Source: Microbacterium gubbeenense DSM 15944 (lineage in GTDB: Bacteria > Actinomycetota > Actinomycetes > Actinomycetales > Microbacteriaceae). Taken from it: DNA of 64,000 bases. The stretch lies in contig NZ_KE383914.1 of NCBI RefSeq assembly GCF_000422745.1, positions 104,686 through 168,685 of the forward strand. The letters run 5' to 3'. Below the pieces are notes generated by a model. The model searched no databases. It saw nothing but the letters and a program-made list of their open reading frames with translations, and was not told the origin of the DNA. Both the position numbers and the translations under genes were made by a program. Positions 1-64,000 of the stretch are shown one piece after another (position 1 is the first letter of the stretch; each line of letters starts with the position of its first letter).

Positions 1-266
1 TCACCCTTCCCCTCATCCATTCCGCATTCGCCACCGGCATCACCCTGGCGACTGCGCGGGCGATGACGACGCTGTCGCCCATCGTGTTCTTGACGACGCC
101 CGGGATCAAGATCATGACCTCACAGATCCTCGCCGAGGTCGACGCAGGTCGATTCGGAAACGCGTTCGCGTACTGCGCGCTGCTCGTGACCATCGTGCTC
201 GCGATCATCGGGCTCATTAACCTCCTCCTGAGAAAGGTCGTCTTTCGTGGTCTCCTCCGTCACTGA
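1..266 (+). CDS. ABC transporter permease, C-terminal part (5' end outside window)
   Basis: The reading frame enters at base 3 and runs open to a TGA at 264-266, so only about the last 87 residues are present. They read as the end of a BPD-type permease: a cytoplasmic stretch with RAMTTLSPIVFL, then one hydrophobic segment (CALLVTIVLAIIGLINLLL) and a short basic tail. This ending is typical of the two-domain permeases of iron(III) or 2-aminoethylphosphonate importers. The ATPase gene starts inside its last codons (GTG at 247), so the two are translationally coupled. The substrate cannot be read from this fragment. Confidence 0.75.
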   Translation, partial: TLPLIHSAFATGITLATARAMTTLSPIVFLTTPGIKIMTSQILAEVDAGRFGNAFAYCALLVTIVLAIIGLINLLLRKVVFRGLLRH

Positions 267-1407
267 CACAACGATCCCTGCAGCGGCCGCTGGCATTTCC
301 GACATCGATGCCGCACGGCTCACGTTGCGGGGTGTGAGCAAGCGCTACAGCGCCGACCCAACGGTCGCCGCGGCCGTTGAGAGCATCGACCTCGACATCG
401 AACCCGGGGAGTTCGTCACCTTGCTCGGCCCTTCGGGCTGCGGCAAGACCTCGACGCTCCGCATGATCGCCGGGTTCGAGACTCTCACCGAGGGCGCCAT
501 CAACCTCGACGGTGTCGACATCTCCGCCACGCCGCCGAACCGTCGCCCCATGTCGATGGTCTTCCAGTCGTACGCGCTATTCCCGCACCTGAGCGTGCGC
601 GACAACGTCTCGTACGGCCTGAAGCTGAAGAAGATATCCGCGAGCCGCATCGCCGAGGACGTCGACGGCATTCTCGCCATCATGAATCTGTCCGGGCTCG
701 CGGATCGCGCCCCGCATCAGTTGTCCGGCGGCCAACAGCAGAGGGTCGCGCTTGCGCGGGCCCTGGTGATGCGACCGAAAGTACTTCTGTTCGACGAACC
801 GCTGTCGAACCTCGACGCGAAGCTGCGCGTGCAGATGCGTCACGAAATCCGCCTTCTGCAGCGTCGTCTCGGCATCACGAGCATCTTCGTCACCCACGAT
901 CAGGACGAGGCGATGACGATGTCGGACCGAATCGTGGTGATGAGCAAGGGGCGCATCGAGCAGGTCGGCGCGCCGAGCGAGGTGTACCGGCGCCCGGCAT
1001 CGATGTTCGTCGCAGACTTCATCGGACGCGCGAACTTCCTGGACGCCGAGGTCGAGGCGATCCACGGCGACGGCACCGCGACGGCCGCTGTGCTCGGCGA
1101 TAGTTTGCGCGTGCCCGCCCATCCGGACGTCGTGGTCGGCGACACGGCCCAGCTGCTCGTGCGTCCGGAATCTGTACACCTGTCGACGGGTGCGGCGGAA
1201 AAGTCGGAACGGGCCACGGGCGACGTCGGCCGCGTGCTCAACACGGTGTTCTACGGATCGACCGTCGAGTACGAGATCGAGACTGATTCGGGAAACCTCA
1301 TCGCGTCGGTTTCCGACCCCGTCGCGGCCGACGTGCTCGACCTGCAGAGCGTTGCGCACGTGCGGGTCGAGTCCGACCGCGCGTGGCTGCTGCCGGACCG
1401 CGAGTGA
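247..1407 (+). CDS. ABC transporter ATP-binding protein (PotA/FbpC/PhnT-type)
   Basis: Cytoplasmic ATPase energising the importer whose permease ends just upstream; 386 aa. Walker A GPSGCGKTS at 61-69, signature LSGGQQQR at 159-166, Walker B VLLFDEP at 179-185, H-loop His217 in FVTHDQDEA. The C-terminal third (about 270-386) looks like the TOBE domain of spermidine, iron or 2-aminoethylphosphonate ATPases. Start is GTG 247: AGAAAGG at 231-237 gives a well-spaced Shine-Dalgarno, and it overlaps the permease end by 20 bases. The substrate is not decided by sequence; a phosphonate or iron type is inferred from the permease ending. The gene is convergent with the next one. Confidence 0.9.
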   Translation: MVSSVTDTTIPAAAAGISDIDAARLTLRGVSKRYSADPTVAAAVESIDLDIEPGEFVTLLGPSGCGKTSTLRMIAGFETLTEGAINLDGVDISATPPNRRPMSMVFQSYALFPHLSVRDNVSYGLKLKKISASRIAEDVDGILAIMNLSGLADRAPHQLSGGQQQRVALARALVMRPKVLLFDEPLSNLDAKLRVQMRHEIRLLQRRLGITSIFVTHDQDEAMTMSDRIVVMSKGRIEQVGAPSEVYRRPASMFVADFIGRANFLDAEVEAIHGDGTATAAVLGDSLRVPAHPDVVVGDTAQLLVRPESVHLSTGAAEKSERATGDVGRVLNTVFYGSTVEYEIETDSGNLIASVSDPVAADVLDLQSVAHVRVESDRAWLLPDRE

Positions 1408-1422
1408 GGCCCCGACTGCACG

Positions 1423-2376
1423 TCATACCAGGGTGACGCAGGCGCGCGTCGCGACGGATGCGAAGCGCGCCTCGAGCGCCGGGCGCAGATCCGCGGGCGC
1501 ACAGAACGTGGCGAACGCCTGCATCATGTCGTCGGTGATGAGCTGGCCCATCTGATCCCACTCGCCGCGCCTGCTCGCCGCGTGCAGGGCGTCGGCCGCG
1601 TTCTCCCAGCCGTGCAGTTCCATGACGGGTCGGTACGACGGCGTCGAGGCGTAGAACGAGATCTGGCTGCGCACGGCCTTCTCGGCGGCGGCGCGCTCGG
1701 GCTCGTCGGATCCGGTCACGACGAACGGCGTCAGGATCACGTCGGTCGTCTTGCGGCCGGAGCGGGCGCGGCCGTCCGCGAGCGCGGGCAGGCTGACTTC
1801 CGCGAGGTACTCGGGCGTCGTGAATGCGTGCGCGATGAAGCCGTCGGCAGCCTCGCCCGCGAGCGCCGTCATCGCCGGGCCGACCGCGGCGAGCCAGATC
1901 TCGGGGGATCCGTACGGGTTCTGCCCCGGTGAGAACATCGGCGTCATGAGCGTGTGCGTGTAGTGCTCTCCGCGCACATTCAGCCGCTCGCCGGTTTCCC
2001 ATGAGTCCCAGATCGCGCGCACGGCCGCGATGAACTCGCGCATGCGCGGCGCCGGTGCCGTCCACGGCATCGAGAACCGCTTCTCGATGTGCGGCTTCAC
2101 CTGGGATCCGAGCCCCAGGCTGAAGCGCCCCTTCGACGCGAGCTGCGCGTCGTTCGCGGCCTGCGCGACGGTCATCGGATTGCGCGCGAACGCGACGGCG
2201 ATGGAGGTCGCCGTGTGGATCCGTTCGGTCACCGACCCCGCGAGCGCGCACGCGATGAGGGGATCGTGGGCGAGCTCGGGCACCTGGATGCCGTCGAAGT
2301 CGCCGCTCTCGGCGTGACGGGCGGCTGCGAGGACGGCGTCGGGGGCGGCGTCTCTGACGCCCAGATCGAGATGCAT
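1423..2376 (-). CDS. LLM-class F420-dependent oxidoreductase
   Basis: 317 aa, full length for the bacterial luciferase-like TIM-barrel family; the whole protein resembles the subgroup known as the MSMEG_2256 family (F420-dependent). Visible family features are the N-terminal FDGIQVPELAHDP strand/loop, the RIHTATSIAVAFARNPMTVA segment, GRFSLGLGSQVKPHIEKRF near 85-105, and the cofactor-loop region PEIWLAAVGPAMTALAGE. Substrate unknown; the family reduces or oxidises small organics with F420. The presence of cofE at 10274 and an F420-type PPOX protein at 34675 supports the cofactor. Single gene, convergent with the ABC ATPase and separated from the upstream lipoprotein by a strong hairpin. Confidence 0.85.
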   Translation of the reverse strand: MHLDLGVRDAAPDAVLAAARHAESGDFDGIQVPELAHDPLIACALAGSVTERIHTATSIAVAFARNPMTVAQAANDAQLASKGRFSLGLGSQVKPHIEKRFSMPWTAPAPRMREFIAAVRAIWDSWETGERLNVRGEHYTHTLMTPMFSPGQNPYGSPEIWLAAVGPAMTALAGEAADGFIAHAFTTPEYLAEVSLPALADGRARSGRKTTDVILTPFVVTGSDEPERAAAEKAVRSQISFYASTPSYRPVMELHGWENAADALHAASRRGEWDQMGQLITDDMMQAFATFCAPADLRPALEARFASVATRACVTLV

Positions 2377-2411
2377 GGACCCAGCCTGCCGGACGACCGG
2401 CGTGCATGAGA

Positions 2412-2456
2412 AAGGCGTTGTTCGCCGCCGACAAATTCAGCGGCGAACAACGCCTT
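2412..2456 (-). terminator. Intrinsic hairpin after the lipoprotein gene
   Basis: Perfect 17-bp inverted repeat: left arm 2412-2428 (aaggcgttgttcgccgc), 11-base loop, right arm 2440-2456. It lies 14 bases past the stop of the minus-strand lipoprotein gene and before the start of the oxidoreductase gene. Confidence 0.8.
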
Positions 2457-2469
2457 CAGCGGTGCTCGG

Positions 2470-2895
2470 TCAGCCGCAGACCTCGGCGAGGTCGGTGCCC
2501 GCGGTCGTGAGCTTCTCCGAGGCCTCGGTGAGCGCCTCGGTGTCGACGCTGGTGGGGTCGTCCGCCATGGCGTCGAGGCTCTCCGAGATCGTCGTGATTC
2601 CGGCACCGAAGTCGTCGTATACCGACTTGACTTCTTCGTTCGTGATCTTCTCGCCGCCCTCGGCGATCTTCGTGTCGAGGTCAGCAATCATCTGCTTCAT
2701 GCCCTCAGGATCGGACATCATCGAGGACAGGCCGCCCATGTCGGAGCTCACCTCGGTGAAGGTGTCCTGAGCGACCTTGCAGGCGTCGGCAGCGGACTGT
2801 CCGCCGGCGCCTCCCGAGCAGGCCGTCAGCGCGGCGGGGACGAGAGCGATGGCGCCGATTGCCGAGAGCAGGCGGGCGCGGCGGGAAACAGTCAT
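2470..2895 (-). CDS. Small secreted lipoprotein, unknown function
   Basis: 141 aa. Signal peptide with basic N-terminus (MTVSRRAR), hydrophobic core and lipobox LTAC, so Cys26 would be acylated after export. The mature part is acidic, Gly/Ser-rich at the start, then mainly helical with heptad-like hydrophobics and one Cys (Cys37) plus a terminal Cys (near 140) that could form a disulfide. ATG 2895 is chosen because the frame stays open far upstream without Shine-Dalgarno, while AGGAG sits 6-8 bases before this ATG and the signal peptide begins here. No recognised domain. Single-gene unit closed by the hairpin at 2412-2456. Confidence 0.75.
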
Positions 2896-3090
2896 GGGAT
2901 CTCCTGGAAAGCTGTGCGAGGGACGGGAACCCCGGGTGAGGCGAAGTCCGGCCGGGCTCCCCCGAAACCGGCCGGACATTACCAAGCTACGGGCTTCGTC
3001 CCGCGCGCGCGATGGGGAGAACTGCCCTCCCCGCGGCGTGTGTCCGGGGAGCATCTTGGAATTCTCCAGCGGATCCCGGGGTCGGGGCCG

Positions 3091-3096
3091 TACCGT
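3091..3096 (+). promoter_or_regulatory. -10 box of probable leaderless rlmN promoter
   Basis: TACCGT is followed by exactly six bases and the rlmN ATG (3103), so transcription would begin at or next to the start codon. No clear -35 box. The intervening GGAGGC is too close to the ATG to act as a normal Shine-Dalgarno. Confidence 0.5.
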
Positions 3097-3102
3097 GGAG
3101 GC

Positions 3103-4314
3103 ATGACGACGTCGGGAATTCGCCAGGTCAAGCCCAAGGCCGAGGGCTGGCAACAGCGCAAGGACGAGGCCGGACGCCCGCTTCTGCAGTTCGCGAGCCC
3201 GAAGCGGGGCAAGCCGCCGGAGCACCTCGCCGACCTCACGCCCGAGGAACGCGTCGACAAGCTCAAGGAGCTGGGCCTTCCCGGATTCCGCGCGAAGCAG
3301 CTCGCGAAGCACTACTTCGAGCACTACACGCGCGACCCCGAGAAGATGACGGATCTGCCGAAGGAGGGCCGCGACGAGCTCGTCGCCGGCCTGCTGCCGA
3401 ACCTGCTCACGGAGGTGCGACGTCTGCAGACCGACGGCGGCGACACGATCAAGTTCCTCTGGAAGCTGCACGACGGCGCCCTCGTCGAGTCGGTTCTCAT
3501 GCGCTACCCCGGCCGCATCACGCTCTGCGTCAGCTCGCAGGCCGGCTGTGGCATGAACTGCCCGTTCTGCGCGACCGGTCAGAACGGCCTGACCCGCAAC
3601 ATGTCGGCGGCGGAGATCGTCGACCAGGTCGTGCGCGCGAACGAGGTCATCGCGGCGGGCGAGCTGGGCGGCAAGCGCGACGACGACAACAGCGCCGAGC
3701 GCGTCAGCAACATCGTGTTCATGGGCATGGGTGAGCCCCTCGCCAACTACAAGCGCGTCATGCAGGCCGTGCGTACGATGGTCGACAAGAAGCAGGGCCT
3801 CGGCATGAGCGCCCGCGGCATCACGATCTCGACCGTCGGGCTCGCCCCGGCGATCCGCAAGCTCACCGACGAGGAGATCCCGGTCACGTTCGCGCTCTCG
3901 CTGCACGCGCCCGATGATGAGCTCCGCAACGAGATGATCCCGGTCAACTCGCGCTGGAAGGTCGACGAGGTGCTCGATGCGGCGCGCGGCTACTACGAGC
4001 GCACCGGCCGCCGCGTGTCGATCGAGTACGCCCTGATCAAGGACATGAACGACCACCCGTGGCGCGCTGAGCTGCTCGCGGACAAGCTGCTCGAGCGCGG
4101 CAAGGGATGGGTGCACGTCAACCCGATCCCGCTGAACCCGACGCCCGGATCCGTGTGGGACGCCTCGCCCATCGCGGCGCAGCGCGAGTTCGTGCGCCGG
4201 TTGAACGACCGCGGGATCCCCACGACGATCCGCGACACCCGCGGCAAGGAGATCGACGGGGCCTGCGGGCAGCTCGTCGTCACGGAAGAGGACGAGCGGC
4301 TCTCCGCGGGCTGA
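3103..4314 (+). CDS. rlmN: Dual-specificity 23S rRNA/tRNA methyltransferase RlmN
   Basis: Radical-SAM enzyme that methylates C2 of adenosine in 23S rRNA (A2503 in E. coli numbering) and tRNA A37. 403 aa. The [4Fe-4S] motif is C149-X3-C153-X2-C156 (GCGMNCPFC). The two extra cysteines of the ping-pong mechanism are present: Cys142 (TLCVSSQ) and the methyl-carrying Cys388 ([11 protein letters not shown]). The GMGEPLANY motif lies near 208-216. ATG 3103 is chosen over the longer open frame because the upstream residues are not family-like and a -10 box lies six bases before it. Single gene, divergent from the lipoprotein. Confidence 0.95.
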
Positions 4315-4322
4315 TCCGCCTA

Positions 4323-4785
4323 TTACTTCCCGCCGGGAGGACCGACGAGGAGCAGGATGACGTACAGCGCGACGACGGCGACGACGATGAGCGACACGAG
4401 GATCCACGCGTGGCGCAGGAACCAGCGCAGCAGGCGGTCGTACCAGGTGCGATCCTGCGGGTGATCTGACTCCTCCAGGCGCCATTCGCCCTCGAGGCGC
4501 CCCTTGCGGTGCAGCCAGATCTCCATCGGGATCGTCGCGTAGGGCACGATCGCGCTCGCCACGGCCAGCACGCCGAGACCGATCGACCAGCGCTGGTTGA
4601 ACGCCACGACGATCGCCGTCGCCCCGTAGGCGAGGAAGATGAACCCGTGGATGCCCCCCGCCGATCGTCACGACGATGCCGGGAGCTCCGACCGCGCGCG
4701 CGATCAGCGCCGAGATCAGGATCGTCCAGGTGATCGCCTCGGCGATCGCGAGGACGCGGTACAGGCTGGCGGGCGTGCGAATCAT
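4323..4785 (-). pseudogene. DUF3817 integral membrane protein, frameshifted
   Basis: The N-terminal half (MIRTPASLYRVLAIAEAITW...) starts at ATG 4785 with AAGGAG just upstream; the C-terminal half continues in another frame (..AFNQRWSIGLGVLAVASAIVP..) to a stop at 4323. Read together they give a DUF3817 small membrane protein with three or four helices and a further TM near the C-terminus. The break is in a run of six G (minus strand, about 4654-4659): with five G the frame reads GGGIHGFIFLAYGATA, the family-conserved stretch. It is either a genuine inactivation or phase variation, or a homopolymer sequencing error. Function of the family is unknown. Confidence 0.7.
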
Positions 4786-4831
4786 CGCGCTCCTTGGTCG
4801 GGGGTGTTCTCCCACCGTACGCGTGCGCGCA

Positions 4832-5740
4832 CTACTTCCTCATCATCCTGACGTCGCCCGTCCAGGAGGCGGGCTTCGCGATCCAATCGTCGCGGCGGGC
4901 GGTGCGCCATCCGATGATCATCAGAACGACCGTTGCGGCGAACACGGCGAACCCGACCCAGCTCACGCGGTCAGCGCCGCCGTACATCGTGTTGAGGTTG
5001 CGCAGGATTCCGGTGGTGAAGACGAGGCCGACGTGGGCGATGACGAAGGCGACGAAGAACAGCATGGTCGGGAAGTGGAGCTTCTTCGCCAGGGTGTCGG
5101 GAAGCGCGCGCTGCCACGCGGGGCCCTTCGGATAGAAGGTGCTGAGCCGGTAGCCGGTGACGGCCGCGATGGGGGAGGCGATGAAGACGATCGCGAAGTA
5201 GCTCAGCTGCTGCAGCGCGTTGTAGTTCACCCAGCCCCTGTGTGTGGGCCAGTCGAGCGAGAGGTACTGCAGGAGCGCGGACAGGGCGTTCGGGAAGACT
5301 TCCCAGCTCACCGGCACGATGCGCGCCCAGTGGCCGCTGGTGAAGAGCAGTACGACGAAGACGACGCCGTTCGCGAGCCACAGGACATCGACGGCGATGT
5401 GCGCCCAGAGGGCGAGCGACATGCGCCGCTTCTTCACCCGGGTCGATGTCCACAGCCCGCCCGCCCGCTTTTCGCCGCGCACGCGGAGGGCGGTGCGCAC
5501 GATCATGACGAGGAAGAAAGCGTTGAGGAAATGCGTCCACGAGACGAACGCGGGGATTCCGTCGGGGGTCGAGGCGAGCTGGGGCGCGTCTCCCGGGAAC
5601 CGGGTCAGGAATGCGGACAGCTCGTCGGTCGAGAGCAGGCCGCGTACGACGAAGACGCCGCACCAGCAGACCAGAACGATGGCGGCGACGACGAACAGCG
5701 AGGCCACGGCCTGAAGCCATGTCGGTCGCGTTTTCGTCAC
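4832..5740 (-). CDS. Cytochrome b561/b6-like integral membrane protein
   Basis: 302 aa with about five to six hydrophobic helices (near 12-33, 64-85, 112-133, 178-197, 224-245, 258-276). His70, His114, His222 and His236 lie in or next to membrane helices, as expected for haem ligands in the di-haem cytochrome b subunits of thiosulfate/formate-dehydrogenase type enzymes. A membrane electron-carrier role is inferred from this layout. The start is GTG 5740; TAAGAAT lies a few bases upstream and the mRNA may be leaderless. No catalytic subunit is adjacent, so its partner is unknown. Confidence 0.65.
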   Translation of the reverse strand: MTKTRPTWLQAVASLFVVAAIVLVCWCGVFVVRGLLSTDELSAFLTRFPGDAPQLASTPDGIPAFVSWTHFLNAFFLVMIVRTALRVRGEKRAGGLWTSTRVKKRRMSLALWAHIAVDVLWLANGVVFVVLLFTSGHWARIVPVSWEVFPNALSALLQYLSLDWPTHRGWVNYNALQQLSYFAIVFIASPIAAVTGYRLSTFYPKGPAWQRALPDTLAKKLHFPTMLFFVAFVIAHVGLVFTTGILRNLNTMYGGADRVSWVGFAVFAATVVLMIIGWRTARRDDWIAKPASWTGDVRMMRK

Positions 5741-5803
5741 CCCAGTATTCTTACCGATCCCAGCTGAGAAGCACGAAGCGCCCGGTTCGGCCGAGCGCTG
5801 GCG

Positions 5804-7903
5804 CTATGCCCGGCTGCGGGTGCGGGCGATGACGATTCCCGCCGCGATCAGAACGGCACCCCCGAGGCCGATGGCCCAGGTCACGTCTCCACCGGTCGGC
5901 GCGAGCGGGTCCTCGCCCGGCGCGGCCGCTGGCTGCTCCGACGGAGCTGCGCTCGGGTCCTCGGCCGGGGCGGGTGCGGCCGTTTCTGTGGGTGCGGGCG
6001 TGGGTTCCTCAGACGGCTCTTCGGCCGGCGCAGGTGCCGCGGTTTCCGTCGGTGCAGGCGACGGCTCCTCAGCCGGTGCCGGCTCCTCGCCCGGTGCGGG
6101 TGCCGCGGTCTCCGTCGGCTCGGGCGACGGCTCTTCCGACGGAGCAGGTGCTGCCGTCTCGGTCGGCTCGGGCGACGGCGCCGCCACGGGTGCCCCGTCG
6201 AGGGTGTAGAGCGTCGTCGTGCCCGTGACCTCGTTGCCGACCACGATCATGGGAATCCCCGTGGGCGAGGCATCGGCCGGGATGAAGTCGAGCCCCTCGG
6301 GCCCGAGATCGCCGACCGAGTTCACGAGAGCGGCGAGCTCTTCCTCCGAGCCGCCCGACGCCTCGAGCTCTTCGTATGCGTCGCCGAGCGACACGTCGAA
6401 CGAGCGGTTGTTGACGTACTCGACGTAGGTGGAGGCTGCCGGATCGGTCACGTCGTACACCACGACACCGCCGAGGCGCTCGAAGCCGATGAACGCGTAG
6501 GTGCGGCCGTCGATCTCGCCGATCGTGAGGTTCTCGGGCTCGATGCCCTTCGCGTCGCTGCGGCTGTCGAACTCGTTGTCGTCGTGCCCGGAGTTGAACA
6601 CGAGCGGCGTGGACTCGGACAGCCGGGCCCCGAGCTCCTCGAACTGCGAGCCGGAGTCGAACACGAGCTCGCCGTCTGCCGAGTAGATCGAGAACGAGCG
6701 TGCGCCGTAGGCGTAGAGCTCGCTGTAGCAGCCCTGCTCGTCGTCGAAGCCCATCTCGGTCGTGACCTCGAGGCGGCCGAGGGCCGCGTCGTCCTCATAA
6801 GAAGCGAGGTTCTCGCAGAGCGGGCCTGTTCCCGGAGCGTCGTCGGTGCCGAGGTCCTTCACTCGAGCGGGCTCGACGTAGTCGCCCCACTCACGGGCGT
6901 CGCCTTCGTTGGCCGTGACGATGTAGGTCTCGCCGTTCGACTGGTACGAGTGCACGCCGTCGGGCATCGGCACGCCGTATAGGCCGGGGTACGTGGCGAT
7001 GTTGATCGTCGGCGCGTCCTCTGGGTCGCGGTCGGAGGCATCCAGCGGCACGGTGCCGCGGTCGATGAAGCCGAGGCCGAACACGTCGGTGACCGCCGCT
7101 GAGGCGAGGTCGACCGTCGCGATCGCGTTGGCCTCCTGCATGGCCACGTACGCAATGCCGTCCTGCACCGTGACGTACTCGGGCTCCCAGTTCGTCGAGC
7201 GCGGGAACTCGTCGTTCAGGATCGGGCCGAATGCGTCGCGCACCGAGTCATCGAGCTCGACGCCCTCGAACGCGTGGAAGTCGGCGATGCGCACGTCGTC
7301 CTGAGAGGGTGCCTCGATGGTCTCGGGGAGTGCCACCACACCGACCGACCCCTCGGGGTCGCTCGAGAAGTCGTCCGCGGGCTCGCCCTCGTTCGCGACA
7401 ACGGCGAACGCGCCGTCGGGCGACATCGTGACCATGTCGGGAAGCGCCCCGACCGTCACCTCGCCGAGCACGGTCGGCTCGTCGGCGTTGGCGTCGAAGA
7501 ACAGCAGGCGCCCGGGCGCGGTCTTGTCGTCGGCGTTCTCGAGGGCGACGACCCCGAGGCCGTCGTCGCGGATCGCGACGGAGTTCGCGATGCCGCCCTC
7601 GGCACCGACCTGGTAGAGCTCGGCCATCGCCGTCGGGTCGGTCATTTCGATCGCGAAAACGCTGCCGGCGTCGGCGTTGACCGAGAAGAGTCGGTTGCCG
7701 TGCGCCTGCACGATCTCGCTCGCACCGGCGTCGAAGATACCGGTCTCGAACGTGCCCGCGACCGACAGGTCGAAGGGGGCGTCGGCGATGGCGTCGTAGA
7801 TGGGCTCGATGTCGCCGGGCTGGGCCGCCGAGGCGGCGACCGGCGACAGCGCCAGTGCGCACGCCGCACCTGCGGCAAGGAGGTATCGGGGGCTTTTTCG
7901 CAT
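5804..7903 (-). CDS. Secreted choice-of-anchor I family protein with LAPTG sortase signal
   Basis: 699 aa. A signal peptide (cleavage near ASAAQPG, residue 27-28) is followed by a beta-propeller-like region of about 540 residues with repeated strands such as HGNRLFSVNADAG, SPDGAFAVVANEGEP and TYIVTANEGDAREWGDY, the hallmark of the choice-of-anchor I domain. Some relatives are annotated as alkaline-phosphatase-like. From about 575 follows a Pro/Glu/Thr/Ala-rich wall-spanning stretch of imperfect TETAAPAP.EEPSPEP repeats, then LAPTG, a hydrophobic helix and TRSRA: a sortase-E-type cell-wall anchor. A PHO box lies upstream (7936-7953), suggesting induction by phosphate limitation. Catalytic activity cannot be read from the sequence. 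Confidence 0.85.
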   Translation of the reverse strand: MRKSPRYLLAAGAACALALSPVAASAAQPGDIEPIYDAIADAPFDLSVAGTFETGIFDAGASEIVQAHGNRLFSVNADAGSVFAIEMTDPTAMAELYQVGAEGGIANSVAIRDDGLGVVALENADDKTAPGRLLFFDANADEPTVLGEVTVGALPDMVTMSPDGAFAVVANEGEPADDFSSDPEGSVGVVALPETIEAPSQDDVRIADFHAFEGVELDDSVRDAFGPILNDEFPRSTNWEPEYVTVQDGIAYVAMQEANAIATVDLASAAVTDVFGLGFIDRGTVPLDASDRDPEDAPTINIATYPGLYGVPMPDGVHSYQSNGETYIVTANEGDAREWGDYVEPARVKDLGTDDAPGTGPLCENLASYEDDAALGRLEVTTEMGFDDEQGCYSELYAYGARSFSIYSADGELVFDSGSQFEELGARLSESTPLVFNSGHDDNEFDSRSDAKGIEPENLTIGEIDGRTYAFIGFERLGGVVVYDVTDPAASTYVEYVNNRSFDVSLGDAYEELEASGGSEEELAALVNSVGDLGPEGLDFIPADASPTGIPMIVVGNEVTGTTTLYTLDGAPVAAPSPEPTETAAPAPSEEPSPEPTETAAPAPGEEPAPAEEPSPAPTETAAPAPAEEPSEEPTPAPTETAAPAPAEDPSAAPSEQPAAAPGEDPLAPTGGDVTWAIGLGGAVLIAAGIVIARTRSRA

Positions 7904-7916
7904 GGCCCCAGTGTTT

Positions 7917-7953
7917 TGTATACGAGTGGTGCGGCCGTGAACGCCAGGTGAAC
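7917..7953 (-). promoter_or_regulatory. Putative PHO box (7936-7953) and -10 (7917-7922)
   Basis: Read on the minus strand: GTTCACC, four bases, GTTCACG, i.e. two 11-bp direct-repeat units of the actinobacterial PhoP box, with TATACA 13 bases downstream as -10. It sits 33 bases ahead of the choice-of-anchor I start codon, where PhoP would replace a -35 box. Confidence 0.6.
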
Positions 7954-7975
7954 GGTTGGGTGGCGCCGCGTACCG

Positions 7976-8114
7976 CCCGGTTCTGTCGGAGCGGCGCCGG
8001 CGAGTGCTCCGGTTCTGTCGGAGATTCCACGCTCGGACGGCGTGCGACGCGGTGCCGGCGGGAAATCTCCGACGGAACCGAACCGAGTTGAGCGGTCACT
8101 CCGACAGAACCGGG
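7976..8114. repeat. Intergenic inverted-repeat element, copy A (139 bp)
   Basis: Non-coding element bounded by CCCGGTTCTGTCGGAG (7976-7991) and its reverse complement CTCCGACAGAACCGGG (8099-8114). A second, inner pair is CCGGTTCTGTCGGAG (8009-8023) and CTCCGACGGAACCG (8067-8080). A related 140-bp copy lies at 57509-57648. No reading frame explains it. Resembles a MITE or REP/BIME-type extragenic palindrome. Confidence 0.75.
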
Positions 8115-8118
8115 AACG

Positions 8119-8152
8119 ACGAAGCCGGGGGCCAGTCGGCCCCCGGCTTCGT
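8119..8152 (-). terminator. Intrinsic terminator after the UshA-like gene
   Basis: Inverted repeat acgaagccgggggcc, 4-base loop agtc, ggcccccggcttcgt: perfect 15-bp stem, seven bases past the stop of the minus-strand nucleotidase gene. Confidence 0.85.
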
Positions 8153-8158
8153 TCGGGT

Positions 8159-10156
8159 CTACGCCTTGCGGCTGCGCGTGCGGGCGGCGAGCACGATGCC
8201 CGCTGCCATCAGCGCCGCGGCACCGAAGCCGAGGCCCCAGGTGACGTCGCCGCCGGTCGGCGCGAGAGGCGCCTCGGTCGGTCCGGCCGAGGGAGCCGCT
8301 GTCGGGTCCTCAGACGGTGCCGCGGTGGGCTCCTCGGACGGCGCGGCCGTCGGCTCCTCCGACGGAGCAGCGGTTGGCTCTTCCGAAGGTGCCGCGGTCG
8401 GCTCCTCCGAAGGTGCCGGAGTGGGCTCCTCCGAAGGCGTGGGGTCGGGCGTCGGCTCCGCCTCCTCGTAGACGGCGGCGCGGCCGAGCGGCGCCGGGTC
8501 GACGACGTCGTGCGCGGCGAAGTAGTCGACGGTCGTCTCGAGGTCGATGAGACCGGAGTCGCGGGCCGGGCCGTTGTTGAAGCCCGTGAATCCGTCGCCG
8601 CCCGCCGAGACGAACGAGTTTGTCGTGACGGTGTACGTGGCGGCGGGGTCGAGCGCCTCGCCGTTGAGCGTCATCGACTGCACGTGCTCGCCGGGCTCGG
8701 CCTCGTCGATGTACTCGTAGGTGAATCCTTCGGAGATGCCAAGCTGAAGCTTGGGGCGGTCCTCGCCCGGCTGCCACTGCTCCTCGAGGATCTGCTCGAT
8801 GTCGGCGCCCGTGAGCTCGCTCGTGGTGAGGGTGTTCGCGAACGGCTGCACGGCAGCGGCCTCGGCGTACGTGACGACGCCGTCGCCCTCGCCGACCTCG
8901 CTCGAGGCGTAAAGCAGGTCGTCGCGCAGGCCGCCCGCGTTCATGAGCGCGAGGTCAGCTGGCTCTCCGCCGTACTTCGCGTACTCGGTCGTCGACCACA
9001 GGTACACGTCGGCGACGAGGTTGTTCATCGGCGATTCCACGCCGCGGTCGTCGCCGGGCACTTCACCGCCGCGCAGGATGTCCGCGCTGATCTGGCCGAC
9101 GGGCTCGTTGCCCTGAACGGCGGCGAACGCGACGGCGGCGTCGACGACGGCCTGGATGTCTTCGGCGGCCGGGAAGAGGAGTTCCTCCGCCTCCTCATCG
9201 ACCAGCGGAACGAGCGAGGCGTTCACCGACACGAGTTCCTTCGTCGCGGTGTCGACCGCGATATCGAGCAGCGACATGTTGGCGCCGTAGCTGCCGGTCT
9301 GCAGGATCGGGCGATCCTGGATCGTGCACGGGTAGGCCTGGTGCGTGTGGCCGGAGAGGATCGCGTCGATCTCCGGCGACGCGTCGCGCACGAGGGCACC
9401 GAACTCGGTCTGCTCGTTCGCGATCTCGTCGCAGGTTGCGGCATCGTCGCCGGAAACCTCGGCGCCCGAGTGCGTCAGCAGCACGGTCACGTCGACCTGG
9501 TCGGCGATCTCGGCCGCGACGCGGTTGGCCGCCTCGACCTGGTCGCCGAACTCGATCTCGGAGATGCCGGCCGGCGAGACGAGAGTCCGAGTGTCGGCCG
9601 TGATCGTGCCGATGAAGCCGACCCGCACGCCGTCGACCTCGCGGATCGCATACTCGCTCAGCGCCGGATCCTGCGTGCCCGCCATGTAGACGTTGGCACC
9701 GAGCGTCAGGTCCTGGCCGTAGCCCTCTTCGGCGCTGAACTGCTGGTAGAACGGCTGCACGCGGTCAGTGAGATCGGCATAGCCCTGGTCGAACTCGTGG
9801 TTGCCGACGACACCGACATCGAGCCCGCCGAGAGCGAGCGACTCCATCGTCGGCTCGTCCTGCTGGATGAACGACGTGAACGTCGAGGCACCGATGTTGT
9901 CGCCCGCCGACACGAACAGCGTGTTCGGGTTCTCCGACTCGAACTGCCGCACGGCTCCGACGAGGCTCGCCGCTCCAGCGACGCCGTTTCCGGGGTTGGC
10001 CTCGATGCGGCCGTGGAAATCGTTGATGCCGATGACCTGGATATCGGTCGTCTCGTCCGCGGTGGCCGCTGATGCGGCCTGCGGGACGAAGAGCAGGGCG
10101 GAGGCGGCGGCGAGCGCGGCGCAGCCGCCGATCCCGCGTTTCATAGATGATCGCAT
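8159..10156 (-). CDS. Cell-wall-anchored bifunctional UDP-sugar hydrolase/5'-nucleotidase (UshA-like)
   Basis: 665 aa. Signal peptide (MRSSMKRG..SAASAATAD), then an N-terminal metallophosphatase domain with GINDFHGR, GDNIGAST, GNHEFDQG, LTHSG and GHTHQAYPC supplying the two-metal site ligands, then a 5'-nucleotidase C-terminal domain (MNNLVADVYLWST, LMNAGGLRDDL, GGDGFTGF). It should release phosphate from extracellular nucleotides or nucleotide sugars. The tail has about eight PTAAPSEE units, LAPTG, a TM helix and RTRSRKA: sortase anchored. Start ATG 10156 is preferred over TTG 10225 because AAGGA lies 5 bases upstream and the signal peptide starts here. A PHO box lies about 95 bases upstream; the next gene downstream carries the same anchor and box. 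Confidence 0.9.
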   Translation of the reverse strand: MRSSMKRGIGGCAALAAASALLFVPQAASAATADETTDIQVIGINDFHGRIEANPGNGVAGAASLVGAVRQFESENPNTLFVSAGDNIGASTFTSFIQQDEPTMESLALGGLDVGVVGNHEFDQGYADLTDRVQPFYQQFSAEEGYGQDLTLGANVYMAGTQDPALSEYAIREVDGVRVGFIGTITADTRTLVSPAGISEIEFGDQVEAANRVAAEIADQVDVTVLLTHSGAEVSGDDAATCDEIANEQTEFGALVRDASPEIDAILSGHTHQAYPCTIQDRPILQTGSYGANMSLLDIAVDTATKELVSVNASLVPLVDEEAEELLFPAAEDIQAVVDAAVAFAAVQGNEPVGQISADILRGGEVPGDDRGVESPMNNLVADVYLWSTTEYAKYGGEPADLALMNAGGLRDDLLYASSEVGEGDGVVTYAEAAAVQPFANTLTTSELTGADIEQILEEQWQPGEDRPKLQLGISEGFTYEYIDEAEPGEHVQSMTLNGEALDPAATYTVTTNSFVSAGGDGFTGFNNGPARDSGLIDLETTVDYFAAHDVVDPAPLGRAAVYEEAEPTPDPTPSEEPTPAPSEEPTAAPSEEPTAAPSEEPTAAPSEEPTAAPSEDPTAAPSAGPTEAPLAPTGGDVTWGLGFGAAALMAAGIVLAARTRSRKA

Positions 10157-10246
10157 TGCAGTCCTTCGAACAGGAAGATGGTCAGCCCCGGTCGGAGGCA
10201 TCAGACCTTTTTCTAGCCTGTTCAAGCGCCGAGCGCGAGACCCCTG

Positions 10247-10264
10247 GGTGAACGAGAGGTGAAA
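10247..10264 (-). promoter_or_regulatory. Putative PHO box upstream of the UshA-like gene
   Basis: On the minus strand: TTTCACC, four bases, GTTCACC, two 11-bp-spaced PhoP half-sites. It fits phosphate-starvation control of a phosphate-scavenging nucleotidase and matches the box at 7936-7953. Confidence 0.55.
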
Positions 10265-10273
10265 GAACGAACG

Positions 10274-11041
10274 TCAGGCGTCGCCGCGACCGGCAGCGTA
10301 CCCGTCGGCGAAGGCTTCGTCGTAGCCCTTCCGGAACATGTCCGTGGGCCCCGTGCGAGGGATCGTGCGCGCGCCGGGCAGGTCGAGGGAGCCGACGAGG
10401 TCTCCTCGCCCGCGGACGACGGCGATGGGCCTACCGGTCGACTTCCCCTTCACGAGGTCGGCGGCCGAGCACAGCTCGTCGGCGACGCACGGGAGCGTCA
10501 CGGACAGCTCGCGACCCTGCGCGTCGGTGGACCCGCGGAGATCCTCGAAGACCGTGACGCCCGCGGCGCCGATCGCCTGGTCGGTCTGTCCGTCGCGCCA
10601 CGCGCGGCCGAGCGTGTCGCTGACGAGCACGCCCACGTCGACGCCGAAGCGCGCACGCAGGCTCTTCGCGAGCGCGCAGGCGGACGCATCCGGATCCTCG
10701 GGCAGCAGCAGGATCGTGCCGTCCGGGGTGTTCGACGCGTCCACGCCCGCGGCGGCGGCGACGATGCCGAGACGGCTCTCGACGATGCGCGTCGTGGATC
10801 CGGTGGCCGGGTTGGTGCGGGACGCGACGACGCGCACGGTCTCAGCCGTGATCGCGTCCTCGCGGTCGACGGCTGAGACGAAGCGCCCCTCCGCCTTCGA
10901 GATGATCTTGCTCGTAACGACGACGATGTCACCGCTCTGGATGCCGTCCGGCGAGGCCGCGAGGGCGTCGCCGATGATGGCCTGCAGGTCGGCGCCCGAG
11001 GTGATCTCGTCGATCCCCTCCGGCGCCCAGATCGAGATCAC
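10274..11041 (-). CDS. cofE: Coenzyme F420-0:L-glutamate ligase
   Basis: 255 aa. GTP-dependent enzyme that adds gamma-linked glutamates to F420-0. Family landmarks: [11 protein letters not shown] near the start, [18 protein letters not shown] (36-53), a DREDAI box, [42 protein letters not shown] (137-159) and the [15 protein letters not shown] segment. This is the single-domain CofE form without the FMN-reductase extension of mycobacterial FbiB. The GTG start at 11041 overlaps the TGA of the upstream GNAT gene by four bases. Other F420 synthesis genes (fbiA/fbiD) are not in the window. Together with the LLM and PPOX proteins it shows the organism makes F420. Confidence 0.9.
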
Positions 11042-11544
11042 CGGCTGAAGCGGATCTCGGTGAGCTCCTCGCCGAGGAAGGGCTCGGTGCGCTTCGTGCC
11101 GTCGATCGTGAAGCCGCGCTTCTCGTAGAATCCCGTGCCGCCGGGGTAGTTCTCGGCGATCCAGCCGTAGAGGGGCTCGCCCTCGTCGACCACGGCGTCG
11201 AACAGCTTGCGGCCGATGCCCTTGCGGTGCCACGAGTCGAGCAGGAAGACGAAGTACAGCTCGCGCGGTGCGGGAGCGTCGTCGTCGCGTGCGGGGCCGG
11301 AGGCGGCGAAGCCGACGATGTGGCCGTCGACCAGAGCCGCCGCGTGACGGTGATCCTCGCCGCGGTCGGAGTAGTTGCTCCACAGATCCGCGAGCCGTTT
11401 CGGCGAGACCGCCTCGAGCGCTGCCGACGAGATCATGCCGTCGTACGTCTCGTGCCACACCTGAGCGTGGACGCGTCCCATGTCTGCGGCATCGACGTCG
11501 CGGATGGGGCGGACAAGAACCTCAAGCTCTGTGTTGGTGTCCAT
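11038..11544 (-). CDS. GNAT family N-acetyltransferase
   Basis: 168 aa. GNAT fold: N-terminal [22 protein letters not shown], acceptor region [13 protein letters not shown], strand [12 protein letters not shown] followed by the acetyl-CoA pyrophosphate loop RKGIGRKLF, and the C-terminal [14 protein letters not shown]. Acceptor unknown. ATG 11544 is chosen because a -10 box (TATGCT, 11551-11556) lies six bases before it and the upstream frame is not protein-like. Co-transcribed and translationally coupled with cofE, although no F420 role is known for such proteins. Confidence 0.85.
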
Positions 11545-11550
11545 GGCGCG

Positions 11551-11556
11551 AGCATA
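11551..11556 (-). promoter_or_regulatory. -10 box of probable leaderless GNAT-cofE promoter
   Basis: TATGCT on the minus strand, six bases before the ATG at 11544; no Shine-Dalgarno between them. Confidence 0.5.
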
Positions 11557-11684
11557 TGACGCGCCCGCGCGAGACGCGAATCGGCATGACACAATAATCG
11601 TGGCGTGCCCGTGCGAAGGCGTTGAGTTGCTCCGCCGGGCCCAGGGACTGCGTCCGCCATTCGTTTCACAACGAGGAGCGTCAG

Positions 11685-12554
11685 ATGTCCGAGACGATCG
11701 AGGCACCGGCCGAGCGGGTCGAGCGCACGCAGCAGCTGCGCGCATACCTGATGTGCCGACCGGAACACTTCACGGTGTCGTACTCCATCAATCCGTGGAT
11801 GCATCCGGATGATCCCACCGACACGCGGCGTGCGGTGTCGCAGTGGCAGAAGCTGTACGACGCGTACCGGGCGCTCGGACACGAGATCGACCTGATCGAT
11901 TCGCAGCCGGGCCTGCCCGACATGGTCTACACCGCGAACGGCGGATTCGTCATCGACGGCATCGCGTATCCGCCGAAGTTCCGCCATGCCGAGCGGAGCG
12001 GCGAGGAGAAGTTCTTCACCGAGTGGTTCCACGATCGCGGGTTCGAGGTCGTCGAACCGAAGACCACGAACGAGGGCGAGGGCGACTTCCTGCTCGCCGG
12101 TGACGTGATCCTCGCGGGGCGGGGGTTCCGATCCTCCGACGAGAGTCACCGCGAGGTCGCCGACATCTTCGGCCGCGAGGTCGTCTCGCTGACCCTCGTG
12201 GATCCGCGGTTCTATCACCTCGACACGGCGCTGTCGGTGCTGGACCCCGTGGTCGCGCCCGGTGCAGAGCCGACGATCGCGTACCTGCCCGGCGCGTTCG
12301 ACGAGGCGAGCCGTCGGATCCTCGCGGAGCGCTTCCCGAGCGCGATCCGCGTGGCAGACGCAGACGGATCCGTCTTCGGACTGAACTCGGCCAGCGACGG
12401 ACGCAACGTGTTCATCTCGCCGCGCGCGACGGGGTTCGAGGCACAGCTCGCAGAGCGCGGCTACACGCCCGTCGCGATCGATCTGTCGGAGCTGCTGCTC
12501 GGCGGCGGCGGCATCAAGTGCTGCACGCTCGAACTGAGGGGAGCGGGAGCATGA
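11685..12554 (+). CDS. ddaH: Dimethylargininase (DDAH)-like amidinohydrolase
   Basis: 289 aa, pentein/amidinotransferase fold. Hydrolyses N-omega-methylated arginine to citrulline and methylamines. Visible catalytic set: Glu/Asp in NEGEGDF (129-135), His178 in DPRFYHLDTALSVLD and the nucleophile Cys279 or Cys280 in GGGIKCCTLEL near the C-terminus; substrate loop DMVYTANGGFV (79-89). ATG 11685 has GAGGAG 7 bases upstream. Its last bases overlap the start of the ornithine aminotransferase gene (ATGA), so the pair is one operon. Arginine deiminase-like activity is an alternative, but the length and motifs fit DDAH. Confidence 0.85.
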   Translation: MSETIEAPAERVERTQQLRAYLMCRPEHFTVSYSINPWMHPDDPTDTRRAVSQWQKLYDAYRALGHEIDLIDSQPGLPDMVYTANGGFVIDGIAYPPKFRHAERSGEEKFFTEWFHDRGFEVVEPKTTNEGEGDFLLAGDVILAGRGFRSSDESHREVADIFGREVVSLTLVDPRFYHLDTALSVLDPVVAPGAEPTIAYLPGAFDEASRRILAERFPSAIRVADADGSVFGLNSASDGRNVFISPRATGFEAQLAERGYTPVAIDLSELLLGGGGIKCCTLELRGAGA

Positions 12555-13723
12555 CCTCGCACATCGCACGCAACTACGCGCCGCTTCCGGTGGAGATCGC
12601 CACCGGCGCGGGGGCATGGGTGAACGACGTCGACGGCCGGCGCTACCTCGACATGCTCGCGGGCTACTCGGCGCTGAACTTCGGCCACTGCAATCCCACG
12701 CTCGTGAAGGCCGCGACGGATCAGCTCGCGCGCGTCACGCTCACGAGCCGCGCGTTCTCGAGCGACCAGCTCGAGCCGTTCGCCGCCGCGCTCGCGAAGC
12801 TCTGCGGTAAGGATCTCGTCCTCCCGATGAACACGGGCGCCGAGGCTGTCGAGACGGCGATCAAGGTGGCGCGCGCGTGGGGATACCGCGTCAAGGGGAT
12901 CCCCGACGGGCAGGCGAACATCATCGTCGCCGAGAACAACTTCCACGGCCGCACGACGACGATCGTGGGGTTCTCGAACGATGAGGATGCGCGCGCCGAC
13001 TTCGGGCCGTTCGCGCCTGGCTTCACGACGGTGCCGTTCGGTGACGCGGAGGCGCTCGCCGCAGCGATCGACGAGAACACGGCAGCGGTGCTGATCGAGC
13101 CGATCCAGGGCGAAGCGGGCATCATCGTGCCGCCCGACGGATACCTGACCGCCGTGCGCGAGATCACGCGCGAGCGGCGGGTGCTGATGATCGCCGACGA
13201 GATCCAGTCGGGGCTCGGCCGCACCGGCGAGACGTTCGCCTGCGACCGCGAGGGCGTCGTGCCCGACATGTACCTGCTCGGCAAGGCGCTCGGCGGAGGC
13301 ATCGTGCCGGTGTCGGCGGTCGTCGCCGACGAGGATGTGCTCGGCGTGATCGAGCCGGGGCAGCACGGATCCACCTTCGGCGGCAACCCGCTCGCCGCGG
13401 CGGTCGGCCACGCGGTGGTCGACATGCTCGCGACCGGCGAGTGGCAGGAGCGGGCGCGGTCGCTCGGCGAACACCTCGCGAACCGCCTTGAGCCGCTCAT
13501 CGGTCACGGTGTGACGGAACTGCGATGCGTCGGGCTGTGGGCGGGCATCGACGTGGATCCGGCCGTCGGCACCGGACGTGAGATCGGCGAGCGGCTGCTC
13601 GCGCGCGGCGTGCTCGTGAAGGACACGCACGGCCAGACGATCCGCATGGCGCCGCCGCTCACGATCCGCGCGACGGAGCTCGACTGGGCCGTCGAACAGC
13701 TGGCGCTCGTGCTCAGGAAATAG
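12551..13723 (+). CDS. rocD: Ornithine--oxo-acid transaminase
   Basis: 390 aa, class-III PLP aminotransferase. Moves the delta-amino group of ornithine to 2-oxoglutarate, giving glutamate semialdehyde. Landmarks: GYSALNFGHCNP, MNTGAEAVETAIKVAR (93-108), NNFHGRTTTIVGFS, EPIQGEAGIIVPP (183-195), Asp216 in IADEIQSG and PLP lysine Lys245 in YLLGKALGGG. Length matches RocD. Coupled to the DDAH-like gene by a 4-bp overlap; together they suggest use of arginine or methylarginine via ornithine. Followed by a two-way terminator. Confidence 0.95.
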   Translation: MTSHIARNYAPLPVEIATGAGAWVNDVDGRRYLDMLAGYSALNFGHCNPTLVKAATDQLARVTLTSRAFSSDQLEPFAAALAKLCGKDLVLPMNTGAEAVETAIKVARAWGYRVKGIPDGQANIIVAENNFHGRTTTIVGFSNDEDARADFGPFAPGFTTVPFGDAEALAAAIDENTAAVLIEPIQGEAGIIVPPDGYLTAVREITRERRVLMIADEIQSGLGRTGETFACDREGVVPDMYLLGKALGGGIVPVSAVVADEDVLGVIEPGQHGSTFGGNPLAAAVGHAVVDMLATGEWQERARSLGEHLANRLEPLIGHGVTELRCVGLWAGIDVDPAVGTGREIGERLLARGVLVKDTHGQTIRMAPPLTIRATELDWAVEQLALVLRK

Positions 13724-13733
13724 GGCGCGCGAA

Positions 13734-13777
13734 CGCGAAAAGCGAGTTGCGGACGTTCCCGCAACTCGCCCTTCGCG
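13734..13777. terminator. Bidirectional terminator between rocD and the PTS gene
   Basis: Stem gcgagttgcgg (13742-13752), 6-base loop, ccgcaactcgc (13759-13769), extended by cgcgaa/ttcgcg outer arms. Serves the two convergent genes, whose stops are 11 and 6 bases away. Confidence 0.8.
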
Positions 13778-13782
13778 TTGCC

Positions 13783-15693
13783 CTACGCGTTGATGAGGTC
13801 GAGGACTTCCTGGGCAGTCGTGGCCCGGCGAAGACGGTCGACATTGTTCTCGTCGGCGCAGAACTCTGCGATCCGGCCGAGTACCTCGAGGTGCTCGTCG
13901 GCCTTGCCCGCTATGCCGAAGAGAACGTATGCGGTGTCGCCATCGAAGTCGATTCCGTCCGGCACCTGAACCATCGACACACCGGTGCGGAGGATCTCCG
14001 CGTCGGACGATTTCGTTCCGTGAGGGATCGCGACGTGGTTTCCGACGTACACGGAGGTGTCCCGCTCACGATCCTGCATCGACTGAATGTACGCGGATGT
14101 GGCGAAGCCGCCGTTCACCAGGAGCTGCCCGGCCGCCGCAATGGCGTCCTCCTTCGTGCCGAATGCGCGTCCGAGTTCGATGGTGCCCGGCCCGAACACG
14201 CCTGAGCCGAGGACCGGCTCGCGCTCGGCGGACACGGTCTGTTCGGACGCGCGCCCCGACTGCACAGCATCGATGAAATCGACGATGTCCGTGTACTGGT
14301 CGGCTTCGATGAAATTCGTGATGGTCATGAACTTCTTGCGCCCGTCGGCATGGAGCTTCTTCGCCCGGTCGACGAGTTGGGTGTGAGTGATGACGAGGTC
14401 AGCATCGGCAGGAATCTCCTCGATCTTCGAGTTGCTCACCGACACATCGAGCATGCGCTTGCGGATCTGCGTCTTCAGCACCGACGCTCCCATCGCGCTC
14501 GAGCCCATCCCGGCGTCGCACGCGACGACGACCTTGCTGATGCGAACGCCATCGGTGCCGTCGCGCAGGACTTCGCTGTTGTGACGCTCACGGTCAGCTT
14601 CGCTGCCGGTAGCGAGCTCCGCGTCGTCCTCGCCGTTGTATCGCTTGCGCTCTCCGCGCAACAGCGCCCAACCGATGACGAACGACACGATCATTCCGCC
14701 GAAGAAACCAGCGAGGTTGCCGAGAAGCGCCCCGCTCGGGGTGAGCGCGAGCATCGCGAAGAAGCTGCCGGGAGACGGCGTCGCGACCGTTCCGCCGCCC
14801 AGCAGCTGCAGCAGAAACAGCGAGGTAGCCATGCCGCCCATGGTGGCGAACACGAGCTTCGGCTTCATCAGCACGAACGGGAAGTACACCTCGCCGATGC
14901 CGCCGATGCCAGCGATGACTGCGGCCATCGGGGCGGTGCGCTTGGCCATCCCGACGCCGAACACGGTGATGGCGAGCAACGTGCCGACGGAGGGCCCGGG
15001 GTTGGCGTCCACCAGGAACAGAATGGACTTGCCGTACTCGGCGACCTGCTCGATGCCGAGCGGGCCCATGATCCCGTGGTTGATGGCGTTGTTCAGGAAC
15101 AGAACCTGCGCCGGAGCAACGAGGATCGACACGAGCGGGAGCAGGCCGGTTGCGAGGATCCAGTCCACTCCCGCCGACAGCACGTTCAGCACGACCTGGA
15201 ACACCGGGCCGATGCCGAGGTATCCAGCGATGGCGAGGAAGACGCCGAGGATCCCCATCGAGAAGTTGCTGATGAGCATCTCGAATCCGGGCTTCACTTT
15301 GCCGTCGTAGAGGCGGTCGATCTGTTTCATCAGCCACGCAGCAAGCGGTCCCATGACCATCGCTCCGATGAGCATGGTCACATCCGCACCGATGACGACG
15401 CCGAGTGTGGCGAGCACACCGATGGCGCCTCCGCGCACTCCGTGCACCATGTGGCCGCCCGCGTAGCCGATCAGCATCGGCAGCCCGTAGGTCATGATGG
15501 GCGATACCAGCTCGCCCAGTTCCTCGTTGGGGAACCAACCGGTCGGAATGAACAGCGCGGTGAGCAGGCCCCAGGCGACGAAGACGCCGAGGTTCGGCAT
15601 CACCATGCCGCTGAGAAAGTTCCCGAATCGTTGAATGCGCACCAGGACGGTGCTCTGCTTGCGCGGCGTATTGCGCTCAGTTGTGGTGGTCAC
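13783..15693 (-). CDS. mtlA: PTS mannitol-type EIICBA component (MtlA-like)
   Basis: 636 aa, the length of fused mannitol EIICBA. The IIC membrane domain (about 15-345) contains NAINHG at 202-207 and GGIGE at 264-268, both substrate-site motifs of MtlA. IIB begins near 383 with phosphorylated Cys392 in VVACDAGMGSSAMGA; IIA follows with His558 in VAIPHGT. It takes up and phosphorylates a polyol. The operon partner is closest to sorbitol-6-phosphate dehydrogenase, not to mannitol-1-phosphate dehydrogenase (MtlD), so the substrate may be sorbitol or another polyol. Last gene of a four-gene minus-strand operon. Confidence 0.9.
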   Translation of the reverse strand: MTTTTERNTPRKQSTVLVRIQRFGNFLSGMVMPNLGVFVAWGLLTALFIPTGWFPNEELGELVSPIMTYGLPMLIGYAGGHMVHGVRGGAIGVLATLGVVIGADVTMLIGAMVMGPLAAWLMKQIDRLYDGKVKPGFEMLISNFSMGILGVFLAIAGYLGIGPVFQVVLNVLSAGVDWILATGLLPLVSILVAPAQVLFLNNAINHGIMGPLGIEQVAEYGKSILFLVDANPGPSVGTLLAITVFGVGMAKRTAPMAAVIAGIGGIGEVYFPFVLMKPKLVFATMGGMATSLFLLQLLGGGTVATPSPGSFFAMLALTPSGALLGNLAGFFGGMIVSFVIGWALLRGERKRYNGEDDAELATGSEADRERHNSEVLRDGTDGVRISKVVVACDAGMGSSAMGASVLKTQIRKRMLDVSVSNSKIEEIPADADLVITHTQLVDRAKKLHADGRKKFMTITNFIEADQYTDIVDFIDAVQSGRASEQTVSAEREPVLGSGVFGPGTIELGRAFGTKEDAIAAAGQLLVNGGFATSAYIQSMQDRERDTSVYVGNHVAIPHGTKSSDAEILRTGVSMVQVPDGIDFDGDTAYVLFGIAGKADEHLEVLGRIAEFCADENNVDRLRRATTAQEVLDLINA

Positions 15694-15730
15694 CCGAACT
15701 CCTTTGTCGGTGAGAGGTCAGCCCGTCCCG

Positions 15731-16525
15731 TCAACGGGACTTGCCGCCCGTGATGTTGATGGTGGTGCCCGTGATGTAGGTCGAGTGGTCGGACAGCAGG
15801 TAGGAGACGAGGTCCGCCAGCTCCTGGTGTTCGCCGACGCGGCCGAGCGGGATGGAACCGGTGTAGTCGTCGTCGATGTAGTTCGGGTCGAGCCCGCGTG
15901 TGTAGGCCAGCGCCGCGTAGTTCGCGTCGTTGTTCATGTTCGTGCGCTTGTTGATGCCGGGGGCGACTCCGACGACGCGAATGCCGTGCCCACCGAGCTC
16001 CTTCGCCCAGGAGCGCGTGAACCCGTTCAGCGCTGCCTTGGTTGCCGAGTACAGGCTCTGACCGGCGGATCCCTCCACGCCCGCCTCGGACGAGATGTTG
16101 ACGATGACACCGCCGCCGGTCTTGAGGAACTCCCGCACGACGGCCTGAGCGCAGAGGAAGGGCCCCTTCTGGTTGACGCTCGTGATGAAGTCGAAATCGG
16201 CTTCGGTCGCTTCGTAGTCGCTGTTCTGGCCGAAGTGGTCCACGAGCAGGCGGGGTCGGTTCACCCCCGCGTTGTTCACGAGCCCGTCCACGCGCCCGAA
16301 GGTCGCAACGGTCTCCGCGACGAGGTTCGTCACACTCTCGCGGTCGGTGGTGTCAGCGGCGATGGCCTTCGCGGCGTAGGAGAGCACCTCGGGCGTCGGG
16401 TTCAGATCGCCGACAATGACGGTTGCTCCGTTCGCGGTGAGGTTCTTCGCGATCTCCGCGCCGATGCCGGAGGCGCCGCCGGTGACGATGATGATCTTGT
16501 CGTGCAGGTCGAGCCATTTGCTCAT
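15731..16525 (-). CDS. SDR oxidoreductase, sorbitol-6-phosphate 2-dehydrogenase-like
   Basis: 264 aa classical short-chain dehydrogenase. NAD(P) motif TGGASGIG at 15-22, NNAG at 84-87, catalytic Ser145/146, Tyr159 and Lys163. The segments VNRPRLLVD, ISSEAGVEGSAGQSLYSATKAAL and AKELGGHGIRVVGVAPGI closely follow sorbitol-6-phosphate 2-dehydrogenases of Gram-positive bacteria. Proposed reaction: oxidation of the PTS-delivered polyol phosphate to a ketose phosphate. ATG 16525 is preceded by AAGGACAACA as ribosome site; the longer frame lies inside the upstream gene. It is 17 bp after the SIS gene and 37 bp before mtlA. Confidence 0.85.
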   Translation of the reverse strand: MSKWLDLHDKIIIVTGGASGIGAEIAKNLTANGATVIVGDLNPTPEVLSYAAKAIAADTTDRESVTNLVAETVATFGRVDGLVNNAGVNRPRLLVDHFGQNSDYEATEADFDFITSVNQKGPFLCAQAVVREFLKTGGGVIVNISSEAGVEGSAGQSLYSATKAALNGFTRSWAKELGGHGIRVVGVAPGINKRTNMNNDANYAALAYTRGLDPNYIDDDYTGSIPLGRVGEHQELADLVSYLLSDHSTYITGTTINITGGKSR

Positions 16526-16542
16526 AGTTGTTGTCCTTCGTC

Positions 16543-17100
16543 CTATTCGAGATTCGCGTGGTGCCGCCACAGACCGTGCAGGTCGGCGCCGATGTCGTCG
16601 ATGAGCATGAGTGCGAGGGAGTCGCCGAGCAGCAGGAGACACTGCTCGAACAGGCTCGTCATCGGTTGCTGCGAGGGCACCTCTCCCGGCAGAGCGAGCT
16701 TCGTCTGTACGGGGATCCGTACGAATACGGAAGCGTGCTGACGCATCGAACTCTCGGGGTTGGATCCGATGTGCGCGACGGCCGAACCGAATGATCGTGC
16801 CTTCGCTGCGATCGCCAGCGGGATCGCGCTCTCGCCGCTGCCCGAACCGACGATGAGCAGGTCGGCGTCGGTGATGGCGGGCTCCGTGATCTGGCCGACC
16901 ATGACGGTGTCGATTCCCAGGTGTGCCAGCCGTTTCGCGATGGCCTCGAGTGCGAGCTTCACGCGGCCGACGCCGACGAAGAACACGCGGTCGGCTCGCC
17001 GGATCGAGGCGAGGAGCTCGTCGACGGCGGTCGCGTCGACGGTGGCGAGAGTGCTTGCGATCTCGTCAGCGACGATGCGCTGCGCGGCGAGGTAGCTCAC
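16543..17100 (-). CDS. SIS-domain sugar-phosphate isomerase, 6-phospho-3-hexuloisomerase-like
   Basis: 185 aa, the size of single-SIS PHI (HxlB) proteins. Features: DRVFFVGVGRVKLALEAIAKRLAHLG (38-63, the sugar-phosphate loop), DLLIVGSGSGESAIPLAIAAKA (80-101) and IPVQTKLALP, PMTSLFEQCLLLLGDSLALML near the C-terminus, as in PHI. PHI interconverts 3-hexulose-6-P and fructose-6-P. The usual partner, hexulose-6-P synthase, is absent; an RPE-like epimerase takes its place. The GTG start overlaps the upstream TGA by four bases. The exact substrate is inference. Confidence 0.75.
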   Translation of the reverse strand: MSYLAAQRIVADEIASTLATVDATAVDELLASIRRADRVFFVGVGRVKLALEAIAKRLAHLGIDTVMVGQITEPAITDADLLIVGSGSGESAIPLAIAAKARSFGSAVAHIGSNPESSMRQHASVFVRIPVQTKLALPGEVPSQQPMTSLFEQCLLLLGDSLALMLIDDIGADLHGLWRHHANLE

Positions 17101-17789
17101 GAGCTGGATCCCGCCGACGCGACGGCCTCGTCGAGCAGGGCCTTGTTCGTCTCGAGCGAGCGGCCGGGGACGAACAGGCTCGTGCTTCCGAGAACGAGAT
17201 TCGTGGCGCCCGCGCGGACCAGGTCCGGAATGACCTCGAGAGACACTCGCCCGTCGACCTGCAGGTCCACATTCAGGTCCTGCGCGTCGATGAGGGCGCG
17301 CAGCCGCCGGACCTTTTCGACCGCGTACGGCACCTGCTTCTCCGACTTGTCGGTCGCATAGCCAGGATTGATGAGCATCAGGCACACCGAGTCGACCCGC
17401 GGAAGGATGAACTCCAGCACCGACAACGACGTGGCGGGGTTCAGCGCTACGCCGACGCGGGCGCCGGCCTTCTTCGCGAGATTGATGAGGCGGTCCGCGT
17501 GGAGCGTGGTCTCCAGATGGAAGGTGACGCTCTCTGCGCCCAGGTCGAGCATCTCCGACACGTAGAACTCGTTGTCGACCGTCATGATGTGGGCGTCCAT
17601 CGTGAGGTCGGTGACGTCCCTCACCCGGCGCACCGTCTCCAGCCCGAGCGGCATGCTGGGGCTGAACTTGCCGTCGAGGATATCGACATGAAGGGCGTCG
17701 ACGCCGACTCGCTCGATCTCTTGGATCGTCGGTTGCAGGTTCGCGAGGTCTCCGCACATGATCGATGCGGAGTAAGTGATTGCTGCCAT
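17097..17789 (-). CDS. Ribulose-phosphate 3-epimerase family protein (Rpe/AlsE-like)
   Basis: 230 aa TIM-barrel epimerase. Metal ligands appear conserved: His34 and Asp36 (HVDILDG), His67 (DAHIM), Asp179 (QVDGR); Ser8 in YSASIM. The HLETTLHADRLI segment and INPGYATDKSEKQ, where ordinary Rpe has DPGFGGQ, place it away from housekeeping Rpe and nearer the AlsE-type hexulose-phosphate epimerases. First gene of the polyol operon, with AGGAAAGG upstream of its ATG. It would epimerise C3 of the ketose phosphate made by the SDR. Substrate is inferred only. Confidence 0.8.
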   Translation of the reverse strand: MAAITYSASIMCGDLANLQPTIQEIERVGVDALHVDILDGKFSPSMPLGLETVRRVRDVTDLTMDAHIMTVDNEFYVSEMLDLGAESVTFHLETTLHADRLINLAKKAGARVGVALNPATSLSVLEFILPRVDSVCLMLINPGYATDKSEKQVPYAVEKVRRLRALIDAQDLNVDLQVDGRVSLEVIPDLVRAGATNLVLGSTSLFVPGRSLETNKALLDEAVASAGSSS

Positions 17790-17893
17790 TGACGACCTTT
17801 CCTCCCAGATGGATGCCCGCGACCGCGCGAGGCATAAGCGAGACTACGAATCACAAATAGGTTGTTCAACGACGGGTTTATGACGGAATGGAG

Positions 17894-17899
17894 CATAAT
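17894..17899 (+). promoter_or_regulatory. -10 box before ROK regulator, probably leaderless
   Basis: CATAAT lies seven bases before GTG 17907. There is no Shine-Dalgarno for this GTG, so transcription and translation would start together. Confidence 0.4.
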
Positions 17900-17906
17900 T
17901 AGAAGC

Positions 17907-19172
17907 GTGAGCACCGTTGACCTGCCGACGTTGGCCTGGCCGGGCCCTGAGCCCACCGCCCAAGTCCTGACTGAAGACGTACTCAGCGCGCTGGCGAAAC
18001 GCATCGCGGATAACGGGTCCACGAGCAAGGCCGAGCTCGTCCGGCTCACGCGCCTTCCGCGTTCGACGGTGACGACGCATGTCGATTGGCTGTTGAATCG
18101 CGGCGTGATTGTGCGCGCTGCGGATAAGGGGCCGCTGCGCCGGGGCCGACCTGCGGACCACGTGGAGCTCAATGGCGAGATCGCGGCCGTGATCGCGATC
18201 GAAATGGGTGTGGTGAATACGACGGTGGCGCTCGTCGACCTTCGGGGGCGGATCCTTGCGCGCCACCGCGTTCGGCTCGCGACGGAGCAGGGCCCTGACC
18301 GGGCGCTCCGCTCGCTCGCCGATACCGTCGACGCGGTATTCACGGAGGCTCACGACGAGGGGCACGTCACGCCGCCTCGCTCGAGATGCGTCACATCCAT
18401 CGCCGTTCCGGCGCGGGTGGATTCGCGCACCCGATCCCCGATGCGGCCGACCGTGATCCCATCGTGGGACGGTTTCCCGATGGGGCAGATGCTGGAGACG
18501 CTCCTCGGGTGCCCCGCGCTGTTGGAGGACGACTGCAGTGTGCGCGCGGTCGGCGAGGCCGGACACCTCGGACCGGACTCGCTTCCGCTGATCGCGATAC
18601 AGCTGGGAACCGGAATCGGAGCGGGCATCGTCGACGGAAACGGCGACATCTTCCGCGGGGCGAACGGATCCGCCGGCGATGTCGGGCACATCCCGTGCAC
18701 CGGTGCTGAGGACGTTCTGTGCAACTGCGGCGCGCGCGGTTGTGTGGAGGCCGCCGCCGCGGTTCCGGCGATGCTGAAACGTTTGGAGGCGGCCGGTCTC
18801 GCCGATCACGATACCGATCTGCGCGGATCGGATCTGCTCGCGCACCTGCTGCGCGGCCGGGATCCGCACGTGACGCAGGTGGTTCGGGAAGGTGCCGAGA
18901 AGCTCGGCGAGGTCGTCGCGACGCTCTGCAACGTGCTCAATCCGCGGCGCGTCGTCATCACGAGCGCGCTGGCCTCAGTGAGCCATGACGTCCTCGCCGG
19001 TGTCCGCAGCGTCGTTTACGAGCGCGCACGCGCCTTGGCGACGAAGGATCTCGTCATCGACTACAGCACTCTGGGCGACGACGTCGGCATCGCTGGCGCC
19101 TACCTCATCGGACGCCGCTACTTGCTCGCCGCGACGAACATCAAGCAGCTTCGCGTCGCGCCGGCGGCGTAG
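17907..19172 (+). CDS. ROK-family transcriptional regulator of the polyol operon
   Basis: 421 aa from GTG 17907; in-frame ATGs at 17862 and 17880 are alternatives. The N-terminal winged helix (SALAKRIADNGSTSKAELVRLTRLPRSTVTTHVDWLLNRGVI) is followed by a ROK sugar-kinase-like domain with LPLIAIQLGTGIGAGIVDG, GANGSAGDVGHIPC and the zinc motif CNCGARGCVE. Such repressors are released by a sugar or sugar phosphate. It is divergent from the PTS polyol operon, so that operon is its likely target. The ATP-binding DxGxT loop is degenerate (IEMGVVNTTVAL), as usual for ROK repressors. Confidence 0.85.
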   Translation: MSTVDLPTLAWPGPEPTAQVLTEDVLSALAKRIADNGSTSKAELVRLTRLPRSTVTTHVDWLLNRGVIVRAADKGPLRRGRPADHVELNGEIAAVIAIEMGVVNTTVALVDLRGRILARHRVRLATEQGPDRALRSLADTVDAVFTEAHDEGHVTPPRSRCVTSIAVPARVDSRTRSPMRPTVIPSWDGFPMGQMLETLLGCPALLEDDCSVRAVGEAGHLGPDSLPLIAIQLGTGIGAGIVDGNGDIFRGANGSAGDVGHIPCTGAEDVLCNCGARGCVEAAAAVPAMLKRLEAAGLADHDTDLRGSDLLAHLLRGRDPHVTQVVREGAEKLGEVVATLCNVLNPRRVVITSALASVSHDVLAGVRSVVYERARALATKDLVIDYSTLGDDVGIAGAYLIGRRYLLAATNIKQLRVAPAA

Positions 19173-19210
19173 GAGCTTCGCCGAGAGCGTGACTGCAAGG
19201 AGCTCTGTCC

Positions 19211-20239
19211 CTACGCCCCCGAGCTCTCCCGCACGACGAGCGAGGGCTGCATCGTCACGGTGCGGTGGGTGTGCTCGTTCGGTGTGAGGATCTCCTCGAG
19301 CAGCAGAGCGGCCGCGGTCAGCCCCATGTCGTGGCCGGGCTGGGCGACGGAGGAGATGGGCACGGTGTTGTCGTGCGCGAAGTGGTTGTTGTCGTGGCCG
19401 ATGACCGCGATGTCGCGCGGCACGTCGATGCCGTGCACCTGGAGGGCATGGATCGCTCCCGCCGCGAGCGCGTCGGCCGCGGCGATCAGCCCATCGGGTC
19501 GCGATCTCGCGCTGCGAGCTGCGAGCTCATCGCCCAGCTCCGTCCCGCCGCGCATCGTGATGCGTTCGGTCTCGACGATCTCGAGGTTTACACCGGGCGT
19601 CTCCGCAACCGCGCGCTCGGCCCCGCGCAGTCGCGCGGCGACGGCGCTGAGGCTGAAGGGTCCGCCGGAGAAGACGAGCTTCTTGCGTCCGTTCTCGATC
19701 AGGTGGCGCGCGGCGATGTAGCCGCCGTACTCGTCGTCGTTCACGACGCCGCAGGAGTCGCCCTCGCCGGGCCAGTTGACGAACACGAGGGGCGTGCCGC
19801 GGCTGCGCACGGCGAGCGCGGCATCGAGCGGCGCGTCGAGCGGCGCGAGGATGAGCCCGCTCAGCTGCGACTCCTCGAACAGCGACAGGTGCTGGTTCTG
19901 CTTGTCGAAGTCGACGTCGCTGTTGGCGAGCACGAGTTGGCGGGACTGCTCGTCGAGGCCTGCCTCGATTCCGCGGGTGATGTCGAGGAAGAAGGAGTTG
20001 CCCAGGTCGACGACGACGAACCCGACGGTGTGCGACCGGCCGACGGCGAGGCGTCGTGCCGCGTCGTTGCGCACGAAGCCGAGTTCGCTGATCGCGTTCT
20101 CGACGCGCTCGCGGGTCGAGTCGGTGACGACCGACGGGTTGTTCAGCACGTTCGAGACCGTCCCCATCGACACGCTGGCGTGCTGCGCGACGTCCTTCAT
20201 CGACGGCCGGCCGGAGTTCGAGTGCTTCATGATCATCAC
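19211..20239 (-). CDS. LacI-family repressor of the rhamnoside locus
   Basis: 342 aa. The N-terminal HTH (MKDVAQHASVSMGTVSNVLNNPSVV, about 14-38) is followed by the hinge RRLAVGRSHTVGFVV and a periplasmic-binding-like effector domain (SGLILAPLDAP, FVNWPGEGDSCGVVNDDEYGG, DGLIAAADALAAGAIHALQ, DIAVIGHDNN). Start GTG 20239 or the ATGs at residues 2 and 4. It is divergent from the ABC importer/GH78 operon; two identical-type palindromes (20272-20285, 20294-20307) fill the space between. Effector probably rhamnose or a rhamnoside (inferred). Confidence 0.9.
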   Translation of the reverse strand: MMIMKHSNSGRPSMKDVAQHASVSMGTVSNVLNNPSVVTDSTRERVENAISELGFVRNDAARRLAVGRSHTVGFVVVDLGNSFFLDITRGIEAGLDEQSRQLVLANSDVDFDKQNQHLSLFEESQLSGLILAPLDAPLDAALAVRSRGTPLVFVNWPGEGDSCGVVNDDEYGGYIAARHLIENGRKKLVFSGGPFSLSAVAARLRGAERAVAETPGVNLEIVETERITMRGGTELGDELAARSARSRPDGLIAAADALAAGAIHALQVHGIDVPRDIAVIGHDNNHFAHDNTVPISSVAQPGHDMGLTAAALLLEEILTPNEHTHRTVTMQPSLVVRESSGA

Positions 20240-20265
20240 ATTCTGTCTCGGATTTGCGTGCGCGC

Positions 20266-20294
20266 TTGCAATTGAATCGCTTCAAGCTTAGCGT
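20266..20294 (+). promoter_or_regulatory. Promoter of rhamnoside ABC operon
   Basis: -35 TTGCAA (20266-20271), 17-bp spacer, -10 TAGCGT (20289-20294). Operator O1 fills the spacer and O2 starts at the last base of the -10, a layout giving tight repression. Confidence 0.55.
20272..20285. promoter_or_regulatory. LacI operator O1
   Basis: TTGAATCGCTTCAA, a near-perfect palindrome of LacI type with central CG. Same motif at 20294-20307 and 26204-26217. Confidence 0.7.
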
Positions 20295-20307
20295 TGAACC
20301 GCTTCAA
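20294..20307. promoter_or_regulatory. LacI operator O2
   Basis: TTGAACCGCTTCAA; centre-to-centre distance to O1 is 22 bp, two helical turns, so two dimers would sit on the same face. Confidence 0.7.
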
Positions 20308-20348
20308 ACCATACGCGGCCGGGTAGGACCGCGAATCAAGGAGGATTC

Positions 20349-21641
20349 ATGAGACTCACGCGCAAGACCCTGACGCGAGGTGCAATGGTCGCCGTCGCCG
20401 GCACATCGGCGTTCGCGCTGATGGCCTGCTCGGGCGGCGGAGGCGGCGCTGCGAGCGCCGATTCGCTGTCGGTGCTCGTCAACGTCGAGAACGCCGAGGT
20501 CCCCGCCGTGCTCGACACCCTCGCCGCCGGCGCGTGCTCGGAGCAGGCCGAGGCCATGCCGGTCGAGATCGAGACGACCCCACAGACGAACCTCGACCAG
20601 CAGCTGCAGCTGCAGGCCGGCCAGGATGCCCTCCCGGTGCTGTTCTCCGCGGGCAACGCTCCGTCGCTGACCGCCGAGCTCGCCGAGGCCGGCCACGTCG
20701 CCGACTTCGAGAAGGTCCTCGGTGACCTCGGCATCGCCGACCAGATCGAGCCCGCCGCGGTCTCGACGATCGAGAGCCTCTACGGCGGATTCAACGCCCT
20801 GCCGTTCGAATACAACGTTGAGGGCATTTGGTACAACAAACAGCTCTTCGCCGACAACGGCATCGACGAGCCGCAGACGTTCGATGACATGGTCACGGCC
20901 GCCGAGACGCTGAACGCCGCGGGCGTGCAGCCGTTCTCCGCGAGCGGCGAGCAGGGCTGGCGCATCACCCGCCTCATCTCGAGCTACATCTTCCGCGACC
21001 TCGGCCCCGACGCGATGCAGAAGGTGGCCGACGGCGAGGCCGAGCTCACCGATCCCGAGTACGTCGCGGCCGCGCAGGCGATCGCCGACCTCGGCGCCGA
21101 GGGCTGGTTCGGCAAGGGCGTCGGCTCGATCGACATGGCGACCAGCGAGAACCAGTTCCTCAACGGATCCGCCGCGATGTTCTACATGGGCAGCTGGTTC
21201 CTCAGCGGCCTGAACGACCCCGAGATGAACCAGATCGGCGTCGAGAACGTCGGCTTCATGCCGTTCCCCGGCGTCGAGGGCGGCGCGGGCGACCGCTCGC
21301 AGCTCGCCGCCAACGTCGGCCTGCCGCTGACGATGAACGCGAACCTCGTGAACGACGACACGACCGGCTGGCTCGAGTGCATCGTCGAGAACTACGGCTC
21401 GACCGCCCTCGAGCAGGAGAACCGCGTGTCCGGTTTCACGCTCAACGAAGAGGTCGCCGACGTTCCCGAGCTCACCAGCATGGTGCAGGAGCAGGTTGCC
21501 GAGACAGAGACGACCGTGCTCTGGTTCGAGGCGCTGTTCTCGGCCGAGGCGACGACGACCAGCCAGCGCAACGCCGCCCCCCTCGTGACCGGATCCATCT
21601 CCGCTGAGGAGTTCATGGAACTGGTTCAGGCCGACATCTGA
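20349..21641 (+). CDS. Sugar ABC transporter substrate-binding lipoprotein
   Basis: 430 aa, extracellular solute-binding family 1 fold. Lipobox LMAC with Cys27, followed by a Gly-rich linker. The mature domain has typical SBP1 stretches: DALPVLFSAGNAP, ALPFEYNVEGIWYNKQLFADNGIDEPQTFDDMVTAAE (split across lobes) and NGSAAMFYMGSWF. ATG 20349 has AAGGAGG six bases upstream. First gene of an operon with two permeases and a GH78 rhamnosidase, so the ligand is probably rhamnose or a rhamnosyl oligosaccharide. A strong hairpin follows the stop. Confidence 0.92.
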   Translation: MRLTRKTLTRGAMVAVAGTSAFALMACSGGGGGAASADSLSVLVNVENAEVPAVLDTLAAGACSEQAEAMPVEIETTPQTNLDQQLQLQAGQDALPVLFSAGNAPSLTAELAEAGHVADFEKVLGDLGIADQIEPAAVSTIESLYGGFNALPFEYNVEGIWYNKQLFADNGIDEPQTFDDMVTAAETLNAAGVQPFSASGEQGWRITRLISSYIFRDLGPDAMQKVADGEAELTDPEYVAAAQAIADLGAEGWFGKGVGSIDMATSENQFLNGSAAMFYMGSWFLSGLNDPEMNQIGVENVGFMPFPGVEGGAGDRSQLAANVGLPLTMNANLVNDDTTGWLECIVENYGSTALEQENRVSGFTLNEEVADVPELTSMVQEQVAETETTVLWFEALFSAEATTTSQRNAAPLVTGSISAEEFMELVQADI

Positions 21642-21646
21642 TCCGC

Positions 21647-21675
21647 GTGTGGGCGGCGGGACACGCCGCCCACAC
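21647..21675 (+). other. Intercistronic stem-loop after the binding-protein gene
   Basis: gtgtgggcggcg, 5-base loop, cgccgcccacac: a perfect 12-bp stem six bases past the stop codon and before the permease ribosome site. It likely protects the binding-protein mRNA or attenuates readthrough. Confidence 0.6.
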
Positions 21676-21696
21676 CGGCTGGAGGAGATATCCCGG

Positions 21697-22590
21697 ATGA
21701 AGAACATTCTCGGTGACAGGCGAGCGGCGTTCGTGCTGCTCGCGCCTGCGCTCATCATCTACTCGGTGATCATGCTGGTGCCCGTCGTGGTGTCGCTCGG
21801 TTACACCGTGTTCGAGGGCAACGCGATCAGCGGCTTCGAGTTCGTCGGCGTCGACAACTTCGTGCGCCTCATCGGCGATACCAGGGCGCACGAGGCGCTC
21901 CTGTTCACCCTCAAGTACGCGCTCGTCGTGACAGTCGGGCAGGTTGTCGTCGGCTACCTCCTGTCGCTGCTGTACGTGTTCGGGCTGAAGCGAGCGTCCG
22001 GTGTTGTGCGCACGCTCGTGTTCTTCCCGATCGTGATGCCCACGGTCGCCGTCGCGCTGCTGTTCCAACAGCTGTTCTCGATCGCCCCGACCGAGGGCGT
22101 CGTCAACTCGATGCTCTCGGGCTTCGGCGGTGTGCCCGTCGACTGGTTCGGCGACGGTGGCAGCGCCTTCGTCGTGATCGCAATCATGGACATCTGGCGC
22201 TCGATGGGCTTCTACGGCGTGCTGCTGTACGCCGGCCTCGTCGACATTCCGGAGGACGTGCTCGAATCGGCGCGCATCGACGGCGCGAGCGGCTGGAAGC
22301 TCGTGCGCCACATCGTGATTCCGCTGTCGCTCCCGGTGCTGATCTCATCGGTCATCTTCTCCATCAACGGCACGCTCAAGGTCTTCGACAGCGTGATGGC
22401 GCTGACCTCAGGCGGGCCCGGAACGAGCACCAGCCCCCTGACGATCTCCGTGTTCGACCACGCCTTCACCTACGGCGAGTACGGCTACGGATCCACCCTT
22501 GCAATGCTGCTGACGATCATCTGTCTCATCGTGACGATCTTCGTCTTCCGCGGCTCGCGGCGTGACCTGACGAAGGACGGCTCCCGATGA
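21697..22590 (+). CDS. Sugar ABC transporter permease (MalF-type)
   Basis: 297 aa with six membrane helices beginning AAFVLLAPALIIYSVIMLVPVVVSL. The EAA loop that contacts the ATPase reads DVLESARIDGASGWKLVRHIVIP (about 187-209). ATG 21697 has GGAGGAGA upstream; the longer frame covers the intercistronic hairpin and is rejected. Overlaps the second permease by ATGA. No ATPase is encoded in the operon, so it would use a shared ATPase such as an MsiK-type protein elsewhere (known for actinobacterial CUT1 importers). Confidence 0.9.
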   Translation: MKNILGDRRAAFVLLAPALIIYSVIMLVPVVVSLGYTVFEGNAISGFEFVGVDNFVRLIGDTRAHEALLFTLKYALVVTVGQVVVGYLLSLLYVFGLKRASGVVRTLVFFPIVMPTVAVALLFQQLFSIAPTEGVVNSMLSGFGGVPVDWFGDGGSAFVVIAIMDIWRSMGFYGVLLYAGLVDIPEDVLESARIDGASGWKLVRHIVIPLSLPVLISSVIFSINGTLKVFDSVMALTSGGPGTSTSPLTISVFDHAFTYGEYGYGSTLAMLLTIICLIVTIFVFRGSRRDLTKDGSR

Positions 22591-23501
22591 ATACGACGCA
22601 GTCCACCCGCATGATGACGACCTCAGGATCGCGCGACAAACGGATCCGCGTGCCGCGCCGCCGTCAGCGTGCCCGCGTGCGCCTGCGCCGCGCTCCGCTC
22701 TGGATCGCGGTCGCCGCGCTGCTCGTTATCGTCGGCTACCCGCTCGTCTGGCTCTTCCTCGGATCCTTCAAGTCGCAGCGCGAGTTCCTCGAGGAACCGA
22801 CGTGGGCGCTTCCGCAGGAATGGAGCTTCGAGAACTACGCCACCGCATGGGACACCGCCGGTCTCGGCTCTGCCCTGCTCAACAGCACGGTGACCGTCGT
22901 GCCCGCGCTGTTCTGCATGCTGCTGTTCGGCACGGCCGCGGCTTTCGCACTCGAGGTGCTCGTCTGGAAGGGGCGGGGCGCCGTGCTCATGATCTTCCTC
23001 GCGGGCATCATGGTGCCGGCCCAGATGATCCTGCTGCCGCTTTTCAGCGCGTACTTCCAGACCGGCCTCACGGGCTCGCTCTGGCCGCTGTTCCTGACAT
23101 ATACCGCTACCGGCATGCCCTTGACCGTGTTCCTCATGGCGACCTACTTCCGAGCGATTCCCCGCGAGGTCTTCGAGGCGGCCACGCTCGATGGCGCATC
23201 CATCTACCGGCAGTTCTTCTCGATCGCCGTGCCGATGATGCGCAACGGTCTGTTCACGGTCGGGCTGGTGCAGTTCTTCTTCTTCTGGAACGACCTGCTC
23301 ATCTCGCTGACCTTCGCGAACTCGGGCAAGCTCCGCACGCTCCAGGTCGCGCTCCTGAACTTCAACGGCGACTTCGGCACGACCCAGTACGGACCGCTCT
23401 TCGCGGCCGTCAGCATCAACGTATTCGCGCTGCTGGCCATCTACCTCGTGCTCAACCAGAGCATTCAGAAGGGCTTGACGGCCGGCGCCGTCAAGGGGTG
23501 A
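22587..23501 (+). CDS. Sugar ABC transporter permease (MalG-type)
   Basis: 304 aa; an unusually long Arg-rich N-terminus (about 35 residues) precedes six helices. The EAA loop is EVFEAATLDGASIYRQFFSIAVPMM (about 192-216), typical of MalG partners. The alternative start at the second Met pair (near residue 9) would shorten the basic tail. Coupled by ATGA to the upstream permease and 23 bp before the rhamnosidase gene. Confidence 0.9.
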   Translation: MNTTQSTRMMTTSGSRDKRIRVPRRRQRARVRLRRAPLWIAVAALLVIVGYPLVWLFLGSFKSQREFLEEPTWALPQEWSFENYATAWDTAGLGSALLNSTVTVVPALFCMLLFGTAAAFALEVLVWKGRGAVLMIFLAGIMVPAQMILLPLFSAYFQTGLTGSLWPLFLTYTATGMPLTVFLMATYFRAIPREVFEAATLDGASIYRQFFSIAVPMMRNGLFTVGLVQFFFFWNDLLISLTFANSGKLRTLQVALLNFNGDFGTTQYGPLFAAVSINVFALLAIYLVLNQSIQKGLTAGAVKG

Positions 23502-23524
23502 CCGGCGTGCAGAGAGGATCAACA

Positions 23525-26089
23525 ATGCGCGTGAGTGCGCTGCGTTTCGAACAGGCGGACGACGCGATGGGAATCGGCGTCAGCGCGCCGCGGCTCAGCT
23601 GGCGGATCGAGGCCGCGCCGGGGTGGCGCCAGGCCGAGTGGGAAACGGAAGTCTCCCGCGGGTCAGATGTCACGACCGCGCGCCGATCGGGCGCCGATCA
23701 GGTGCTCGTCGCCTGGCCTTTCGCCCCGCTCGCATCGCGAGAGCGCGCGGACGTCAGGGTGCGCGTGCGCGGATCCGACGGAACCTGGTCGGCGTGGAGC
23801 GAGTCCGCGACGGTCGAGGCGGGATTGCTCAGCGCCGACGACTGGAGCGCCCGGCCGGTTGGACCCGGATGGGATGAAGAGCCGGACACCGAGCGCCCCG
23901 CATCGCTCGTGCGCCGCGAGTTCTCCCTGACCGGTGACGTGTCGAGCGCGCGCCTGTACGTATCAGCGCACGGGCTCGCCGAGGTCGAGATCAACGGCCA
24001 GCGAGTCGGCGACCACGAGCTCACCCCGGGCTGGACCGTGTACGACGAGCGACTCGTGTACTGGACGTTCGACGTGACCGAGCACCTGACGCCGGGCGAC
24101 AACGCGATCGGCGCGTGGCTCGGCGACGGCTGGTACCGCGGGCGACTCGGCTTCAACGGCGGGTACCGCGACCTGTACGGCACCGACCAGTCGCTCATCG
24201 CGCAGCTCGAGGTCACTCTCACGGACGGATCCGTCGTCACGGTCGCGACCGACCGCGACTGGACGGCGGCGCCCAGCCCCATCCTCGTGTCGGGCCTGTA
24301 CGACGGCGAACAGTATGACGCGCGCGCCGAGATCGCCGGGTGGTCTTCGCCGGGCGAGGTCGCGGGCGATTGGTCACCCGTGGCCATCGGCCAGAGAGAT
24401 CCGGCCACGCTCGTCGCGCCCGTGCTGCCGCCCGTGCGCGTCACCGAGGAGCTTTCGCCCGCCCAGATCACGCGGCTCGACGACGGCGGTCACCTGATCG
24501 ACTTCGGGCAGAATCTCGTCGGCCGTCTCCGCATCTCCGTCGACGGGCCCGAGGGGCATCGCGTCGAACTGCGCCATGCCGAGGTGCTCGAGCACGGCGA
24601 GCTCGGGGTCCGCCCGCTGCGGCTCGCGGCGGCGCACGACGTGCTGACCCTCGACGGTCGCGGGCCCCGCACGTGGGAGCCCCGCTTCACGTTCCACGGG
24701 TTCCGATACGCCACCGTGCACGGCGTCACCGAGCTTGCGGACAGCGACGTCGTCGCGCGCGTGATGCACAGCGACATGCGCCGCACCGGCCAGTTCCGCA
24801 GCTCGAATGCCGAGCTCGACCGGCTGCACGAGAACGTGGTGTGGGGCATGCGCGGCAACTTCGTGAGCATTCCCACCGACTGCCCGCAGCGCGACGAGCG
24901 ATTGGGCTGGACGGGCGACATCCAGGTGTTCGCTCCGACCGCCTCATTCCTCTTCGACAGCGCCGGGTTCATCGAGAACTGGCTCGCCGATGTGGCGATC
25001 GAGCAGCTCGACGACGGCACCGTGCCGTGGTTCGTCCCGACGATCCCGGGCGGCCCCACCTGGACGCCGATCAGGACCGGTGCCGTCTGGGGGGATGTCG
25101 CTGTGCTGACGCCGCTGACCCTGCACGAGAGGTTCGGTGACGAGCACGTGCTCGAGGCGCAGTTCGACAGCGCCACGGCCTGGGTCGAGCGGATGATCCG
25201 CGAGGCGGGGCCCAGCAGACTCTGGCGTTCCGGGCACCAGCTGGGCGATTGGCTGGATCCGGCCGCGCCCCCGCACGATCCGGCCGCTGGGCGCACCGAC
25301 AGGTTCCTCGTCGCGCAGGCCTACTTCTCGTACTCGACGAGCCGAATGGCGGAGTTCGCGCACGCGGTCGGACGCACGCTCGAGGCGGACCGGTACACGC
25401 GGATCGCCAGCGAGGCGCGCGATGTATTCCGTGCGGAGTATGTGTTGCCGGGTGGGCTCCTCGCCAGCGATGCGCAGGCGGCCTATGCGCTCGCGATCCG
25501 ATTCGGTCTGCTCTCGGCCGACGAGCGCGCCGCGGCAGGCGATCGCCTCGCCGAGCTCGTGCGTGAGGCGGGCAACCGCATCGCGACCGGCTTCGCCGGC
25601 ACTCCGGTGATCTCCGACGCGCTGACCGACACCGGACACCTCGACACCGCATACGACCTCCTGCTCGAGACCGAGTGCCCGTCCTGGCTGTACACGGTGC
25701 GCATGGGCGGCACGACGATCTGGGAGCGCTGGGACTCGATGATGCCGGACGGCACCGTCAACCCGGGCGACATGACGTCGTTCAACCACTACGCGCTGGG
25801 GTCGGTCGCCGATTGGATGCACCGGGTGATCGGCGGGCTCTCGCCGGCCGCGCCCGGGTATCAGCGCGTGCTCTGGGCGCCGCAGCCGGGGGGCGGTCTC
25901 GATCACGCCGAGGTCTCGTTCGACTCGCCGTACGGCGAGATCACCGGATCCTGGCGGCGGGAGGCGGACGGCATCCGCTACGCGCTCGAGACGCCGACGG
26001 GCGTCGACGCGATCGTCCGGCTGCCGGGTGCGAACGACGAGGCGCTTCCTCCCGGATCCTCGCTCGAGCGGTTCGTCCCGACCGCCTGA
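23525..26089 (+). CDS. Alpha-L-rhamnosidase, GH78
   Basis: 854 aa without a signal peptide, hence cytoplasmic: cleaves imported L-rhamnosides. N-terminal beta domains start RVSALRFEQADDAMGIGVSAPRLSW; the (alpha/alpha)6 catalytic domain carries DCPQRDERLGWTGDIQ at 452-467 (acid residue region, Asp452, Asp457, Glu458, Asp465) and GGTTIWERWDSM with Glu734, the second conserved acid of GH78. The C-terminal beta-sandwich ends at FVPTA. ATG 23525 has GAGAGGA upstream; the longer frame lies inside the permease gene. Its position after the importer marks the locus as a rhamnoside-use operon. Followed by a terminator. Confidence 0.93.
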   Translation: MRVSALRFEQADDAMGIGVSAPRLSWRIEAAPGWRQAEWETEVSRGSDVTTARRSGADQVLVAWPFAPLASRERADVRVRVRGSDGTWSAWSESATVEAGLLSADDWSARPVGPGWDEEPDTERPASLVRREFSLTGDVSSARLYVSAHGLAEVEINGQRVGDHELTPGWTVYDERLVYWTFDVTEHLTPGDNAIGAWLGDGWYRGRLGFNGGYRDLYGTDQSLIAQLEVTLTDGSVVTVATDRDWTAAPSPILVSGLYDGEQYDARAEIAGWSSPGEVAGDWSPVAIGQRDPATLVAPVLPPVRVTEELSPAQITRLDDGGHLIDFGQNLVGRLRISVDGPEGHRVELRHAEVLEHGELGVRPLRLAAAHDVLTLDGRGPRTWEPRFTFHGFRYATVHGVTELADSDVVARVMHSDMRRTGQFRSSNAELDRLHENVVWGMRGNFVSIPTDCPQRDERLGWTGDIQVFAPTASFLFDSAGFIENWLADVAIEQLDDGTVPWFVPTIPGGPTWTPIRTGAVWGDVAVLTPLTLHERFGDEHVLEAQFDSATAWVERMIREAGPSRLWRSGHQLGDWLDPAAPPHDPAAGRTDRFLVAQAYFSYSTSRMAEFAHAVGRTLEADRYTRIASEARDVFRAEYVLPGGLLASDAQAAYALAIRFGLLSADERAAAGDRLAELVREAGNRIATGFAGTPVISDALTDTGHLDTAYDLLLETECPSWLYTVRMGGTTIWERWDSMMPDGTVNPGDMTSFNHYALGSVADWMHRVIGGLSPAAPGYQRVLWAPQPGGGLDHAEVSFDSPYGEITGSWRREADGIRYALETPTGVDAIVRLPGANDEALPPGSSLERFVPTA

Positions 26090-26101
26090 GTGCGTCGCTG
26101 A

Positions 26102-26140
26102 AAACGCTGCCCCCCCCGGCCCACCGGGGGGGCAGCGTTT
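26102..26140 (+). terminator. Intrinsic terminator of the rhamnoside operon
   Basis: aaacgctgc plus a run of C on the left, ccca loop region, G run plus gcagcgttt on the right, ending in TTT. Starts 13 bases after the rhamnosidase stop. Confidence 0.85.
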
Positions 26141-26203
26141 CTGCGTGGCCCGACTGCCTGAATGGCGCTTCCATGCGAATCATGTAAGGTCTCGATCCGG
26201 CGC

Positions 26204-26217
26204 ATGAATCGTTTCAA
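26204..26217. promoter_or_regulatory. LacI operator O3 upstream of the MFS gene
   Basis: ATGAATCGTTTCAA differs from a perfect TTGAA..CG..TTCAA palindrome at one end base and matches O1/O2. It places the MFS gene in the same LacI regulon. A TAAGGT (26185-26190) upstream could be the -10, putting the operator just after the transcription start. Confidence 0.6.
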
Positions 26218-26260
26218 AGCGCCCACAAGTTCAACGAAGACTCAGGCAGGCAAAAAGCAA

Positions 26261-27541
26261 ATGGCGCGCATCGGAGCGAAGAAGGTGACGGGGTGGAAGG
26301 CCACTATCGCCGTCGCGATGTCCAACTACATCGAGTCGGGGTCGATCATCGCGATCTCGACCTCGATGATCTTCTGGCAGCAGGCATTCGGGTTCGATAG
26401 CGCCTTCGAAGGGCTGCTCGCGGCCCTCAGCGCGAACGCGTTCGGCGCCGCGGTCGGTGCGATCATCGGCGGACCTCTGAGTGATCGATACGGCCGCAAG
26501 TTCATTTACACCTATGACCTGATCCTCTATATGGTCGGTGTTCTCATCGCGGCGTTCGCGGTGAACCAGTGGATGCTGCTGGTCGCGTTCATCCTCACCG
26601 GCATCGCGGTCGGCGCGGGCGTACCCGCTGCATGGACCTACATCGCCGAGGAAGCCCCGAGTGAGCGCCGTGCTGCGCACGTCGGCACGGCCCAGCTCGC
26701 CTGGTCGGTCGGCCCGGCCATCGGATTCCTCCTCGCGGCGTTCCTCGCGCCTGCGGGCCTCATCGGTGCGCGCGTCATCTTCCTGCACCTGTTCGTGATC
26801 GCGTTCATCACCTGGTGGGTGCGGCGCGGCCTCGAGGAGTCGAAGAACTGGAAGGACACGCAGGCCATCCGCACGAAGCAAGGTGCGAAGGCGGTCGCGG
26901 GCCGCGGCTTCAAGGCGTTGCTCGGCCGCAAGCAGAACCTGATGGCGATCGCCTTCCTCATCGGCGTCTATGCGTTCTGGAACACCGTGGCCGGACAGGC
27001 CGGCATGTTCATGCCCAACGTCTACCGCGCCTCGGGTCTTACGGACTCGGCACAGCAGTACTACCTGCAGGCCTTCCTCTGGACGATGACGGTCGTCGGC
27101 ACGTTCGTGTTCATCTGGCTCGGTGACCGCATGTCGCGCCGCCTGCTGTTCTTCATCGGCGCCGCGCTCGGCATCGCCGGCTGGGTGGTGCTCGTCTACC
27201 TTCCCGACGGGCCGTTGCCGCTGTGGGGCTTCGCGATCCTCTGGGGCTTCGCCTCGGGCATCGGCGCGCAGGCGTTCTACGGGCTGTGGACCGCCGAGCT
27301 CTTTGCGACCCAGTACCGCGCATCGGCGCAGGGCCTGCTGTTCTTCGCGGCGCGCATCATGGTCGGCCTGCTGAGCTTCGGATTCCCCATCTGGCTCGAC
27401 GTACTCGGCCTGCCGACGCTCGGCGCAATTCTCATCGCGATCCTGGCGGTGTCGCTGATCGTCGGCACCGTCTGGGCGCCGGACACCCAGGGCAAGAGCC
27501 TGGAGCAGATCGAGCGGGAGCGATACGGCGCAGAGGTCTGA
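26261..27541 (+). CDS. MFS transporter, sugar-porter-like
   Basis: 426 aa with 12 predicted helices. MFS signature GGPLSDRYGRKF between helices 2 and 3 (GPLxDRxGRK), and a sugar-porter-type ending PDTQGKSLEQIERERYG. Probably a proton-linked importer for the sugar freed or scavenged by the rhamnoside locus; rhamnose is a guess from the shared operator. Start uncertain: ATG 26261 gives a normal N-terminus, but ATG 26204 (inside the operator) is also in frame; neither has a strong Shine-Dalgarno. Confidence 0.8.
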   Translation: MARIGAKKVTGWKATIAVAMSNYIESGSIIAISTSMIFWQQAFGFDSAFEGLLAALSANAFGAAVGAIIGGPLSDRYGRKFIYTYDLILYMVGVLIAAFAVNQWMLLVAFILTGIAVGAGVPAAWTYIAEEAPSERRAAHVGTAQLAWSVGPAIGFLLAAFLAPAGLIGARVIFLHLFVIAFITWWVRRGLEESKNWKDTQAIRTKQGAKAVAGRGFKALLGRKQNLMAIAFLIGVYAFWNTVAGQAGMFMPNVYRASGLTDSAQQYYLQAFLWTMTVVGTFVFIWLGDRMSRRLLFFIGAALGIAGWVVLVYLPDGPLPLWGFAILWGFASGIGAQAFYGLWTAELFATQYRASAQGLLFFAARIMVGLLSFGFPIWLDVLGLPTLGAILIAILAVSLIVGTVWAPDTQGKSLEQIERERYGAEV

Positions 27542-27544
27542 GGC

Positions 27545-28522
27545 TCAGACGCGGGTGGCCTCCTCGAGCAGCTCGAGGACATGGCGGTAATCTTCGCCGG
27601 TTGCCCGCGTCATGCCGATCTCGCACGTGCGGTTGCAGGAGGCGTGAGCGTCGGCGCCGAGGCCGCGCACCTCTGCCGCTTCGGCGGCGGTCGCAGACTC
27701 TGTCAGTTCGGGATGGAGCATTCCGCGGTCTCCGGCGAAGCCGCAGCAGCCCCACGCGTCCGGAACGACGGCGCGGCGCGCGACGGCGGAGCCGATCCGC
27801 TCGAGCGCGGGGTTGAGCCCGAGTTGGGTTGATGAGCACGTGGGGTGCAGTGCGAGCGTGTCGACGACCGCCTGCGGATCGAGTTTCGGCAGCAGCACGC
27901 GATCCGCGAACGCCACGGCGTCGTCTACTCGCACGTCGAAGCCCGCGTGCTCGATGCCGAGGTCCGCGATGTGTTCGACGGCGATCCGGCCGGCCTGCTC
28001 GTTGTCCATCAGCACGGTGCACCAGTCGGCGCCCGGCACGTCGAAGTTGACGACGACGATCGGGCGCACGTGGTTCCTGATCCGCGCGATTCCGGTCGTG
28101 GGGTCGCGCATCGCGCACACGAGCACCCCGCCGGATCGGGCCTCGGCGAAGTATCCGAGGAAGTCGTCCTGCGCGTCATGGGCGGATCTGCCCGTCACGA
28201 GGTCGCGCGAGGAGAACCCGCTGTTGGCCATCACGAGGCGCTGACCGGATTCGGCCGCCGTGAGCTGAGCGCCCCGCGCAATGTCGACGAACAGCGAGTT
28301 GTCGATGTCCGGAACGATGAGGCTGAAGTCGTCCGCCGCGTTGCGGATCAGGGTGCGACCGGCCGAGCTGCGGATGTACCCGAGCTCATCGATGATGCCG
28401 AGCACGCGGTCGAGCGTCTCGGGCGCGAGGCGATCCGGCGCGTTCAGCGCATTCGAGACGGTCCCGACCGACACCCCGGCCGCGCGCGCAACGGCGCCGA
28501 TGTTCGGGGTCCGGGGGTGCAT
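27545..28522 (-). CDS. Chimeric protein: LacI-type N-terminus fused to Fe-S/FAD oxidoreductase (DLD/GlcF-like) C-terminus
   Basis: 325 aa. Residues 1-about 189 are LacI family: HTH NIGAVARAAGVSVGTVSNALNAPD, hinge SSAGRTLIRNAADDFSLIVPDIDNSLFVDIARGAQ and effector-domain part VVVNFDVPGADWCTVLMDNEQAGRIAVEHIADLG. From about 190 the sequence switches to the cysteine-rich C-terminus of bacterial FAD-linked D-lactate/glycolate dehydrogenases: VAFADRVLLPKL, LALHPTCSSTQLG (Cys229), DAWGCCGFAGDRGMLHP (Cys259-260) and ASCNRTCEIGM (Cys296, Cys300). The last third of the LacI fold and all FAD domains are missing. It most likely arose by deletion between two same-strand genes. ATG 28522 has AAGGAG upstream. 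DNA binding may persist, effector sensing probably not. Confidence 0.8.
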   Translation of the reverse strand: MHPRTPNIGAVARAAGVSVGTVSNALNAPDRLAPETLDRVLGIIDELGYIRSSAGRTLIRNAADDFSLIVPDIDNSLFVDIARGAQLTAAESGQRLVMANSGFSSRDLVTGRSAHDAQDDFLGYFAEARSGGVLVCAMRDPTTGIARIRNHVRPIVVVNFDVPGADWCTVLMDNEQAGRIAVEHIADLGIEHAGFDVRVDDAVAFADRVLLPKLDPQAVVDTLALHPTCSSTQLGLNPALERIGSAVARRAVVPDAWGCCGFAGDRGMLHPELTESATAAEAAEVRGLGADAHASCNRTCEIGMTRATGEDYRHVLELLEEATRV

Positions 28523-28796
28523 TCTGTCTCCTTCAGCCGGTCGAGTCTCATCGTAAGGGCGCCCCCGTTGGTGTACGTGGTCGACGCTTATCGAAGCGTC
28601 GCGCGGAGGGCGGCGAGATGCTCGGGATCCGCGATCTCGGCGAGCGTCGATAGCGGCTTCTCTCCCGTCATCATCCTCCGTCCGCGCGGATGATGTCGCC
28701 CGCGCCTGCCGCGCCATGACCGAGACGGCACCCGACGCGCTGACCCTGTGGCTCGAACTGCATCCTGGGATGAGTCCGGTGCTCGGCGTCGCTGAT
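28523..28796. other. Intergenic region without a convincing gene
   Basis: Holds an 8-bp palindrome CGACGCTT-atcg-AAGCGTCG (28582-28601) and a 28-codon minus-strand frame (28588-28674, MMTGEKPLSTLAEI...) with GGAGG directly abutting its ATG. I cannot assign either. The short frame could be a remnant of the gene lost when the neighbouring chimera formed. Confidence 0.4.
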
Positions 28797-29807
28797 CTAT
28801 TCGTGGGGCCAGGCGGCGACGGCCGCCTCGATGCGCTTCCGCGTCGCGGCGTTGACCTTCTCGGTGAGCTCGAAGCTCGGCTCGCGGCGGCTCGCCGTGC
28901 GCTGCTGCCAGGTGCCGACGGTCGTGCCGTCCACGAGCACGGGCGGCCGGAACACTCCGTTCTTGCCCGGCACGAGCGCGCGCATCATCGCCGGCGGCGC
29001 GGTGAGATCGCGATTCTCGTAGCCGAGGATCCATTCGTCGAACGCGGGAGCCAACGTCACACCCGTATCGCCCGGATCCGGAATCTCCCCCGCAACCCAT
29101 GCGGGGGCGCCCTCTACGGACACCTCGGTCAGCCCGTCGAGTGCGGGTCTCACCTGCGTCTTCGGCAGTTTCAACCACCACGCGATGTCACTTTCGGTCA
29201 TCGGCCCCCGCGAAGCGACCACGCGGCGCACGATCTCGGGCAGTGGATCCTCGACGGCGCGCCCACGATCGGTGAAGGTCAGCAACTGCACCTTGCCGCG
29301 AAAGACACCCCAATGCCAGAGCCCGGAGACGGCATGGTGGAAGATCAGGTGGTATCCGCGCCCGCCCGACGGCGCGAGGCCGGCTTCGGTCCAGAGCGCG
29401 AGCACCTCCGTTCGAGTGAGCGCACCGTGCGGTGCGAGGACCTCGCGCGCCCTGTTGATGGTCGCGGTGTCGAGGCCGAGCTCAGCCCGGCGCTTCGTGG
29501 TGGAGCGATGGATCCGCTCCGCTGTGAGCGACAGCAGGTTGGTCAGGTGCGCGGGCGTCGTAGCGAACAATGTGCCCCGCATCGGCCAGGAGCGCACGAG
29601 CTCGCCGCGGTCGAAGGCGGCGCGCACATCGTCGACCGTCGTGCCGGGGGCAGAACGCATCGCGATCGCTCGTAGTACGGCCGGGAGGTCCTGACCCTGC
29701 AGGGCGACCGCTCGGTCGACGACCTCGGTCGGGGTGAGGCCGGACCCGCCGAGCAAGTGGTTCGCCCAGCGCGCGCGGCGCGCTTCGACCGCGGTGAAGG
29801 AGCGCAT
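28797..29807 (-). CDS. Winged-helix DNA-binding protein of the YcaQ/AlkZ/AlkX (HTH_42) family
   Basis: 336 aa. N-terminal LQGQD motif (36-40, the QxD/QxQ site of this family), LVRSWPMRGTLFATTPAHL (71-89, family RGTxHL-like element), winged-helix repeats around ALTRTEVLALW and GPMTESDIAWWLKLP, and the C-terminal AFDEWILGYENRD. AlkZ-type relatives are DNA glycosylases that unhook crosslinks or alkyl adducts; AlkX-type members are common in actinobacteria with less certain activity. A -10 box (TAGCCT) lies six bases before ATG 29807 and overlaps the stop of the upstream gene. Confidence 0.8.
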   Translation of the reverse strand: MRSFTAVEARRARWANHLLGGSGLTPTEVVDRAVALQGQDLPAVLRAIAMRSAPGTTVDDVRAAFDRGELVRSWPMRGTLFATTPAHLTNLLSLTAERIHRSTTKRRAELGLDTATINRAREVLAPHGALTRTEVLALWTEAGLAPSGGRGYHLIFHHAVSGLWHWGVFRGKVQLLTFTDRGRAVEDPLPEIVRRVVASRGPMTESDIAWWLKLPKTQVRPALDGLTEVSVEGAPAWVAGEIPDPGDTGVTLAPAFDEWILGYENRDLTAPPAMMRALVPGKNGVFRPPVLVDGTTVGTWQQRTASRREPSFELTEKVNAATRKRIEAAVAAWPHE

Positions 29808-29813
29808 GAGCCG

Positions 29814-29819
29814 AGGCTA
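29814..29819 (-). promoter_or_regulatory. -10 box, probable leaderless start of YcaQ-like gene
   Basis: TAGCCT, six bases before ATG 29807; its last bases are also the stop codon of the 29817-30095 gene. Confidence 0.45.
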
Positions 29820-30095
29820 CAGGCCGCGGTGCTCCGCCCAGCGACGCGATGCGGCATCGGCCGCGTCCGAGATGAGCGCGTCGATCTCGTCGCTGCGACG
29901 GACCGCGAACGAGACGTACGCCCCTCGCCCGCCCGCCACCGGTTTCCCGTAGGCCTTCGCGGCAAGGGATCCGTCGGGCAGCAGGCGCACCGTGATCGAC
30001 TGCAGCTCGAACTCCTCACCGCGCCGCACGTCGCGCCAGCGCAGGTGCTCGGGAATCGCGACGTTGAACGCGAGAGCGTTGATCGCGATGTCCAT
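29817..30095 (-). CDS. Conserved small protein, unknown function
   Basis: 92 aa, no signal peptide or TM. Mixed alpha/beta: two strands (FELQSITVRLLPDGSLAAKAYGK) and a C-terminal helix DEIDALISDAADAASRRW. No family recognised. ATG 30095 follows a TACGCT -10 box by seven bases. Probably co-transcribed with, but able to be separated from, the YcaQ-like gene, which has its own -10 in this gene's last codons. Confidence 0.6.
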   Translation of the reverse strand: MDIAINALAFNVAIPEHLRWRDVRRGEEFELQSITVRLLPDGSLAAKAYGKPVAGGRGAYVSFAVRRSDEIDALISDAADAASRRWAEHRGL

Positions 30096-30102
30096 GGACC
30101 CG

Positions 30103-30108
30103 AGCGTA
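30103..30108 (-). promoter_or_regulatory. -10 box, probable leaderless start
   Basis: TACGCT on the minus strand, seven bases before ATG 30095; no Shine-Dalgarno. Confidence 0.4.
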
Positions 30109-30135
30109 TCGCCCCGGTCGTGTCGAGGCCGTGGC

Positions 30136-32028
30136 CTATCCCAGCAGGGACGGACGCAGGTCGCGCATCGTGCGGGTGCGCGTCATCCGCGTGATGGCGA
30201 TGAACGCGATGCCGAACGCGATCACGAGCCAGCAGCCGAGGAACGCCGCGTCATGCCACACGCGCGACATGTCGCCGCCGTACATGAGCTGGCGGATCGC
30301 GTCGACCGAGTAGCTCATCGGCAGCGCCTCGTGCAGCGCCCGCAGCGGCGCCGGAAGGGTCTGATACGGGAAGGTGCCCCCGGCCGACACGAGCTGCAGC
30401 ACCATCAGCACGAGACCGAGGAACTGGCCCACGCTTCCGAGCAGCACGTTCAGGGTGAGGATGATCGCGGCGAACGTCACCGAGGTCATGGCCATGATGC
30501 CGAGCATGCCGACCGGATGCGCAACGGAGTACCCGAGGCCGTACGCCACGATGAGGAACACGGCGACCATCTGGATCACGCCGAGCACGGCCGGCGTCGC
30601 CCACGCGCCGAGGGTGATCGGCAGCGGCTTGCGCAGCGCCGTGACGGCCCGCTGCGAGTACGGCTTCACGATGAGGAACAGCGCGTAGATGCCGATCCAC
30701 GCCGCGAGGCTGATGAAGAACGGCGCCATGCCCGCGCCGTACGACGAGGCCTCGGTCTCGGCGTCGGACGTCACCGACACCGGATCCGACATCATCTTCG
30801 CGGCCGTCTCCCGCTCGTCCTCCGACTGGTCGGGGATCTCGGTGACGGCGTCGGCGAGCGAGCTCGACAGCTCCGCGGATCCGTCCTGCAGCTCGCCGAG
30901 GCCGCTGGCGAGCTCGGCGGATCCGTCGGCCAGCTGTCCGACGCCGTCCGCGAGGCTCTGTCCGCCCGTCGCGGCGGATGAGACGCCGTCGGTGAGAGCC
31001 GGCATGCTGTCGTTCAGCTGCTGGGTGCCGTCGGCGACCTGGCGCGCCCCGTCGGCGAGCTGGGCGACGGCGCCCGCGGCGGCCTGCACCTCGTCGTTCG
31101 CCTGGTGCAGATCGTTGTTCGCCGGTGCGACGATGCCCGCGACGGCGTCGATCTGCTCGGCGGGCAGACCGAGCTCTGCCAGTCGATCGCGGATGTCCTG
31201 CTCGCTCGGCACGCGCGCGACCGCGTCGGCGACGCGCTGCGCGGCGGGAGCGACCTGGGCGTTCAACTGGGCGTTGCCGTCTGCCACCTGATGGGCGCCG
31301 TCGTTCAGCTCCGCTACCTGGGCGGGCATCTGCGTGACCGACGAGTTCAGCGCGGCGAGGCCGGAGGCGAGTTCTGCAGCTCCGCTCGAGGCCTCCTGCG
31401 CTCCCGCGGAGAGCGCATCGGCGCCGTCCTTGGCGCTCGCGGTGCCGTCGGCCAGCGTCGCGGCGCCGTCTGCGGCGTCGCCCAGCCCCGAGCGGATCGT
31501 GGCGACCGAGTCGAGCAGCGTGCGCGCGGCCGTCTCCCCGACCTCCTGAGTCAGCGAGTCGCGCACCGTGTCGGTCACGGTGTCGGCGATGGTGCCGGCG
31601 AGGTAGCTGTTGGCATCGTTCGTGGTCAGCTCGACGACGGCTTTCGTCGGGTCGTCATCGGCGATCGAGGTCAGCGATTCGGAGAACGTCGGTCCGAAGC
31701 GCACGATGAAATCGAACTCGCCCGAGGTCAGGCCCTTCTGGGCGTCGGCGAGGCTCGTCTCGTGCCAATCGAGCGTTCCGTCATCGATGAGGTCGTCGCG
31801 CACCTGCTCGCCGTAATTGACGTCGTCGCCGTCCTGCACAGCGCCCTCGTCATCGACGACGAGCGCCGCTGGGACGCTGTCGAGGTTGCCGTAGGGGTCG
31901 TCGTTGCCCCACAGATACAGCCCCGCGTACAGCAGCGGCACCGCCATGAGGGCGACGAGCGCCAAGACCTGCATGGGCGATCCGGTGAGCCGTTTCAGCT
32001 CGGTGCGGACGAGAGCGACGAACTTCAT
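30136..32028 (-). CDS. YhgE/Pip-type membrane protein
   Basis: 630 aa. One N-terminal TM helix (VLALVALMAVPLLYAGLYLWG), a large extracytoplasmic domain whose middle (about 185-420) is made of heptad-like ADG/ASG repeats (LADGTASAKDGADALSAGAQEASSGAAELASGL...), then five C-terminal TM helices of the ABC-2 permease type. This is the architecture of YhgE/phage infection protein relatives, which in mycobacteria and firmicutes act in export or ESX/T7-linked processes. ATG 32028 overlaps the upstream ATPase-like gene by ATGA, and the trio with TetR is one operon. Confidence 0.88.
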   Translation of the reverse strand: MKFVALVRTELKRLTGSPMQVLALVALMAVPLLYAGLYLWGNDDPYGNLDSVPAALVVDDEGAVQDGDDVNYGEQVRDDLIDDGTLDWHETSLADAQKGLTSGEFDFIVRFGPTFSESLTSIADDDPTKAVVELTTNDANSYLAGTIADTVTDTVRDSLTQEVGETAARTLLDSVATIRSGLGDAADGAATLADGTASAKDGADALSAGAQEASSGAAELASGLAALNSSVTQMPAQVAELNDGAHQVADGNAQLNAQVAPAAQRVADAVARVPSEQDIRDRLAELGLPAEQIDAVAGIVAPANNDLHQANDEVQAAAGAVAQLADGARQVADGTQQLNDSMPALTDGVSSAATGGQSLADGVGQLADGSAELASGLGELQDGSAELSSSLADAVTEIPDQSEDERETAAKMMSDPVSVTSDAETEASSYGAGMAPFFISLAAWIGIYALFLIVKPYSQRAVTALRKPLPITLGAWATPAVLGVIQMVAVFLIVAYGLGYSVAHPVGMLGIMAMTSVTFAAIILTLNVLLGSVGQFLGLVLMVLQLVSAGGTFPYQTLPAPLRALHEALPMSYSVDAIRQLMYGGDMSRVWHDAAFLGCWLVIAFGIAFIAITRMTRTRTMRDLRPSLLG

Positions 32029-32636
32029 GGGAGCCTTTCGGATGCGGCGTCGACAGCGGCGCCCGAAGCGAGAACGATGACGGTGTACCCCCGGGCGGCC
32101 CACGCCCGCGCGGTGTCGAGCCAGGCCGCGGTATCGCCGCCGTGGCGGTCGGGCGCCGTGATGACGAGCACATCGACATCGGGCGGCGAGGCGGCGGTGC
32201 GGGTGAGCACGCGGATCCGGTCGGCCGCGGACAGAGCTCCGATCGGCGTGGCGGCGAGGTCGCCGAGCCCCTCATCGGCGAGCAGCTTCCGCGCGGCGCG
32301 GCGCGGGGCGCGGAGACCGGCGAAGAGGAGGTCTTCGACGACGACATGCGAAAGGGGCAGCTCGCCGGCGGGGGCCGTGGTGTCGGGGGAATCGACGATC
32401 GCGACGCGGCGGCGCAGCGCTTTCGGATCGTCTGCGCCGTCGATCGTCACGGCGCCCGACTTCGGGGTCATCCGTCCCGCCAGGATGAGCGCGAGGAAAT
32501 CGGCGCGCTGACCGCCTTCGACGGCGACGAGCGTGACGTTGCCGCGGCGTGCTTCGACATCGGTGGCGCGGAGGGGGCCGACCGCGACGCCCCGCGCCGC
32601 GATCATCGGCACCTCATCGTTCTGGCGGTCGGTCAT
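32025..32636 (-). CDS. Degenerate ABC ATPase-like protein
   Basis: 203 aa, laid out like a short ABC ATPase: AARGVAVGPLRATDVEARRGNVTLVAVEGGQRADFLALILAGRMTP matches the usual strand, P-loop and helix, MTPKSGAVTIDGADDPKALRRRVAIV matches the following part, and GALSAADRIRVLTRTAA then VDVLVITAPDRH match the signature and Walker B. But the P-loop lacks GKS/T (GGQRADF, 41-47), LSGGQ has become LSAAD (135-139), and the Walker B Glu is replaced (TAPDRH). It is therefore unlikely to hydrolyse ATP. Coupled by ATGA to both neighbours. Probably a structural partner of the YhgE protein. Confidence 0.7.
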   Translation of the reverse strand: MTDRQNDEVPMIAARGVAVGPLRATDVEARRGNVTLVAVEGGQRADFLALILAGRMTPKSGAVTIDGADDPKALRRRVAIVDSPDTTAPAGELPLSHVVVEDLLFAGLRAPRRAARKLLADEGLGDLAATPIGALSAADRIRVLTRTAASPPDVDVLVITAPDRHGGDTAAWLDTARAWAARGYTVIVLASGAAVDAASERLP

Positions 32637-33259
32637 TCGACGTCTCCCGTCCGGGGCACTGACACGGCGCCGATGATCGCCTGCGCATCGCGCCAACCGA
32701 GCCCGGCGATTCCGAGCGAGGTCGCGCTGAGCATGCGCTGCGCCTCGGCGTCGGGGAGCCCGTGCGTGACGGCGACATCGAGCACGCCGAGCGCGGCCTG
32801 TTCGATCAGGTGCGCGACGATGGCGGGGTCGACGTCCTGCCGGAAGGATCCGTCTGCGCAACCGGCCTCGATGACGTCCCGGAGTGCGCGCCGCACGGGG
32901 GCGACGGCCTCGCCGACTGCCGCTTCGAGAGGCCCGGAGACGAGCATCTGCGCCACGAGCTTCACATCGGCGATCGCGAGCCAGATCGCAGAGGCGAGGC
33001 GTGCGACGTGCCGTGCAGGGTCGTCGTCGCGGATCTCGTCGATCGCGCTCGAGATCCGCGAAGCGCCGCGGCCGAGGAGTTCGCGGAGCAGTGCATCGCG
33101 TGAGGAGAAATGTCCGTACACGGCGCGGCGGGTGAGTCCCGCTTCGGCTGCGATCACGTCCATCGACGCGTGTGGGGTCTTGCGCAGCACGCGCGCGGCG
33201 GCGTCGAGCAGTGCCTGTCTGTTGGCGACCGCATCGCGCCGCCGCACCGATGTGATCAT
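32633..33259 (-). CDS. TetR/AcrR-family repressor of the YhgE operon
   Basis: 208 aa from ATG 33259 (GTG 33262 is the alternative). The N-terminal HTH (LLDAAARVLRKTPHASMDVIAAEAGLTRRAVYGHFSSRDALLRELL) is followed by an all-helical ligand domain. First gene of the operon; its end overlaps the ATPase-like gene by four bases. A perfect palindrome overlaps its own -35 box, indicating autorepression. Ligand unknown. Confidence 0.88.
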   Translation of the reverse strand: MITSVRRRDAVANRQALLDAAARVLRKTPHASMDVIAAEAGLTRRAVYGHFSSRDALLRELLGRGASRISSAIDEIRDDDPARHVARLASAIWLAIADVKLVAQMLVSGPLEAAVGEAVAPVRRALRDVIEAGCADGSFRQDVDPAIVAHLIEQAALGVLDVAVTHGLPDAEAQRMLSATSLGIAGLGWRDAQAIIGAVSVPRTGDVE

Positions 33260-33265
33260 CACTTC

Positions 33266-33294
33266 AGTGTACGAATTTGCACAGACGTGTGCAA
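33266..33294 (-). promoter_or_regulatory. Leaderless promoter and TetR operator
   Basis: Minus strand: -35 TTGCAC (33294-33289), 17-bp spacer, -10 TACACT (33271-33266), then six bases to ATG 33259. The palindrome TTGCACA-gacg-TGTGCAA (33277-33294) covers the -35, so bound repressor would block polymerase. Confidence 0.7.
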
Positions 33295-33332
33295 GATAAA
33301 TTCTCGGCGGGGGCCGTCGCGTTCACGCGGCC

Positions 33333-33911
33333 CTACTGCGGCGGCAGCCTCAGCACGTTGTTCTCGCCGACCTCGATGTCTTCGGACCAGCGCAGCGTGC
33401 GTGCGAGCTCATCGAGGGCGGGAACGAACAGCAGGAAGCGTTCCTTGTCGGGAGAGACGGCGGTGAGGCTCACGAGGTGCGATCCGGTGTCCCAGGTGTA
33501 CGTTGCCATCGGCGTGCGTCCGCTCGTCGGGTCGTCCATCACGAGCTTCTCGCCGACGCCGAGATGCGGGTTCGAGAAGTTCTCGGTGTCGTCGAACTCC
33601 ATCGGCATCGACGCGCGTGCGGCGCGGAGATGAGGCGTGAGGTCCTGAACTTGGGCCATGGCCGCGAGCGCAGACGGATCCTCTTTCCACGACCATGCGA
33701 GGAATCGGCCGTTCGCACCGCGCAGGCCCGCCTTGATCACGCGGGTCGCGACGAAATTCATCAGGCCGGCGCCGGGCTGGCCCTGTGAGATCCCGACCGT
33801 CGACATCAGCATGCGGATCGTGGCACGGCGATGCCGTCCGCCCGAGATGCCGCGCCCGCGCAGCGGCACCCAGCGGTCGCGGTCGGCGTCAGCCTGGAGC
33901 TGGGATGCCAT
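33333..33911 (-). CDS. Conserved hypothetical protein
   Basis: 192 aa, soluble, basic N-terminus (RGRGISGGRHRRATIRML) and an acidic C-terminal half with strands (TYTWDTGSHLVSLTAVSPDKERFLLFVPALDELA). No signal peptide, TM or known domain. Starts three bases after the stop of the 50-residue sortase-signal protein, so the two are probably co-transcribed and translationally linked. Function unknown. Confidence 0.65.
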   Translation of the reverse strand: MASQLQADADRDRWVPLRGRGISGGRHRRATIRMLMSTVGISQGQPGAGLMNFVATRVIKAGLRGANGRFLAWSWKEDPSALAAMAQVQDLTPHLRAARASMPMEFDDTENFSNPHLGVGEKLVMDDPTSGRTPMATYTWDTGSHLVSLTAVSPDKERFLLFVPALDELARTLRWSEDIEVGENNVLRLPPQ

Positions 33912-33914
33912 CGC

Positions 33915-34067
33915 TCAGTCGTCGCGCTTTCCGCGTGCGCGCATCGCGAAGAACAGCACGACGCCCGCGATGATCAGCACGGCCGCGACCACGACGACGA
34001 TGCCGGTGATGTCTCCGCCGGTCTGGGCGAGCTCCGCGGTCTGGGCGCTGAAGGAGATGGTGCTCAT
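33915..34067 (-). CDS. 50-residue protein consisting mainly of a LAQTG sortase sorting signal
   Basis: Begins MSTISFSAQTAE, then LAQTG (13-17), GDITG, a 22-residue hydrophobic helix (IVVVVAAVLIIAGVVLFFAM) and a basic tail RARGKRDD. This is the full C-terminal sorting signal (motif, helix, positive tail) with almost no preceding mature protein and no N-terminal signal peptide. GAGAGG lies 9 bases before ATG 34067. It has the same layout as the tails at 5804 and 8159. Alternatively a small single-pass membrane protein resembling such tails. Too short for many gene callers. Confidence 0.65.
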   Translation of the reverse strand: MSTISFSAQTAELAQTGGDITGIVVVVAAVLIIAGVVLFFAMRARGKRDD

Positions 34068-34148
34068 GTCGTCATCCTCTCGCATCCGCGGCGCGATCGG
34101 ACCGCGACAGGCGGAGTTTTCCAGGTGGCCCCAGTACGCTGGGCCGAC

Positions 34149-34661
34149 GTGACAGATCTCGCGTATGCAGAATCACTCATCGCCGACACCCCCGACTATC
34201 CGGAACCCGGTGTGCTGTTCCGCGACATCTCGCCTCTCCTGGCGGATCCGGGTGCGCTGCGCGACGTGTGCGCCGCCATGATCGAACCCTTCCGAGGAAC
34301 GTTCGACATCGTCGGCGGAATCGAAGCGCGCGGCTTCCTCCTCGCCGGATACATCGCCGCGACCGAGGGCGTGGGCATGCTGCCGATCCGGAAGGCGGGC
34401 AAGCTGCCGACGCCGGCCGCCGCCGTCACGTACGAACTCGAATACGGAACCGCGACGATCGAGGCACCCGGGATCCTGAAGCCCGACGCGCGCGTGCTGC
34501 TCGTCGACGACGTGCTCGCCACGGGCGGCACAATCGCGGCGGCGCGCGAGATCATCGCTCAGCTGGGCGCGACGACGGTCGGATCCGCGGTGATCCTCGA
34601 ACTCGAGGGCCTCGGCGGACGCGCGCACGCGGGCGAGGTGCACACCGTCTTCACCGCCTGA
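34149..34661 (+). CDS. apt: Adenine phosphoribosyltransferase
   Basis: 170 aa, typical Apt length. Converts adenine and PRPP to AMP. N-terminal IADTPDYPEPGVLFRDISPLLADP and GGIEARGFLLAGYIA (56-70) are Apt-specific; the PRPP loop is VLLVDDVLATGGT (116-128). GTG 34149 is chosen because the upstream frame is not Apt-like; TACGCT (34135-34140) lies eight bases before it and there is no Shine-Dalgarno, suggesting a leaderless mRNA. Divergent from the sortase-signal gene. Confidence 0.93.
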   Translation: MTDLAYAESLIADTPDYPEPGVLFRDISPLLADPGALRDVCAAMIEPFRGTFDIVGGIEARGFLLAGYIAATEGVGMLPIRKAGKLPTPAAAVTYELEYGTATIEAPGILKPDARVLLVDDVLATGGTIAAAREIIAQLGATTVGSAVILELEGLGGRAHAGEVHTVFTA

Positions 34662-34674
34662 GATCGCCCTCCGA

Positions 34675-35073
34675 CTACTGTTTCGTCGTGCGCTCGATGC
34701 TCATCACGAGGATCACGCGGTCGGCGGCATCGGCGGGCGTGCCGCCGAGCGGCTTGCCGTAGCGCTCACCGAGGTGAACGTAGAACGCACCCTCGGGATC
34801 CGGGATCGTCTCGACGAGCATGCCGCGCACCTCGAGATAGTGCGTCGGCTCGTCGGGGTCGACGATCGACAGCGACATCGACGGATTGTGCTGCAGATTG
34901 CGGAACTTCTGGCGCGTCGTCGTGTGGGTGAAGCGCACGTGGGTGCCGTCGAACTCGTACCACATCGGGTTGACCTGCACCGTTTCGTCGGGGCGGATCG
35001 TGCCGAGGTGTCCGTAGAGCGGAAGCTCGAGCAGGCGGCGGTATTCGGGCGAAAGCTTGTCGATGGCACTCAT
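34675..35073 (-). CDS. PPOX-class F420-dependent oxidoreductase
   Basis: 132 aa split-barrel flavin/deazaflavin-binding protein of the pyridoxamine-phosphate-oxidase superfamily. LYGHLGTIRPDETVQVNPMWYEFDGTHVRF and FRNLQHNPSMSLSIVDPDEPTHYLEVRG match the F420-binding mycobacterial group (Rv1155-like). Natural substrate unknown. Convergent with apt. A TAGGCT -10 box ends six bases before ATG 35073. Confidence 0.85.
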   Translation of the reverse strand: MSAIDKLSPEYRRLLELPLYGHLGTIRPDETVQVNPMWYEFDGTHVRFTHTTTRQKFRNLQHNPSMSLSIVDPDEPTHYLEVRGMLVETIPDPEGAFYVHLGERYGKPLGGTPADAADRVILVMSIERTTKQ

Positions 35074-35079
35074 GCGGCG

Positions 35080-35085
35080 AGCCTA
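35080..35085 (-). promoter_or_regulatory. -10 box, probable leaderless start of PPOX gene
   Basis: TAGGCT on the minus strand followed by six bases and ATG 35073. Confidence 0.5.
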
Positions 35086-35101
35086 TCGCCCGCGCTCGCG
35101 A

Positions 35102-36328
35102 TCATCGAGGCGGTGCGCAGGCGACGGGATCGCTCAGCAGACGCGCGAAGGCGAGCTCGGCCGGGGCGATCTGCATGAGGTGCGAGCGCATGTGCGCGCG
35201 CTCGATGCGGACCGTGCGGCTCTCGGACGCGACCGGATCGATGCGCACCGCGTTCGAGAGGCGCTCGCGGCTCGTCGCGAGCAGCACGCCGAGGTAGCCC
35301 GCGAGCACGACGACCTCGGGCGCGAACGCGTTGACGAAATTGGTCAGGGCGACCGAGAGCACGTCGACCTGACGCGTGATCTCGGCGATCACGGCGGGGT
35401 CGCGCACGACCCCGAGCTCGATGTCGAGCTCATCCTCGTCGAGCTTGCGACGATTCAGCAGGTTCAGGATGCGCTGCGGGTGCAGCTCGGCCTCGAGGCA
35501 GCCGCGCCGCCCGCAGGCGCACTTCGTGCCGCCCGGGTTCACGACCGTGTGCCCGAGTTCGCCGGCGAAACCGGACGTGCCGCGCAGGAGGGTGCCGTCG
35601 AAGATCAGGCCCCCGCCGATGCCGTTCAGCGACCCGTCCATGTACAGCATGTTCGCGGTGCCGCGGCCGACGCCGAAGCGCGCCTCGGCCATCGCGCCGA
35701 CGCTCGAGTCGTTGCCCGCCGCGACGGGCATGCCGAGCGCCGACTCGAGCCGGGTCGCGATGTGCTCGCGCTTCCAGCCGAGCGGCGGCGCGAACATCAC
35801 GGTGCCCGTCTCGTCGACGAGGCCCGGCACGGCGAGGCCTGCTCCGACGAGCCGGTAATGGCGGTCGATATCGGCGCGCATGCCGTCCACGAGCGCCGCC
35901 GTGTACTGAGCGAAGCGCCGCGGGCTCGGCGCCTCCGCGAGATCGTGGCGCACGCGCGAGTGCACGGATCCGCCGAAGCCGACGAGCGACACCGTCACGG
36001 CGTCCGGCGCCGCGCGCACGCTCAGCGCGACGACGGCGTCATCCGCCGCGACGCCGAGCGACGGTCGCCCCGCGCGGCCGGTCGGCGCGGCGGACGTCTC
36101 GCGCGCGAGCCCGAGGTCGATGAGCTCGGTGACGAGCCCGGTGACCGTCGACCGGTTCAGCCCGGTCGCTGTGCCGATGGCTGATCGCGACTGCGCGCCG
36201 TCGGTGTGCACGAGCTGCAGGACCGCAGATAGGTTCTGCTGCCGCACCTCCTCATTCGTGGTGCGGCCGACGGTCTGGGGCGAGGGCGGACTCATGCGCG
36301 CGCGGTCATCATCCGTGATCGAAGCCAT
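35102..36328 (-). CDS. ROK-family repressor, XylR/NagC-type
   Basis: 408 aa. Winged helix at about 26-70 (NEEVRQQNLSAVLQLVHTDGAQSRSAIGTATGLNRSTVTGLV), then a ROK domain with AGLAVPGLVDETG, AAGNDSSVGAMAEARFG, NGIGGGLIFDG, GTSGFAGELGHTVV and the zinc motif KCACGRRGCLEAE. ATGs at residues 1 and 12 are possible starts. It ends the minus-strand unit after the mmsA paralogue (9 bp apart) and probably controls that gene and the divergent chvE-mmsA-mmsB importer. Inducer likely a monosaccharide such as xylose or glucose. Confidence 0.85.
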   Translation of the reverse strand: MASITDDDRARMSPPSPQTVGRTTNEEVRQQNLSAVLQLVHTDGAQSRSAIGTATGLNRSTVTGLVTELIDLGLARETSAAPTGRAGRPSLGVAADDAVVALSVRAAPDAVTVSLVGFGGSVHSRVRHDLAEAPSPRRFAQYTAALVDGMRADIDRHYRLVGAGLAVPGLVDETGTVMFAPPLGWKREHIATRLESALGMPVAAGNDSSVGAMAEARFGVGRGTANMLYMDGSLNGIGGGLIFDGTLLRGTSGFAGELGHTVVNPGGTKCACGRRGCLEAELHPQRILNLLNRRKLDEDELDIELGVVRDPAVIAEITRQVDVLSVALTNFVNAFAPEVVVLAGYLGVLLATSRERLSNAVRIDPVASESRTVRIERAHMRSHLMQIAPAELAFARLLSDPVACAPPR

Positions 36329-36337
36329 TCTCGTCGA

Positions 36338-37864
36338 TCACCGCCCCGCCGTCATGGATCGCATGAGCCGCTCCTGCGTGGCGTCGGCGCGCGCGACCTC
36401 CGCCGTGATGCGGCCCTCGGCGAGCGTGTAGATGCGGTCGGACAGACCGAGCACCTCGGGGAGCTCGGAGGAGATCAGCACGATCCCCTTCCCCTGCGCC
36501 GCGAGCTCGTTGATGAACCCATATATCTCATACTTCGCGCCGACGTCGATGCCGCGCGTCGGTTCGTCGAGGATGAGGACATCGGGGTTCGCGAAGAGCC
36601 ACTTCGACAGCACGACTTTCTGTTGGTTGCCGCCCGAGAGATTCCCCGTGATCGCGCGGACATCCGGGGCCTTCACGTTCATCTTGTAGCGGTATGCGTC
36701 GGCGATCTTCCGCTCGCGGAACTGGTCGAGCAGGCCGCCGCGCGAGAGTCGGCGGAGGGCGACCGACGACACATTCTCCTGAATATCTCCGATGAGATTG
36801 AGGCCGTGATGCTTGCGATCCTCGGTCGCGTACGCGATGCCGTTCTCGATCGCGCGGCGCACGGTGTCGACGTCGATCCGCTTGCCTTTTTTGTACACGG
36901 ATCCCGTGATCTTCGAACCGTAGGAGCGCCCGAAGATGCTCATCGCGAGCTCGGTGCGACCGGCGCCCATGAGGCCGGCGATCGCTACGATCTCGCCTGA
37001 CCGCACGGAGAAGCTGACGTCGTCGATCACGATGCGATGGGGGTCGCCGGGGTGGTTCACGCTCCAGTTCTCGACCCGCAGGATCTCATCGCCGATGTCG
37101 GGATCGCGCGGCGGGAAGAGGCTATCGAGGTCGCGGCCCACCATGGCGCGGATGATGCGACCCTCGTCGGTGTCGAGGTCGTCGCGGCGCATCGTCTCGA
37201 CGACTTCGCCGTCGCGGATCACCGTGATGCGGTCGGCGACCTGCAGCACCTCGCGCAGCTTGTGGGAGATGATGATGCAGGTGATCCCCTGCGCGCGCAG
37301 ATGCTCGATGAGCTCGAGCAGCCGCTCGGAATCGGCGGCGCCGAGCGCGGCGGTCGGCTCGTCGAGGATGAGGATCTTGACGTCCTTCGACAGCGCCTTC
37401 GCGATCTCGACGAGCTGCTGCTTGCCGACGCCGAGCTCGGACACGAGCGCGGTGGGGTTCTCGTCGAGGCCCGCCCGGGCCATGAGCTGCGCCGCCCGCT
37501 CGTTCGTCTCGCGCCAGTCGATGAGCCCGGCCTTGAGCACCTCGTTGCCGAGGAAGAGGTTCTCTGCGACCGAGAGCCCGGGGATCAGGGCGAGCTCCTG
37601 ATGGATGATGACGATGCCGTGCGCCTCGCTGTCGCTGAGCGAACGGAAGGTGACGGGCGCGCCCTCGAGCTCGATGGATCCGTCGAATGAACCCGCCGGA
37701 TATACCCCGGAGAGCACCTTCATGAGCGTGGATTTTCCCGCGCCGTTCTCCCCGCAGATCGCGTGCACTTCGCCCGCTTCGACCTCGAGCGAGACGTTCG
37801 ACAGCGCCGGTATGCCGTGGAATCGTTTCGTGATCCCCGACGTGCGAAGGATGGGATCAGTCAT
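36338..37864 (-). CDS. mmsA: Sugar ABC transporter ATP-binding protein, MmsA/XylG/GguA type (divergent paralogue)
   Basis: 508 aa tandem ATPase. N-half Walker [10 protein letters not shown] at 38-46, with the degenerate signature [16 protein letters not shown]-half P-loop degenerate ([10 protein letters not shown]), with intact signature [15 protein letters not shown] and Walker [15 protein letters not shown]. Very similar along its whole length to the protein at 39303. No permease or binding protein accompanies it on this strand; it is divergent from the full importer. Probably an alternative ATPase for the same permease or a remnant of a duplicated operon. Confidence 0.9.
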   Translation of the reverse strand: MTDPILRTSGITKRFHGIPALSNVSLEVEAGEVHAICGENGAGKSTLMKVLSGVYPAGSFDGSIELEGAPVTFRSLSDSEAHGIVIIHQELALIPGLSVAENLFLGNEVLKAGLIDWRETNERAAQLMARAGLDENPTALVSELGVGKQQLVEIAKALSKDVKILILDEPTAALGAADSERLLELIEHLRAQGITCIIISHKLREVLQVADRITVIRDGEVVETMRRDDLDTDEGRIIRAMVGRDLDSLFPPRDPDIGDEILRVENWSVNHPGDPHRIVIDDVSFSVRSGEIVAIAGLMGAGRTELAMSIFGRSYGSKITGSVYKKGKRIDVDTVRRAIENGIAYATEDRKHHGLNLIGDIQENVSSVALRRLSRGGLLDQFRERKIADAYRYKMNVKAPDVRAITGNLSGGNQQKVVLSKWLFANPDVLILDEPTRGIDVGAKYEIYGFINELAAQGKGIVLISSELPEVLGLSDRIYTLAEGRITAEVARADATQERLMRSMTAGR

Positions 37865-37912
37865 GTGGGCCGCTCTGCGCAGGGGTGGTGGGCGATCCCC
37901 GTATGTTATGCG

Positions 37913-37949
37913 AAATTAATTTGTACGCGGGCCCGTCAATATGTATTGT
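37913..37949 (+). promoter_or_regulatory. chvE promoter with palindromic -35 region
   Basis: -35 TTGTAC (37921-37926), 17-bp spacer, -10 TATTGT (37944-37949). The perfect palindrome AAATTAATTT (37913-37922) overlaps the -35; AT-rich palindromes are usual for ROK repressors, so this may be the operator of the 35102-36328 regulator. Confidence 0.5.
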
Positions 37950-38044
37950 TCCCCTGAGCGGATCGGCGCGAGTACGTGTCACCGCCAGGCAGAAAGCGCT
38001 CCTGCATCGTGCGGGAGCGGACCTCGACGAAGAGAGACACAGCA

Positions 38045-39205
38045 ATGAAGCGAAACGGTATGCGGATGATTGCGCTCACGGGCGCCGTCGCACTCGGCCT
38101 CGGCCTCGCCGGCTGCTCCAGCGGCGCCGATGAGGCTGCTTCCTCGAACGGCGGCGATGGAGCCGCGGCAGAGGACATCACGGTAGGCGTTGCGATGCCG
38201 ACTGAAACCAGCGAGCGGTGGATCGCCGACGGCGAGGCCGTCGAGAGCCAGCTCGAAGAGGCCGGCTACGACGTCGACCTGCAGTTCGCCAACGACGACA
38301 TCCCGCGTCAGCAGCAGCAGCTCGACCAGATGATCACGAACGGTGCCGACATCCTCGTCGTGGCCTCGATCGACGGCACCGCGCTCGCCGCACAGCTCGA
38401 GAACGCTGCCGCCAAGGGCATTCCGGTTATCGCGTACGACCGCCTCATCAACGACACCGAGGCCGTCGACTTCTACGTGACATTCGACAACTACCAGGTC
38501 GGCGTGCAGCAGGCGCAGTCGCTGCTGCGTGGCCTCGGCTACCTCGACGAGAACTACGAGGAGACCGACCTGACCGACGAGAAGATCATCGAGATCTTCT
38601 CCGGATCCCCCGACGACAACAACGCGACGTTCTTCTACAACGGCGCGATGGACACGCTGAAGCCCTTCCTCGAGGACGGTCGCCTGACGATCGGCTCGGG
38701 CCAGGAGGACTTCGACACCGTCTCGACGCTGCGTTGGGACCAGGCCACCGCGCAGCGGCGCATGGAGGACCTCATCACGAGCACCTACGACGGCGGATCG
38801 AAGCCGCTCGACGGCGTGCTCTCGCCGTTCGACGGCATCTCGCGCGGCGTCATCACGGCGCTCGAGAACGCGGGCTACGGATTTTCGATGGAAGAGGGCC
38901 TTCCGGTCCTCTCGGGGCAGGACGCCGAGATTGCGTCGGTCAAGCTCATCAACGATGGCGTGCAGTACGCGACGATCTTCAAGGACACCCGCAAGCTCGC
39001 CTCGCAGGCGGTCGCGGCCGCGACCTCGTACGCCGAGGGCGAAGACCCCGAGGCGAACGACACCGAGACGTACGACAACGGCGTCAAGGTCGTTCCGTCG
39101 TTCCTGCTCGAGTCTGACATCGTCACCGCTGACAACCTCTCCGAGCTCCTGGTCGATTCCGAGTACTGGACCGAGGACGAGGTCGCGTCGGGCGTCGCCG
39201 AGTAA
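38045..39205 (+). CDS. chvE: Multiple-monosaccharide ABC transporter substrate-binding lipoprotein (ChvE-like)
   Basis: 386 aa. Lipobox LAGC with Cys24, Ser/Gly/Ala linker, then a ribose-type periplasmic-binding fold: VGVAMPTETSERWIADGEAVESQLEEAGY, NGADILVVASIDGTALAAQLENAAAKGIPVIAYDRLI and VLSPFDGISRGVITALENAGY. These match the ChvE/XylF family, which binds xylose, glucose, galactose or arabinose. ATG 38045 has GAAGAGAG upstream. Followed by a 14-bp hairpin, then the ATPase and permease genes. Confidence 0.92.
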   Translation: MKRNGMRMIALTGAVALGLGLAGCSSGADEAASSNGGDGAAAEDITVGVAMPTETSERWIADGEAVESQLEEAGYDVDLQFANDDIPRQQQQLDQMITNGADILVVASIDGTALAAQLENAAAKGIPVIAYDRLINDTEAVDFYVTFDNYQVGVQQAQSLLRGLGYLDENYEETDLTDEKIIEIFSGSPDDNNATFFYNGAMDTLKPFLEDGRLTIGSGQEDFDTVSTLRWDQATAQRRMEDLITSTYDGGSKPLDGVLSPFDGISRGVITALENAGYGFSMEEGLPVLSGQDAEIASVKLINDGVQYATIFKDTRKLASQAVAAATSYAEGEDPEANDTETYDNGVKVVPSFLLESDIVTADNLSELLVDSEYWTEDEVASGVAE

Positions 39206-39218
39206 CAACCCCTCATGA

Positions 39219-39268
39219 TTCGGCCGTTCGCCAGGCCGCCCGATAGCGGGGCCGGGCGAACGGCCGAA
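39219..39268 (+). other. Intercistronic stem-loop after chvE
   Basis: ttcggccgttcgcc (39219-39232) and ggcgaacggccgaa (39255-39268): perfect 14-bp stem, 22-base loop, 13 bases past the chvE stop. A partial terminator or mRNA-stabilising hairpin that would keep binding protein in excess of the transporter. Confidence 0.65.
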
Positions 39269-39302
39269 CAACGGCTCAGCGACAGAAACGACAGGAGCAG
39301 CG

Positions 39303-40856
39303 ATGCCTGACGCGATCCTCGAGATGCGCAACATCATCAAGAACTTCCCCGGTGTCAAGGTGCTCAAGGACGTATCCCTGAGTGTCGAGCGCGGCGAGAT
39401 CCACGCGATCTGCGGCGAGAACGGCGCCGGCAAATCCACCCTCATGAAGGTGCTGTCGGGCGTCTACCCGCACGGATCCTTCGACGGCGAGATCTTCTTC
39501 GACGGCGAGCCGCAGCGATTCAGCGCGATCAAGGATTCCGAGCGCGCCGGCATCGTCATCATCCACCAGGAGCTCGCCCTCGTTCCGTATCTCTCGATCG
39601 CCGAGAACCTCTTCCTCGGCAATGAGGTGCTCAAGGGCGGCCTGATCGACTGGAACCAGGCGAACGTGCGCGCCATGGAGCTCATGGCGCGGGTCGGCCT
39701 CAACGAGAACCCGACCACGCCCGTGGGGCAGCTCGGGGTGGGCAAGCAGCAGCTGGTCGAGATCGCCAAGGCACTGACGAAGGACGTCAAGCTGCTGATC
39801 CTCGACGAGCCGACCGCGGCGCTGAACGACACCGACTCCGCGCACCTGCTCGGCCTGCTGCGCGACCTGCGCGAGCAGGGGATCACGTGCATCATCATCA
39901 GCCACAAACTCGGCGAGATCGTCGACATCGCAGACTCGACCACGATCATCCGCGACGGCGAGACGATCGAGACGATCGACATGCACGGGGAGGATGCCAC
40001 GCAGAACCGCATCATCCGCGGTATGGTCGGGCGCTCGCTCGACAACCGATTTCCGGATCGCACGCCCGACATCGGCGAGGAGATCTTCCGGATCGATAAC
40101 TGGTCGGTCTCGCACCCGACGCAGGCGGGCCGGGTCGTCGTCGACAATGCGTCGATCTCGGTGCGCGCGGGGGAGATCGTCGGCATCGCGGGGCTCATGG
40201 GAGCCGGCCGCACCGAGTTCATGATGAGCGTGTTCGGCCGCAGCTACGGCCGCGACGCCCGCGGGAAGGTCTTCCTGCACGGCAAGGAGATCCACACCCG
40301 CACGGTCAAGGAAGCGATCAAGAACAAAATCGCGTACGTGTCCGAGGACCGCAAGCAGTACGGCCTGAACCTCATCAGCGACATCAAGACGAACGTGTCG
40401 TCGTCGGCCCTCGGCAAGGTCGCAACCGCATCGATCTTCGTCAACAGCAACGAAGAGGTGAAGATCGCTGAGCAGTTCCGGAAGGACCTCAACATCAAGT
40501 CGCCCACGGTGGCGCAGGTGGTCGGAAACCTGTCGGGCGGAAACCAGCAGAAGGTCGTGCTGTCGAAGTGGCTGTACACGGATCCCGAGGTGCTGATCCT
40601 CGACGAGCCGACGCGCGGCATCGATGTGGGCGCGAAGTATGAGATCTACGAGATCATCAACTCGCTCGCCGCGGCGGGCAAGGCGGTCATCGTCGTATCG
40701 AGCGAGCTGCCCGAACTGCTCGGCCTCTCCGATCGGGTCTACTCGCTCGCGTACGGACACATCACGGGCGAGCTCACCGCCGCCGAGGCGACGCAGGAGA
40801 ACCTGATGTCGCTCATGACAATCGAACCCAATTCTTCGAAGGAGGCCGCGGCATGA
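39303..40856 (+). CDS. mmsA: Sugar ABC transporter ATP-binding protein, MmsA/XylG/GguA type
   Basis: 517 aa tandem ATPase. N-half [12 protein letters not shown] (about 37-48), Walker [14 protein letters not shown]-half degenerate P-loop [10 protein letters not shown], signature [15 protein letters not shown], Walker [20 protein letters not shown] lies before ATG 39303. The end overlaps the permease start (ATGA at 40853-40856). It energises the ChvE-type importer and closely resembles the divergent paralogue at 36338. Confidence 0.93.
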
Positions 40857-42079
40857 AGAACAACGTCTTCACCGAGGTCAAGGACCTGCTGACGCATAAC
40901 CTGCGCACGTCCGGCATCTACATCGCGTTCGTCGCGATCATCCTGATCTTCACGATCACGACGGGCGGCACGCTGCTCAGCCCCGAGAACGTGACGAACA
41001 TCATCCTGCAGAACGCGCACATCCTGATCATGGCGCTCGGCATGATCCTGGTGATCGTCGGCGGTCACATCGACCTGTCGGTCGGATCCGTGCTCGCGTT
41101 CGCGTCGGCAGTCTCGGCCGTGCTCGTGATCAGAATGGGCATGCCCTGGTGGGTGGGCGTCCTCGCTGCGATCGTCGTGGGCATCATCGTCGGCATGTGG
41201 CAGGGCTTCTGGGTCGCCTATGTCGGAATCCCGGCGTTCATCGTCACACTCGCGGGCATGCTGCTGTTCCGCGGACTCACGTACCTCGTGCTCGACAACG
41301 TATCGCTGTCGCCGTTCCCGCACGGCTACCGGGAGGTCGCGAGCGGCTTCCTCGATGGACTCTTCGGATCGATCACGATCAGCGAGGGCGAGGGATTGAA
41401 GGCGGTGCCGGTCACGGCCGACATCTTCACCCTCGTGATCGGCGTGCTCGCCGTGATCGGCCTTATCGTGAGCTCGATGCGCACGCGTCGCACGCGCCAG
41501 AGCTACAACCAGGCCGTCGAGTCGAACTTCCTATTCATCCTGAAGCTCGCCGTCGTCTCCGTCGTGATCCTCGCGTTCGCATGGGCGCTGTCGTACAACC
41601 GCGGATTCCCGTACGTGCTCATCACGGTCGCCGTGCTGATCCTCATCTATAACGTCGTCACGAACCGCACCGTGTTCGGCCGTCACGTGTACTCGGTCGG
41701 CGGCAACCTGTCGGCCGCGCGCCTGTCGGGCGTGAACGTGCGCAGCACGAACTTCTGGGTCATGGTCAACATGGGCTTCCTCACCGGTATCGCGGCGGCG
41801 GTCTTCTCATCGCGGTCGAACGGTGCGCAGCCCGGCATGGGCAACATGTTCGAGCTCGACGTGATCGCGGCCTGCTTCATCGGCGGCGCCTCGACGATGG
41901 GCGGTGTCGGCCGCGTGGGCGGCGCGCTCGTCGGTGGCCTCGTCATGGCCGTGATGACCAACGGCATGCAGCTGATGGGTGTGCCGCAGTCGCTGCAGCT
42001 CGTCATCAAGGGACTTGTGCTGCTGCTCGCGGTCGCCTTCGACATCTACAACAAGCGTCGCGCCGGCGCCACGCGCTGA
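40853..42079 (+). CDS. mmsB: Multiple-monosaccharide ABC transporter permease (MmsB/XylH/GguB type)
   Basis: 408 aa with about ten membrane segments. Family stretches: [70 protein letters not shown] and [28 protein letters not shown]. Last gene of the chvE-mmsA-mmsB operon. The long central insert (about 150-225, with a charged loop [15 protein letters not shown]) is usual for this subfamily. Confidence 0.93.
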
Positions 42080-42129
42080 CGTCGAAGCGGATCCTCGCCG
42101 CCCCCGTGCATTCACGTGCACGGGGGCGG

Positions 42130-42135
42130 TACGGT
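42130..42135 (+). promoter_or_regulatory. -10 box, probable leaderless start of PEBP gene
   Basis: TACGGT followed by six bases and ATG 42142; no Shine-Dalgarno. Confidence 0.5.
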
Positions 42136-42141
42136 GCTGGC

Positions 42142-42576
42142 ATGGCTATCACCGTTTCGTCTCCCGATTTCGCAAACCGAACGCGCATGCCTGATGCGCT
42201 GACGGCCGACTTCGGCAGCACGGCGCCCGTCATCGAGGTGACGGGCGTTCCTGCCGAGGCCGTCGAGCTCGCGCTCGTCTGTCACGATCCGGATGCGCCG
42301 ATGCCGCTCGGCTTCACGCACTGGACCGTCTACGGGATCCCCGCGGATGCGACGCGCATCGCGGGCGACACCGGACGCCAGGGCGTCACGAGCGCCGGTG
42401 AGAGCGGGTACTTCGGTCCGCAGCCGCCCGTCGGCCACGGCGACCACAGTTACTACTTCTGGGTCTATGCGCTCTCGCGCAGGGTCGAGGGTGAGCCGAC
42501 CTCCGACGAGTTCCTGCACGACTACGCCGACGACATCCTCGAGCAGAACCGCATCGTCGGGTACTACTCGCGCTGA
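42142..42576 (+). CDS. YbhB/YbcL family Raf kinase inhibitor-like (PEBP) protein
   Basis: 144 aa, cytoplasmic PEBP fold. Ligand-pocket motifs CHDPDAPMPLGFTHWTVYGIP (DPDAP near 50-55, H in FTHW) and GPQPPVGHGDHSYYFWVYAL (GxHxYxF-like) are present. Function of bacterial members is unclear. ATG 42142 fits both the family N-terminus and the leaderless -10. Confidence 0.9.
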   Translation: MAITVSSPDFANRTRMPDALTADFGSTAPVIEVTGVPAEAVELALVCHDPDAPMPLGFTHWTVYGIPADATRIAGDTGRQGVTSAGESGYFGPQPPVGHGDHSYYFWVYALSRRVEGEPTSDEFLHDYADDILEQNRIVGYYSR

Positions 42577-42630
42577 CGCGAGGCGGTTGCCTCTAGAAAG
42601 TCCCAGCCGAGCTGTGGAAGCATCATTCCT

Positions 42631-44076
42631 ATGAGTTCGGTGAATGCCTCCGCCCCCGCCCGCGGCGCCCTCGATCGCTTCTTCAAGATCTCGGAGCGCG
42701 GGTCCACGCTCGGGCGAGAGATCCGCGGAGGGCTCGTCACGTTCCTCGCGATGAGCTACATCCTCGTGCTGAACCCGCTGATCCTCGGCACCGTGCCCGA
42801 CGGCACCGGCCAGATGCTCGGCGGCGGCACGCAACAGCCGAACCTCGCGATGATCGCCTCGGCGACCGCGCTGATCGCCGGCATCATGTCGATCCTGATG
42901 GGCGCGATCGCGAACTTCCCGCTCGCTCTCGCCGCGGGCCTCGGGCTGAACGCGGTTGTCGCGTTCTCGATCGCCGGGATCCCGAACGTCACGTGGGCCG
43001 ACGCGATGGGCCTCATCGTCATCGAGGGCATCATCATCCTGATCCTCGTACTCACCGGATTCCGCGAGGCCGTGTTCCGCGCGGTGCCGAAAGAGCTCAA
43101 GACCGCGATCGGCGTCGGGATCGGTCTGTTCATCACCCTCATCGGGCTCAGCAACGCGGGCATCGTGACGCCCGGATCCGGCACCATCGTCGCGATGGGC
43201 AACCTCGGCACGTTCCCGGTGCTGGTGTTCGTGATCGGACTCGTGCTCACGATCATCCTGCACGTGCGACGGGTGCCGGGCGCGCTGCTCATCTCGATCC
43301 TCGTCGCGACCGTCATCGCCGTGATCCTCGAGAACACGCTGCACATCGGCGCGCGCCCCGATAATCCCGCAGGATTCAACAGCGCCCCCAAGTTCGACGG
43401 CGTCTTCGCCCTTCCCGACTTCTCACTCCTCGGGCAATTCGACTTGCTCGGATCGTTCGAGAACATCGGCGTCATCACGATCGTGCTGCTGGTCTTCTCG
43501 CTCATGCTCGCCGACTTCTTCGACACGATGGGCACGATGGTCGCGATCGGCGGCGAGGCGAAGCTGCTCGACGCCGAGGGCAACCCGCCGCGCTCGAAGT
43601 CGATCCTCCTGGTCGACTCGCTCGGCGCGATCGCGGGAGGCATGGGATCCGTCTCGTCGAACACCGCGTTCGTCGAGTCGAGCGCCGGTGTCGGCGAGGG
43701 CGCCCGGACGGGACTCGCGTCGGTGGTCACGGGCATCGCTTTCCTGCTGTCGACGCTGTTCGCACCGCTCGTCGCACTCGTTCCCTACGAGGCGGCGGCC
43801 CCCGCGCTCGTACTCGTCGGGTTCCTCATGATGACGCAGATCGCCGGCGTCGACTGGAAGAACGTCGATATCGGGATCCCCGCGTTCCTCACGATCGCGA
43901 TCATGCCGTTCACGTACTCGATCTCCGACGGCATCGGCGCGGGCTTCATCGCCTTCGTCATCGTGAAGCTCGCGCGCGGCAAGGTCCGCGAGATCCACTG
44001 GCTGATGTGGCTCGTGTCGCTCCTGTTCGTGGTCTACTTCCTCGTCGACCCGATCCAGGTGTGGCTGGGGCTTTGA
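42631..44076 (+). CDS. NCS2-family purine (xanthine/guanine/hypoxanthine) permease, AzgA-like
   Basis: 481 aa, 12 or more helices. AzgA-type landmarks: RGGLVTFLAMSYILVLNPLIL, ALAAGLGLNAVVAFS (about 105-119), FREAVFRAVPKELKTAIGVGIGLFITLIGL, ADFFDTMGTMVAIGGEA (about 293-309), SSNTAFVESSAGVGEGARTGLASVVTG (about 345-371). Proton symport of purine bases is the family role. Single gene, stop six bases from the convergent ROK gene. With apt at 34149 it would support purine salvage, though they are not linked. Confidence 0.9.
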   Translation: MSSVNASAPARGALDRFFKISERGSTLGREIRGGLVTFLAMSYILVLNPLILGTVPDGTGQMLGGGTQQPNLAMIASATALIAGIMSILMGAIANFPLALAAGLGLNAVVAFSIAGIPNVTWADAMGLIVIEGIIILILVLTGFREAVFRAVPKELKTAIGVGIGLFITLIGLSNAGIVTPGSGTIVAMGNLGTFPVLVFVIGLVLTIILHVRRVPGALLISILVATVIAVILENTLHIGARPDNPAGFNSAPKFDGVFALPDFSLLGQFDLLGSFENIGVITIVLLVFSLMLADFFDTMGTMVAIGGEAKLLDAEGNPPRSKSILLVDSLGAIAGGMGSVSSNTAFVESSAGVGEGARTGLASVVTGIAFLLSTLFAPLVALVPYEAAAPALVLVGFLMMTQIAGVDWKNVDIGIPAFLTIAIMPFTYSISDGIGAGFIAFVIVKLARGKVREIHWLMWLVSLLFVVYFLVDPIQVWLGL

Positions 44077-44082
44077 CGCCCG

Positions 44083-45219
44083 TCACCCCTGCGTGAGGCG
44101 GGCGAGGTGTTCGTTGACCTCGCGCGCGGCGCCGACCAGCGCGGCGTCAGCGCCGAGCGCCGCGGGGGCGATCGTGAGGTCGCGCGTCATCAGCGGATGG
44201 GATCCTTCGTACACCTCGCTGCGCAGTGCTGACATGAACGGTTCGAGCGCCGTGAGCGCGCCGCCGATGTAGATCGCGCTCGGATTGAAGAAGTTCACGA
44301 CGGCGCACAGCACCTCGCCGAGGTGGTTGCCCGCGGCGCGCGCGAGGCGCGTGGCGAGCGGATCCGCGTCGCGCACGAGTGCGACGACCTCGGTCGTCGT
44401 GGACACGTCGACGCCCTCCTCGCGCAGCAGGCGCACGAGTGCAGCGCCGGACGCGACTGTTTCGAGGCAGCCTCGGTTGCCGCAGGAGCACTGCCGGTCG
44501 CGCGCCGCCGCCACGCGGGTGTGCGTGATATCGCCCGCGACACCCGCCGCCCCGCGGTACACCTCGCCGTCGATGACGATGCCCGCGCCGATCGCGGTGC
44601 CGGCCTTGATCGTGACGGATCCGGTCGCGCGCGGATCGTGCGCGAAGTGCTCACCGAGCGCCATGGCGTTCGCGTCGTTCTCGACGACCGCGGGGGCGCC
44701 GACGATGTCGCTCAACAGCTGCCGGATATCGGATCCGGCCCATCCCGGCATGCGCGACGGGCTCACGACGCCGCGCGCGGCGACATCGACGGGGCCGGGC
44801 AGGGCGATTCCGACGCCCGCGAGCGGGGCGCCGTTCGCGAGTCGCGCGAGTTCGCCGGCGCAGTTTTCGAGCACCGCCCTCGGGCCGTCGGACATCGTGA
44901 TGGGGATCTCCGTCGTGCTCGAGACGGCGCCGCCGCGCGGCACGACCGTGAGCCGGGCGTGCGCGCCGCCGAGGTCGATGGCCCCGATCAGATCGGCGTC
45001 GCCTGAGAGCCGCAGCTCGCGCGCGCGGCGCCCGCCCGTGGATCCGCGCGGGTCGCCCTCTTCGATGAGCCCCTGCGCGAGCAGCGACTGCACGTGCTGC
45101 GACACGGTCGAGGCGGAGAGGCTCAGGATCTGCGAGACCTCGCGCCGCGAACGGGCTCGGCCGGATCCGACCACGGCGAGCACCTGGTTCTCGGCTGCGC
45201 TGCTGCTGGTGCGTGACAT
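44083..45219 (-). CDS. ROK-family transcriptional regulator of the peptide-type ABC operon
   Basis: 378 aa from ATG 45219 (GGAGAG upstream; ATG 45240 is an alternative). HTH NQVLAVVGSGRARSRREVSQILSLSASTVSQHVQSLLAQGLI, then a ROK domain: GAIDLGGAHARLTVV, VENDANAMALGEHFAHDP, IKAGTAIGAGIVIDG, GAAGVAGDITHTRV and zinc motif CSCGNRGCLETV. Divergent from the 45404-53876 operon, which ends in a ROK sugar kinase; an amino-sugar or sugar-derived signal is therefore plausible. Confidence 0.87.
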   Translation of the reverse strand: MSRTSSSAAENQVLAVVGSGRARSRREVSQILSLSASTVSQHVQSLLAQGLIEEGDPRGSTGGRRARELRLSGDADLIGAIDLGGAHARLTVVPRGGAVSSTTEIPITMSDGPRAVLENCAGELARLANGAPLAGVGIALPGPVDVAARGVVSPSRMPGWAGSDIRQLLSDIVGAPAVVENDANAMALGEHFAHDPRATGSVTIKAGTAIGAGIVIDGEVYRGAAGVAGDITHTRVAAARDRQCSCGNRGCLETVASGAALVRLLREEGVDVSTTTEVVALVRDADPLATRLARAAGNHLGEVLCAVVNFFNPSAIYIGGALTALEPFMSALRSEVYEGSHPLMTRDLTIAPAALGADAALVGAAREVNEHLARLTQG

Positions 45220-45275
45220 GCGGGTCTCTCCGTCGGGCATCCGAGGATCTCACGGGTGGCGACTTCTTACGGTAT

Positions 45276-45291
45276 CGATTTAACTTAATCG
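45276..45291. promoter_or_regulatory. Candidate ROK operator
   Basis: CGATTTAACTTAATCG pairs at six of eight symmetric positions. It lies in the spacer between CTGTCA (45297-45292) and TACCGT (45274-45269), a possible minus-strand promoter of the ROK gene, and about 115 bp before the divergent ABC operon. Confidence 0.4.
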
Positions 45292-45403
45292 TGACAGTTC
45301 ATTCTATATACGGAAGAACTTTATTCGGCTACCGTATGTGGGGATCCCATCCCCGACCAGTACGACCCCTCGTGAAGCAGCGTGGGACAACAGGAGGACA
45401 CTC

Positions 45404-47212
45404 ATGCGAACGCACTTCGCATCACGCGGCCGAGCACTCGGCCTCACAGCGGTCGGCCTCGCGGCGACGCTCGGGCTCGTCAGCGGTTGTTCCGCGGACA
45501 GCGGCGGCACGGGAGGAGGCGACTCGTCGGACACGGTCAACTACGCGCTTCCGGCGAACGCCACCCCGAACTGGCTCGTGCCGCTCGCGACGGCCGGCAA
45601 GATGACCTCGCATAACTCGGCCATGATCCGTTCGCTCTACGAGCCGCTCATCGCGTACGACGGCTCCACGGGCACGGTCGATCGGGTCGCGGATGCCGAT
45701 CTTGCCGACACCGTCGAGTTCAGCGATGACGACACGCAGGTCACCATCACGCTCGACGACCGCACCTGGTCCGACGGCGAGCCGGTCACCTCGGCCGACG
45801 TCGCCTTCTGGCTCGACCTTGTGAAGTCCAACAAGGACGTGTGGGGCAGCTACCGCGAGGGCGCGATGCCCGACCTCATCAGCTCGGTCGAGACTCCGGA
45901 CGACAAGACCGTCGTGCTCGGCTTCGACAAGGCCTACAACGAAGAGTGGCTGCTCGCCTCGCAGCTGACGCTCATCGTGCCGATCCCTGCGCACGCGTGG
46001 AGCATCACGGAAGACGGCGGCACGCCCGATCCCGAGCTCGCCAAGACCCCGGAGGGCGCGAAGCAGGTCTGGGAGTACCTCATCGCGGAGGGCGAGGACC
46101 TCTCGGGATACGCCGACAACCCCCTGTTCGACACGATCAGCGGACCCCTCGCGCTCGAGAGCTTCAGCGACTCCGGCAAGGTCACGCTCGTGAAGAACGA
46201 CGCCTACGACGGCGACGACGCGGCGAACGCCGAGACGATCAACTTCCTGCCGTACACGAGCACGGACGCGGAGGTCGCGGCCGTCCGCGCGGGCGAGGTC
46301 GACTACGGATACATTCCGACCGGCGAGCTCGCTAACGCCGGCCAGTACGAGGACCTCGGATACGACGTCGTGAACTGGGACGGCTGGGCGATCACCTACC
46401 TGCCGTACAACTTCAACAACCCGACGATGGGCGCTGTCTACTCGCAGCTGTACGTGCGCCAGGCGCTGCAGCACCTCGTCGATCAGGACACGATCTCGGA
46501 TGTCGTCTGGCACGGCGCCGCCAACCCCGGTTACGGCCCCGTCCCGCAAGACCCCGACAACAAGTTCCTCTCCGATGAGCAGCGCGACAACCCGTACCCC
46601 TTCGATCCGGATGCCGCGACGACGCTCCTCGAGGACAACGGCTGGACGCTCGGATCCGACGGTGTCTACGTCTGCGAGACGGGCGCCGACTGCGGCGAGG
46701 GGATCGAGGACGGCCAGGCGCTGTCGATCACGATCCTCACGCAGAGCGGCAACACCGAGACCGACAACATGTTCGCCGCGATGAAGTCGACCTTCGAAGA
46801 GTCGGGCGTCGGCGTCACGGTCAAGGAGGCCCCGCTCAACACGGTGCTCGGGTCGATCCCCTCGTGCGAGTCGGACTCGCCCGAGTGCACCTGGGAGCTG
46901 CCCTTCTTCGGCACCGCGGGGTCCTGGTACTTCCCGGCATACCCGACCGGCGAGCAGCTGTTCTCGACCGGCGGCGGCTCGAACTTCGGTTCGTACAGCG
47001 ATGCCGAGATGGACGAGCTCATCCAGAACACCCTCGCCGCGGGCGATGAGACCGCGATGCAGGAGTACTCGGCATACGGCGCGACCCAGCTGCCCGTCAT
47101 GTGGGTTCCGAACCCCGTCTACCAGGTGTCGGTCATCGACAGCGGCCTGACCGGCGTGGAGCAGGACTCCCTCGGCAACTTCCACCCGCAGCGCTGGGGC
47201 TGGGAGAAGTAA
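45404..47212 (+). CDS. ABC transporter substrate-binding lipoprotein, family 5 (peptide/oligosaccharide type)
   Basis: 602 aa. Lipobox VSGC with Cys29, Gly/Ser linker, then SBP family 5: IRSLYEPLIAYDGSTG, DDRTWSDGEPVTSADVAFWLDLV (typical family-5 motif), VRQALQHLVDQDTISDVVWHGAANPGYGPVP and the C-terminal LPVMWVPNPVYQVSV. AGGAGG precedes ATG 45404. Family 5 proteins bind peptides, but also glycosides and muropeptides. First gene of a tightly coupled operon with permeases, ATPase, M81 peptidase, CutC and ROK kinase. Confidence 0.92.
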   Translation: MRTHFASRGRALGLTAVGLAATLGLVSGCSADSGGTGGGDSSDTVNYALPANATPNWLVPLATAGKMTSHNSAMIRSLYEPLIAYDGSTGTVDRVADADLADTVEFSDDDTQVTITLDDRTWSDGEPVTSADVAFWLDLVKSNKDVWGSYREGAMPDLISSVETPDDKTVVLGFDKAYNEEWLLASQLTLIVPIPAHAWSITEDGGTPDPELAKTPEGAKQVWEYLIAEGEDLSGYADNPLFDTISGPLALESFSDSGKVTLVKNDAYDGDDAANAETINFLPYTSTDAEVAAVRAGEVDYGYIPTGELANAGQYEDLGYDVVNWDGWAITYLPYNFNNPTMGAVYSQLYVRQALQHLVDQDTISDVVWHGAANPGYGPVPQDPDNKFLSDEQRDNPYPFDPDAATTLLEDNGWTLGSDGVYVCETGADCGEGIEDGQALSITILTQSGNTETDNMFAAMKSTFEESGVGVTVKEAPLNTVLGSIPSCESDSPECTWELPFFGTAGSWYFPAYPTGEQLFSTGGGSNFGSYSDAEMDELIQNTLAAGDETAMQEYSAYGATQLPVMWVPNPVYQVSVIDSGLTGVEQDSLGNFHPQRWGWEK

Positions 47213-47218
47213 TCCCTC

Positions 47219-48253
47219 GTGAGCAGCATCCCTGACTCGCTCCCCGCGACCGTCGCCCAACAGGCGGCGGTCGCGGGGAAGCGACCCCGTCGCAATCCGT
47301 ACCTGTTCTTCCTGCTGAGGCGCATCGGCCAGGCGCTCATCGTGATCTTCGTCGTCACCGTCGTCGTCTTCGCGCTGCTGCAGATGCTGCCCGGCGGTCC
47401 CGCCCGTGGCGTGCTCGGCGTGCAGGCCACGGCCGAACAGATCGCCCAGTTCAATCACGAGCAGGGCTACGACCGCCCGGTCTGGGAGCAGTACATCCTG
47501 TTCCTCGGTCGCCTTCTCACCGGTGACCTCGGGCAGTCCTACCTGCTCAACATGTCGGTGACCGACGCCATCAGCCAGCGGCTTCCGAAGACGCTCCTGC
47601 TGACGGGGCTGTCACTCGTGATCGCACTCCTCATCGCGATCCCCGTCGGCATCTTCCAGGCGGTGCGGCGCAACAAGGGGGCGGACTACACGCTGTCGAC
47701 GATCGCGATCGTCGCGTACTCCACGCCGAGCTTCTTCCTCGGCATGCTGCTCATCATGATCTTCAGCCAGAACCTCGGGATCCTGCCCGCGAATGCCCCG
47801 CAGGGCGAGACGATCGCGGCCGTGCTCGCCGAGCCGCAGCGCCTCATCCTCCCCGTGCTCACGGGCGCGATCCCCCTCGTGGCGAACTTCAGCCGCTACA
47901 TGCGCTCGTCGGCGCTCGACAACCTCAGCGAGGACTACATCCGCACCGCGCGCTCGAAGGGAACGCCGTTCCGCCGCGTGCTCTCGCGCCACCTGCTGCG
48001 CAACTCGCTGACGCCGGTCGTAGCGATGCTCGGGTACCAGCTTCCGGTGATGTTCGGCGGAGCGCTCGTCATCGAGCAGCTGTTCAACTACCCCGGCATG
48101 GGCCTGCTGTTCTGGAGCGCCGCGCAATCGAGCGACTTCCCGGTGCTGCTCGGGTGCGTGCTCGTGATCTCGATCGCCACCGTCGTCGGATCCCTGCTCG
48201 CCGACATCATCCAGTCCCTGCTCGACCCACGCACGCGAGGAGGCATCGCATGA
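47219..48253 (+). CDS. ABC transporter permease (DppB/OppB type)
   Basis: 344 aa, six helices. DppB features: FFLLRRIGQALIVIFVVTVVVFALLQMLPGGPARG near the start, GYDRPVWEQYILFLGRLLTGDLGQSY, and the EAA loop DYIRTARSKGTPFRRVLSRHLLRNSLTPVV. The GTG start lies six bases after the binding-protein stop. A 17-bp hairpin falls within codons 8-21, an odd place. Overlaps the next gene by ATGA. Confidence 0.9.
   Translation: MSSIPDSLPATVAQQAAVAGKRPRRNPYLFFLLRRIGQALIVIFVVTVVVFALLQMLPGGPARGVLGVQATAEQIAQFNHEQGYDRPVWEQYILFLGRLLTGDLGQSYLLNMSVTDAISQRLPKTLLLTGLSLVIALLIAIPVGIFQAVRRNKGADYTLSTIAIVAYSTPSFFLGMLLIMIFSQNLGILPANAPQGETIAAVLAEPQRLILPVLTGAIPLVANFSRYMRSSALDNLSEDYIRTARSKGTPFRRVLSRHLLRNSLTPVVAMLGYQLPVMFGGALVIEQLFNYPGMGLLFWSAAQSSDFPVLLGCVLVISIATVVGSLLADIIQSLLDPRTRGGIA
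47241..47279 (+). other. Hairpin within the 5' coding part of the DppB-type permease
   Basis: tccccgcgaccgtcgcc (47241-47257), 5-base loop, ggcggcggtcgcgggga (47263-47279): 16 of 17 bases pair. It starts 28 bases after the binding-protein stop, the position taken by intercistronic hairpins in the two sugar ABC operons. Confidence 0.55.
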
Positions 48254-49082
48254 GCTTCATGAAGCGCTTCTCGCAGAACCGCCTCGCCGTGGTCGGGCTT
48301 GCGATCCTCGTCATTGCGATCCTGTTCGTCACGATCGGCCCGCTCGTCTACCCCACAGATCAGGTCCGCACGGTGCTCGAGAGCGCCGACCTGAAGCCGG
48401 GCGTCGAGGGGCATCCGCTCGGAACCGATTCGCTCGGCTACGACGTGCTCGGCCGGCTCATGGTGGGCGGGCGCACGTCGCTGCTCGTCGGGATCCTCGC
48501 GGGTCTGCTCGCGACCGTCATCGGAACGCTCTGGGGCGCGATCGCGGGCTACGTCGGCGGCATCGTCGACGCCGTCATGATGCGCATCGTCGACGCGGGC
48601 ATCGCGATCCCCGCGATCTTCCTGCTGCTCGTGCTGTCGAGCATCGTGCAGCCGAGCGAATGGATCATGATCCTCGTCATCGGTTTCGTGTCCTGGCTGG
48701 TGCCCGCTCGCCTCGTGCGCGCGGAGTCGCTGTCGGTGAAGACGCGCGACTACGTCGTCGCCGCCCGTGCGATGGGCGGATCCCACACGCGCATCGTCGT
48801 GCAGCACATCGTGCCGAACACGATCGGCACGGTCGTCGTCAACGCGACGTTCCAGGTCGCCGACGCGATCCTGCTGGTCGCGTACGTCAGCTTCCTCGGC
48901 ATGGGCCTGCAGGCGCCCGCGACCGACTGGGGCGCGATGCTCAGCGACGGCCTCGGCCTCGTCTACCAGAACGCGTGGTGGCTCATCCTTCCGCCGGGCA
49001 TCGCGATCGTTCTCGTGGTGTGCGCGCTGAACTTCGTCGGCGATGGGCTGCGCGACGTATTCGATGTGAAGGGGAAAACCGC

Positions 49083-49086
<4 letters not shown>
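48250..49086 (+). CDS. ABC transporter permease (DppC/OppC type)
   Basis: 278 aa. RFSQNRLAVVGLAILVIAILFVTIGPLVYPTD at the start, HPLGTDSLGYDVLGRLMVGGRTSLLVGILAGLLATVIGTLWGAIAGY and the EAA loop YVVAARAMGGSHTRIVVQHIVPNTIGTVVV are characteristic of DppC. ATG 48250 overlaps the upstream TGA; the next gene also overlaps by ATGA. Confidence 0.92.
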
Positions 49087-50743
<1,657 letters not shown>

Positions 50744-50747
<4 letters not shown>

Positions 50748-52276
50748 GAACCGTGACGAAGCCCCGCATCGCGATCGTCGGAATGGCGATCGAGTCGAGC
50801 GCGTACGCCGCACACCGCGCCGGGTACCGCGACTTCCCCGTGCTGACCGGCGAGGCGCTCATCCGCCGCTACGCCTTTCTCTCAGACGGCGCGCCGCTCG
50901 CAGAGGCAGCCGAGTGGATCCCCGTGTTCATGGCGCGCGCCATCCCGGGCGGTGCCGTGCTGCGAGAGGTCTATGACGACTTCAAGGAGCGCATCGTCTC
51001 GGGCCTTCGTGGCGCCGGACCGGTCGACGGCGTCTACTTCGACATCCATGGCGCGATGAGCGTCGTGGGACTCGACGACGCGGAGGGCGACCTCGTGACC
51101 GCGGTACGTTCGGTCGTCGGGCCCGATGCGATCATCACGGCGCCGATGGATCTGCACGGCAACATGTCGGAGACCCTCGCGCTCGCCCTGGACCTGCCGA
51201 CCTGCTATCGCCTGGCGCCGCACGAGGACGCCTGGGAGACGAAGGAGCGCGCCGCGCACCGCCTCGTCGAGTGGATCCGTCGCGGCGAGAAGCCGCTGAC
51301 CGCCTGGGTGCGCGTGCCGATCCTGCTGCCGGGAGAGAAGACGTCGACGCGTGTCGAACCCGCCCGTTCGCTCTACGCTCAGCTCGATGAGGTCGAGCAG
51401 CGCGAGGGCGTCAGCGACCTCGGTCTGTGGATCGGGTACGCCTGGGCCGATGAGCCGCGCTGCCACGCGACCGTCATGGTCACGGGCGACGACGAAGCCG
51501 TCATCGTCGCTGAGGCCGAGCGCATCGCGGGCGAGGTGTGGGACGCGCGAGACGACTTCGCGTTCGTCGGCCCGCCCGGATCCCTCGACGACGCCGTGGC
51601 GAACGCGCTCGCGCACGACGGGGCCCGCCCCTACCTGATCAGCGATTCCGGCGATAACCCGGGCGCGGGCGGATCCGGTGACGTCACGTGGACGCTGGAG
51701 CGGCTGCTCGCGGATCCGCGGCTCACGGGCGACGACGCTCCCGTCACCTACGCGGCATCGATCTTCGACGCCGGCGCGGTCGAACAGCTCTTCGCGCACG
51801 CCGTCGGCGACGCGGTCGACGTCACGGCCGGCGCGCGGGTCGACCACCGGGTGGCCGGGCCGGTGCGGATCCGCGGCGAGCTGCTGTCGCTGCACTCCGG
51901 CGATCCTGCGGCGGGACGAATCGCGGTCATCCGCGTCGGCGGAATTCGCGCGATCGTCACCGAATTCCGCAAGGCGTTCCACGACGTCGCCGACTTTCAC
52001 GCGATCGGGCTAGACCCGACCGAGGCGGACATCGTCGTCACGAAGATCGGATACCTCGAGCCGACCCTCTACGACGTCGCTCAGGGATGGACGCTCGCGC
52101 TCACACCCGGCCCCGTCGACCAGGATCTCGAGCGCCTCGGCCACTCGAGGATCGGGCGGCCGATGTATCCGTACGATCAGTTCGAGACGCGCCCCGACCT
52201 GTCGGCGGCGGTTCTTCGCGGTCGCGAGTACGTGCGCGGCTTTGCGGGAGCTCACGAAGGCAGTGCGACGCGATGA
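50744..52276 (+). CDS. M81 family metallopeptidase (MlrC-like)
   Basis: 510 aa. IAIVGMAIESSAYAAHRAGYRDF at the start, YFDIHGAM near 98-105, MDLHGNMSE (about 134-142) with putative metal ligands Asp/His, CYRLAPHEDAWETKERA, and the second-half DSGDNPGAGGSGD that marks the MlrC C-terminal domain. MlrC hydrolyses linearised microcystin peptides; natural substrates of other members are mostly unknown. GTG 50744 overlaps the ATPase stop; GTG 50753 is an alternative. It may process what the transporter brings in. Confidence 0.85.
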
Positions 52277-52998
52277 CGGCGTTCGAGCTGGCGGTGCAGG
52301 ATCCCACAGGCGTGGCGATTGCCGAGCGCGTGCGCCCGACGCGGATGGAGCTCTGCTCGGCGCTATCGACGGGCGGCGTCACGCCGTCTGCCGGCCTCAT
52401 CGAGCAGGCGGTGGCGACGGGCGTTCCGGTGCACGTTCTTGTGCGGCCCCGCGAGGGCGGGTTCACGTATGACGATGTCGAGAAGCGCACGATCCTGGCC
52501 GACGTGCGGCACGCAATGAGCCTCGGCGCGGCGGGAGCCGTGATCGGCGGTCTCGTCGGTGACGCCGTCGACCTCGACCTCGTGGTCCGCGTGCGCGCGG
52601 CATCGGACGGAGAGGTGACGTTCCACCGCGCGTTCGACCAGCTCTCCGACCAGCGTGCGGCACTCGATCAGCTCGCGGAAGCGGGCGTCGCGCGCGTGCT
52701 GACCTCGGGAGGCCGATCCGCAGCAGCCGACGCGCTCGTCGAGCTGCGTGCGCTCGCGGCCCACGCGGCCGGACTCCTCCAGGTCATGGCGGGTGCGGGC
52801 GTCACCTCGCGCAATGCCGCATCGATCGCCGCGACGGGTGTCGACGCGGTGCATGCGTCGGCGAAGCGCACCGTGACCGACCGGCTCACCGTTTCTCTCG
52901 GATCCGCTGCCGGTGCCGGCGAGACGCGCTATGCCACGACCGATGAGGACGAGGCCACCGTGATCCGCGAGATCCTCGCGCCGGGTGCCGCGCTGTGA
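52273..52998 (+). CDS. cutC: CutC family protein (TIM barrel)
   Basis: 241 aa, full-length CutC: FELAVQDPTGVAIAERVRPTRMELCSALSTGGVTPS, VHVLVRPREGGFTYDDVE, FHRAFDQLSDQRAALDQLAEAGVARVLTSGG and GVDAVHASAKR are family motifs. The name comes from copper tolerance in E. coli, which later work has questioned; conserved acidic and arginine residues in the barrel suggest an enzyme. Its operon position between an M81 hydrolase and a ROK sugar kinase favours a carbohydrate-related reaction (inferred). Coupled at both ends by 4-bp overlaps. Confidence 0.88.
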   Translation: MTAFELAVQDPTGVAIAERVRPTRMELCSALSTGGVTPSAGLIEQAVATGVPVHVLVRPREGGFTYDDVEKRTILADVRHAMSLGAAGAVIGGLVGDAVDLDLVVRVRAASDGEVTFHRAFDQLSDQRAALDQLAEAGVARVLTSGGRSAAADALVELRALAAHAAGLLQVMAGAGVTSRNAASIAATGVDAVHASAKRTVTDRLTVSLGSAAGAGETRYATTDEDEATVIREILAPGAAL

Positions 52999-53876
52999 CC
53001 GCGCTCGGCATCGACTACGGCGGCACACACACGAAGTTCCTCCTCGTATCGCAGGGCGGCGAGGAGCTCGCCCGCGAGACCGCTCCGACGGGCAGCATCG
53101 ACGAGCTGGGAGACCGCGTCGCGAGGTTCCTCGCTTCCGCGCCGGCCGACGCATTCGGGGTGACGGTCGCCGGCACGCTCGACCCCGCGACCGGCATCGT
53201 CGGCCGCAGCACGAACCTGCCCTGGCTCGACGGCACGGCTCCTGCCGAAGTACTGTCGGCGCGCCTCGGCATTCCCGGAACGGCGGTGCAGGACGGCGAG
53301 GCGGCCGCGCTCGCGGAGGCGCGCCTCGGCGCGGGCCGCGGCAGCGATGACGTGTTCGTCCTCGCGCTCGGTACGGGCATCGCGGGCGCCCACGTGACTC
53401 GCGGATCCGTTCGCCGCGGCGCTCACGGGGCCGCTGGCGAGGTGGGGCACATGCGGGTTGCGACGAACGGCGTGGTCTGCTCGTGCGGACAGCTCGAGTG
53501 TCTCGAGACCGCGATCGGCGGACATCAGCTCGCCGCGCGCTGGGCAGAACGCGGCGGTGCGGGCGCCGACGGAGCGACGGCCGTCGACGTCGTGCGCGCC
53601 GCCGAGTCGGGCGACGAATCGGCGCGCGCCGCGCTCGACGACGCCGCGCGTGCGCTCGGCCGCGCGATCCTCGAGGTGAGCGCCCTGGTCGATCCGGAGC
53701 TCATCGTCGTGGGCGGCGGGCTCTCCCGATCGCCCGAATGGACGGTGCACCCCGCGATCGAGATGGCCCGCGCGAGCGCGACGTTCCACACGGTGCCGGA
53801 GATTCGGCTGGCGACGCTCGGCGTGTGGGCGGGCGCGCGCGGCGCTGCCGAGGCCGTGCGGCGGGTCGGGCCCTAG
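52995..53876 (+). CDS. ROK-family sugar kinase (glucokinase/GlcNAc kinase-like)
   Basis: 293 aa without an HTH. ATP loop LGIDYGGTHTKFLLVS (3-18), DGEAAALAEARLGAGRG, LALGTGIAGAHV, GAHGAAGEVGHMRV (substrate/zinc His) and the zinc motif CSCGQLECLE. The DxGGTxxK motif is intact, so it should be an active kinase, unlike the ROK repressors nearby. Last gene of the operon; its stop overlaps that of the convergent dehydrogenase gene. Likely phosphorylates a sugar released from the imported compound. Confidence 0.88.
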   Translation: MTALGIDYGGTHTKFLLVSQGGEELARETAPTGSIDELGDRVARFLASAPADAFGVTVAGTLDPATGIVGRSTNLPWLDGTAPAEVLSARLGIPGTAVQDGEAAALAEARLGAGRGSDDVFVLALGTGIAGAHVTRGSVRRGAHGAAGEVGHMRVATNGVVCSCGQLECLETAIGGHQLAARWAERGGAGADGATAVDVVRAAESGDESARAALDDAARALGRAILEVSALVDPELIVVGGGLSRSPEWTVHPAIEMARASATFHTVPEIRLATLGVWAGARGAAEAVRRVGP

Positions 53877-54802
53877 ACTCCGAGCACCACGTTGACGGGA
53901 TCCTCGCCTCGCGCGAGGCGCGCCGCCTGCTGTGCGATGAGCTTCGCGATGCGCGGGGCCATGGCGGCCGTGCGACCGCCGACGTGCGGCGTGATCAGTG
54001 TGTTCGGCAGGGTCCACAGCGGATGGTCCGCGGGGAGCGGCTCCGGGTCGAACACATCGCTCGCCATGCGGATCCGCCCGCGAGAGATGTGATCGACGAG
54101 CGCGTCCGTATCGAAGGTCGGACCGCGGCCGACGTTGACGACGAGTGCACCGTCGGGGAGCGCCGACAGCGCCGCGTCGTCGATCAGGTGATGCGTCGCG
54201 TCGCCGCCCGGTAGGACATTGACGAGGATCTCAGCCGACGGCAGCAGCTCGGCGAGGTCGTTGATCGCGTGCACGCGGATCCCGTCCTCCTCGCGGGCTC
54301 TTGACGCGACGACCACCAGCTCGGCCTCGAAACCCTCGAGGCGCTTCGCAATCGCTTTGGCGACGCCGCCGTACCCGAGCATGACGATGCGGCGGTCGGC
54401 GAGCCCGGCGGTCCAGAAGTTGTCCCAGTCGCCGCGATCCTGATTGCGCACCACCGTGGGCAGGTCTCGCTGGGCCGCGATCATCAGGCCGACTGCGAGC
54501 TCGGCGGTCGCGGCCTCATGCACGCTCGTGGCGTTGGCGTAGAGCACACCATCGGGCAGCGCCTTCGCCACTCCGTCGAACCCGATGGCCTGACCCTGGA
54601 TGAGCCGGGGTGTGACGGCCGCGCTCGCGCGCAGCATCTCGCCCTGCTTCATGTACGGCGGCACGACGAGATCGATGCGCTCGCGGGGCGGTGCACCCTC
54701 GGCCCACAGCACGACCTCGATGTCGAGCGACGGATCGAGCCGCTCCCGCACGTCGGCGGCAAGCTGCTCGGTGGGCACGGAGACGGTGAGTGATTCGGTC
54801 AC
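53873..54802 (-). CDS. D-isomer-specific 2-hydroxyacid dehydrogenase
   Basis: 309 aa. NAD-binding motif MLGYGGVAKAIAKRL (Rossmann loop), catalytic Arg in VNVGRGPTFDTDALV, Glu in FDPEPLPADHPLW and His in ITPHVGGRT. Reduces 2-oxo acids or oxidises D-2-hydroxy acids; substrate unassigned. GTG 54802 is chosen because TACGGT lies six bases upstream and the frame beyond is not protein-like. Convergent, with stops overlapping, with the ROK kinase gene. Confidence 0.9.
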   Translation of the reverse strand: MTESLTVSVPTEQLAADVRERLDPSLDIEVVLWAEGAPPRERIDLVVPPYMKQGEMLRASAAVTPRLIQGQAIGFDGVAKALPDGVLYANATSVHEAATAELAVGLMIAAQRDLPTVVRNQDRGDWDNFWTAGLADRRIVMLGYGGVAKAIAKRLEGFEAELVVVASRAREEDGIRVHAINDLAELLPSAEILVNVLPGGDATHHLIDDAALSALPDGALVVNVGRGPTFDTDALVDHISRGRIRMASDVFDPEPLPADHPLWTLPNTLITPHVGGRTAAMAPRIAKLIAQQAARLARGEDPVNVVLGV

Positions 54803-54808
54803 ACGTCC

Positions 54809-54814
54809 ACCGTA
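54809..54814 (-). promoter_or_regulatory. -10 box, probable leaderless start of hydroxyacid dehydrogenase
   Basis: TACGGT on the minus strand, then six bases, then GTG 54802. Confidence 0.5.
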
Positions 54815-54840
54815 CCGGGAAGAAAGGGCCCGCCCTCCTG

Positions 54841-54928
54841 CGTGCACAACTACGGCAGATCCTGCCCCGGCGCCCGGGATCGGGCGGTTTTATGCGGCAG
54901 CTGCCCGGACGTGCCGTACTTGTGCACG
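54841..54928. repeat. Imperfect intergenic inverted repeat
   Basis: Arms cgtgcacaactacggca (54841-54857) and tgccgtacttgtgcacg (54912-54928) pair at 16 of 17 positions around a 54-base GC-rich centre. It is not coding and lies between the dehydrogenase promoter and the purQ terminator. Possibly another extragenic palindromic element; only this copy was noticed. Confidence 0.5.
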
Positions 54929-54960
54929 GAGTGCGGCGCGCGGGGCACTACAGGCCGGCA

Positions 54961-55006
54961 CGCAGAAGGCGCGCTCCGGAACGGATCCGTGAGCGCGCCT
55001 TCTGCG
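54961..55006 (-). terminator. Terminator of the purS-purQ operon
   Basis: Perfect 16-bp stem: cgcagaaggcgcgctc (54961-54976) and gagcgcgccttctgcg (54991-55006) around a 14-base loop, five bases past the purQ stop. Confidence 0.85.
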
Positions 55007-55011
55007 AACCG

Positions 55012-55713
55012 CTACGCGACCTGGAGGGCGTTCAGCGCACTCTCGAAGAAGCGCAGGCCGTCGATCCCGGAGCGCATCGCGTCGGGCGTCGACGGGCCGA
55101 AGCCTGGCTCGACCGCATGCTCGGGGTGCGGCATGAGGCCGACCACGTTGCCGTGCTCGTTGGTGAGGCCCGCGATGTCGTCGATGGATCCGTTCGGGTT
55201 GACGCCCGCGTAGCGGAACGTCACGAGGTTCTCGCCGTTGATGCGCTTGAGCGTCTCGGCATCGGCCGTGAAGCCGCCGTCGGCGTTCTTCAGCGGAATC
55301 ACGATCTCTTCGCCGGTCTTGAACCGGTTCGTCCATGCCGTATCCGAGTTCGTCACCGTGAGCTTCTGGTCGCGGCGGATGAACTGCTGGTGCGCATTGC
55401 GGATGAGGCCGCCCGGCAGCAGGTGCGCCTCGACGAGCATCTGGAAGCCGTTGCAGATGCCGAGAACCGGCATGCCCTTCGCGGCAGCCTGCTTGATCTC
55501 GGACATGATCGGGGCCAGCGCGGCGATCGCGCCGGCGCGCAGGTAGTCGCCGTACGAGAACCCGCCCGGCAGGATCACGGCGTCCACGCCGTCGAGGTCG
55601 TGGGACCCGTGCCACAGGGCGACCGGCTCCGCGCCTGCTGCGCGCACCGCGCGCTGGGCGTCGCGGTCGTCGAGCGAACCGGGGAAGGTGACGACGCCGA
55701 TGCGGGTCGCCAT
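55012..55713 (-). CDS. purQ: Phosphoribosylformylglycinamidine synthase subunit PurQ
   Basis: 233 aa class-I glutamine amidotransferase subunit of FGAM synthase (purine synthesis step 4), acting with PurL and PurS. Catalytic triad visible: Cys87 in GICNGFQ, His196 and Glu198 in [36 protein letters not shown] and [11 protein letters not shown] are PurQ-specific. The ATG overlaps the purS stop by one base (TGATG). PurL is not in the window. Confidence 0.96.
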
Positions 55714-55958
55714 CACACGACCTCGATGCTGACGACGTCCTCGATGACCTGGTTCGAGAGGATCTCCTCGGCGAGGGTCTTCGCCTCGGCGAGCACCTCG
55801 TCGGTGACCTCGCCGTCGACCGTGAGCTCGACGCGCTTGCCGATGCGCACGTTCTGGAACTTCTCGTGGCCGAGTCGCGCGAGCGATCCGGTGACGGCCT
55901 TGCCCTGCGGGTCCAGCAGCTCGGCCTTGGGCATGACGTCGACGACGATGGTGGGCAT
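55713..55958 (-). CDS. purS: Phosphoribosylformylglycinamidine synthase subunit PurS
   Basis: 81 aa, the small bridging subunit of the three-part FGAM synthase. [29 protein letters not shown] and [18 protein letters not shown] match PurS; length is typical. It is translationally coupled to purQ and divergent from the PLDc_N gene. Confidence 0.95.
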
Positions 55959-56025
55959 GTGTGAGCTCCGGAAGTCGCGGGCGGGAAGGACACCCCGATT
56001 CTAGCCGGTCGACGCTGACCATTAA

Positions 56026-56031
56026 TAAGAT
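56026..56031 (+). promoter_or_regulatory. -10 box, probable leaderless start of PLDc_N gene
   Basis: TAAGAT followed by six bases and ATG 56038. Confidence 0.5.
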
Positions 56032-56037
56032 GCGGGT

Positions 56038-56394
56038 ATGCCCTTCCTTATCGGTGCCCTCAACCTCGCGCTGTTCGTCGCGTCGCTCGTCGACATCATT
56101 CGGATCCCCGACGACCGCGTGCGATACCTGCCGAAGATGGTCTGGATCCTCGTCGTGATTCTGCTGCCGTTCATCGGCAGCATCCTGTGGTGGGTTCTCG
56201 GGCGCGAGTACGAGCAGCGCGGTGCGCGTCTGCGTCGTGCCCCGCGGCGGGCGCAGCAGCCTCCCGCGACGCCCGCACGCACGCCCGGATTCCGTACGAC
56301 GGAGCAGCAGCTCGAAGACCTCGAGCGCGAGGAGTACGAGGCCAAGCTGCGTGAGGAGATCGCCCGCCGCAGAGGCGAGCGCGGCCTGAGCTGA
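56038..56394 (+). CDS. PLDc_N-domain small membrane protein
   Basis: 118 aa. Two helices, [18 protein letters not shown] (4-21) and [24 protein letters not shown] (30-53), with the connecting [13 protein letters not shown] and the terminal WWVLGREY, form the phospholipase D N-terminal-like module found alone in many actinobacterial membrane proteins. The rest is a charged cytoplasmic tail with Arg-rich (RRAPRRAQQ) and Glu-rich helical parts. It has no PLD catalytic HKD motif. Function unknown. Confidence 0.85.
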
Positions 56395-56482
56395 CGCGTA
56401 ATATGAGGAGCTCTGGCCGATGGCGGCCGGGGATCGTGCGGTGACGAGCGCCGCGCGACAACGAGACGATCTGGAGTCCGCG

Positions 56483-57497
56483 ATGACCTTGAAGAGCGAC
56501 GCCGGAAGCGCGACGCTCGAGCAGGTCGCGGTTCGTGCCGGGGTATCCCGGTCAACGGTGTCGCGGGTCGTCAACGGCGGGCATCGGGTCAGCCCCGAGG
56601 CGCTGACGGCAGTCGAGAAGGCGATCGCCGAGCTGAGCTACGTGCCGAACAGGGCCGCGCGCTCTCTCGCCTCTCGGCAGACGCACGCGATCGCGCTCGT
56701 CGTGCCCGAGGACACGATGCGGTTCTTCGGGGATCCCTACTTCGCGGCGATCGTCACGGGCATCAACGATCGCATCTCCGCCTCGCCGTACATGCTCGGG
56801 CTGTTCATCGCGTCGAAGGACCCCGACGATAAGGCCGCGAGCTACGTGTCATCCGGCAATGTCGATGGTTCGCTCGTCGTCTCGCACCACACCAGCGACG
56901 CCTTCGTCGGGCGGATCGCGCGCACGACGCCAGTCGTCTACGGAGGCCGCCCGATGCATCCGCGCCCGGGCGAGTGCTGGGTCGACGTCGACAACGTCGA
57001 GGGCGGTCGCATGGCCGTCCGTCACCTCCTGAGCCGGGGGTGCCGGCGGATCGCGATGATCACCGGCCCGCAGAGCATGGCCTCGGCTGTCGACCGTCTC
57101 ACCGGCTGCCGGGCGGAGCTCGCCGATGCGGGCCTCGAGCTCATCGCGGTCGAGGACGGCGACTTCTCGGCCACGGGCGCCGAGGAAGCGATGCGGCGCA
57201 TCCTCGCCTCCGGTGCCGCCCCCGGACGGCGTGTTCGTGGCGAGCGACCTGATGGCCAGGGGTGCGCTGATCGAGCTGCAGCGCGAAGGCGTCAGCGTGC
57301 CCGACGAAGTGGCGGTGGTGGGCTTCGACGACTCGCCCGTGGCCTCGTCGGTGTCTCCGCCGCTCACCACCATCCGTCAGCCGTCGCGCGATCAGGGTGC
57401 GGCGATGGCCGACGTGCTGCTGCAGGTGCTGGCGGGGCAGGATCCGCCCCGCGAGACCATCCTTCCGCTCGAACTGGTCGTTCGAGAGAGCGCCTGA
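56483..57497 (+). pseudogene. LacI-family regulator with a frameshift
   Basis: From ATG 56483 (GGAG upstream): [30 protein letters not shown] and effector domain through EEAMRRILASGA in one frame; the family sequence then continues one base on (PPDGVFVASDLMARGALIELQREGVSVPDEVAVVGFDDSP) to a TGA at 57497. The break is in a five-C run near 57216-57222; with four C the reading is GAAPDGVFVASD. Uncorrected, the frame runs on with non-family sequence to 57733. Either a recent inactivation or a sequencing error. The target is unknown, since no catabolic gene is adjacent. Confidence 0.8.
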
Positions 57498-57508
57498 GCC
57501 ACCCTCGA

Positions 57509-57648
57509 CCCGGTTCTGTTGGAACCCCTGCCGCACCCGTTGCGGATACGTCGGAGATTCTGATGGAATCGGGCCGCTACACGCATGTTGACGCCCGATC
57601 TCCGACAGAACCGGAGGCACCGCTCCTGCAGCTCCGACAGAACCGGGG
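57509..57648. repeat. Intergenic inverted-repeat element, copy B (140 bp)
   Basis: Bounded by CCCGGTTCTGTTGGA (57509-57523) and CTCCGACAGAACCGGGG (57632-57648), with inner CTCCGACAGAACCGG (57600-57614) and GTCGGAGATTCTG (57550-57562). Same end sequences, inner repeats and length as copy A at 7976-8114; it fills the gap between a lacI-type gene and the luxR-type gene. Confidence 0.75.
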
Positions 57649-57660
57649 TGCGGACCGTCG

Positions 57661-60090
57661 CTACTTCGCCAGGCCGAGACGGCGGGCGGTGGAAACGGCG
57701 TCGGCCCAGGAGGAGACGCCGAGTTTGCGGTAGATCGAGCGCAGCTGCGTCTTCACCGTGTTCGGCGAGACGTGCAGGCGGGCGGCGAGGTCCTTGGTCG
57801 AGTCTGCGCGCACGAGCTCGGCGACGACGGCGCGCTCGCGGTCGCTGAGGGCGTCGGTCGAGCGTGTTGCCCGCTGCAGTCCATCGCGCATCGTCTCGAG
57901 GTCGGCGACGAGCCGGCGTCCGGCGGCATCGAGCGTGAGCTCGCTCGCCTGAGCGATCGTCGTGTTCAGCGCTCCCATGCCCTGCATCGCGAACGGCAGC
58001 ATCGGGCGTGCGCGCGAGGCGGCGACGATCGCCGCTTGCAGGTGCGAACGCGCGACATCGATCGATGATTCGGATCCGAGGTCGTGGTACGCCAGGAACA
58101 GGACGACGTGCGACCAGACAGCGAGCACTCCGGACCCCGGCGCGTCGCCCGTCGCCGCGAGGCACGCGAGTGCGCGCGCCGGCTCGCGGTCGCGGAGGTA
58201 GGCGCGGGCGCGCAGCAGGTCGATCGGGATCGTGCGCGTGCCCGCCGCCGGCAGATCATCGAGCACCGCGATCGCCTTCTCGCCGGATTCCGCATCGAGC
58301 AGCGATTCGGCGCGCGCCCATGCCAGGAGCGTCTGCTGGTTGCGCGACAGGTGGCGGCCGCCGAGCTCCTGCTCGAACAGCTCGAGCCGGCTGAGGGCGA
58401 GGCTGGACGTACCGAGCAGGCTGTGCGCCATCGAGCGCAGCACGACCGTCACGAAGCGCAGGACGTGCGGGTCGTCGATCGCAGAGACCTCGGTCCGGTC
58501 GAGGGCCGTCTGCAGCGCGCGGGGCTCGACGACGTAGAGCGCGCTCGAGAGCGCGACGATTCCCCGCATCGACGGCGACACCGGCTGCGCGCCGACGATT
58601 CCGTCGATGCGCGCCTGGAAACTGGTCGGCAGCGGCACGCCCCCGGGGGTCGCGATCAGGAGCATGTCGTGAGCGAACCGCGCGAGGCGGTCGTCGTGGG
58701 CGGCATGGGCGAGCGCGGCGGCGGCCGAGAACCATTCGGATGCGATGTCGGACCGCGACGCGTCGAAGGCGCTGAGCGCCGCCTGCATCAGCACGCCCGC
58801 GCGCACGATGCTGTGCGCCGGGTCCGAGGCGGGCTCGCGGTCGGCATCGGCGAGCGCCTCGTGCGTCGCGAGCGCCTCATCGAAGCGCCCGTCCAACCGC
58901 AGCAGCACCCCGCGAAGGGCGGCCGCGACGACGCCGAGGTCGCCGTCCGGGTCGTCGACCTCATCGAGAAGGGCCTCGGCCTGGCGCCGGTCGGCCTCCG
59001 AGATGCTGCCGGTGTGATCCATGCTCGTCACGTCGAGAATGGTGCGCGCGAGCGCGACGCGCAGCGCCGGATCCGGATCGCGGGTCACGGCCTCCTCGAG
59101 CCACGGCCGGGCGCGCGCGACGTCGACCTCGCCGAGCAGCCGCCAGTGACGGGCGAGGAAGCGGGTGCGCGCGCCGGGCAGCTCGGCGACGATGGCCCAA
59201 CCGTCGTCGGCCTCGCCGTTCGACAGCAGCCGAGCCGCGAGCTCGGTGACGTCGGCATCGATCTGCTCGATCTGCACCTCGCGCTCCATGCGCGCGGTGA
59301 ACGCGATACGCAGATCCGGGCGCAGCTCGATCGTGTCCTGCTCGAGGTCCTCCACGAAGAATCCCGACTGCAATACGTTGTCGAGCGCGGCGCGCACGAC
59401 CTCGTCGCGCCCCCACACGCTGAGCAGCGTGCGCCGCGGCATCGGGCCGATCCGCGCGGACACGAGCGCGGCGCGCCATCCGTTCGGACGGAAGACTCCG
59501 GCGGCGGCGGATCCGGCGAAGTGCGCTGACTGCTCGTCGCACCCCGCGCGCACGGCTGCGTCGTCGAGCTCGCCGCGCACGGCGGCGGCGCGCAGCACCG
59601 CATCGACGAACCCGGCGTGGGATCCGACGCGGTCGAGGAGCGCGGTGGCCTCGTCCCAGGTGAGGGTGAGACCGAGCTGCTCGGCGCGGTCGATCGCTTC
59701 GTCCGCGGTGAAGCCGAAGATCGATCCCGCGAAGACGCGCTCCGGCCGCATGCCCTTGTCGAGCAGCGGCGACGGCCACTGCGTGCTCGTCACGGCGATG
59801 AGCGTGGCGCTCGGCCAGCGTGCACGCACGGCCAGCGTCGCGGTGACGTGATCCTCGCGCATGCCCTCGAGCTCGAGGAGCACGACGTCGGCGTCGGGGG
59901 TATCGGCGGGCACCTCCACGCGGTTCGACGACCACACGATGAGCCGCAGGTCGGATTCGGCGAGCCACTCGCGCACGCTCGTGGCGACGCCCGAGCGGTG
60001 CTGCGCCGTCACGACGACGGTCGCCCCCGGTGTGACGCGGCGCCAGAGCGATACGAGGCGGGGTCTCGATAGCCGGTCGCGGTCGCTCAT
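57661..60090 (-). CDS. LuxR-family regulator with degenerate NTPase-like N-terminus
   Basis: 809 aa from ATG 60090. The C-terminal LuxR HTH (about 745-809) reads LSDRERAVVAELVRADSTKDLAARLHVSPNTVKTQLRSIYRKLG. The middle (about 300-720) is Ala/Leu/Asp-rich helical, TPR-like. The N-terminus follows the MalT/LAL plan, TPGATVVVTAQHRSGVATSVREWL and DADVVLLELEGM, but lacks the GK[ST] of a working P-loop. So it resembles a large LAL-type activator that has lost ATP control. Upstream are three GGGTGA direct repeats that could be its own sites. Confidence 0.82.
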   Translation of the reverse strand: MSDRDRLSRPRLVSLWRRVTPGATVVVTAQHRSGVATSVREWLAESDLRLIVWSSNRVEVPADTPDADVVLLELEGMREDHVTATLAVRARWPSATLIAVTSTQWPSPLLDKGMRPERVFAGSIFGFTADEAIDRAEQLGLTLTWDEATALLDRVGSHAGFVDAVLRAAAVRGELDDAAVRAGCDEQSAHFAGSAAAGVFRPNGWRAALVSARIGPMPRRTLLSVWGRDEVVRAALDNVLQSGFFVEDLEQDTIELRPDLRIAFTARMEREVQIEQIDADVTELAARLLSNGEADDGWAIVAELPGARTRFLARHWRLLGEVDVARARPWLEEAVTRDPDPALRVALARTILDVTSMDHTGSISEADRRQAEALLDEVDDPDGDLGVVAAALRGVLLRLDGRFDEALATHEALADADREPASDPAHSIVRAGVLMQAALSAFDASRSDIASEWFSAAAALAHAAHDDRLARFAHDMLLIATPGGVPLPTSFQARIDGIVGAQPVSPSMRGIVALSSALYVVEPRALQTALDRTEVSAIDDPHVLRFVTVVLRSMAHSLLGTSSLALSRLELFEQELGGRHLSRNQQTLLAWARAESLLDAESGEKAIAVLDDLPAAGTRTIPIDLLRARAYLRDREPARALACLAATGDAPGSGVLAVWSHVVLFLAYHDLGSESSIDVARSHLQAAIVAASRARPMLPFAMQGMGALNTTIAQASELTLDAAGRRLVADLETMRDGLQRATRSTDALSDRERAVVAELVRADSTKDLAARLHVSPNTVKTQLRSIYRKLGVSSWADAVSTARRLGLAK

Positions 60091-60108
60091 GCGTCCATCT
60101 TGGCACGG

Positions 60109-60146
60109 GGGTGACCGCGGGCGAATTACGGGTGACCGGCGGGTGA
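60109..60146 (+). promoter_or_regulatory. Three phased GGGTGA direct repeats upstream of the LuxR gene
   Basis: GGGTGACCG at 60109-60117 and 60130-60138 and GGGTGA at 60141-60146. Start-to-start distances of 21 and 11 bp are two and one helical turns, as expected for an activator binding one DNA face. Confidence 0.45.
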
Positions 60147-60241
60147 AAACTCCCTCATTCATGCGGGACTGCGACGGCTGTCACCGTAATCTCGAAGAGT
60201 CGGGGGTCGCGATCACGCGACGTCGACGGCCGAGAGGCTTT

Positions 60242-60279
60242 GGGCCCGGGCAGCGGTCGGGGGAGCGCAGCCCGGGCCC
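60242..60279 (-). terminator. Terminator after the HAD hydrolase gene
   Basis: gggcccgggc (60242-60251) and gcccgggccc (60270-60279), a perfect 10-bp GC stem with 18-base loop, 16 bases past the stop of the HAD gene on the minus strand. Confidence 0.6.
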
Positions 60280-60294
60280 TTGCACGTCCGCGGC

Positions 60295-61140
60295 TCAGCC
60301 GGGCTGGACGAGCCCGTGCTTTTCGAACGCCGCCCAGATGCCGCCGTGGTCGACGTGCGCCGTGGTCTCGTCGGCGGCCGCGAGCGCCTCGGGCGTCGCG
60401 TTGCCCATGGCGATGCCGACTCCGGCCGCGGCCAGCATCTCGAGGTCGTTGTTGTTGTCGCCGATGGCGATCGAGTTCGCCCGGTCGAGCCCGAGCTCCG
60501 CGATGACCGAGACGAGCGCCGCACCCTTCGTCACCCCGGCGACCGATACCTCTCCGCCCGCTGTGCCGAGGCCCGGCATCGTGCCGGTGATGACCATGAA
60601 CTCCCCGCCGAGACGTGACTTGACGGCGCCGTAGGTGCCGTGGTCCTCACTTGAGAAGGTCGCCTTCGCGATCCGATCGAGGGGCGGATCCGCGTCGATC
60701 GTGACGCGATCGATCAGCACCTCGCGGAGGCTGTCGGTCAAGCGTCCCTCGGCGGCGAGGCGAGCACACATGCGGTCGACGGCGCCTTGCGTGGTCCACA
60801 CGCCCTCGCGGCCCTGCAGCATGTAGTCGGCGCCCACCTCACGGAACACCGCGATCATCTCGGCGGCGCGATCCGGGTGCATGAGATGCTCCTCGTGCCA
60901 GGAGCCGTCGGTGTAGGGCGTGCCGATCCAGGTGTAGGCGCCCGCGCCGAGGATGGCGCCGTCGAAGCCGATGTCGAGGATCCGGGATCCGATCTCGGTC
61001 GGCCCGCGGCCGGTCGCGAGGAAGACGAGATGCCCGTTCGCGCGCGCTTCGCGGACCGCGCGGACGGTCGATTCGGGAATGGATCCGGACGTGTCGAGGA
61101 TCGTGCCGTCGATGTCGAGGAAGGCAATCTGGCGCGTCAT
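60295..61140 (-). CDS. Cof-type HAD-IIB hydrolase
   Basis: 281 aa. Motif I DIDGT (Asp9 and Asp11), motif II VFLATGRGPTEI, cap domain from about 85-190, motif IV SIAIGDNNNDLEML and the closing GVGIAMGNATPEALAAAD. Such phosphatases act on sugar phosphates, FMN or pyridoxal phosphate; substrate unknown. ATG 61140, with CAGACT six bases upstream as a possible -10. Lies 13 bp after the MFS gene, on the same strand, perhaps in one unit. Confidence 0.9.
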   Translation of the reverse strand: MTRQIAFLDIDGTILDTSGSIPESTVRAVREARANGHLVFLATGRGPTEIGSRILDIGFDGAILGAGAYTWIGTPYTDGSWHEEHLMHPDRAAEMIAVFREVGADYMLQGREGVWTTQGAVDRMCARLAAEGRLTDSLREVLIDRVTIDADPPLDRIAKATFSSEDHGTYGAVKSRLGGEFMVITGTMPGLGTAGGEVSVAGVTKGAALVSVIAELGLDRANSIAIGDNNNDLEMLAAAGVGIAMGNATPEALAAADETTAHVDHGGIWAAFEKHGLVQPG

Positions 61141-61152
61141 GGATTCAGTCTG

Positions 61153-62553
61153 TCAGGCGCGGGTGGTCGGCTTCACAGGGAGGATCAGCAGGAGCCCGGC
61201 GAGCAGCACGAGCACGATGCCGAGCACGCCGAAGATGGTGGCGCTCGTGATGGCGATGAACGCCGACCAGAGGGCGGCCGACATCCAGCTGGCCGCGCGG
61301 CCCGTCGTGGCGTAGAGGCCGAAGATCTCGCCCTCGCGGCCGGCCGGTGTCACGCGCGCGAGGAAGGATCGGCCGGCCGACTGGGCAGGCCCGACGAACG
61401 CGCACAGGACGAGGCCGAAGATCCAGAACACGATCTTCCCGGCGTCGGCGAAGAAGAACACGAGGAGGCCGGCGACGACCATTCCCGTCAGGGCGAAAAC
61501 GATGATCGCCTTGGGGCCGAATCTGTCGTCCCAGCGCCCCGCGACCATGGTCGAGACGCCCGCGATGAGGTTCGCTGCGATGCCGAAGATGACGATGTCG
61601 ATGAACCCGAAGTCGAACACCTGGCTCGCGATGACCGCGCCGAACGCGAACACGCCCGCGAGCCCATCGCGGAAGACGGCGCTCGAGAGCAGGAACCAGA
61701 AGGTGTTGCGCGTCGTGGGGTTCTTGTAGAGGCCCTTCACGTCGCGCAAGAGGATGGCATAGCTCTGGAAGAAGCCCGCCTTGCGCTCGGGCTTGCCGAG
61801 CGGTGCGGGCTCGGGAACCTTGAGGAACACCGGCAGGCAGAACACGATCGCCCACACGGCGCAGCCGACGGCGATGAGGCGGAACGGCACGCCGCCGTCG
61901 TCGGGGATCCCGAACCAATCGCTGATGTAGAACGCGACGACGAGGATCAGCGCGACGACGCCGCCGACGTATCCGAAGCCCCACCCGAGCCCCGAGATGC
62001 GGCCGATGTTCTTCGGCGTCGCGATGCTCACGAGAAGCGCGTTGCTGTTGACGGCCGCGATCTCGCCGAGCACGGTGCCGGCGGAGATCATCGACACCGC
62101 GAACCAGAAGAACGCCGGCGCCGGCTCGGCGAACCACAGCGCGAGCATGCTGAGCACGGTGCCGATCGTGCCGATGCCGAGCCACAGCTTCTGGCGGCCC
62201 TGCGCGTCGGCCTGTTGGCCGAGCACGGGGGCGAGGAGGAGGATGAGCAGCCCCGCGATGGTCGAGCCCCACCCGAGGCCGCTCGCGAGGTCGGCGAGCG
62301 CGCCTTTCTTCGCCGGGTGGTCGTTGGCCATCGCCGCCCCGTCGGCCGGCAGGAACGCGTCAGTCGTGAGGTACAGCGCGGTGAAGATGAACGTGACGAT
62401 GATCGTGTTGAACGGCTGCAGGCCCCAATCCCACAGCGCCCACGACAGAATCGTCGACTTCTTCGTCGGGGCGCCGCCCAGCTGCTTCTGCAGGCCGAGC
62501 ACGGGCACCGCCTCGCTGTTGGCCAGTGCCGGGGGGCGCGGAATCTCGCTCAT
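61153..62553 (-). CDS. MFS transporter, UMF1/Atg22-like
   Basis: 466 aa with about 12 helices. SWALWDWGLQPFNTIIVTFIFTALYLT near the N-terminus is the hallmark of the UMF1 (unknown major facilitator 1/Atg22-like) family. Other parts: GLGWGSTIAGLLILLLAPVLGQQADAQGRQKLWL, and GRWDDRFGPKAIIVFAL in the second half. Substrate unknown; eukaryotic Atg22 exports amino acids from the vacuole. ATG 62553 follows a TAGTGT -10 by six bases. Confidence 0.85.
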   Translation of the reverse strand: MSEIPRPPALANSEAVPVLGLQKQLGGAPTKKSTILSWALWDWGLQPFNTIIVTFIFTALYLTTDAFLPADGAAMANDHPAKKGALADLASGLGWGSTIAGLLILLLAPVLGQQADAQGRQKLWLGIGTIGTVLSMLALWFAEPAPAFFWFAVSMISAGTVLGEIAAVNSNALLVSIATPKNIGRISGLGWGFGYVGGVVALILVVAFYISDWFGIPDDGGVPFRLIAVGCAVWAIVFCLPVFLKVPEPAPLGKPERKAGFFQSYAILLRDVKGLYKNPTTRNTFWFLLSSAVFRDGLAGVFAFGAVIASQVFDFGFIDIVIFGIAANLIAGVSTMVAGRWDDRFGPKAIIVFALTGMVVAGLLVFFFADAGKIVFWIFGLVLCAFVGPAQSAGRSFLARVTPAGREGEIFGLYATTGRAASWMSAALWSAFIAITSATIFGVLGIVLVLLAGLLLILPVKPTTRA

Positions 62554-62559
62554 GGCCGC

Positions 62560-62565
62560 ACACTA
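62560..62565 (-). promoter_or_regulatory. -10 box, probable leaderless start of UMF1-type MFS gene
   Basis: TAGTGT on the minus strand, six bases before ATG 62553. Confidence 0.5.
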
Positions 62566-62610
62566 TCGCGTACATGTGACATCTCCGCGGCGTTCGGGCA
62601 GGATCGGTAG

Positions 62611-63801
62611 GTGCCCACACCCGATCGCGTGCTGAAGCGCGGCCACATCGCCGCCGCGACGTTCTTCTTCACGAACGGCGCGGTGTTCGCGAACCTCGTT
62701 CCGCGATATCCCGAGCTGAAGGCCGCGCACGCGATGGACGCGACGACGTACGGCGTCGTGATCGCGATGAATCCGGTCGGCGCGATGGTCGCGGGGCTCG
62801 CGGCGGCGGCGCTGATCCGCCGGTTCGGATCCGCGCGGATCGCGGCCACGACGACCGTCCTACTCGCGCTCGGCACGCTCGCGGCCGCGTGGTCGCCGTC
62901 GATCCTGCTGCTGGCCGGATCCTTCCTCGTCGCGGGCGCAATGGACGCCATCACCGACGTCGCGCAGAACGCGAACGCGCTGCGCGTGCAGGAGCGCCGG
63001 GGCCGGTCGATCATCAACTCGATGCACGCGCTGTGGTCGGCGGGTGCCGTGACCGGCGGGGCGATCGCGGCCGGGGCGATCGCGCTGGGGATCCCCGTGC
63101 GCTGGCACATCCTCGGGTCGTCCGTTGTGTTCGCGTGCGTGTCGATCTTCGCGCTGCGCCTCGCGCTGCCGGGGCCGGAGACCGAGTCGGGAACGACAGC
63201 CGAGATCCGCGTGCGCCGGGCAGCGGGCGGCGTCACCTCGAAGATCGTGTTCCTGCTGATCGCGATGCTGCTGATCGCGATCGGCGGCGGGCTCGTCGAA
63301 GAGGTCGCTTTCTCGTGGGCGTCGCTCTATCTCAATGAGGAAGTCGGAGCGCCCGCCGCGATCGCCGCGGCCGGATTCATCGGGCTGGTCGCCGCGCAGT
63401 TCGTCGGCCGAATGGTCAGCGACCGGCTCGTGGATCGCTTCGGCGCGCGCGCCGTAGTCTCCGTCGCGGGGATCCTCATCGCCGCGGGCATCGGCCTCGC
63501 GGTCGGCGTGCCGACGGTGTGGGGCGCGTGCGCCGGCTTCGTGCTCGCCGGATTCGGCTGCGCGCCGACGATCCCGCTCGCGATGCAGCAGGCCGACCGG
63601 CTGCCCGGCCTGCGCCCCGGAACCGGCCTGACGATCGTGACGTGGCTGATGCGCCTCGCCTTCCTCGTCGCGCCCCCGCTCGTCGGCATGATCGCCGACG
63701 CGAGCTCGATCCGCATGGGCCTGCTGATCTCCCTCTCGGGCGGCCTGCTGGTGCTCGTTCTGGCGTTCGTGATGCCGCGGGCGATCCCGCGAAAGCCGTA
63801 G
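62611..63801 (+). CDS. MFS transporter
   Basis: 396 aa, 12 helices, resembling the YbjJ/FucP-like group of sugar or drug porters. Features: ATFFFTNGAVFANLVPRYPELK (first helix and loop), AGLAAAALIRRFGSARIA, NSMHALWSAGAVTGGAIAAG (helix 5) and GRMVSDRLVDRFGARAV after helix 8. GTG 62611 with AGGA 7-10 bases upstream. Divergent from the UMF1-type gene, 57 bp apart. Substrate unknown. Confidence 0.85.
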   Translation: MPTPDRVLKRGHIAAATFFFTNGAVFANLVPRYPELKAAHAMDATTYGVVIAMNPVGAMVAGLAAAALIRRFGSARIAATTTVLLALGTLAAAWSPSILLLAGSFLVAGAMDAITDVAQNANALRVQERRGRSIINSMHALWSAGAVTGGAIAAGAIALGIPVRWHILGSSVVFACVSIFALRLALPGPETESGTTAEIRVRRAAGGVTSKIVFLLIAMLLIAIGGGLVEEVAFSWASLYLNEEVGAPAAIAAAGFIGLVAAQFVGRMVSDRLVDRFGARAVVSVAGILIAAGIGLAVGVPTVWGACAGFVLAGFGCAPTIPLAMQQADRLPGLRPGTGLTIVTWLMRLAFLVAPPLVGMIADASSIRMGLLISLSGGLLVLVLAFVMPRAIPRKP

Positions 63802-63827
63802 GCTGGAGGCGAACGAAAGGTGGACCG

Positions 63828-64000
63828 ATGAAGATCCTTGTTCCCGATATGGTCGAGTTCCTCGACGACGTCGATCCGCGTGCCGAGGTGGCGCTGTACG
63901 ACCCGGCCGTGCCGATTCCGGATGAGCATCGGGACGCCGAGGTCTTCGTCGCCTGGGGCAACAACGCGGACAATCTCGCGAGCGCCGTGCAGCTGCCGAA
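63828..64000 (+). CDS. D-isomer-specific 2-hydroxyacid dehydrogenase, N-terminal part (continues past window)
   Basis: 57 codons visible from ATG 63828, with GAAAGGTGG upstream. MKILVPDMVEFLDDVDP, then ...VALYDPAVPIPDEHRDAEVFVAWGNN resembles the substrate-domain start of D-2-hydroxyacid dehydrogenases such as the protein at 53873. Catalytic residues lie beyond the window edge, so the call rests on this first domain only. 26 bp after the MFS gene and on the same strand, probably co-transcribed. Confidence 0.65.
   Translation, partial: MKILVPDMVEFLDDVDPRAEVALYDPAVPIPDEHRDAEVFVAWGNNADNLASAVQLP

Follow-up and report, generated by a model that had tools for sequence, protein, structure and literature searches.

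A polyol PTS operon of Microbacterium gubbeenense with an epimerase and isomerase that may together invert C4 of a ketose phosphate

The window analysed here is a stretch of 64,000 nucleotides from Microbacterium gubbeenense DSM 15944 (contig NZ_KE383914.1, positions 104,686 to 168,685). It contains a minus-strand operon, at positions 13783-17789, in which genes for an epimerase (epi), a 6-phospho-3-hexuloisomerase (PHI) homologue, an SDR dehydrogenase and a PTS protein EIICBA follow one another (Table 1). An earlier note had described a PTS polyol operon with an epimerase and a PHI-like SIS isomerase, and its genes and coordinates were confirmed. The GTG start of the PHI gene and the stop of the epimerase gene overlap by 4 bases (GTGA).

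Table 1. Genes and candidate regulatory feature of the operon region (positions in the window).
Feature	Position	Strand	Family or remark
Epimerase (epi)	17097-17789	-	PF00834; Rpe/AlsE superfamily, separate subfamily
PHI/SIS homologue (6-phospho-3-hexuloisomerase)	16543-17100	-	TIGR03127
SDR polyol-phosphate dehydrogenase, sorbitol-6-P dehydrogenase family	15731-16525	-	NF004817
Mtl-family PTS EIICBA	13783-15693	-	NF011663
ROK-family transcriptional regulator	17880-19172 (GTG at 17907 = alternative start)	+	divergent from operon
Conserved intergenic block GTTCAACGACGG-n-TTnATGACGGA	17864-17888		candidate regulator site

The same order, with a divergent ROK gene followed by the epimerase, PHI, SDR and EIICBA genes, is found in three more genomes from this family (L112, L113 and L114) at 60-72% identity. 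Conservation of the four-gene order had been suggested as a check, and because it recurs in these genomes the order is more than chance. The ROK gene lies just beyond the operon and has a homologue in the same position in all three. A 10-mer, GTTCAACGAC, is common to the four ROK-type loci. The longer intergenic block is present in the window and L112, matches L113 less exactly and did not appear in L114 when these loci were compared; it has one match in the window and none in 100 shuffles. Of the earlier claim that the ROK protein controls the operon, the divergent gene and the shared conserved block are observed, and control from the shared intergenic region, with the block as a candidate site, is probable.

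The catalytic residues H34, D36, H67 and D179 of the epimerase are invariant and correspond to the H-D-H-D tetrad described for the Rpe superfamily in PMC5312968. It reaches the cut-off of neither the AlsE model NF007266 (145.7 against 271, E = 1.4e-42) nor the Rpe model TIGR01163 (176.4 against 212.6), and in a tree of 21 rows it falls in a separate clade (100/100). Members of this clade are marked by an FSPS motif, a loop 6 longer by three residues and VDGR; neither E. coli AlsE nor the four AlsE-length relatives in the alignment have FSPS, the longer loop or DGR. The beta8 loop, GSTSLF, resembles that of E. coli AlsE (GTSGLF) and is one residue longer than that of E. coli Rpe (GSA-IF). The AlsE length is found in 9/9 window-type epimerases, against the shorter Rpe length in the genome's own housekeeping Rpe and that of E. 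coli. This difference in length between AlsE and Rpe is said to be meaningful, following the 2008 structure paper on AlsE. Loop length also follows the type of EII in the loci compared, being short in the four Gat-type loci and long in the seven Mtl-type loci, as the C4-inversion model set out below would predict. The label "AlsE-like 3-epimerase" given by the earlier note thus holds for superfamily and loop length and fails on both cut-offs and the clade. Judged by sequence it is too simple, and the epimerase forms a subfamily of its own.

A structure model of the epimerase (pLDDT 83.9, below 50 in loop 144-152) matches Rpe and AlsE chains with Z of 25-30.5. Rpe (up to 30.5) and AlsE (27.9) are not separated by this comparison, and it was set aside as a guide to substrate class. 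A scan of genome contigs with a two-sequence epimerase alignment, its sensitivity limited by two peptide patterns, returned three loci, of which only that in a Bifidobacteriaceae MAG is close (62%); the two others have 35-36%. No relative was found in the viral contigs scanned.

The PHI homologue passes TIGR03127 (164.2, cut-off 160). It carries GRVK/VGQ/SGES in place of GRSG/SGET, residues that line the active site. GRV and SGES are present in 9/9 aligned PHIs of the subfamily, and GRSG and SGET in both aligned PHIs from ordinary HPS-PHI operons (L103, L104). With such an altered motif the protein could instead catalyse some quite different reaction. Among 62 more genomes from the genus, PHI matches have at most 44% identity.

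With 348.3 the SDR is over the cut-off (304) of NF004817, the model for sorbitol-6-P dehydrogenase; among the plasmids of the collection its closest match (59.8%) lies in a glucitol PTS operon of Priestia (L093). The EIICBA passes NF011663 (667.1, cut-off 589) and has EIIB Cys392 and EIIA His558. Its score against the EIIC model TIGR00851 (430.9, cut-off 468.4) does not discriminate it from a mannitol EII, because the genome's own mannitol MtlA also falls below the cut-off (452.5). The NNAINHG motif is kept, and GGIGE stands where EIIs of mannitol operons have GGIHE; GGIGE is found in the window and 3/3 SDR-type relatives, and G(I/V)HE in the eight mannitol-operon EIIs compared. In the EII tree, SDR-type and MtlD-type proteins form separate 100/100 clades, and kinship of the EIIs therefore gives no sign of a shared substrate; mannitol EIIs are not firmly one group. 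Since a separate mtlA-mtlD pair lies elsewhere in the genome and GIHE is missing from the EII, uptake of mannitol by this operon appears unlikely, in agreement with the rarer polyol that the earlier note had proposed.

The coupling of epimerase and PHI, also claimed earlier, is borne out by other loci. A PHI gene is within the cluster in 10/10 loci of the epimerase subfamily examined, immediately downstream of the epimerase gene in nine; one of the ten, L081, was found by a PHI search, which biases the count toward co-occurrence. Importer and dehydrogenase vary around this constant pair. A PTS with SDR occurs in the window and L112-L114, and a PTS with MtlD in L115, an E. raffinosus plasmid and L097. 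An ABC importer is found with a PfkB-like kinase and hexulose-phosphate synthase (HPS) in L081 and L037, and with an ADH and an FGGY kinase in L080, where the kinase passes the xylulokinase model TIGR01312 (493.4, cut-off 380.25). On this comparative evidence epimerase and PHI form one module, and the pair has changed genomic context, because the window epimerase is sister to that of the ABC-context L081 (96/93) in the 21-row tree.

Several candidate loci were rejected. L103 and L104 were dropped when their PHI regions proved to be ordinary HPS-PHI. No PHI was recognised in the AlsE-like clusters L038 and L049 (open reading frames judged by eye) or L082; in L082 a longer gene with a SIS domain lies about 4 kb away. 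Another locus, L099, has an rpe gene of AlsE length beside rbsK, and hxlB appears where the stretch ends. L095, with a sorbose-type PTS and an SDR relative, and L096, which has no annotation, were left out of the comparison.

No HPS is present in the operon, and none in the genome (99.96% complete) exceeds the TIGR03128 cut-off, the lone weak match overlapping the housekeeping Rpe locus; the absence of HPS stated earlier thus extends to the genome. A profile search found no PF08013 protein, and no LacD is present. Three class II aldolase-like loci score below the tagatose-bisphosphate aldolase cut-off (best 219.8 against 443.6); given these matches an aldolase route is conceivable.

What the pair might do was approached by a computed stereochemical search. 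For 2-ketose phosphates, both enzymes are needed only when PHI forms a 3-ketose, C4 is epimerised and PHI acts again in reverse. A net inversion at C4 is proposed. The Mtl-type PTS would import a non-mannitol polyol and phosphorylate its terminal carbon, and the SDR would oxidise C2, leaving a 2-ketose phosphate whose C4 has the wrong configuration. Next, the PHI homologue would shift the carbonyl one carbon along, to C3, the epimerase would invert the adjacent C4, and PHI would return the carbonyl to C2. All these reactions, and the substrate, are inferred, with the stereochemistry of the dehydrogenase taken from its family, and the proposal as a whole is a tentative one that falls a little short of an even call. 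HPS and a second PHI, both found in the two ABC-type clusters L081 and L037, count against it.

The end product would be a ketose phosphate of central metabolism, for which the fructose-6-P of the earlier note is one candidate. Among D-series 2-ketohexose-6-phosphates, only tagatose-6-P needs both enzymes to reach fructose-6-P (F6P), joined by sorbose-6-P if PHI is loose. Among heptuloses, manno-heptulose-7-P needs both to reach sedoheptulose-7-P, joined by gluco-heptulose-7-P on the same condition. The seven-carbon case is preferred, because of the beta8 loop length and the Mtl-type EII. Perseitol (SDR version) or volemitol (MtlD version, E. raffinosus type), both plant polyols, would be phosphorylated at C7 and oxidised at C2 to D-manno-heptulose-7-P, which would be inverted at C4 via a 3-keto-heptulose-7-P and enter the pentose phosphate pathway as sedoheptulose-7-P. 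Read from the phosphorylated end, both polyols have the register R,R,L,L, as has mannitol, and the inverted carbon lies three carbons from the phosphate carbon, as computed, which may be compared with the AlsE-length loop. This choice of substrate is possible and on the doubtful side. If true, it would account for why both enzymes are needed, for the Mtl-type EII and the loop length, for the use of two kinds of dehydrogenase with opposite preferences at C2, and for the motif changes in epimerase, PHI and EII alike. The six-carbon alternative is galactitol or talitol via tagatose-6-P. The AlsE-type loop length argues against that version of C4 inversion, if loop length can be read so; it may simply be inherited.

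Other explanations dispense with inversion at C4. The SDR might form D-allulose-6-P from allitol (MtlD from altritol), with the epimerase acting at C3 as AlsE does to give F6P and PHI as an accessory or scavenger. The AlsE-length loop and the AlsE profile match favour this route. Allulose-6-P, one of the earlier note's examples, does not need PHI in the stereochemical search, yet PHI is in the cluster at all ten subfamily loci; the epimerase is far under the AlsE cut-off in a clade of its own and bears marks foreign to E. coli AlsE, and the route is unlikely. Alternately, the dehydrogenase might oxidise C3, the epimerase correct C4 of the 3-ketose phosphate and PHI convert it to the 2-ketose. 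Each enzyme is then used once, and a C4-inverted 3-ketose does reach F6P in this way in the search. However, two unrelated dehydrogenase families would both need to act at C3. Characterised members of the NF004817 SDR and MtlD families act at C2, and the ADH and xylulokinase-type pair in L080 fits a 2-ketose too. Such a linear route is improbable.

The operon could also be an ordinary sorbitol operon in which sorbitol-6-P is turned into F6P by the SDR and the pair is a passenger, as the family assignment of the SDR and its glucitol-operon match might suggest. The importer is of Mtl and not glucitol type, however, and the pair is kept across SDR, MtlD and kinase contexts, with overlapping genes in the window. 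This explanation is very improbable, and use of sorbitol alone, with the extra pair dispensable, is unlikely. Finally, PHI and epimerase might belong to formaldehyde metabolism (RuMP) and have their place among polyol genes only by chance. The TIGR03127 score and the HPS genes of the two related ABC-type clusters point that way, yet a RuMP role is unlikely because no HPS exceeds the cut-off in this nearly complete genome, and the window PHI lacks the GRSG of both ordinary PHIs aligned. The idea is already largely refuted and can be given hardly any weight.

If C4 inversion is correct, PHI, known from formaldehyde fixation, would have another function as well: together with its partner it would make up a two-enzyme C4 epimerase acting on ketose phosphates, and the pair would replace kinase-aldolase or PF08013 routes. 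It would possibly give bacteria a route for perseitol and volemitol, and the Rpe or AlsE labels given in operons of this kind would have to be corrected.

The operon shares features with several known systems. With the mannitol PTS operon (mtlA-mtlD) it has the Mtl-family EII in common, and MtlD is found in the E. raffinosus-type module; unlike it, the window has a changed EII motif, SDR for MtlD and the additional pair. The glucitol operon shares the dehydrogenase family, but has another importer family and no epimerase or PHI annotated (L093). The E. coli allose operon shares epimerase superfamily and beta8 loop length; it has an ABC importer, an allose kinase and no PHI, and AlsE itself has FVPN, a short loop 6 and VDGS. 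The RuMP HPS-PHI pair shares the PHI homologue, whereas the window has altered PHI motifs, a polyol context and no HPS.

In PMC5507952, a manno-heptulose pathway with two kinases, an aldolase and an ABC importer is predicted for Rhodobacteriaceae bin08. It too would handle manno-heptulose-7-P, but with kinases and aldolase in place of PHI and epimerase. This is the sole catabolic proposal found when perseitol and volemitol were searched for in the accessible literature, which includes few subscription papers; within the same range, epimerase-PHI operons appear only in annotation tables (PMC5817063, PMC12928451).

On plasmids of Klebsiella and Pantoea, PTS-rpe-SDR-hxlB operons of galactitol type contain the same classes of PTS, epimerase, SDR and PHI. 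They differ in a Gat-annotated EII, an Rpe-length epimerase loop and a GRSG PHI, and represent a parallel arrangement with another subfamily. A similar P. ananatis cluster is tabulated in PMC5817063. Operons of gat type may use an ordinary Rpe, since both that were scored, L100 and L102, have epimerases above the Rpe cut-off. In the stretch examined of an E. faecium gat-type operon, no dehydrogenase was found. Both observations weigh against C4 inversion.

Genes annotated hxlB without hxlA lie beside PTS genes in plasmid regions of Enterococcus, Klebsiella and Pantoea; C4 inversion, if true, could provide a function for such genes.

The operon is real and conserved, and an earlier note on it is right in part. 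Its epimerase (epi), 6-phospho-3-hexuloisomerase homologue (PHI), short-chain dehydrogenase (SDR) and EIICBA genes lie at the coordinates that this note had assigned to them. Identities were scored by curated family models with bit cut-offs. The PHI scores 164.2 bits on TIGR03127 (cut-off 160), the SDR 348.3 on NF004817 (304) and the EIICBA 667.1 on NF011663 (589).

Features of the window operon and of the Gat-annotated plasmid operons compared with it
Feature	Coordinates	Strand	Remark
Epimerase (epi)	17097-17789	-	first gene of operon
PHI/SIS	16543-17100	-	GTG start overlaps epi stop
SDR	15731-16525	-	third gene
EIICBA	13783-15693	-	fourth gene
ROK regulator	17880 (or 17907)-19172	+	divergent from operon
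Gat-annotated PTS operons	L105:2364-6534, L102:3402-7540, L101:58-7507, L100:1801-7558		Rpe-like epimerase and PHI, no HPS

The epimerase preserves the catalytic H-D-H-D tetrad and falls below the Rpe cut-off (176.4 of 212.6). An alignment of 21 rows contained 10 members of its subfamily and 11 other proteins. All 10 members, and none of the others, show FSPS, DGR and three extra residues in loop 6. The methionine triad of Rpe is described in PMC5312968; its first Met is Ile or Leu throughout the subfamily and Met in all 11 others. The beta8 loop has the AlsE length in 9/9 window-type proteins, is ambiguous in the Paraburkholderia protein, and is one residue shorter in E. coli Rpe and the genome's own Rpe. 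The label “AlsE-like” in the earlier note is weak: the protein misses the AlsE cut-off (145.7 of 271) and belongs to a separate 100/100 clade of the 10 subfamily members, in a tree with several long branches.

The subfamily is rare: within the family, 5 of 398 genomes have it (E <= 1e-50). At 60% identity or more, the epimerase occurs in 2 of 297 genomes in the order, and the PHI in 2 of 295 genomes of the genus and in 1 of 396 across the phylum; the genus has 62 more genomes with PHI-like matches of at most 44%. Among four new loci in the family, three (L112, L113 and L114) keep the whole arrangement, ROK gene included, which answers the earlier note's call for a check of gene order. Identities to the window are 68-69% for epi, 68-70% for PHI, 71-72% for SDR, 62-64% for EII and 60-62% for ROK. 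The fourth, L115, combines epi-PHI-MtlD with an EIICB gene in divergent orientation.

On an Enterococcus raffinosus megaplasmid the order is DeoR, then epi-PHI-MtlD-EIIA-EIICB, and the epi and PHI matches are adjacent in 5/5 records of that species. The same order recurs in L097 (OR848250.1), titled Listeria phage. L098 (OR847312.1), titled likewise, also carries E. raffinosus-type polyol genes, and both most likely reflect contamination of a phage collection by bacterial DNA.

In L081 (same genus as the window, located by PHI search) and L037 (a Bifidobacteriaceae MAG; L048 is the same contig), the epi-PHI pair lies behind an ABC importer, with a PfkB-type kinase, a second PHI and hexulose-phosphate synthase (HPS; 249.6 and 227.8 on TIGR03128, cut-off 200). 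These clusters span L081:6544-14534 and L037:7217-13727, and the two PHIs in each differ; a further, shorter HPS-like protein was recognised by eye in L081. A Paraburkholderia plasmid combines the subfamily epimerase with an ABC importer, an alcohol dehydrogenase, an FGGY kinase and, at the opposite end of the cluster, a GRSG-type PHI. PHI lies within the cluster at 10/10 distinct loci of the subfamily, in 9 of them directly downstream. The linked PHIs carry GRV, VGQ and SGES in 9/9; the PHIs of L103 and L104, two ordinary HPS-PHI operons, carry GRSG and SGET.

The operon's substrate is most likely a polyol other than mannitol, and here the earlier note holds. The genome (3.02 Mb, 99.96% complete) encodes a second EIICBA, 43% identical to the window's (691 of 589 on NF011663), adjoining an MtlD (409.4 of 356 on NF002652), so mannitol is probably handled there. 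NNAINHG and G(I/V)HE are present in every EII from eight mtlD operons (E. coli, the window's own genome, Priestia, Klebsiella, Salinivibrio, E. faecalis, Paenibacillus, Enterobacter). EIIs of SDR-type loci have GGIGE (4/4), those linked to MtlD modules NNVIDQG (3/3), and the Mtl-family EII of a Listeria operon without mtlD NNAIGQG. The motif residues correspond to His195 and His256/Glu257 of E. coli MtlA, which matter for mannitol binding; a literature search on their role found nothing on point.

A two-enzyme C4 inversion is proposed, and the constant pairing of epi and PHI argues for it. PHI would convert a 2-ketose phosphate to the 3-ketose phosphate, the epimerase would invert C4, and PHI would act again to restore the 2-ketose. 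Ketose phosphates (2- and 3-) were enumerated computationally, assuming that the dehydrogenase gives a 2-ketose. If PHI keeps its known stereochemistry, just two D-series inputs require both enzymes: tagatose-6-P, leading to fructose-6-P (F6P), and D-manno-heptulose-7-P, leading to sedoheptulose-7-P. If PHI is loose at C3, sorbose-6-P and gluco-heptulose-7-P join them; for allulose-6-P the epimerase suffices by itself.

Counted from the phosphate, C4 of 3-hexulose-6-P takes the position of C3 in Ru5P (Rpe register), and C4 of 3-heptulose-7-P that of C3 in allulose-6-P (AlsE register), so an AlsE-length loop suits a seven-carbon substrate. Read from C7, perseitol and volemitol are R,R,L,L, as in mannitol. 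Both yield the same manno-heptulose-7-P when the right- or left-hand C2-OH is oxidised; glucitol-6-P dehydrogenases prefer the former hydroxyl and mannitol-1-P dehydrogenases the latter. An Mtl-type EII paired with either SDR or MtlD agrees with this. The chain of inference leads to a tentative, rather unlikely route from perseitol or volemitol to sedoheptulose-7-P. Hypothetically, in L081 and L037, an HPS-type retro-aldol on 3-keto-heptulose-7-P would yield F6P or allulose-6-P plus formaldehyde.

The absence of HPS, stated in the earlier note, extends to the genome: none exceeds the cut-off, which leaves RuMP without its first enzyme. The only other PF00834 gene is the housekeeping Rpe. A genome search for LacD gave no match, nor does the genome contain a GatZ/KbaZ-type protein (PF08013, the tagatose-6-P 4-epimerase), so that epimerase is absent. 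Tagatose may be degraded by an aldolase, since three aldolase loci match the GatY/KbaY model TIGR01858; all are below the cut-off (best 219.8 of 443.6).

A parallel is provided by the Gat-annotated operons on Klebsiella, Pantoea and E. faecium plasmids. The Pantoea and one Klebsiella operon include an SDR, the other Klebsiella operon has an RpiB-type isomerase and no SDR, and that of E. faecium (L100) lacks a dehydrogenase. Their epimerases have Rpe-length loops in 4/4, as C4 inversion predicts for a route from galactitol through tagatose-6-P to F6P. They may instead be plain Rpe isozymes, as the two scored (L100, L102) exceed the Rpe cut-off. The available part of PMC5817063 tabulates a similar P. 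ananatis cluster under OVR-A loci, with annotations and no function. In E. faecium, an annotated secondary thiamine-phosphate synthase (L100:5777-6301) lies between PTS IIB and the epimerase; it had no NCBIfam match at 1e-25.

The 10-mer GTTCAACGAC is common to all four ROK-type intergenic regions. The window and L112 also share a longer block containing ATGACGG repeats; L113 has it less exactly, and none was seen in the L114 intergenic region. The conserved block occurs once in the window and in 0 of 100 shuffles. It spans the ATG at 17880, so 17907 may instead be the start of the ROK gene.

Adjoining the ROK gene, window 19211-26089 is a separate sugar cluster, with a LacI-type regulator, a sugar-binding protein and two ABC permeases (labelled by eye), and an alpha-L-rhamnosidase-like protein (706 bits, short of the 1720 cut-off). 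On the other side, adjoining the PTS operon, window 11622-13723 holds tandem genes for dimethylargininase (NF045659, 411.6 of 300) and ornithine aminotransferase (TIGR01885, 454.3 of 378.4).
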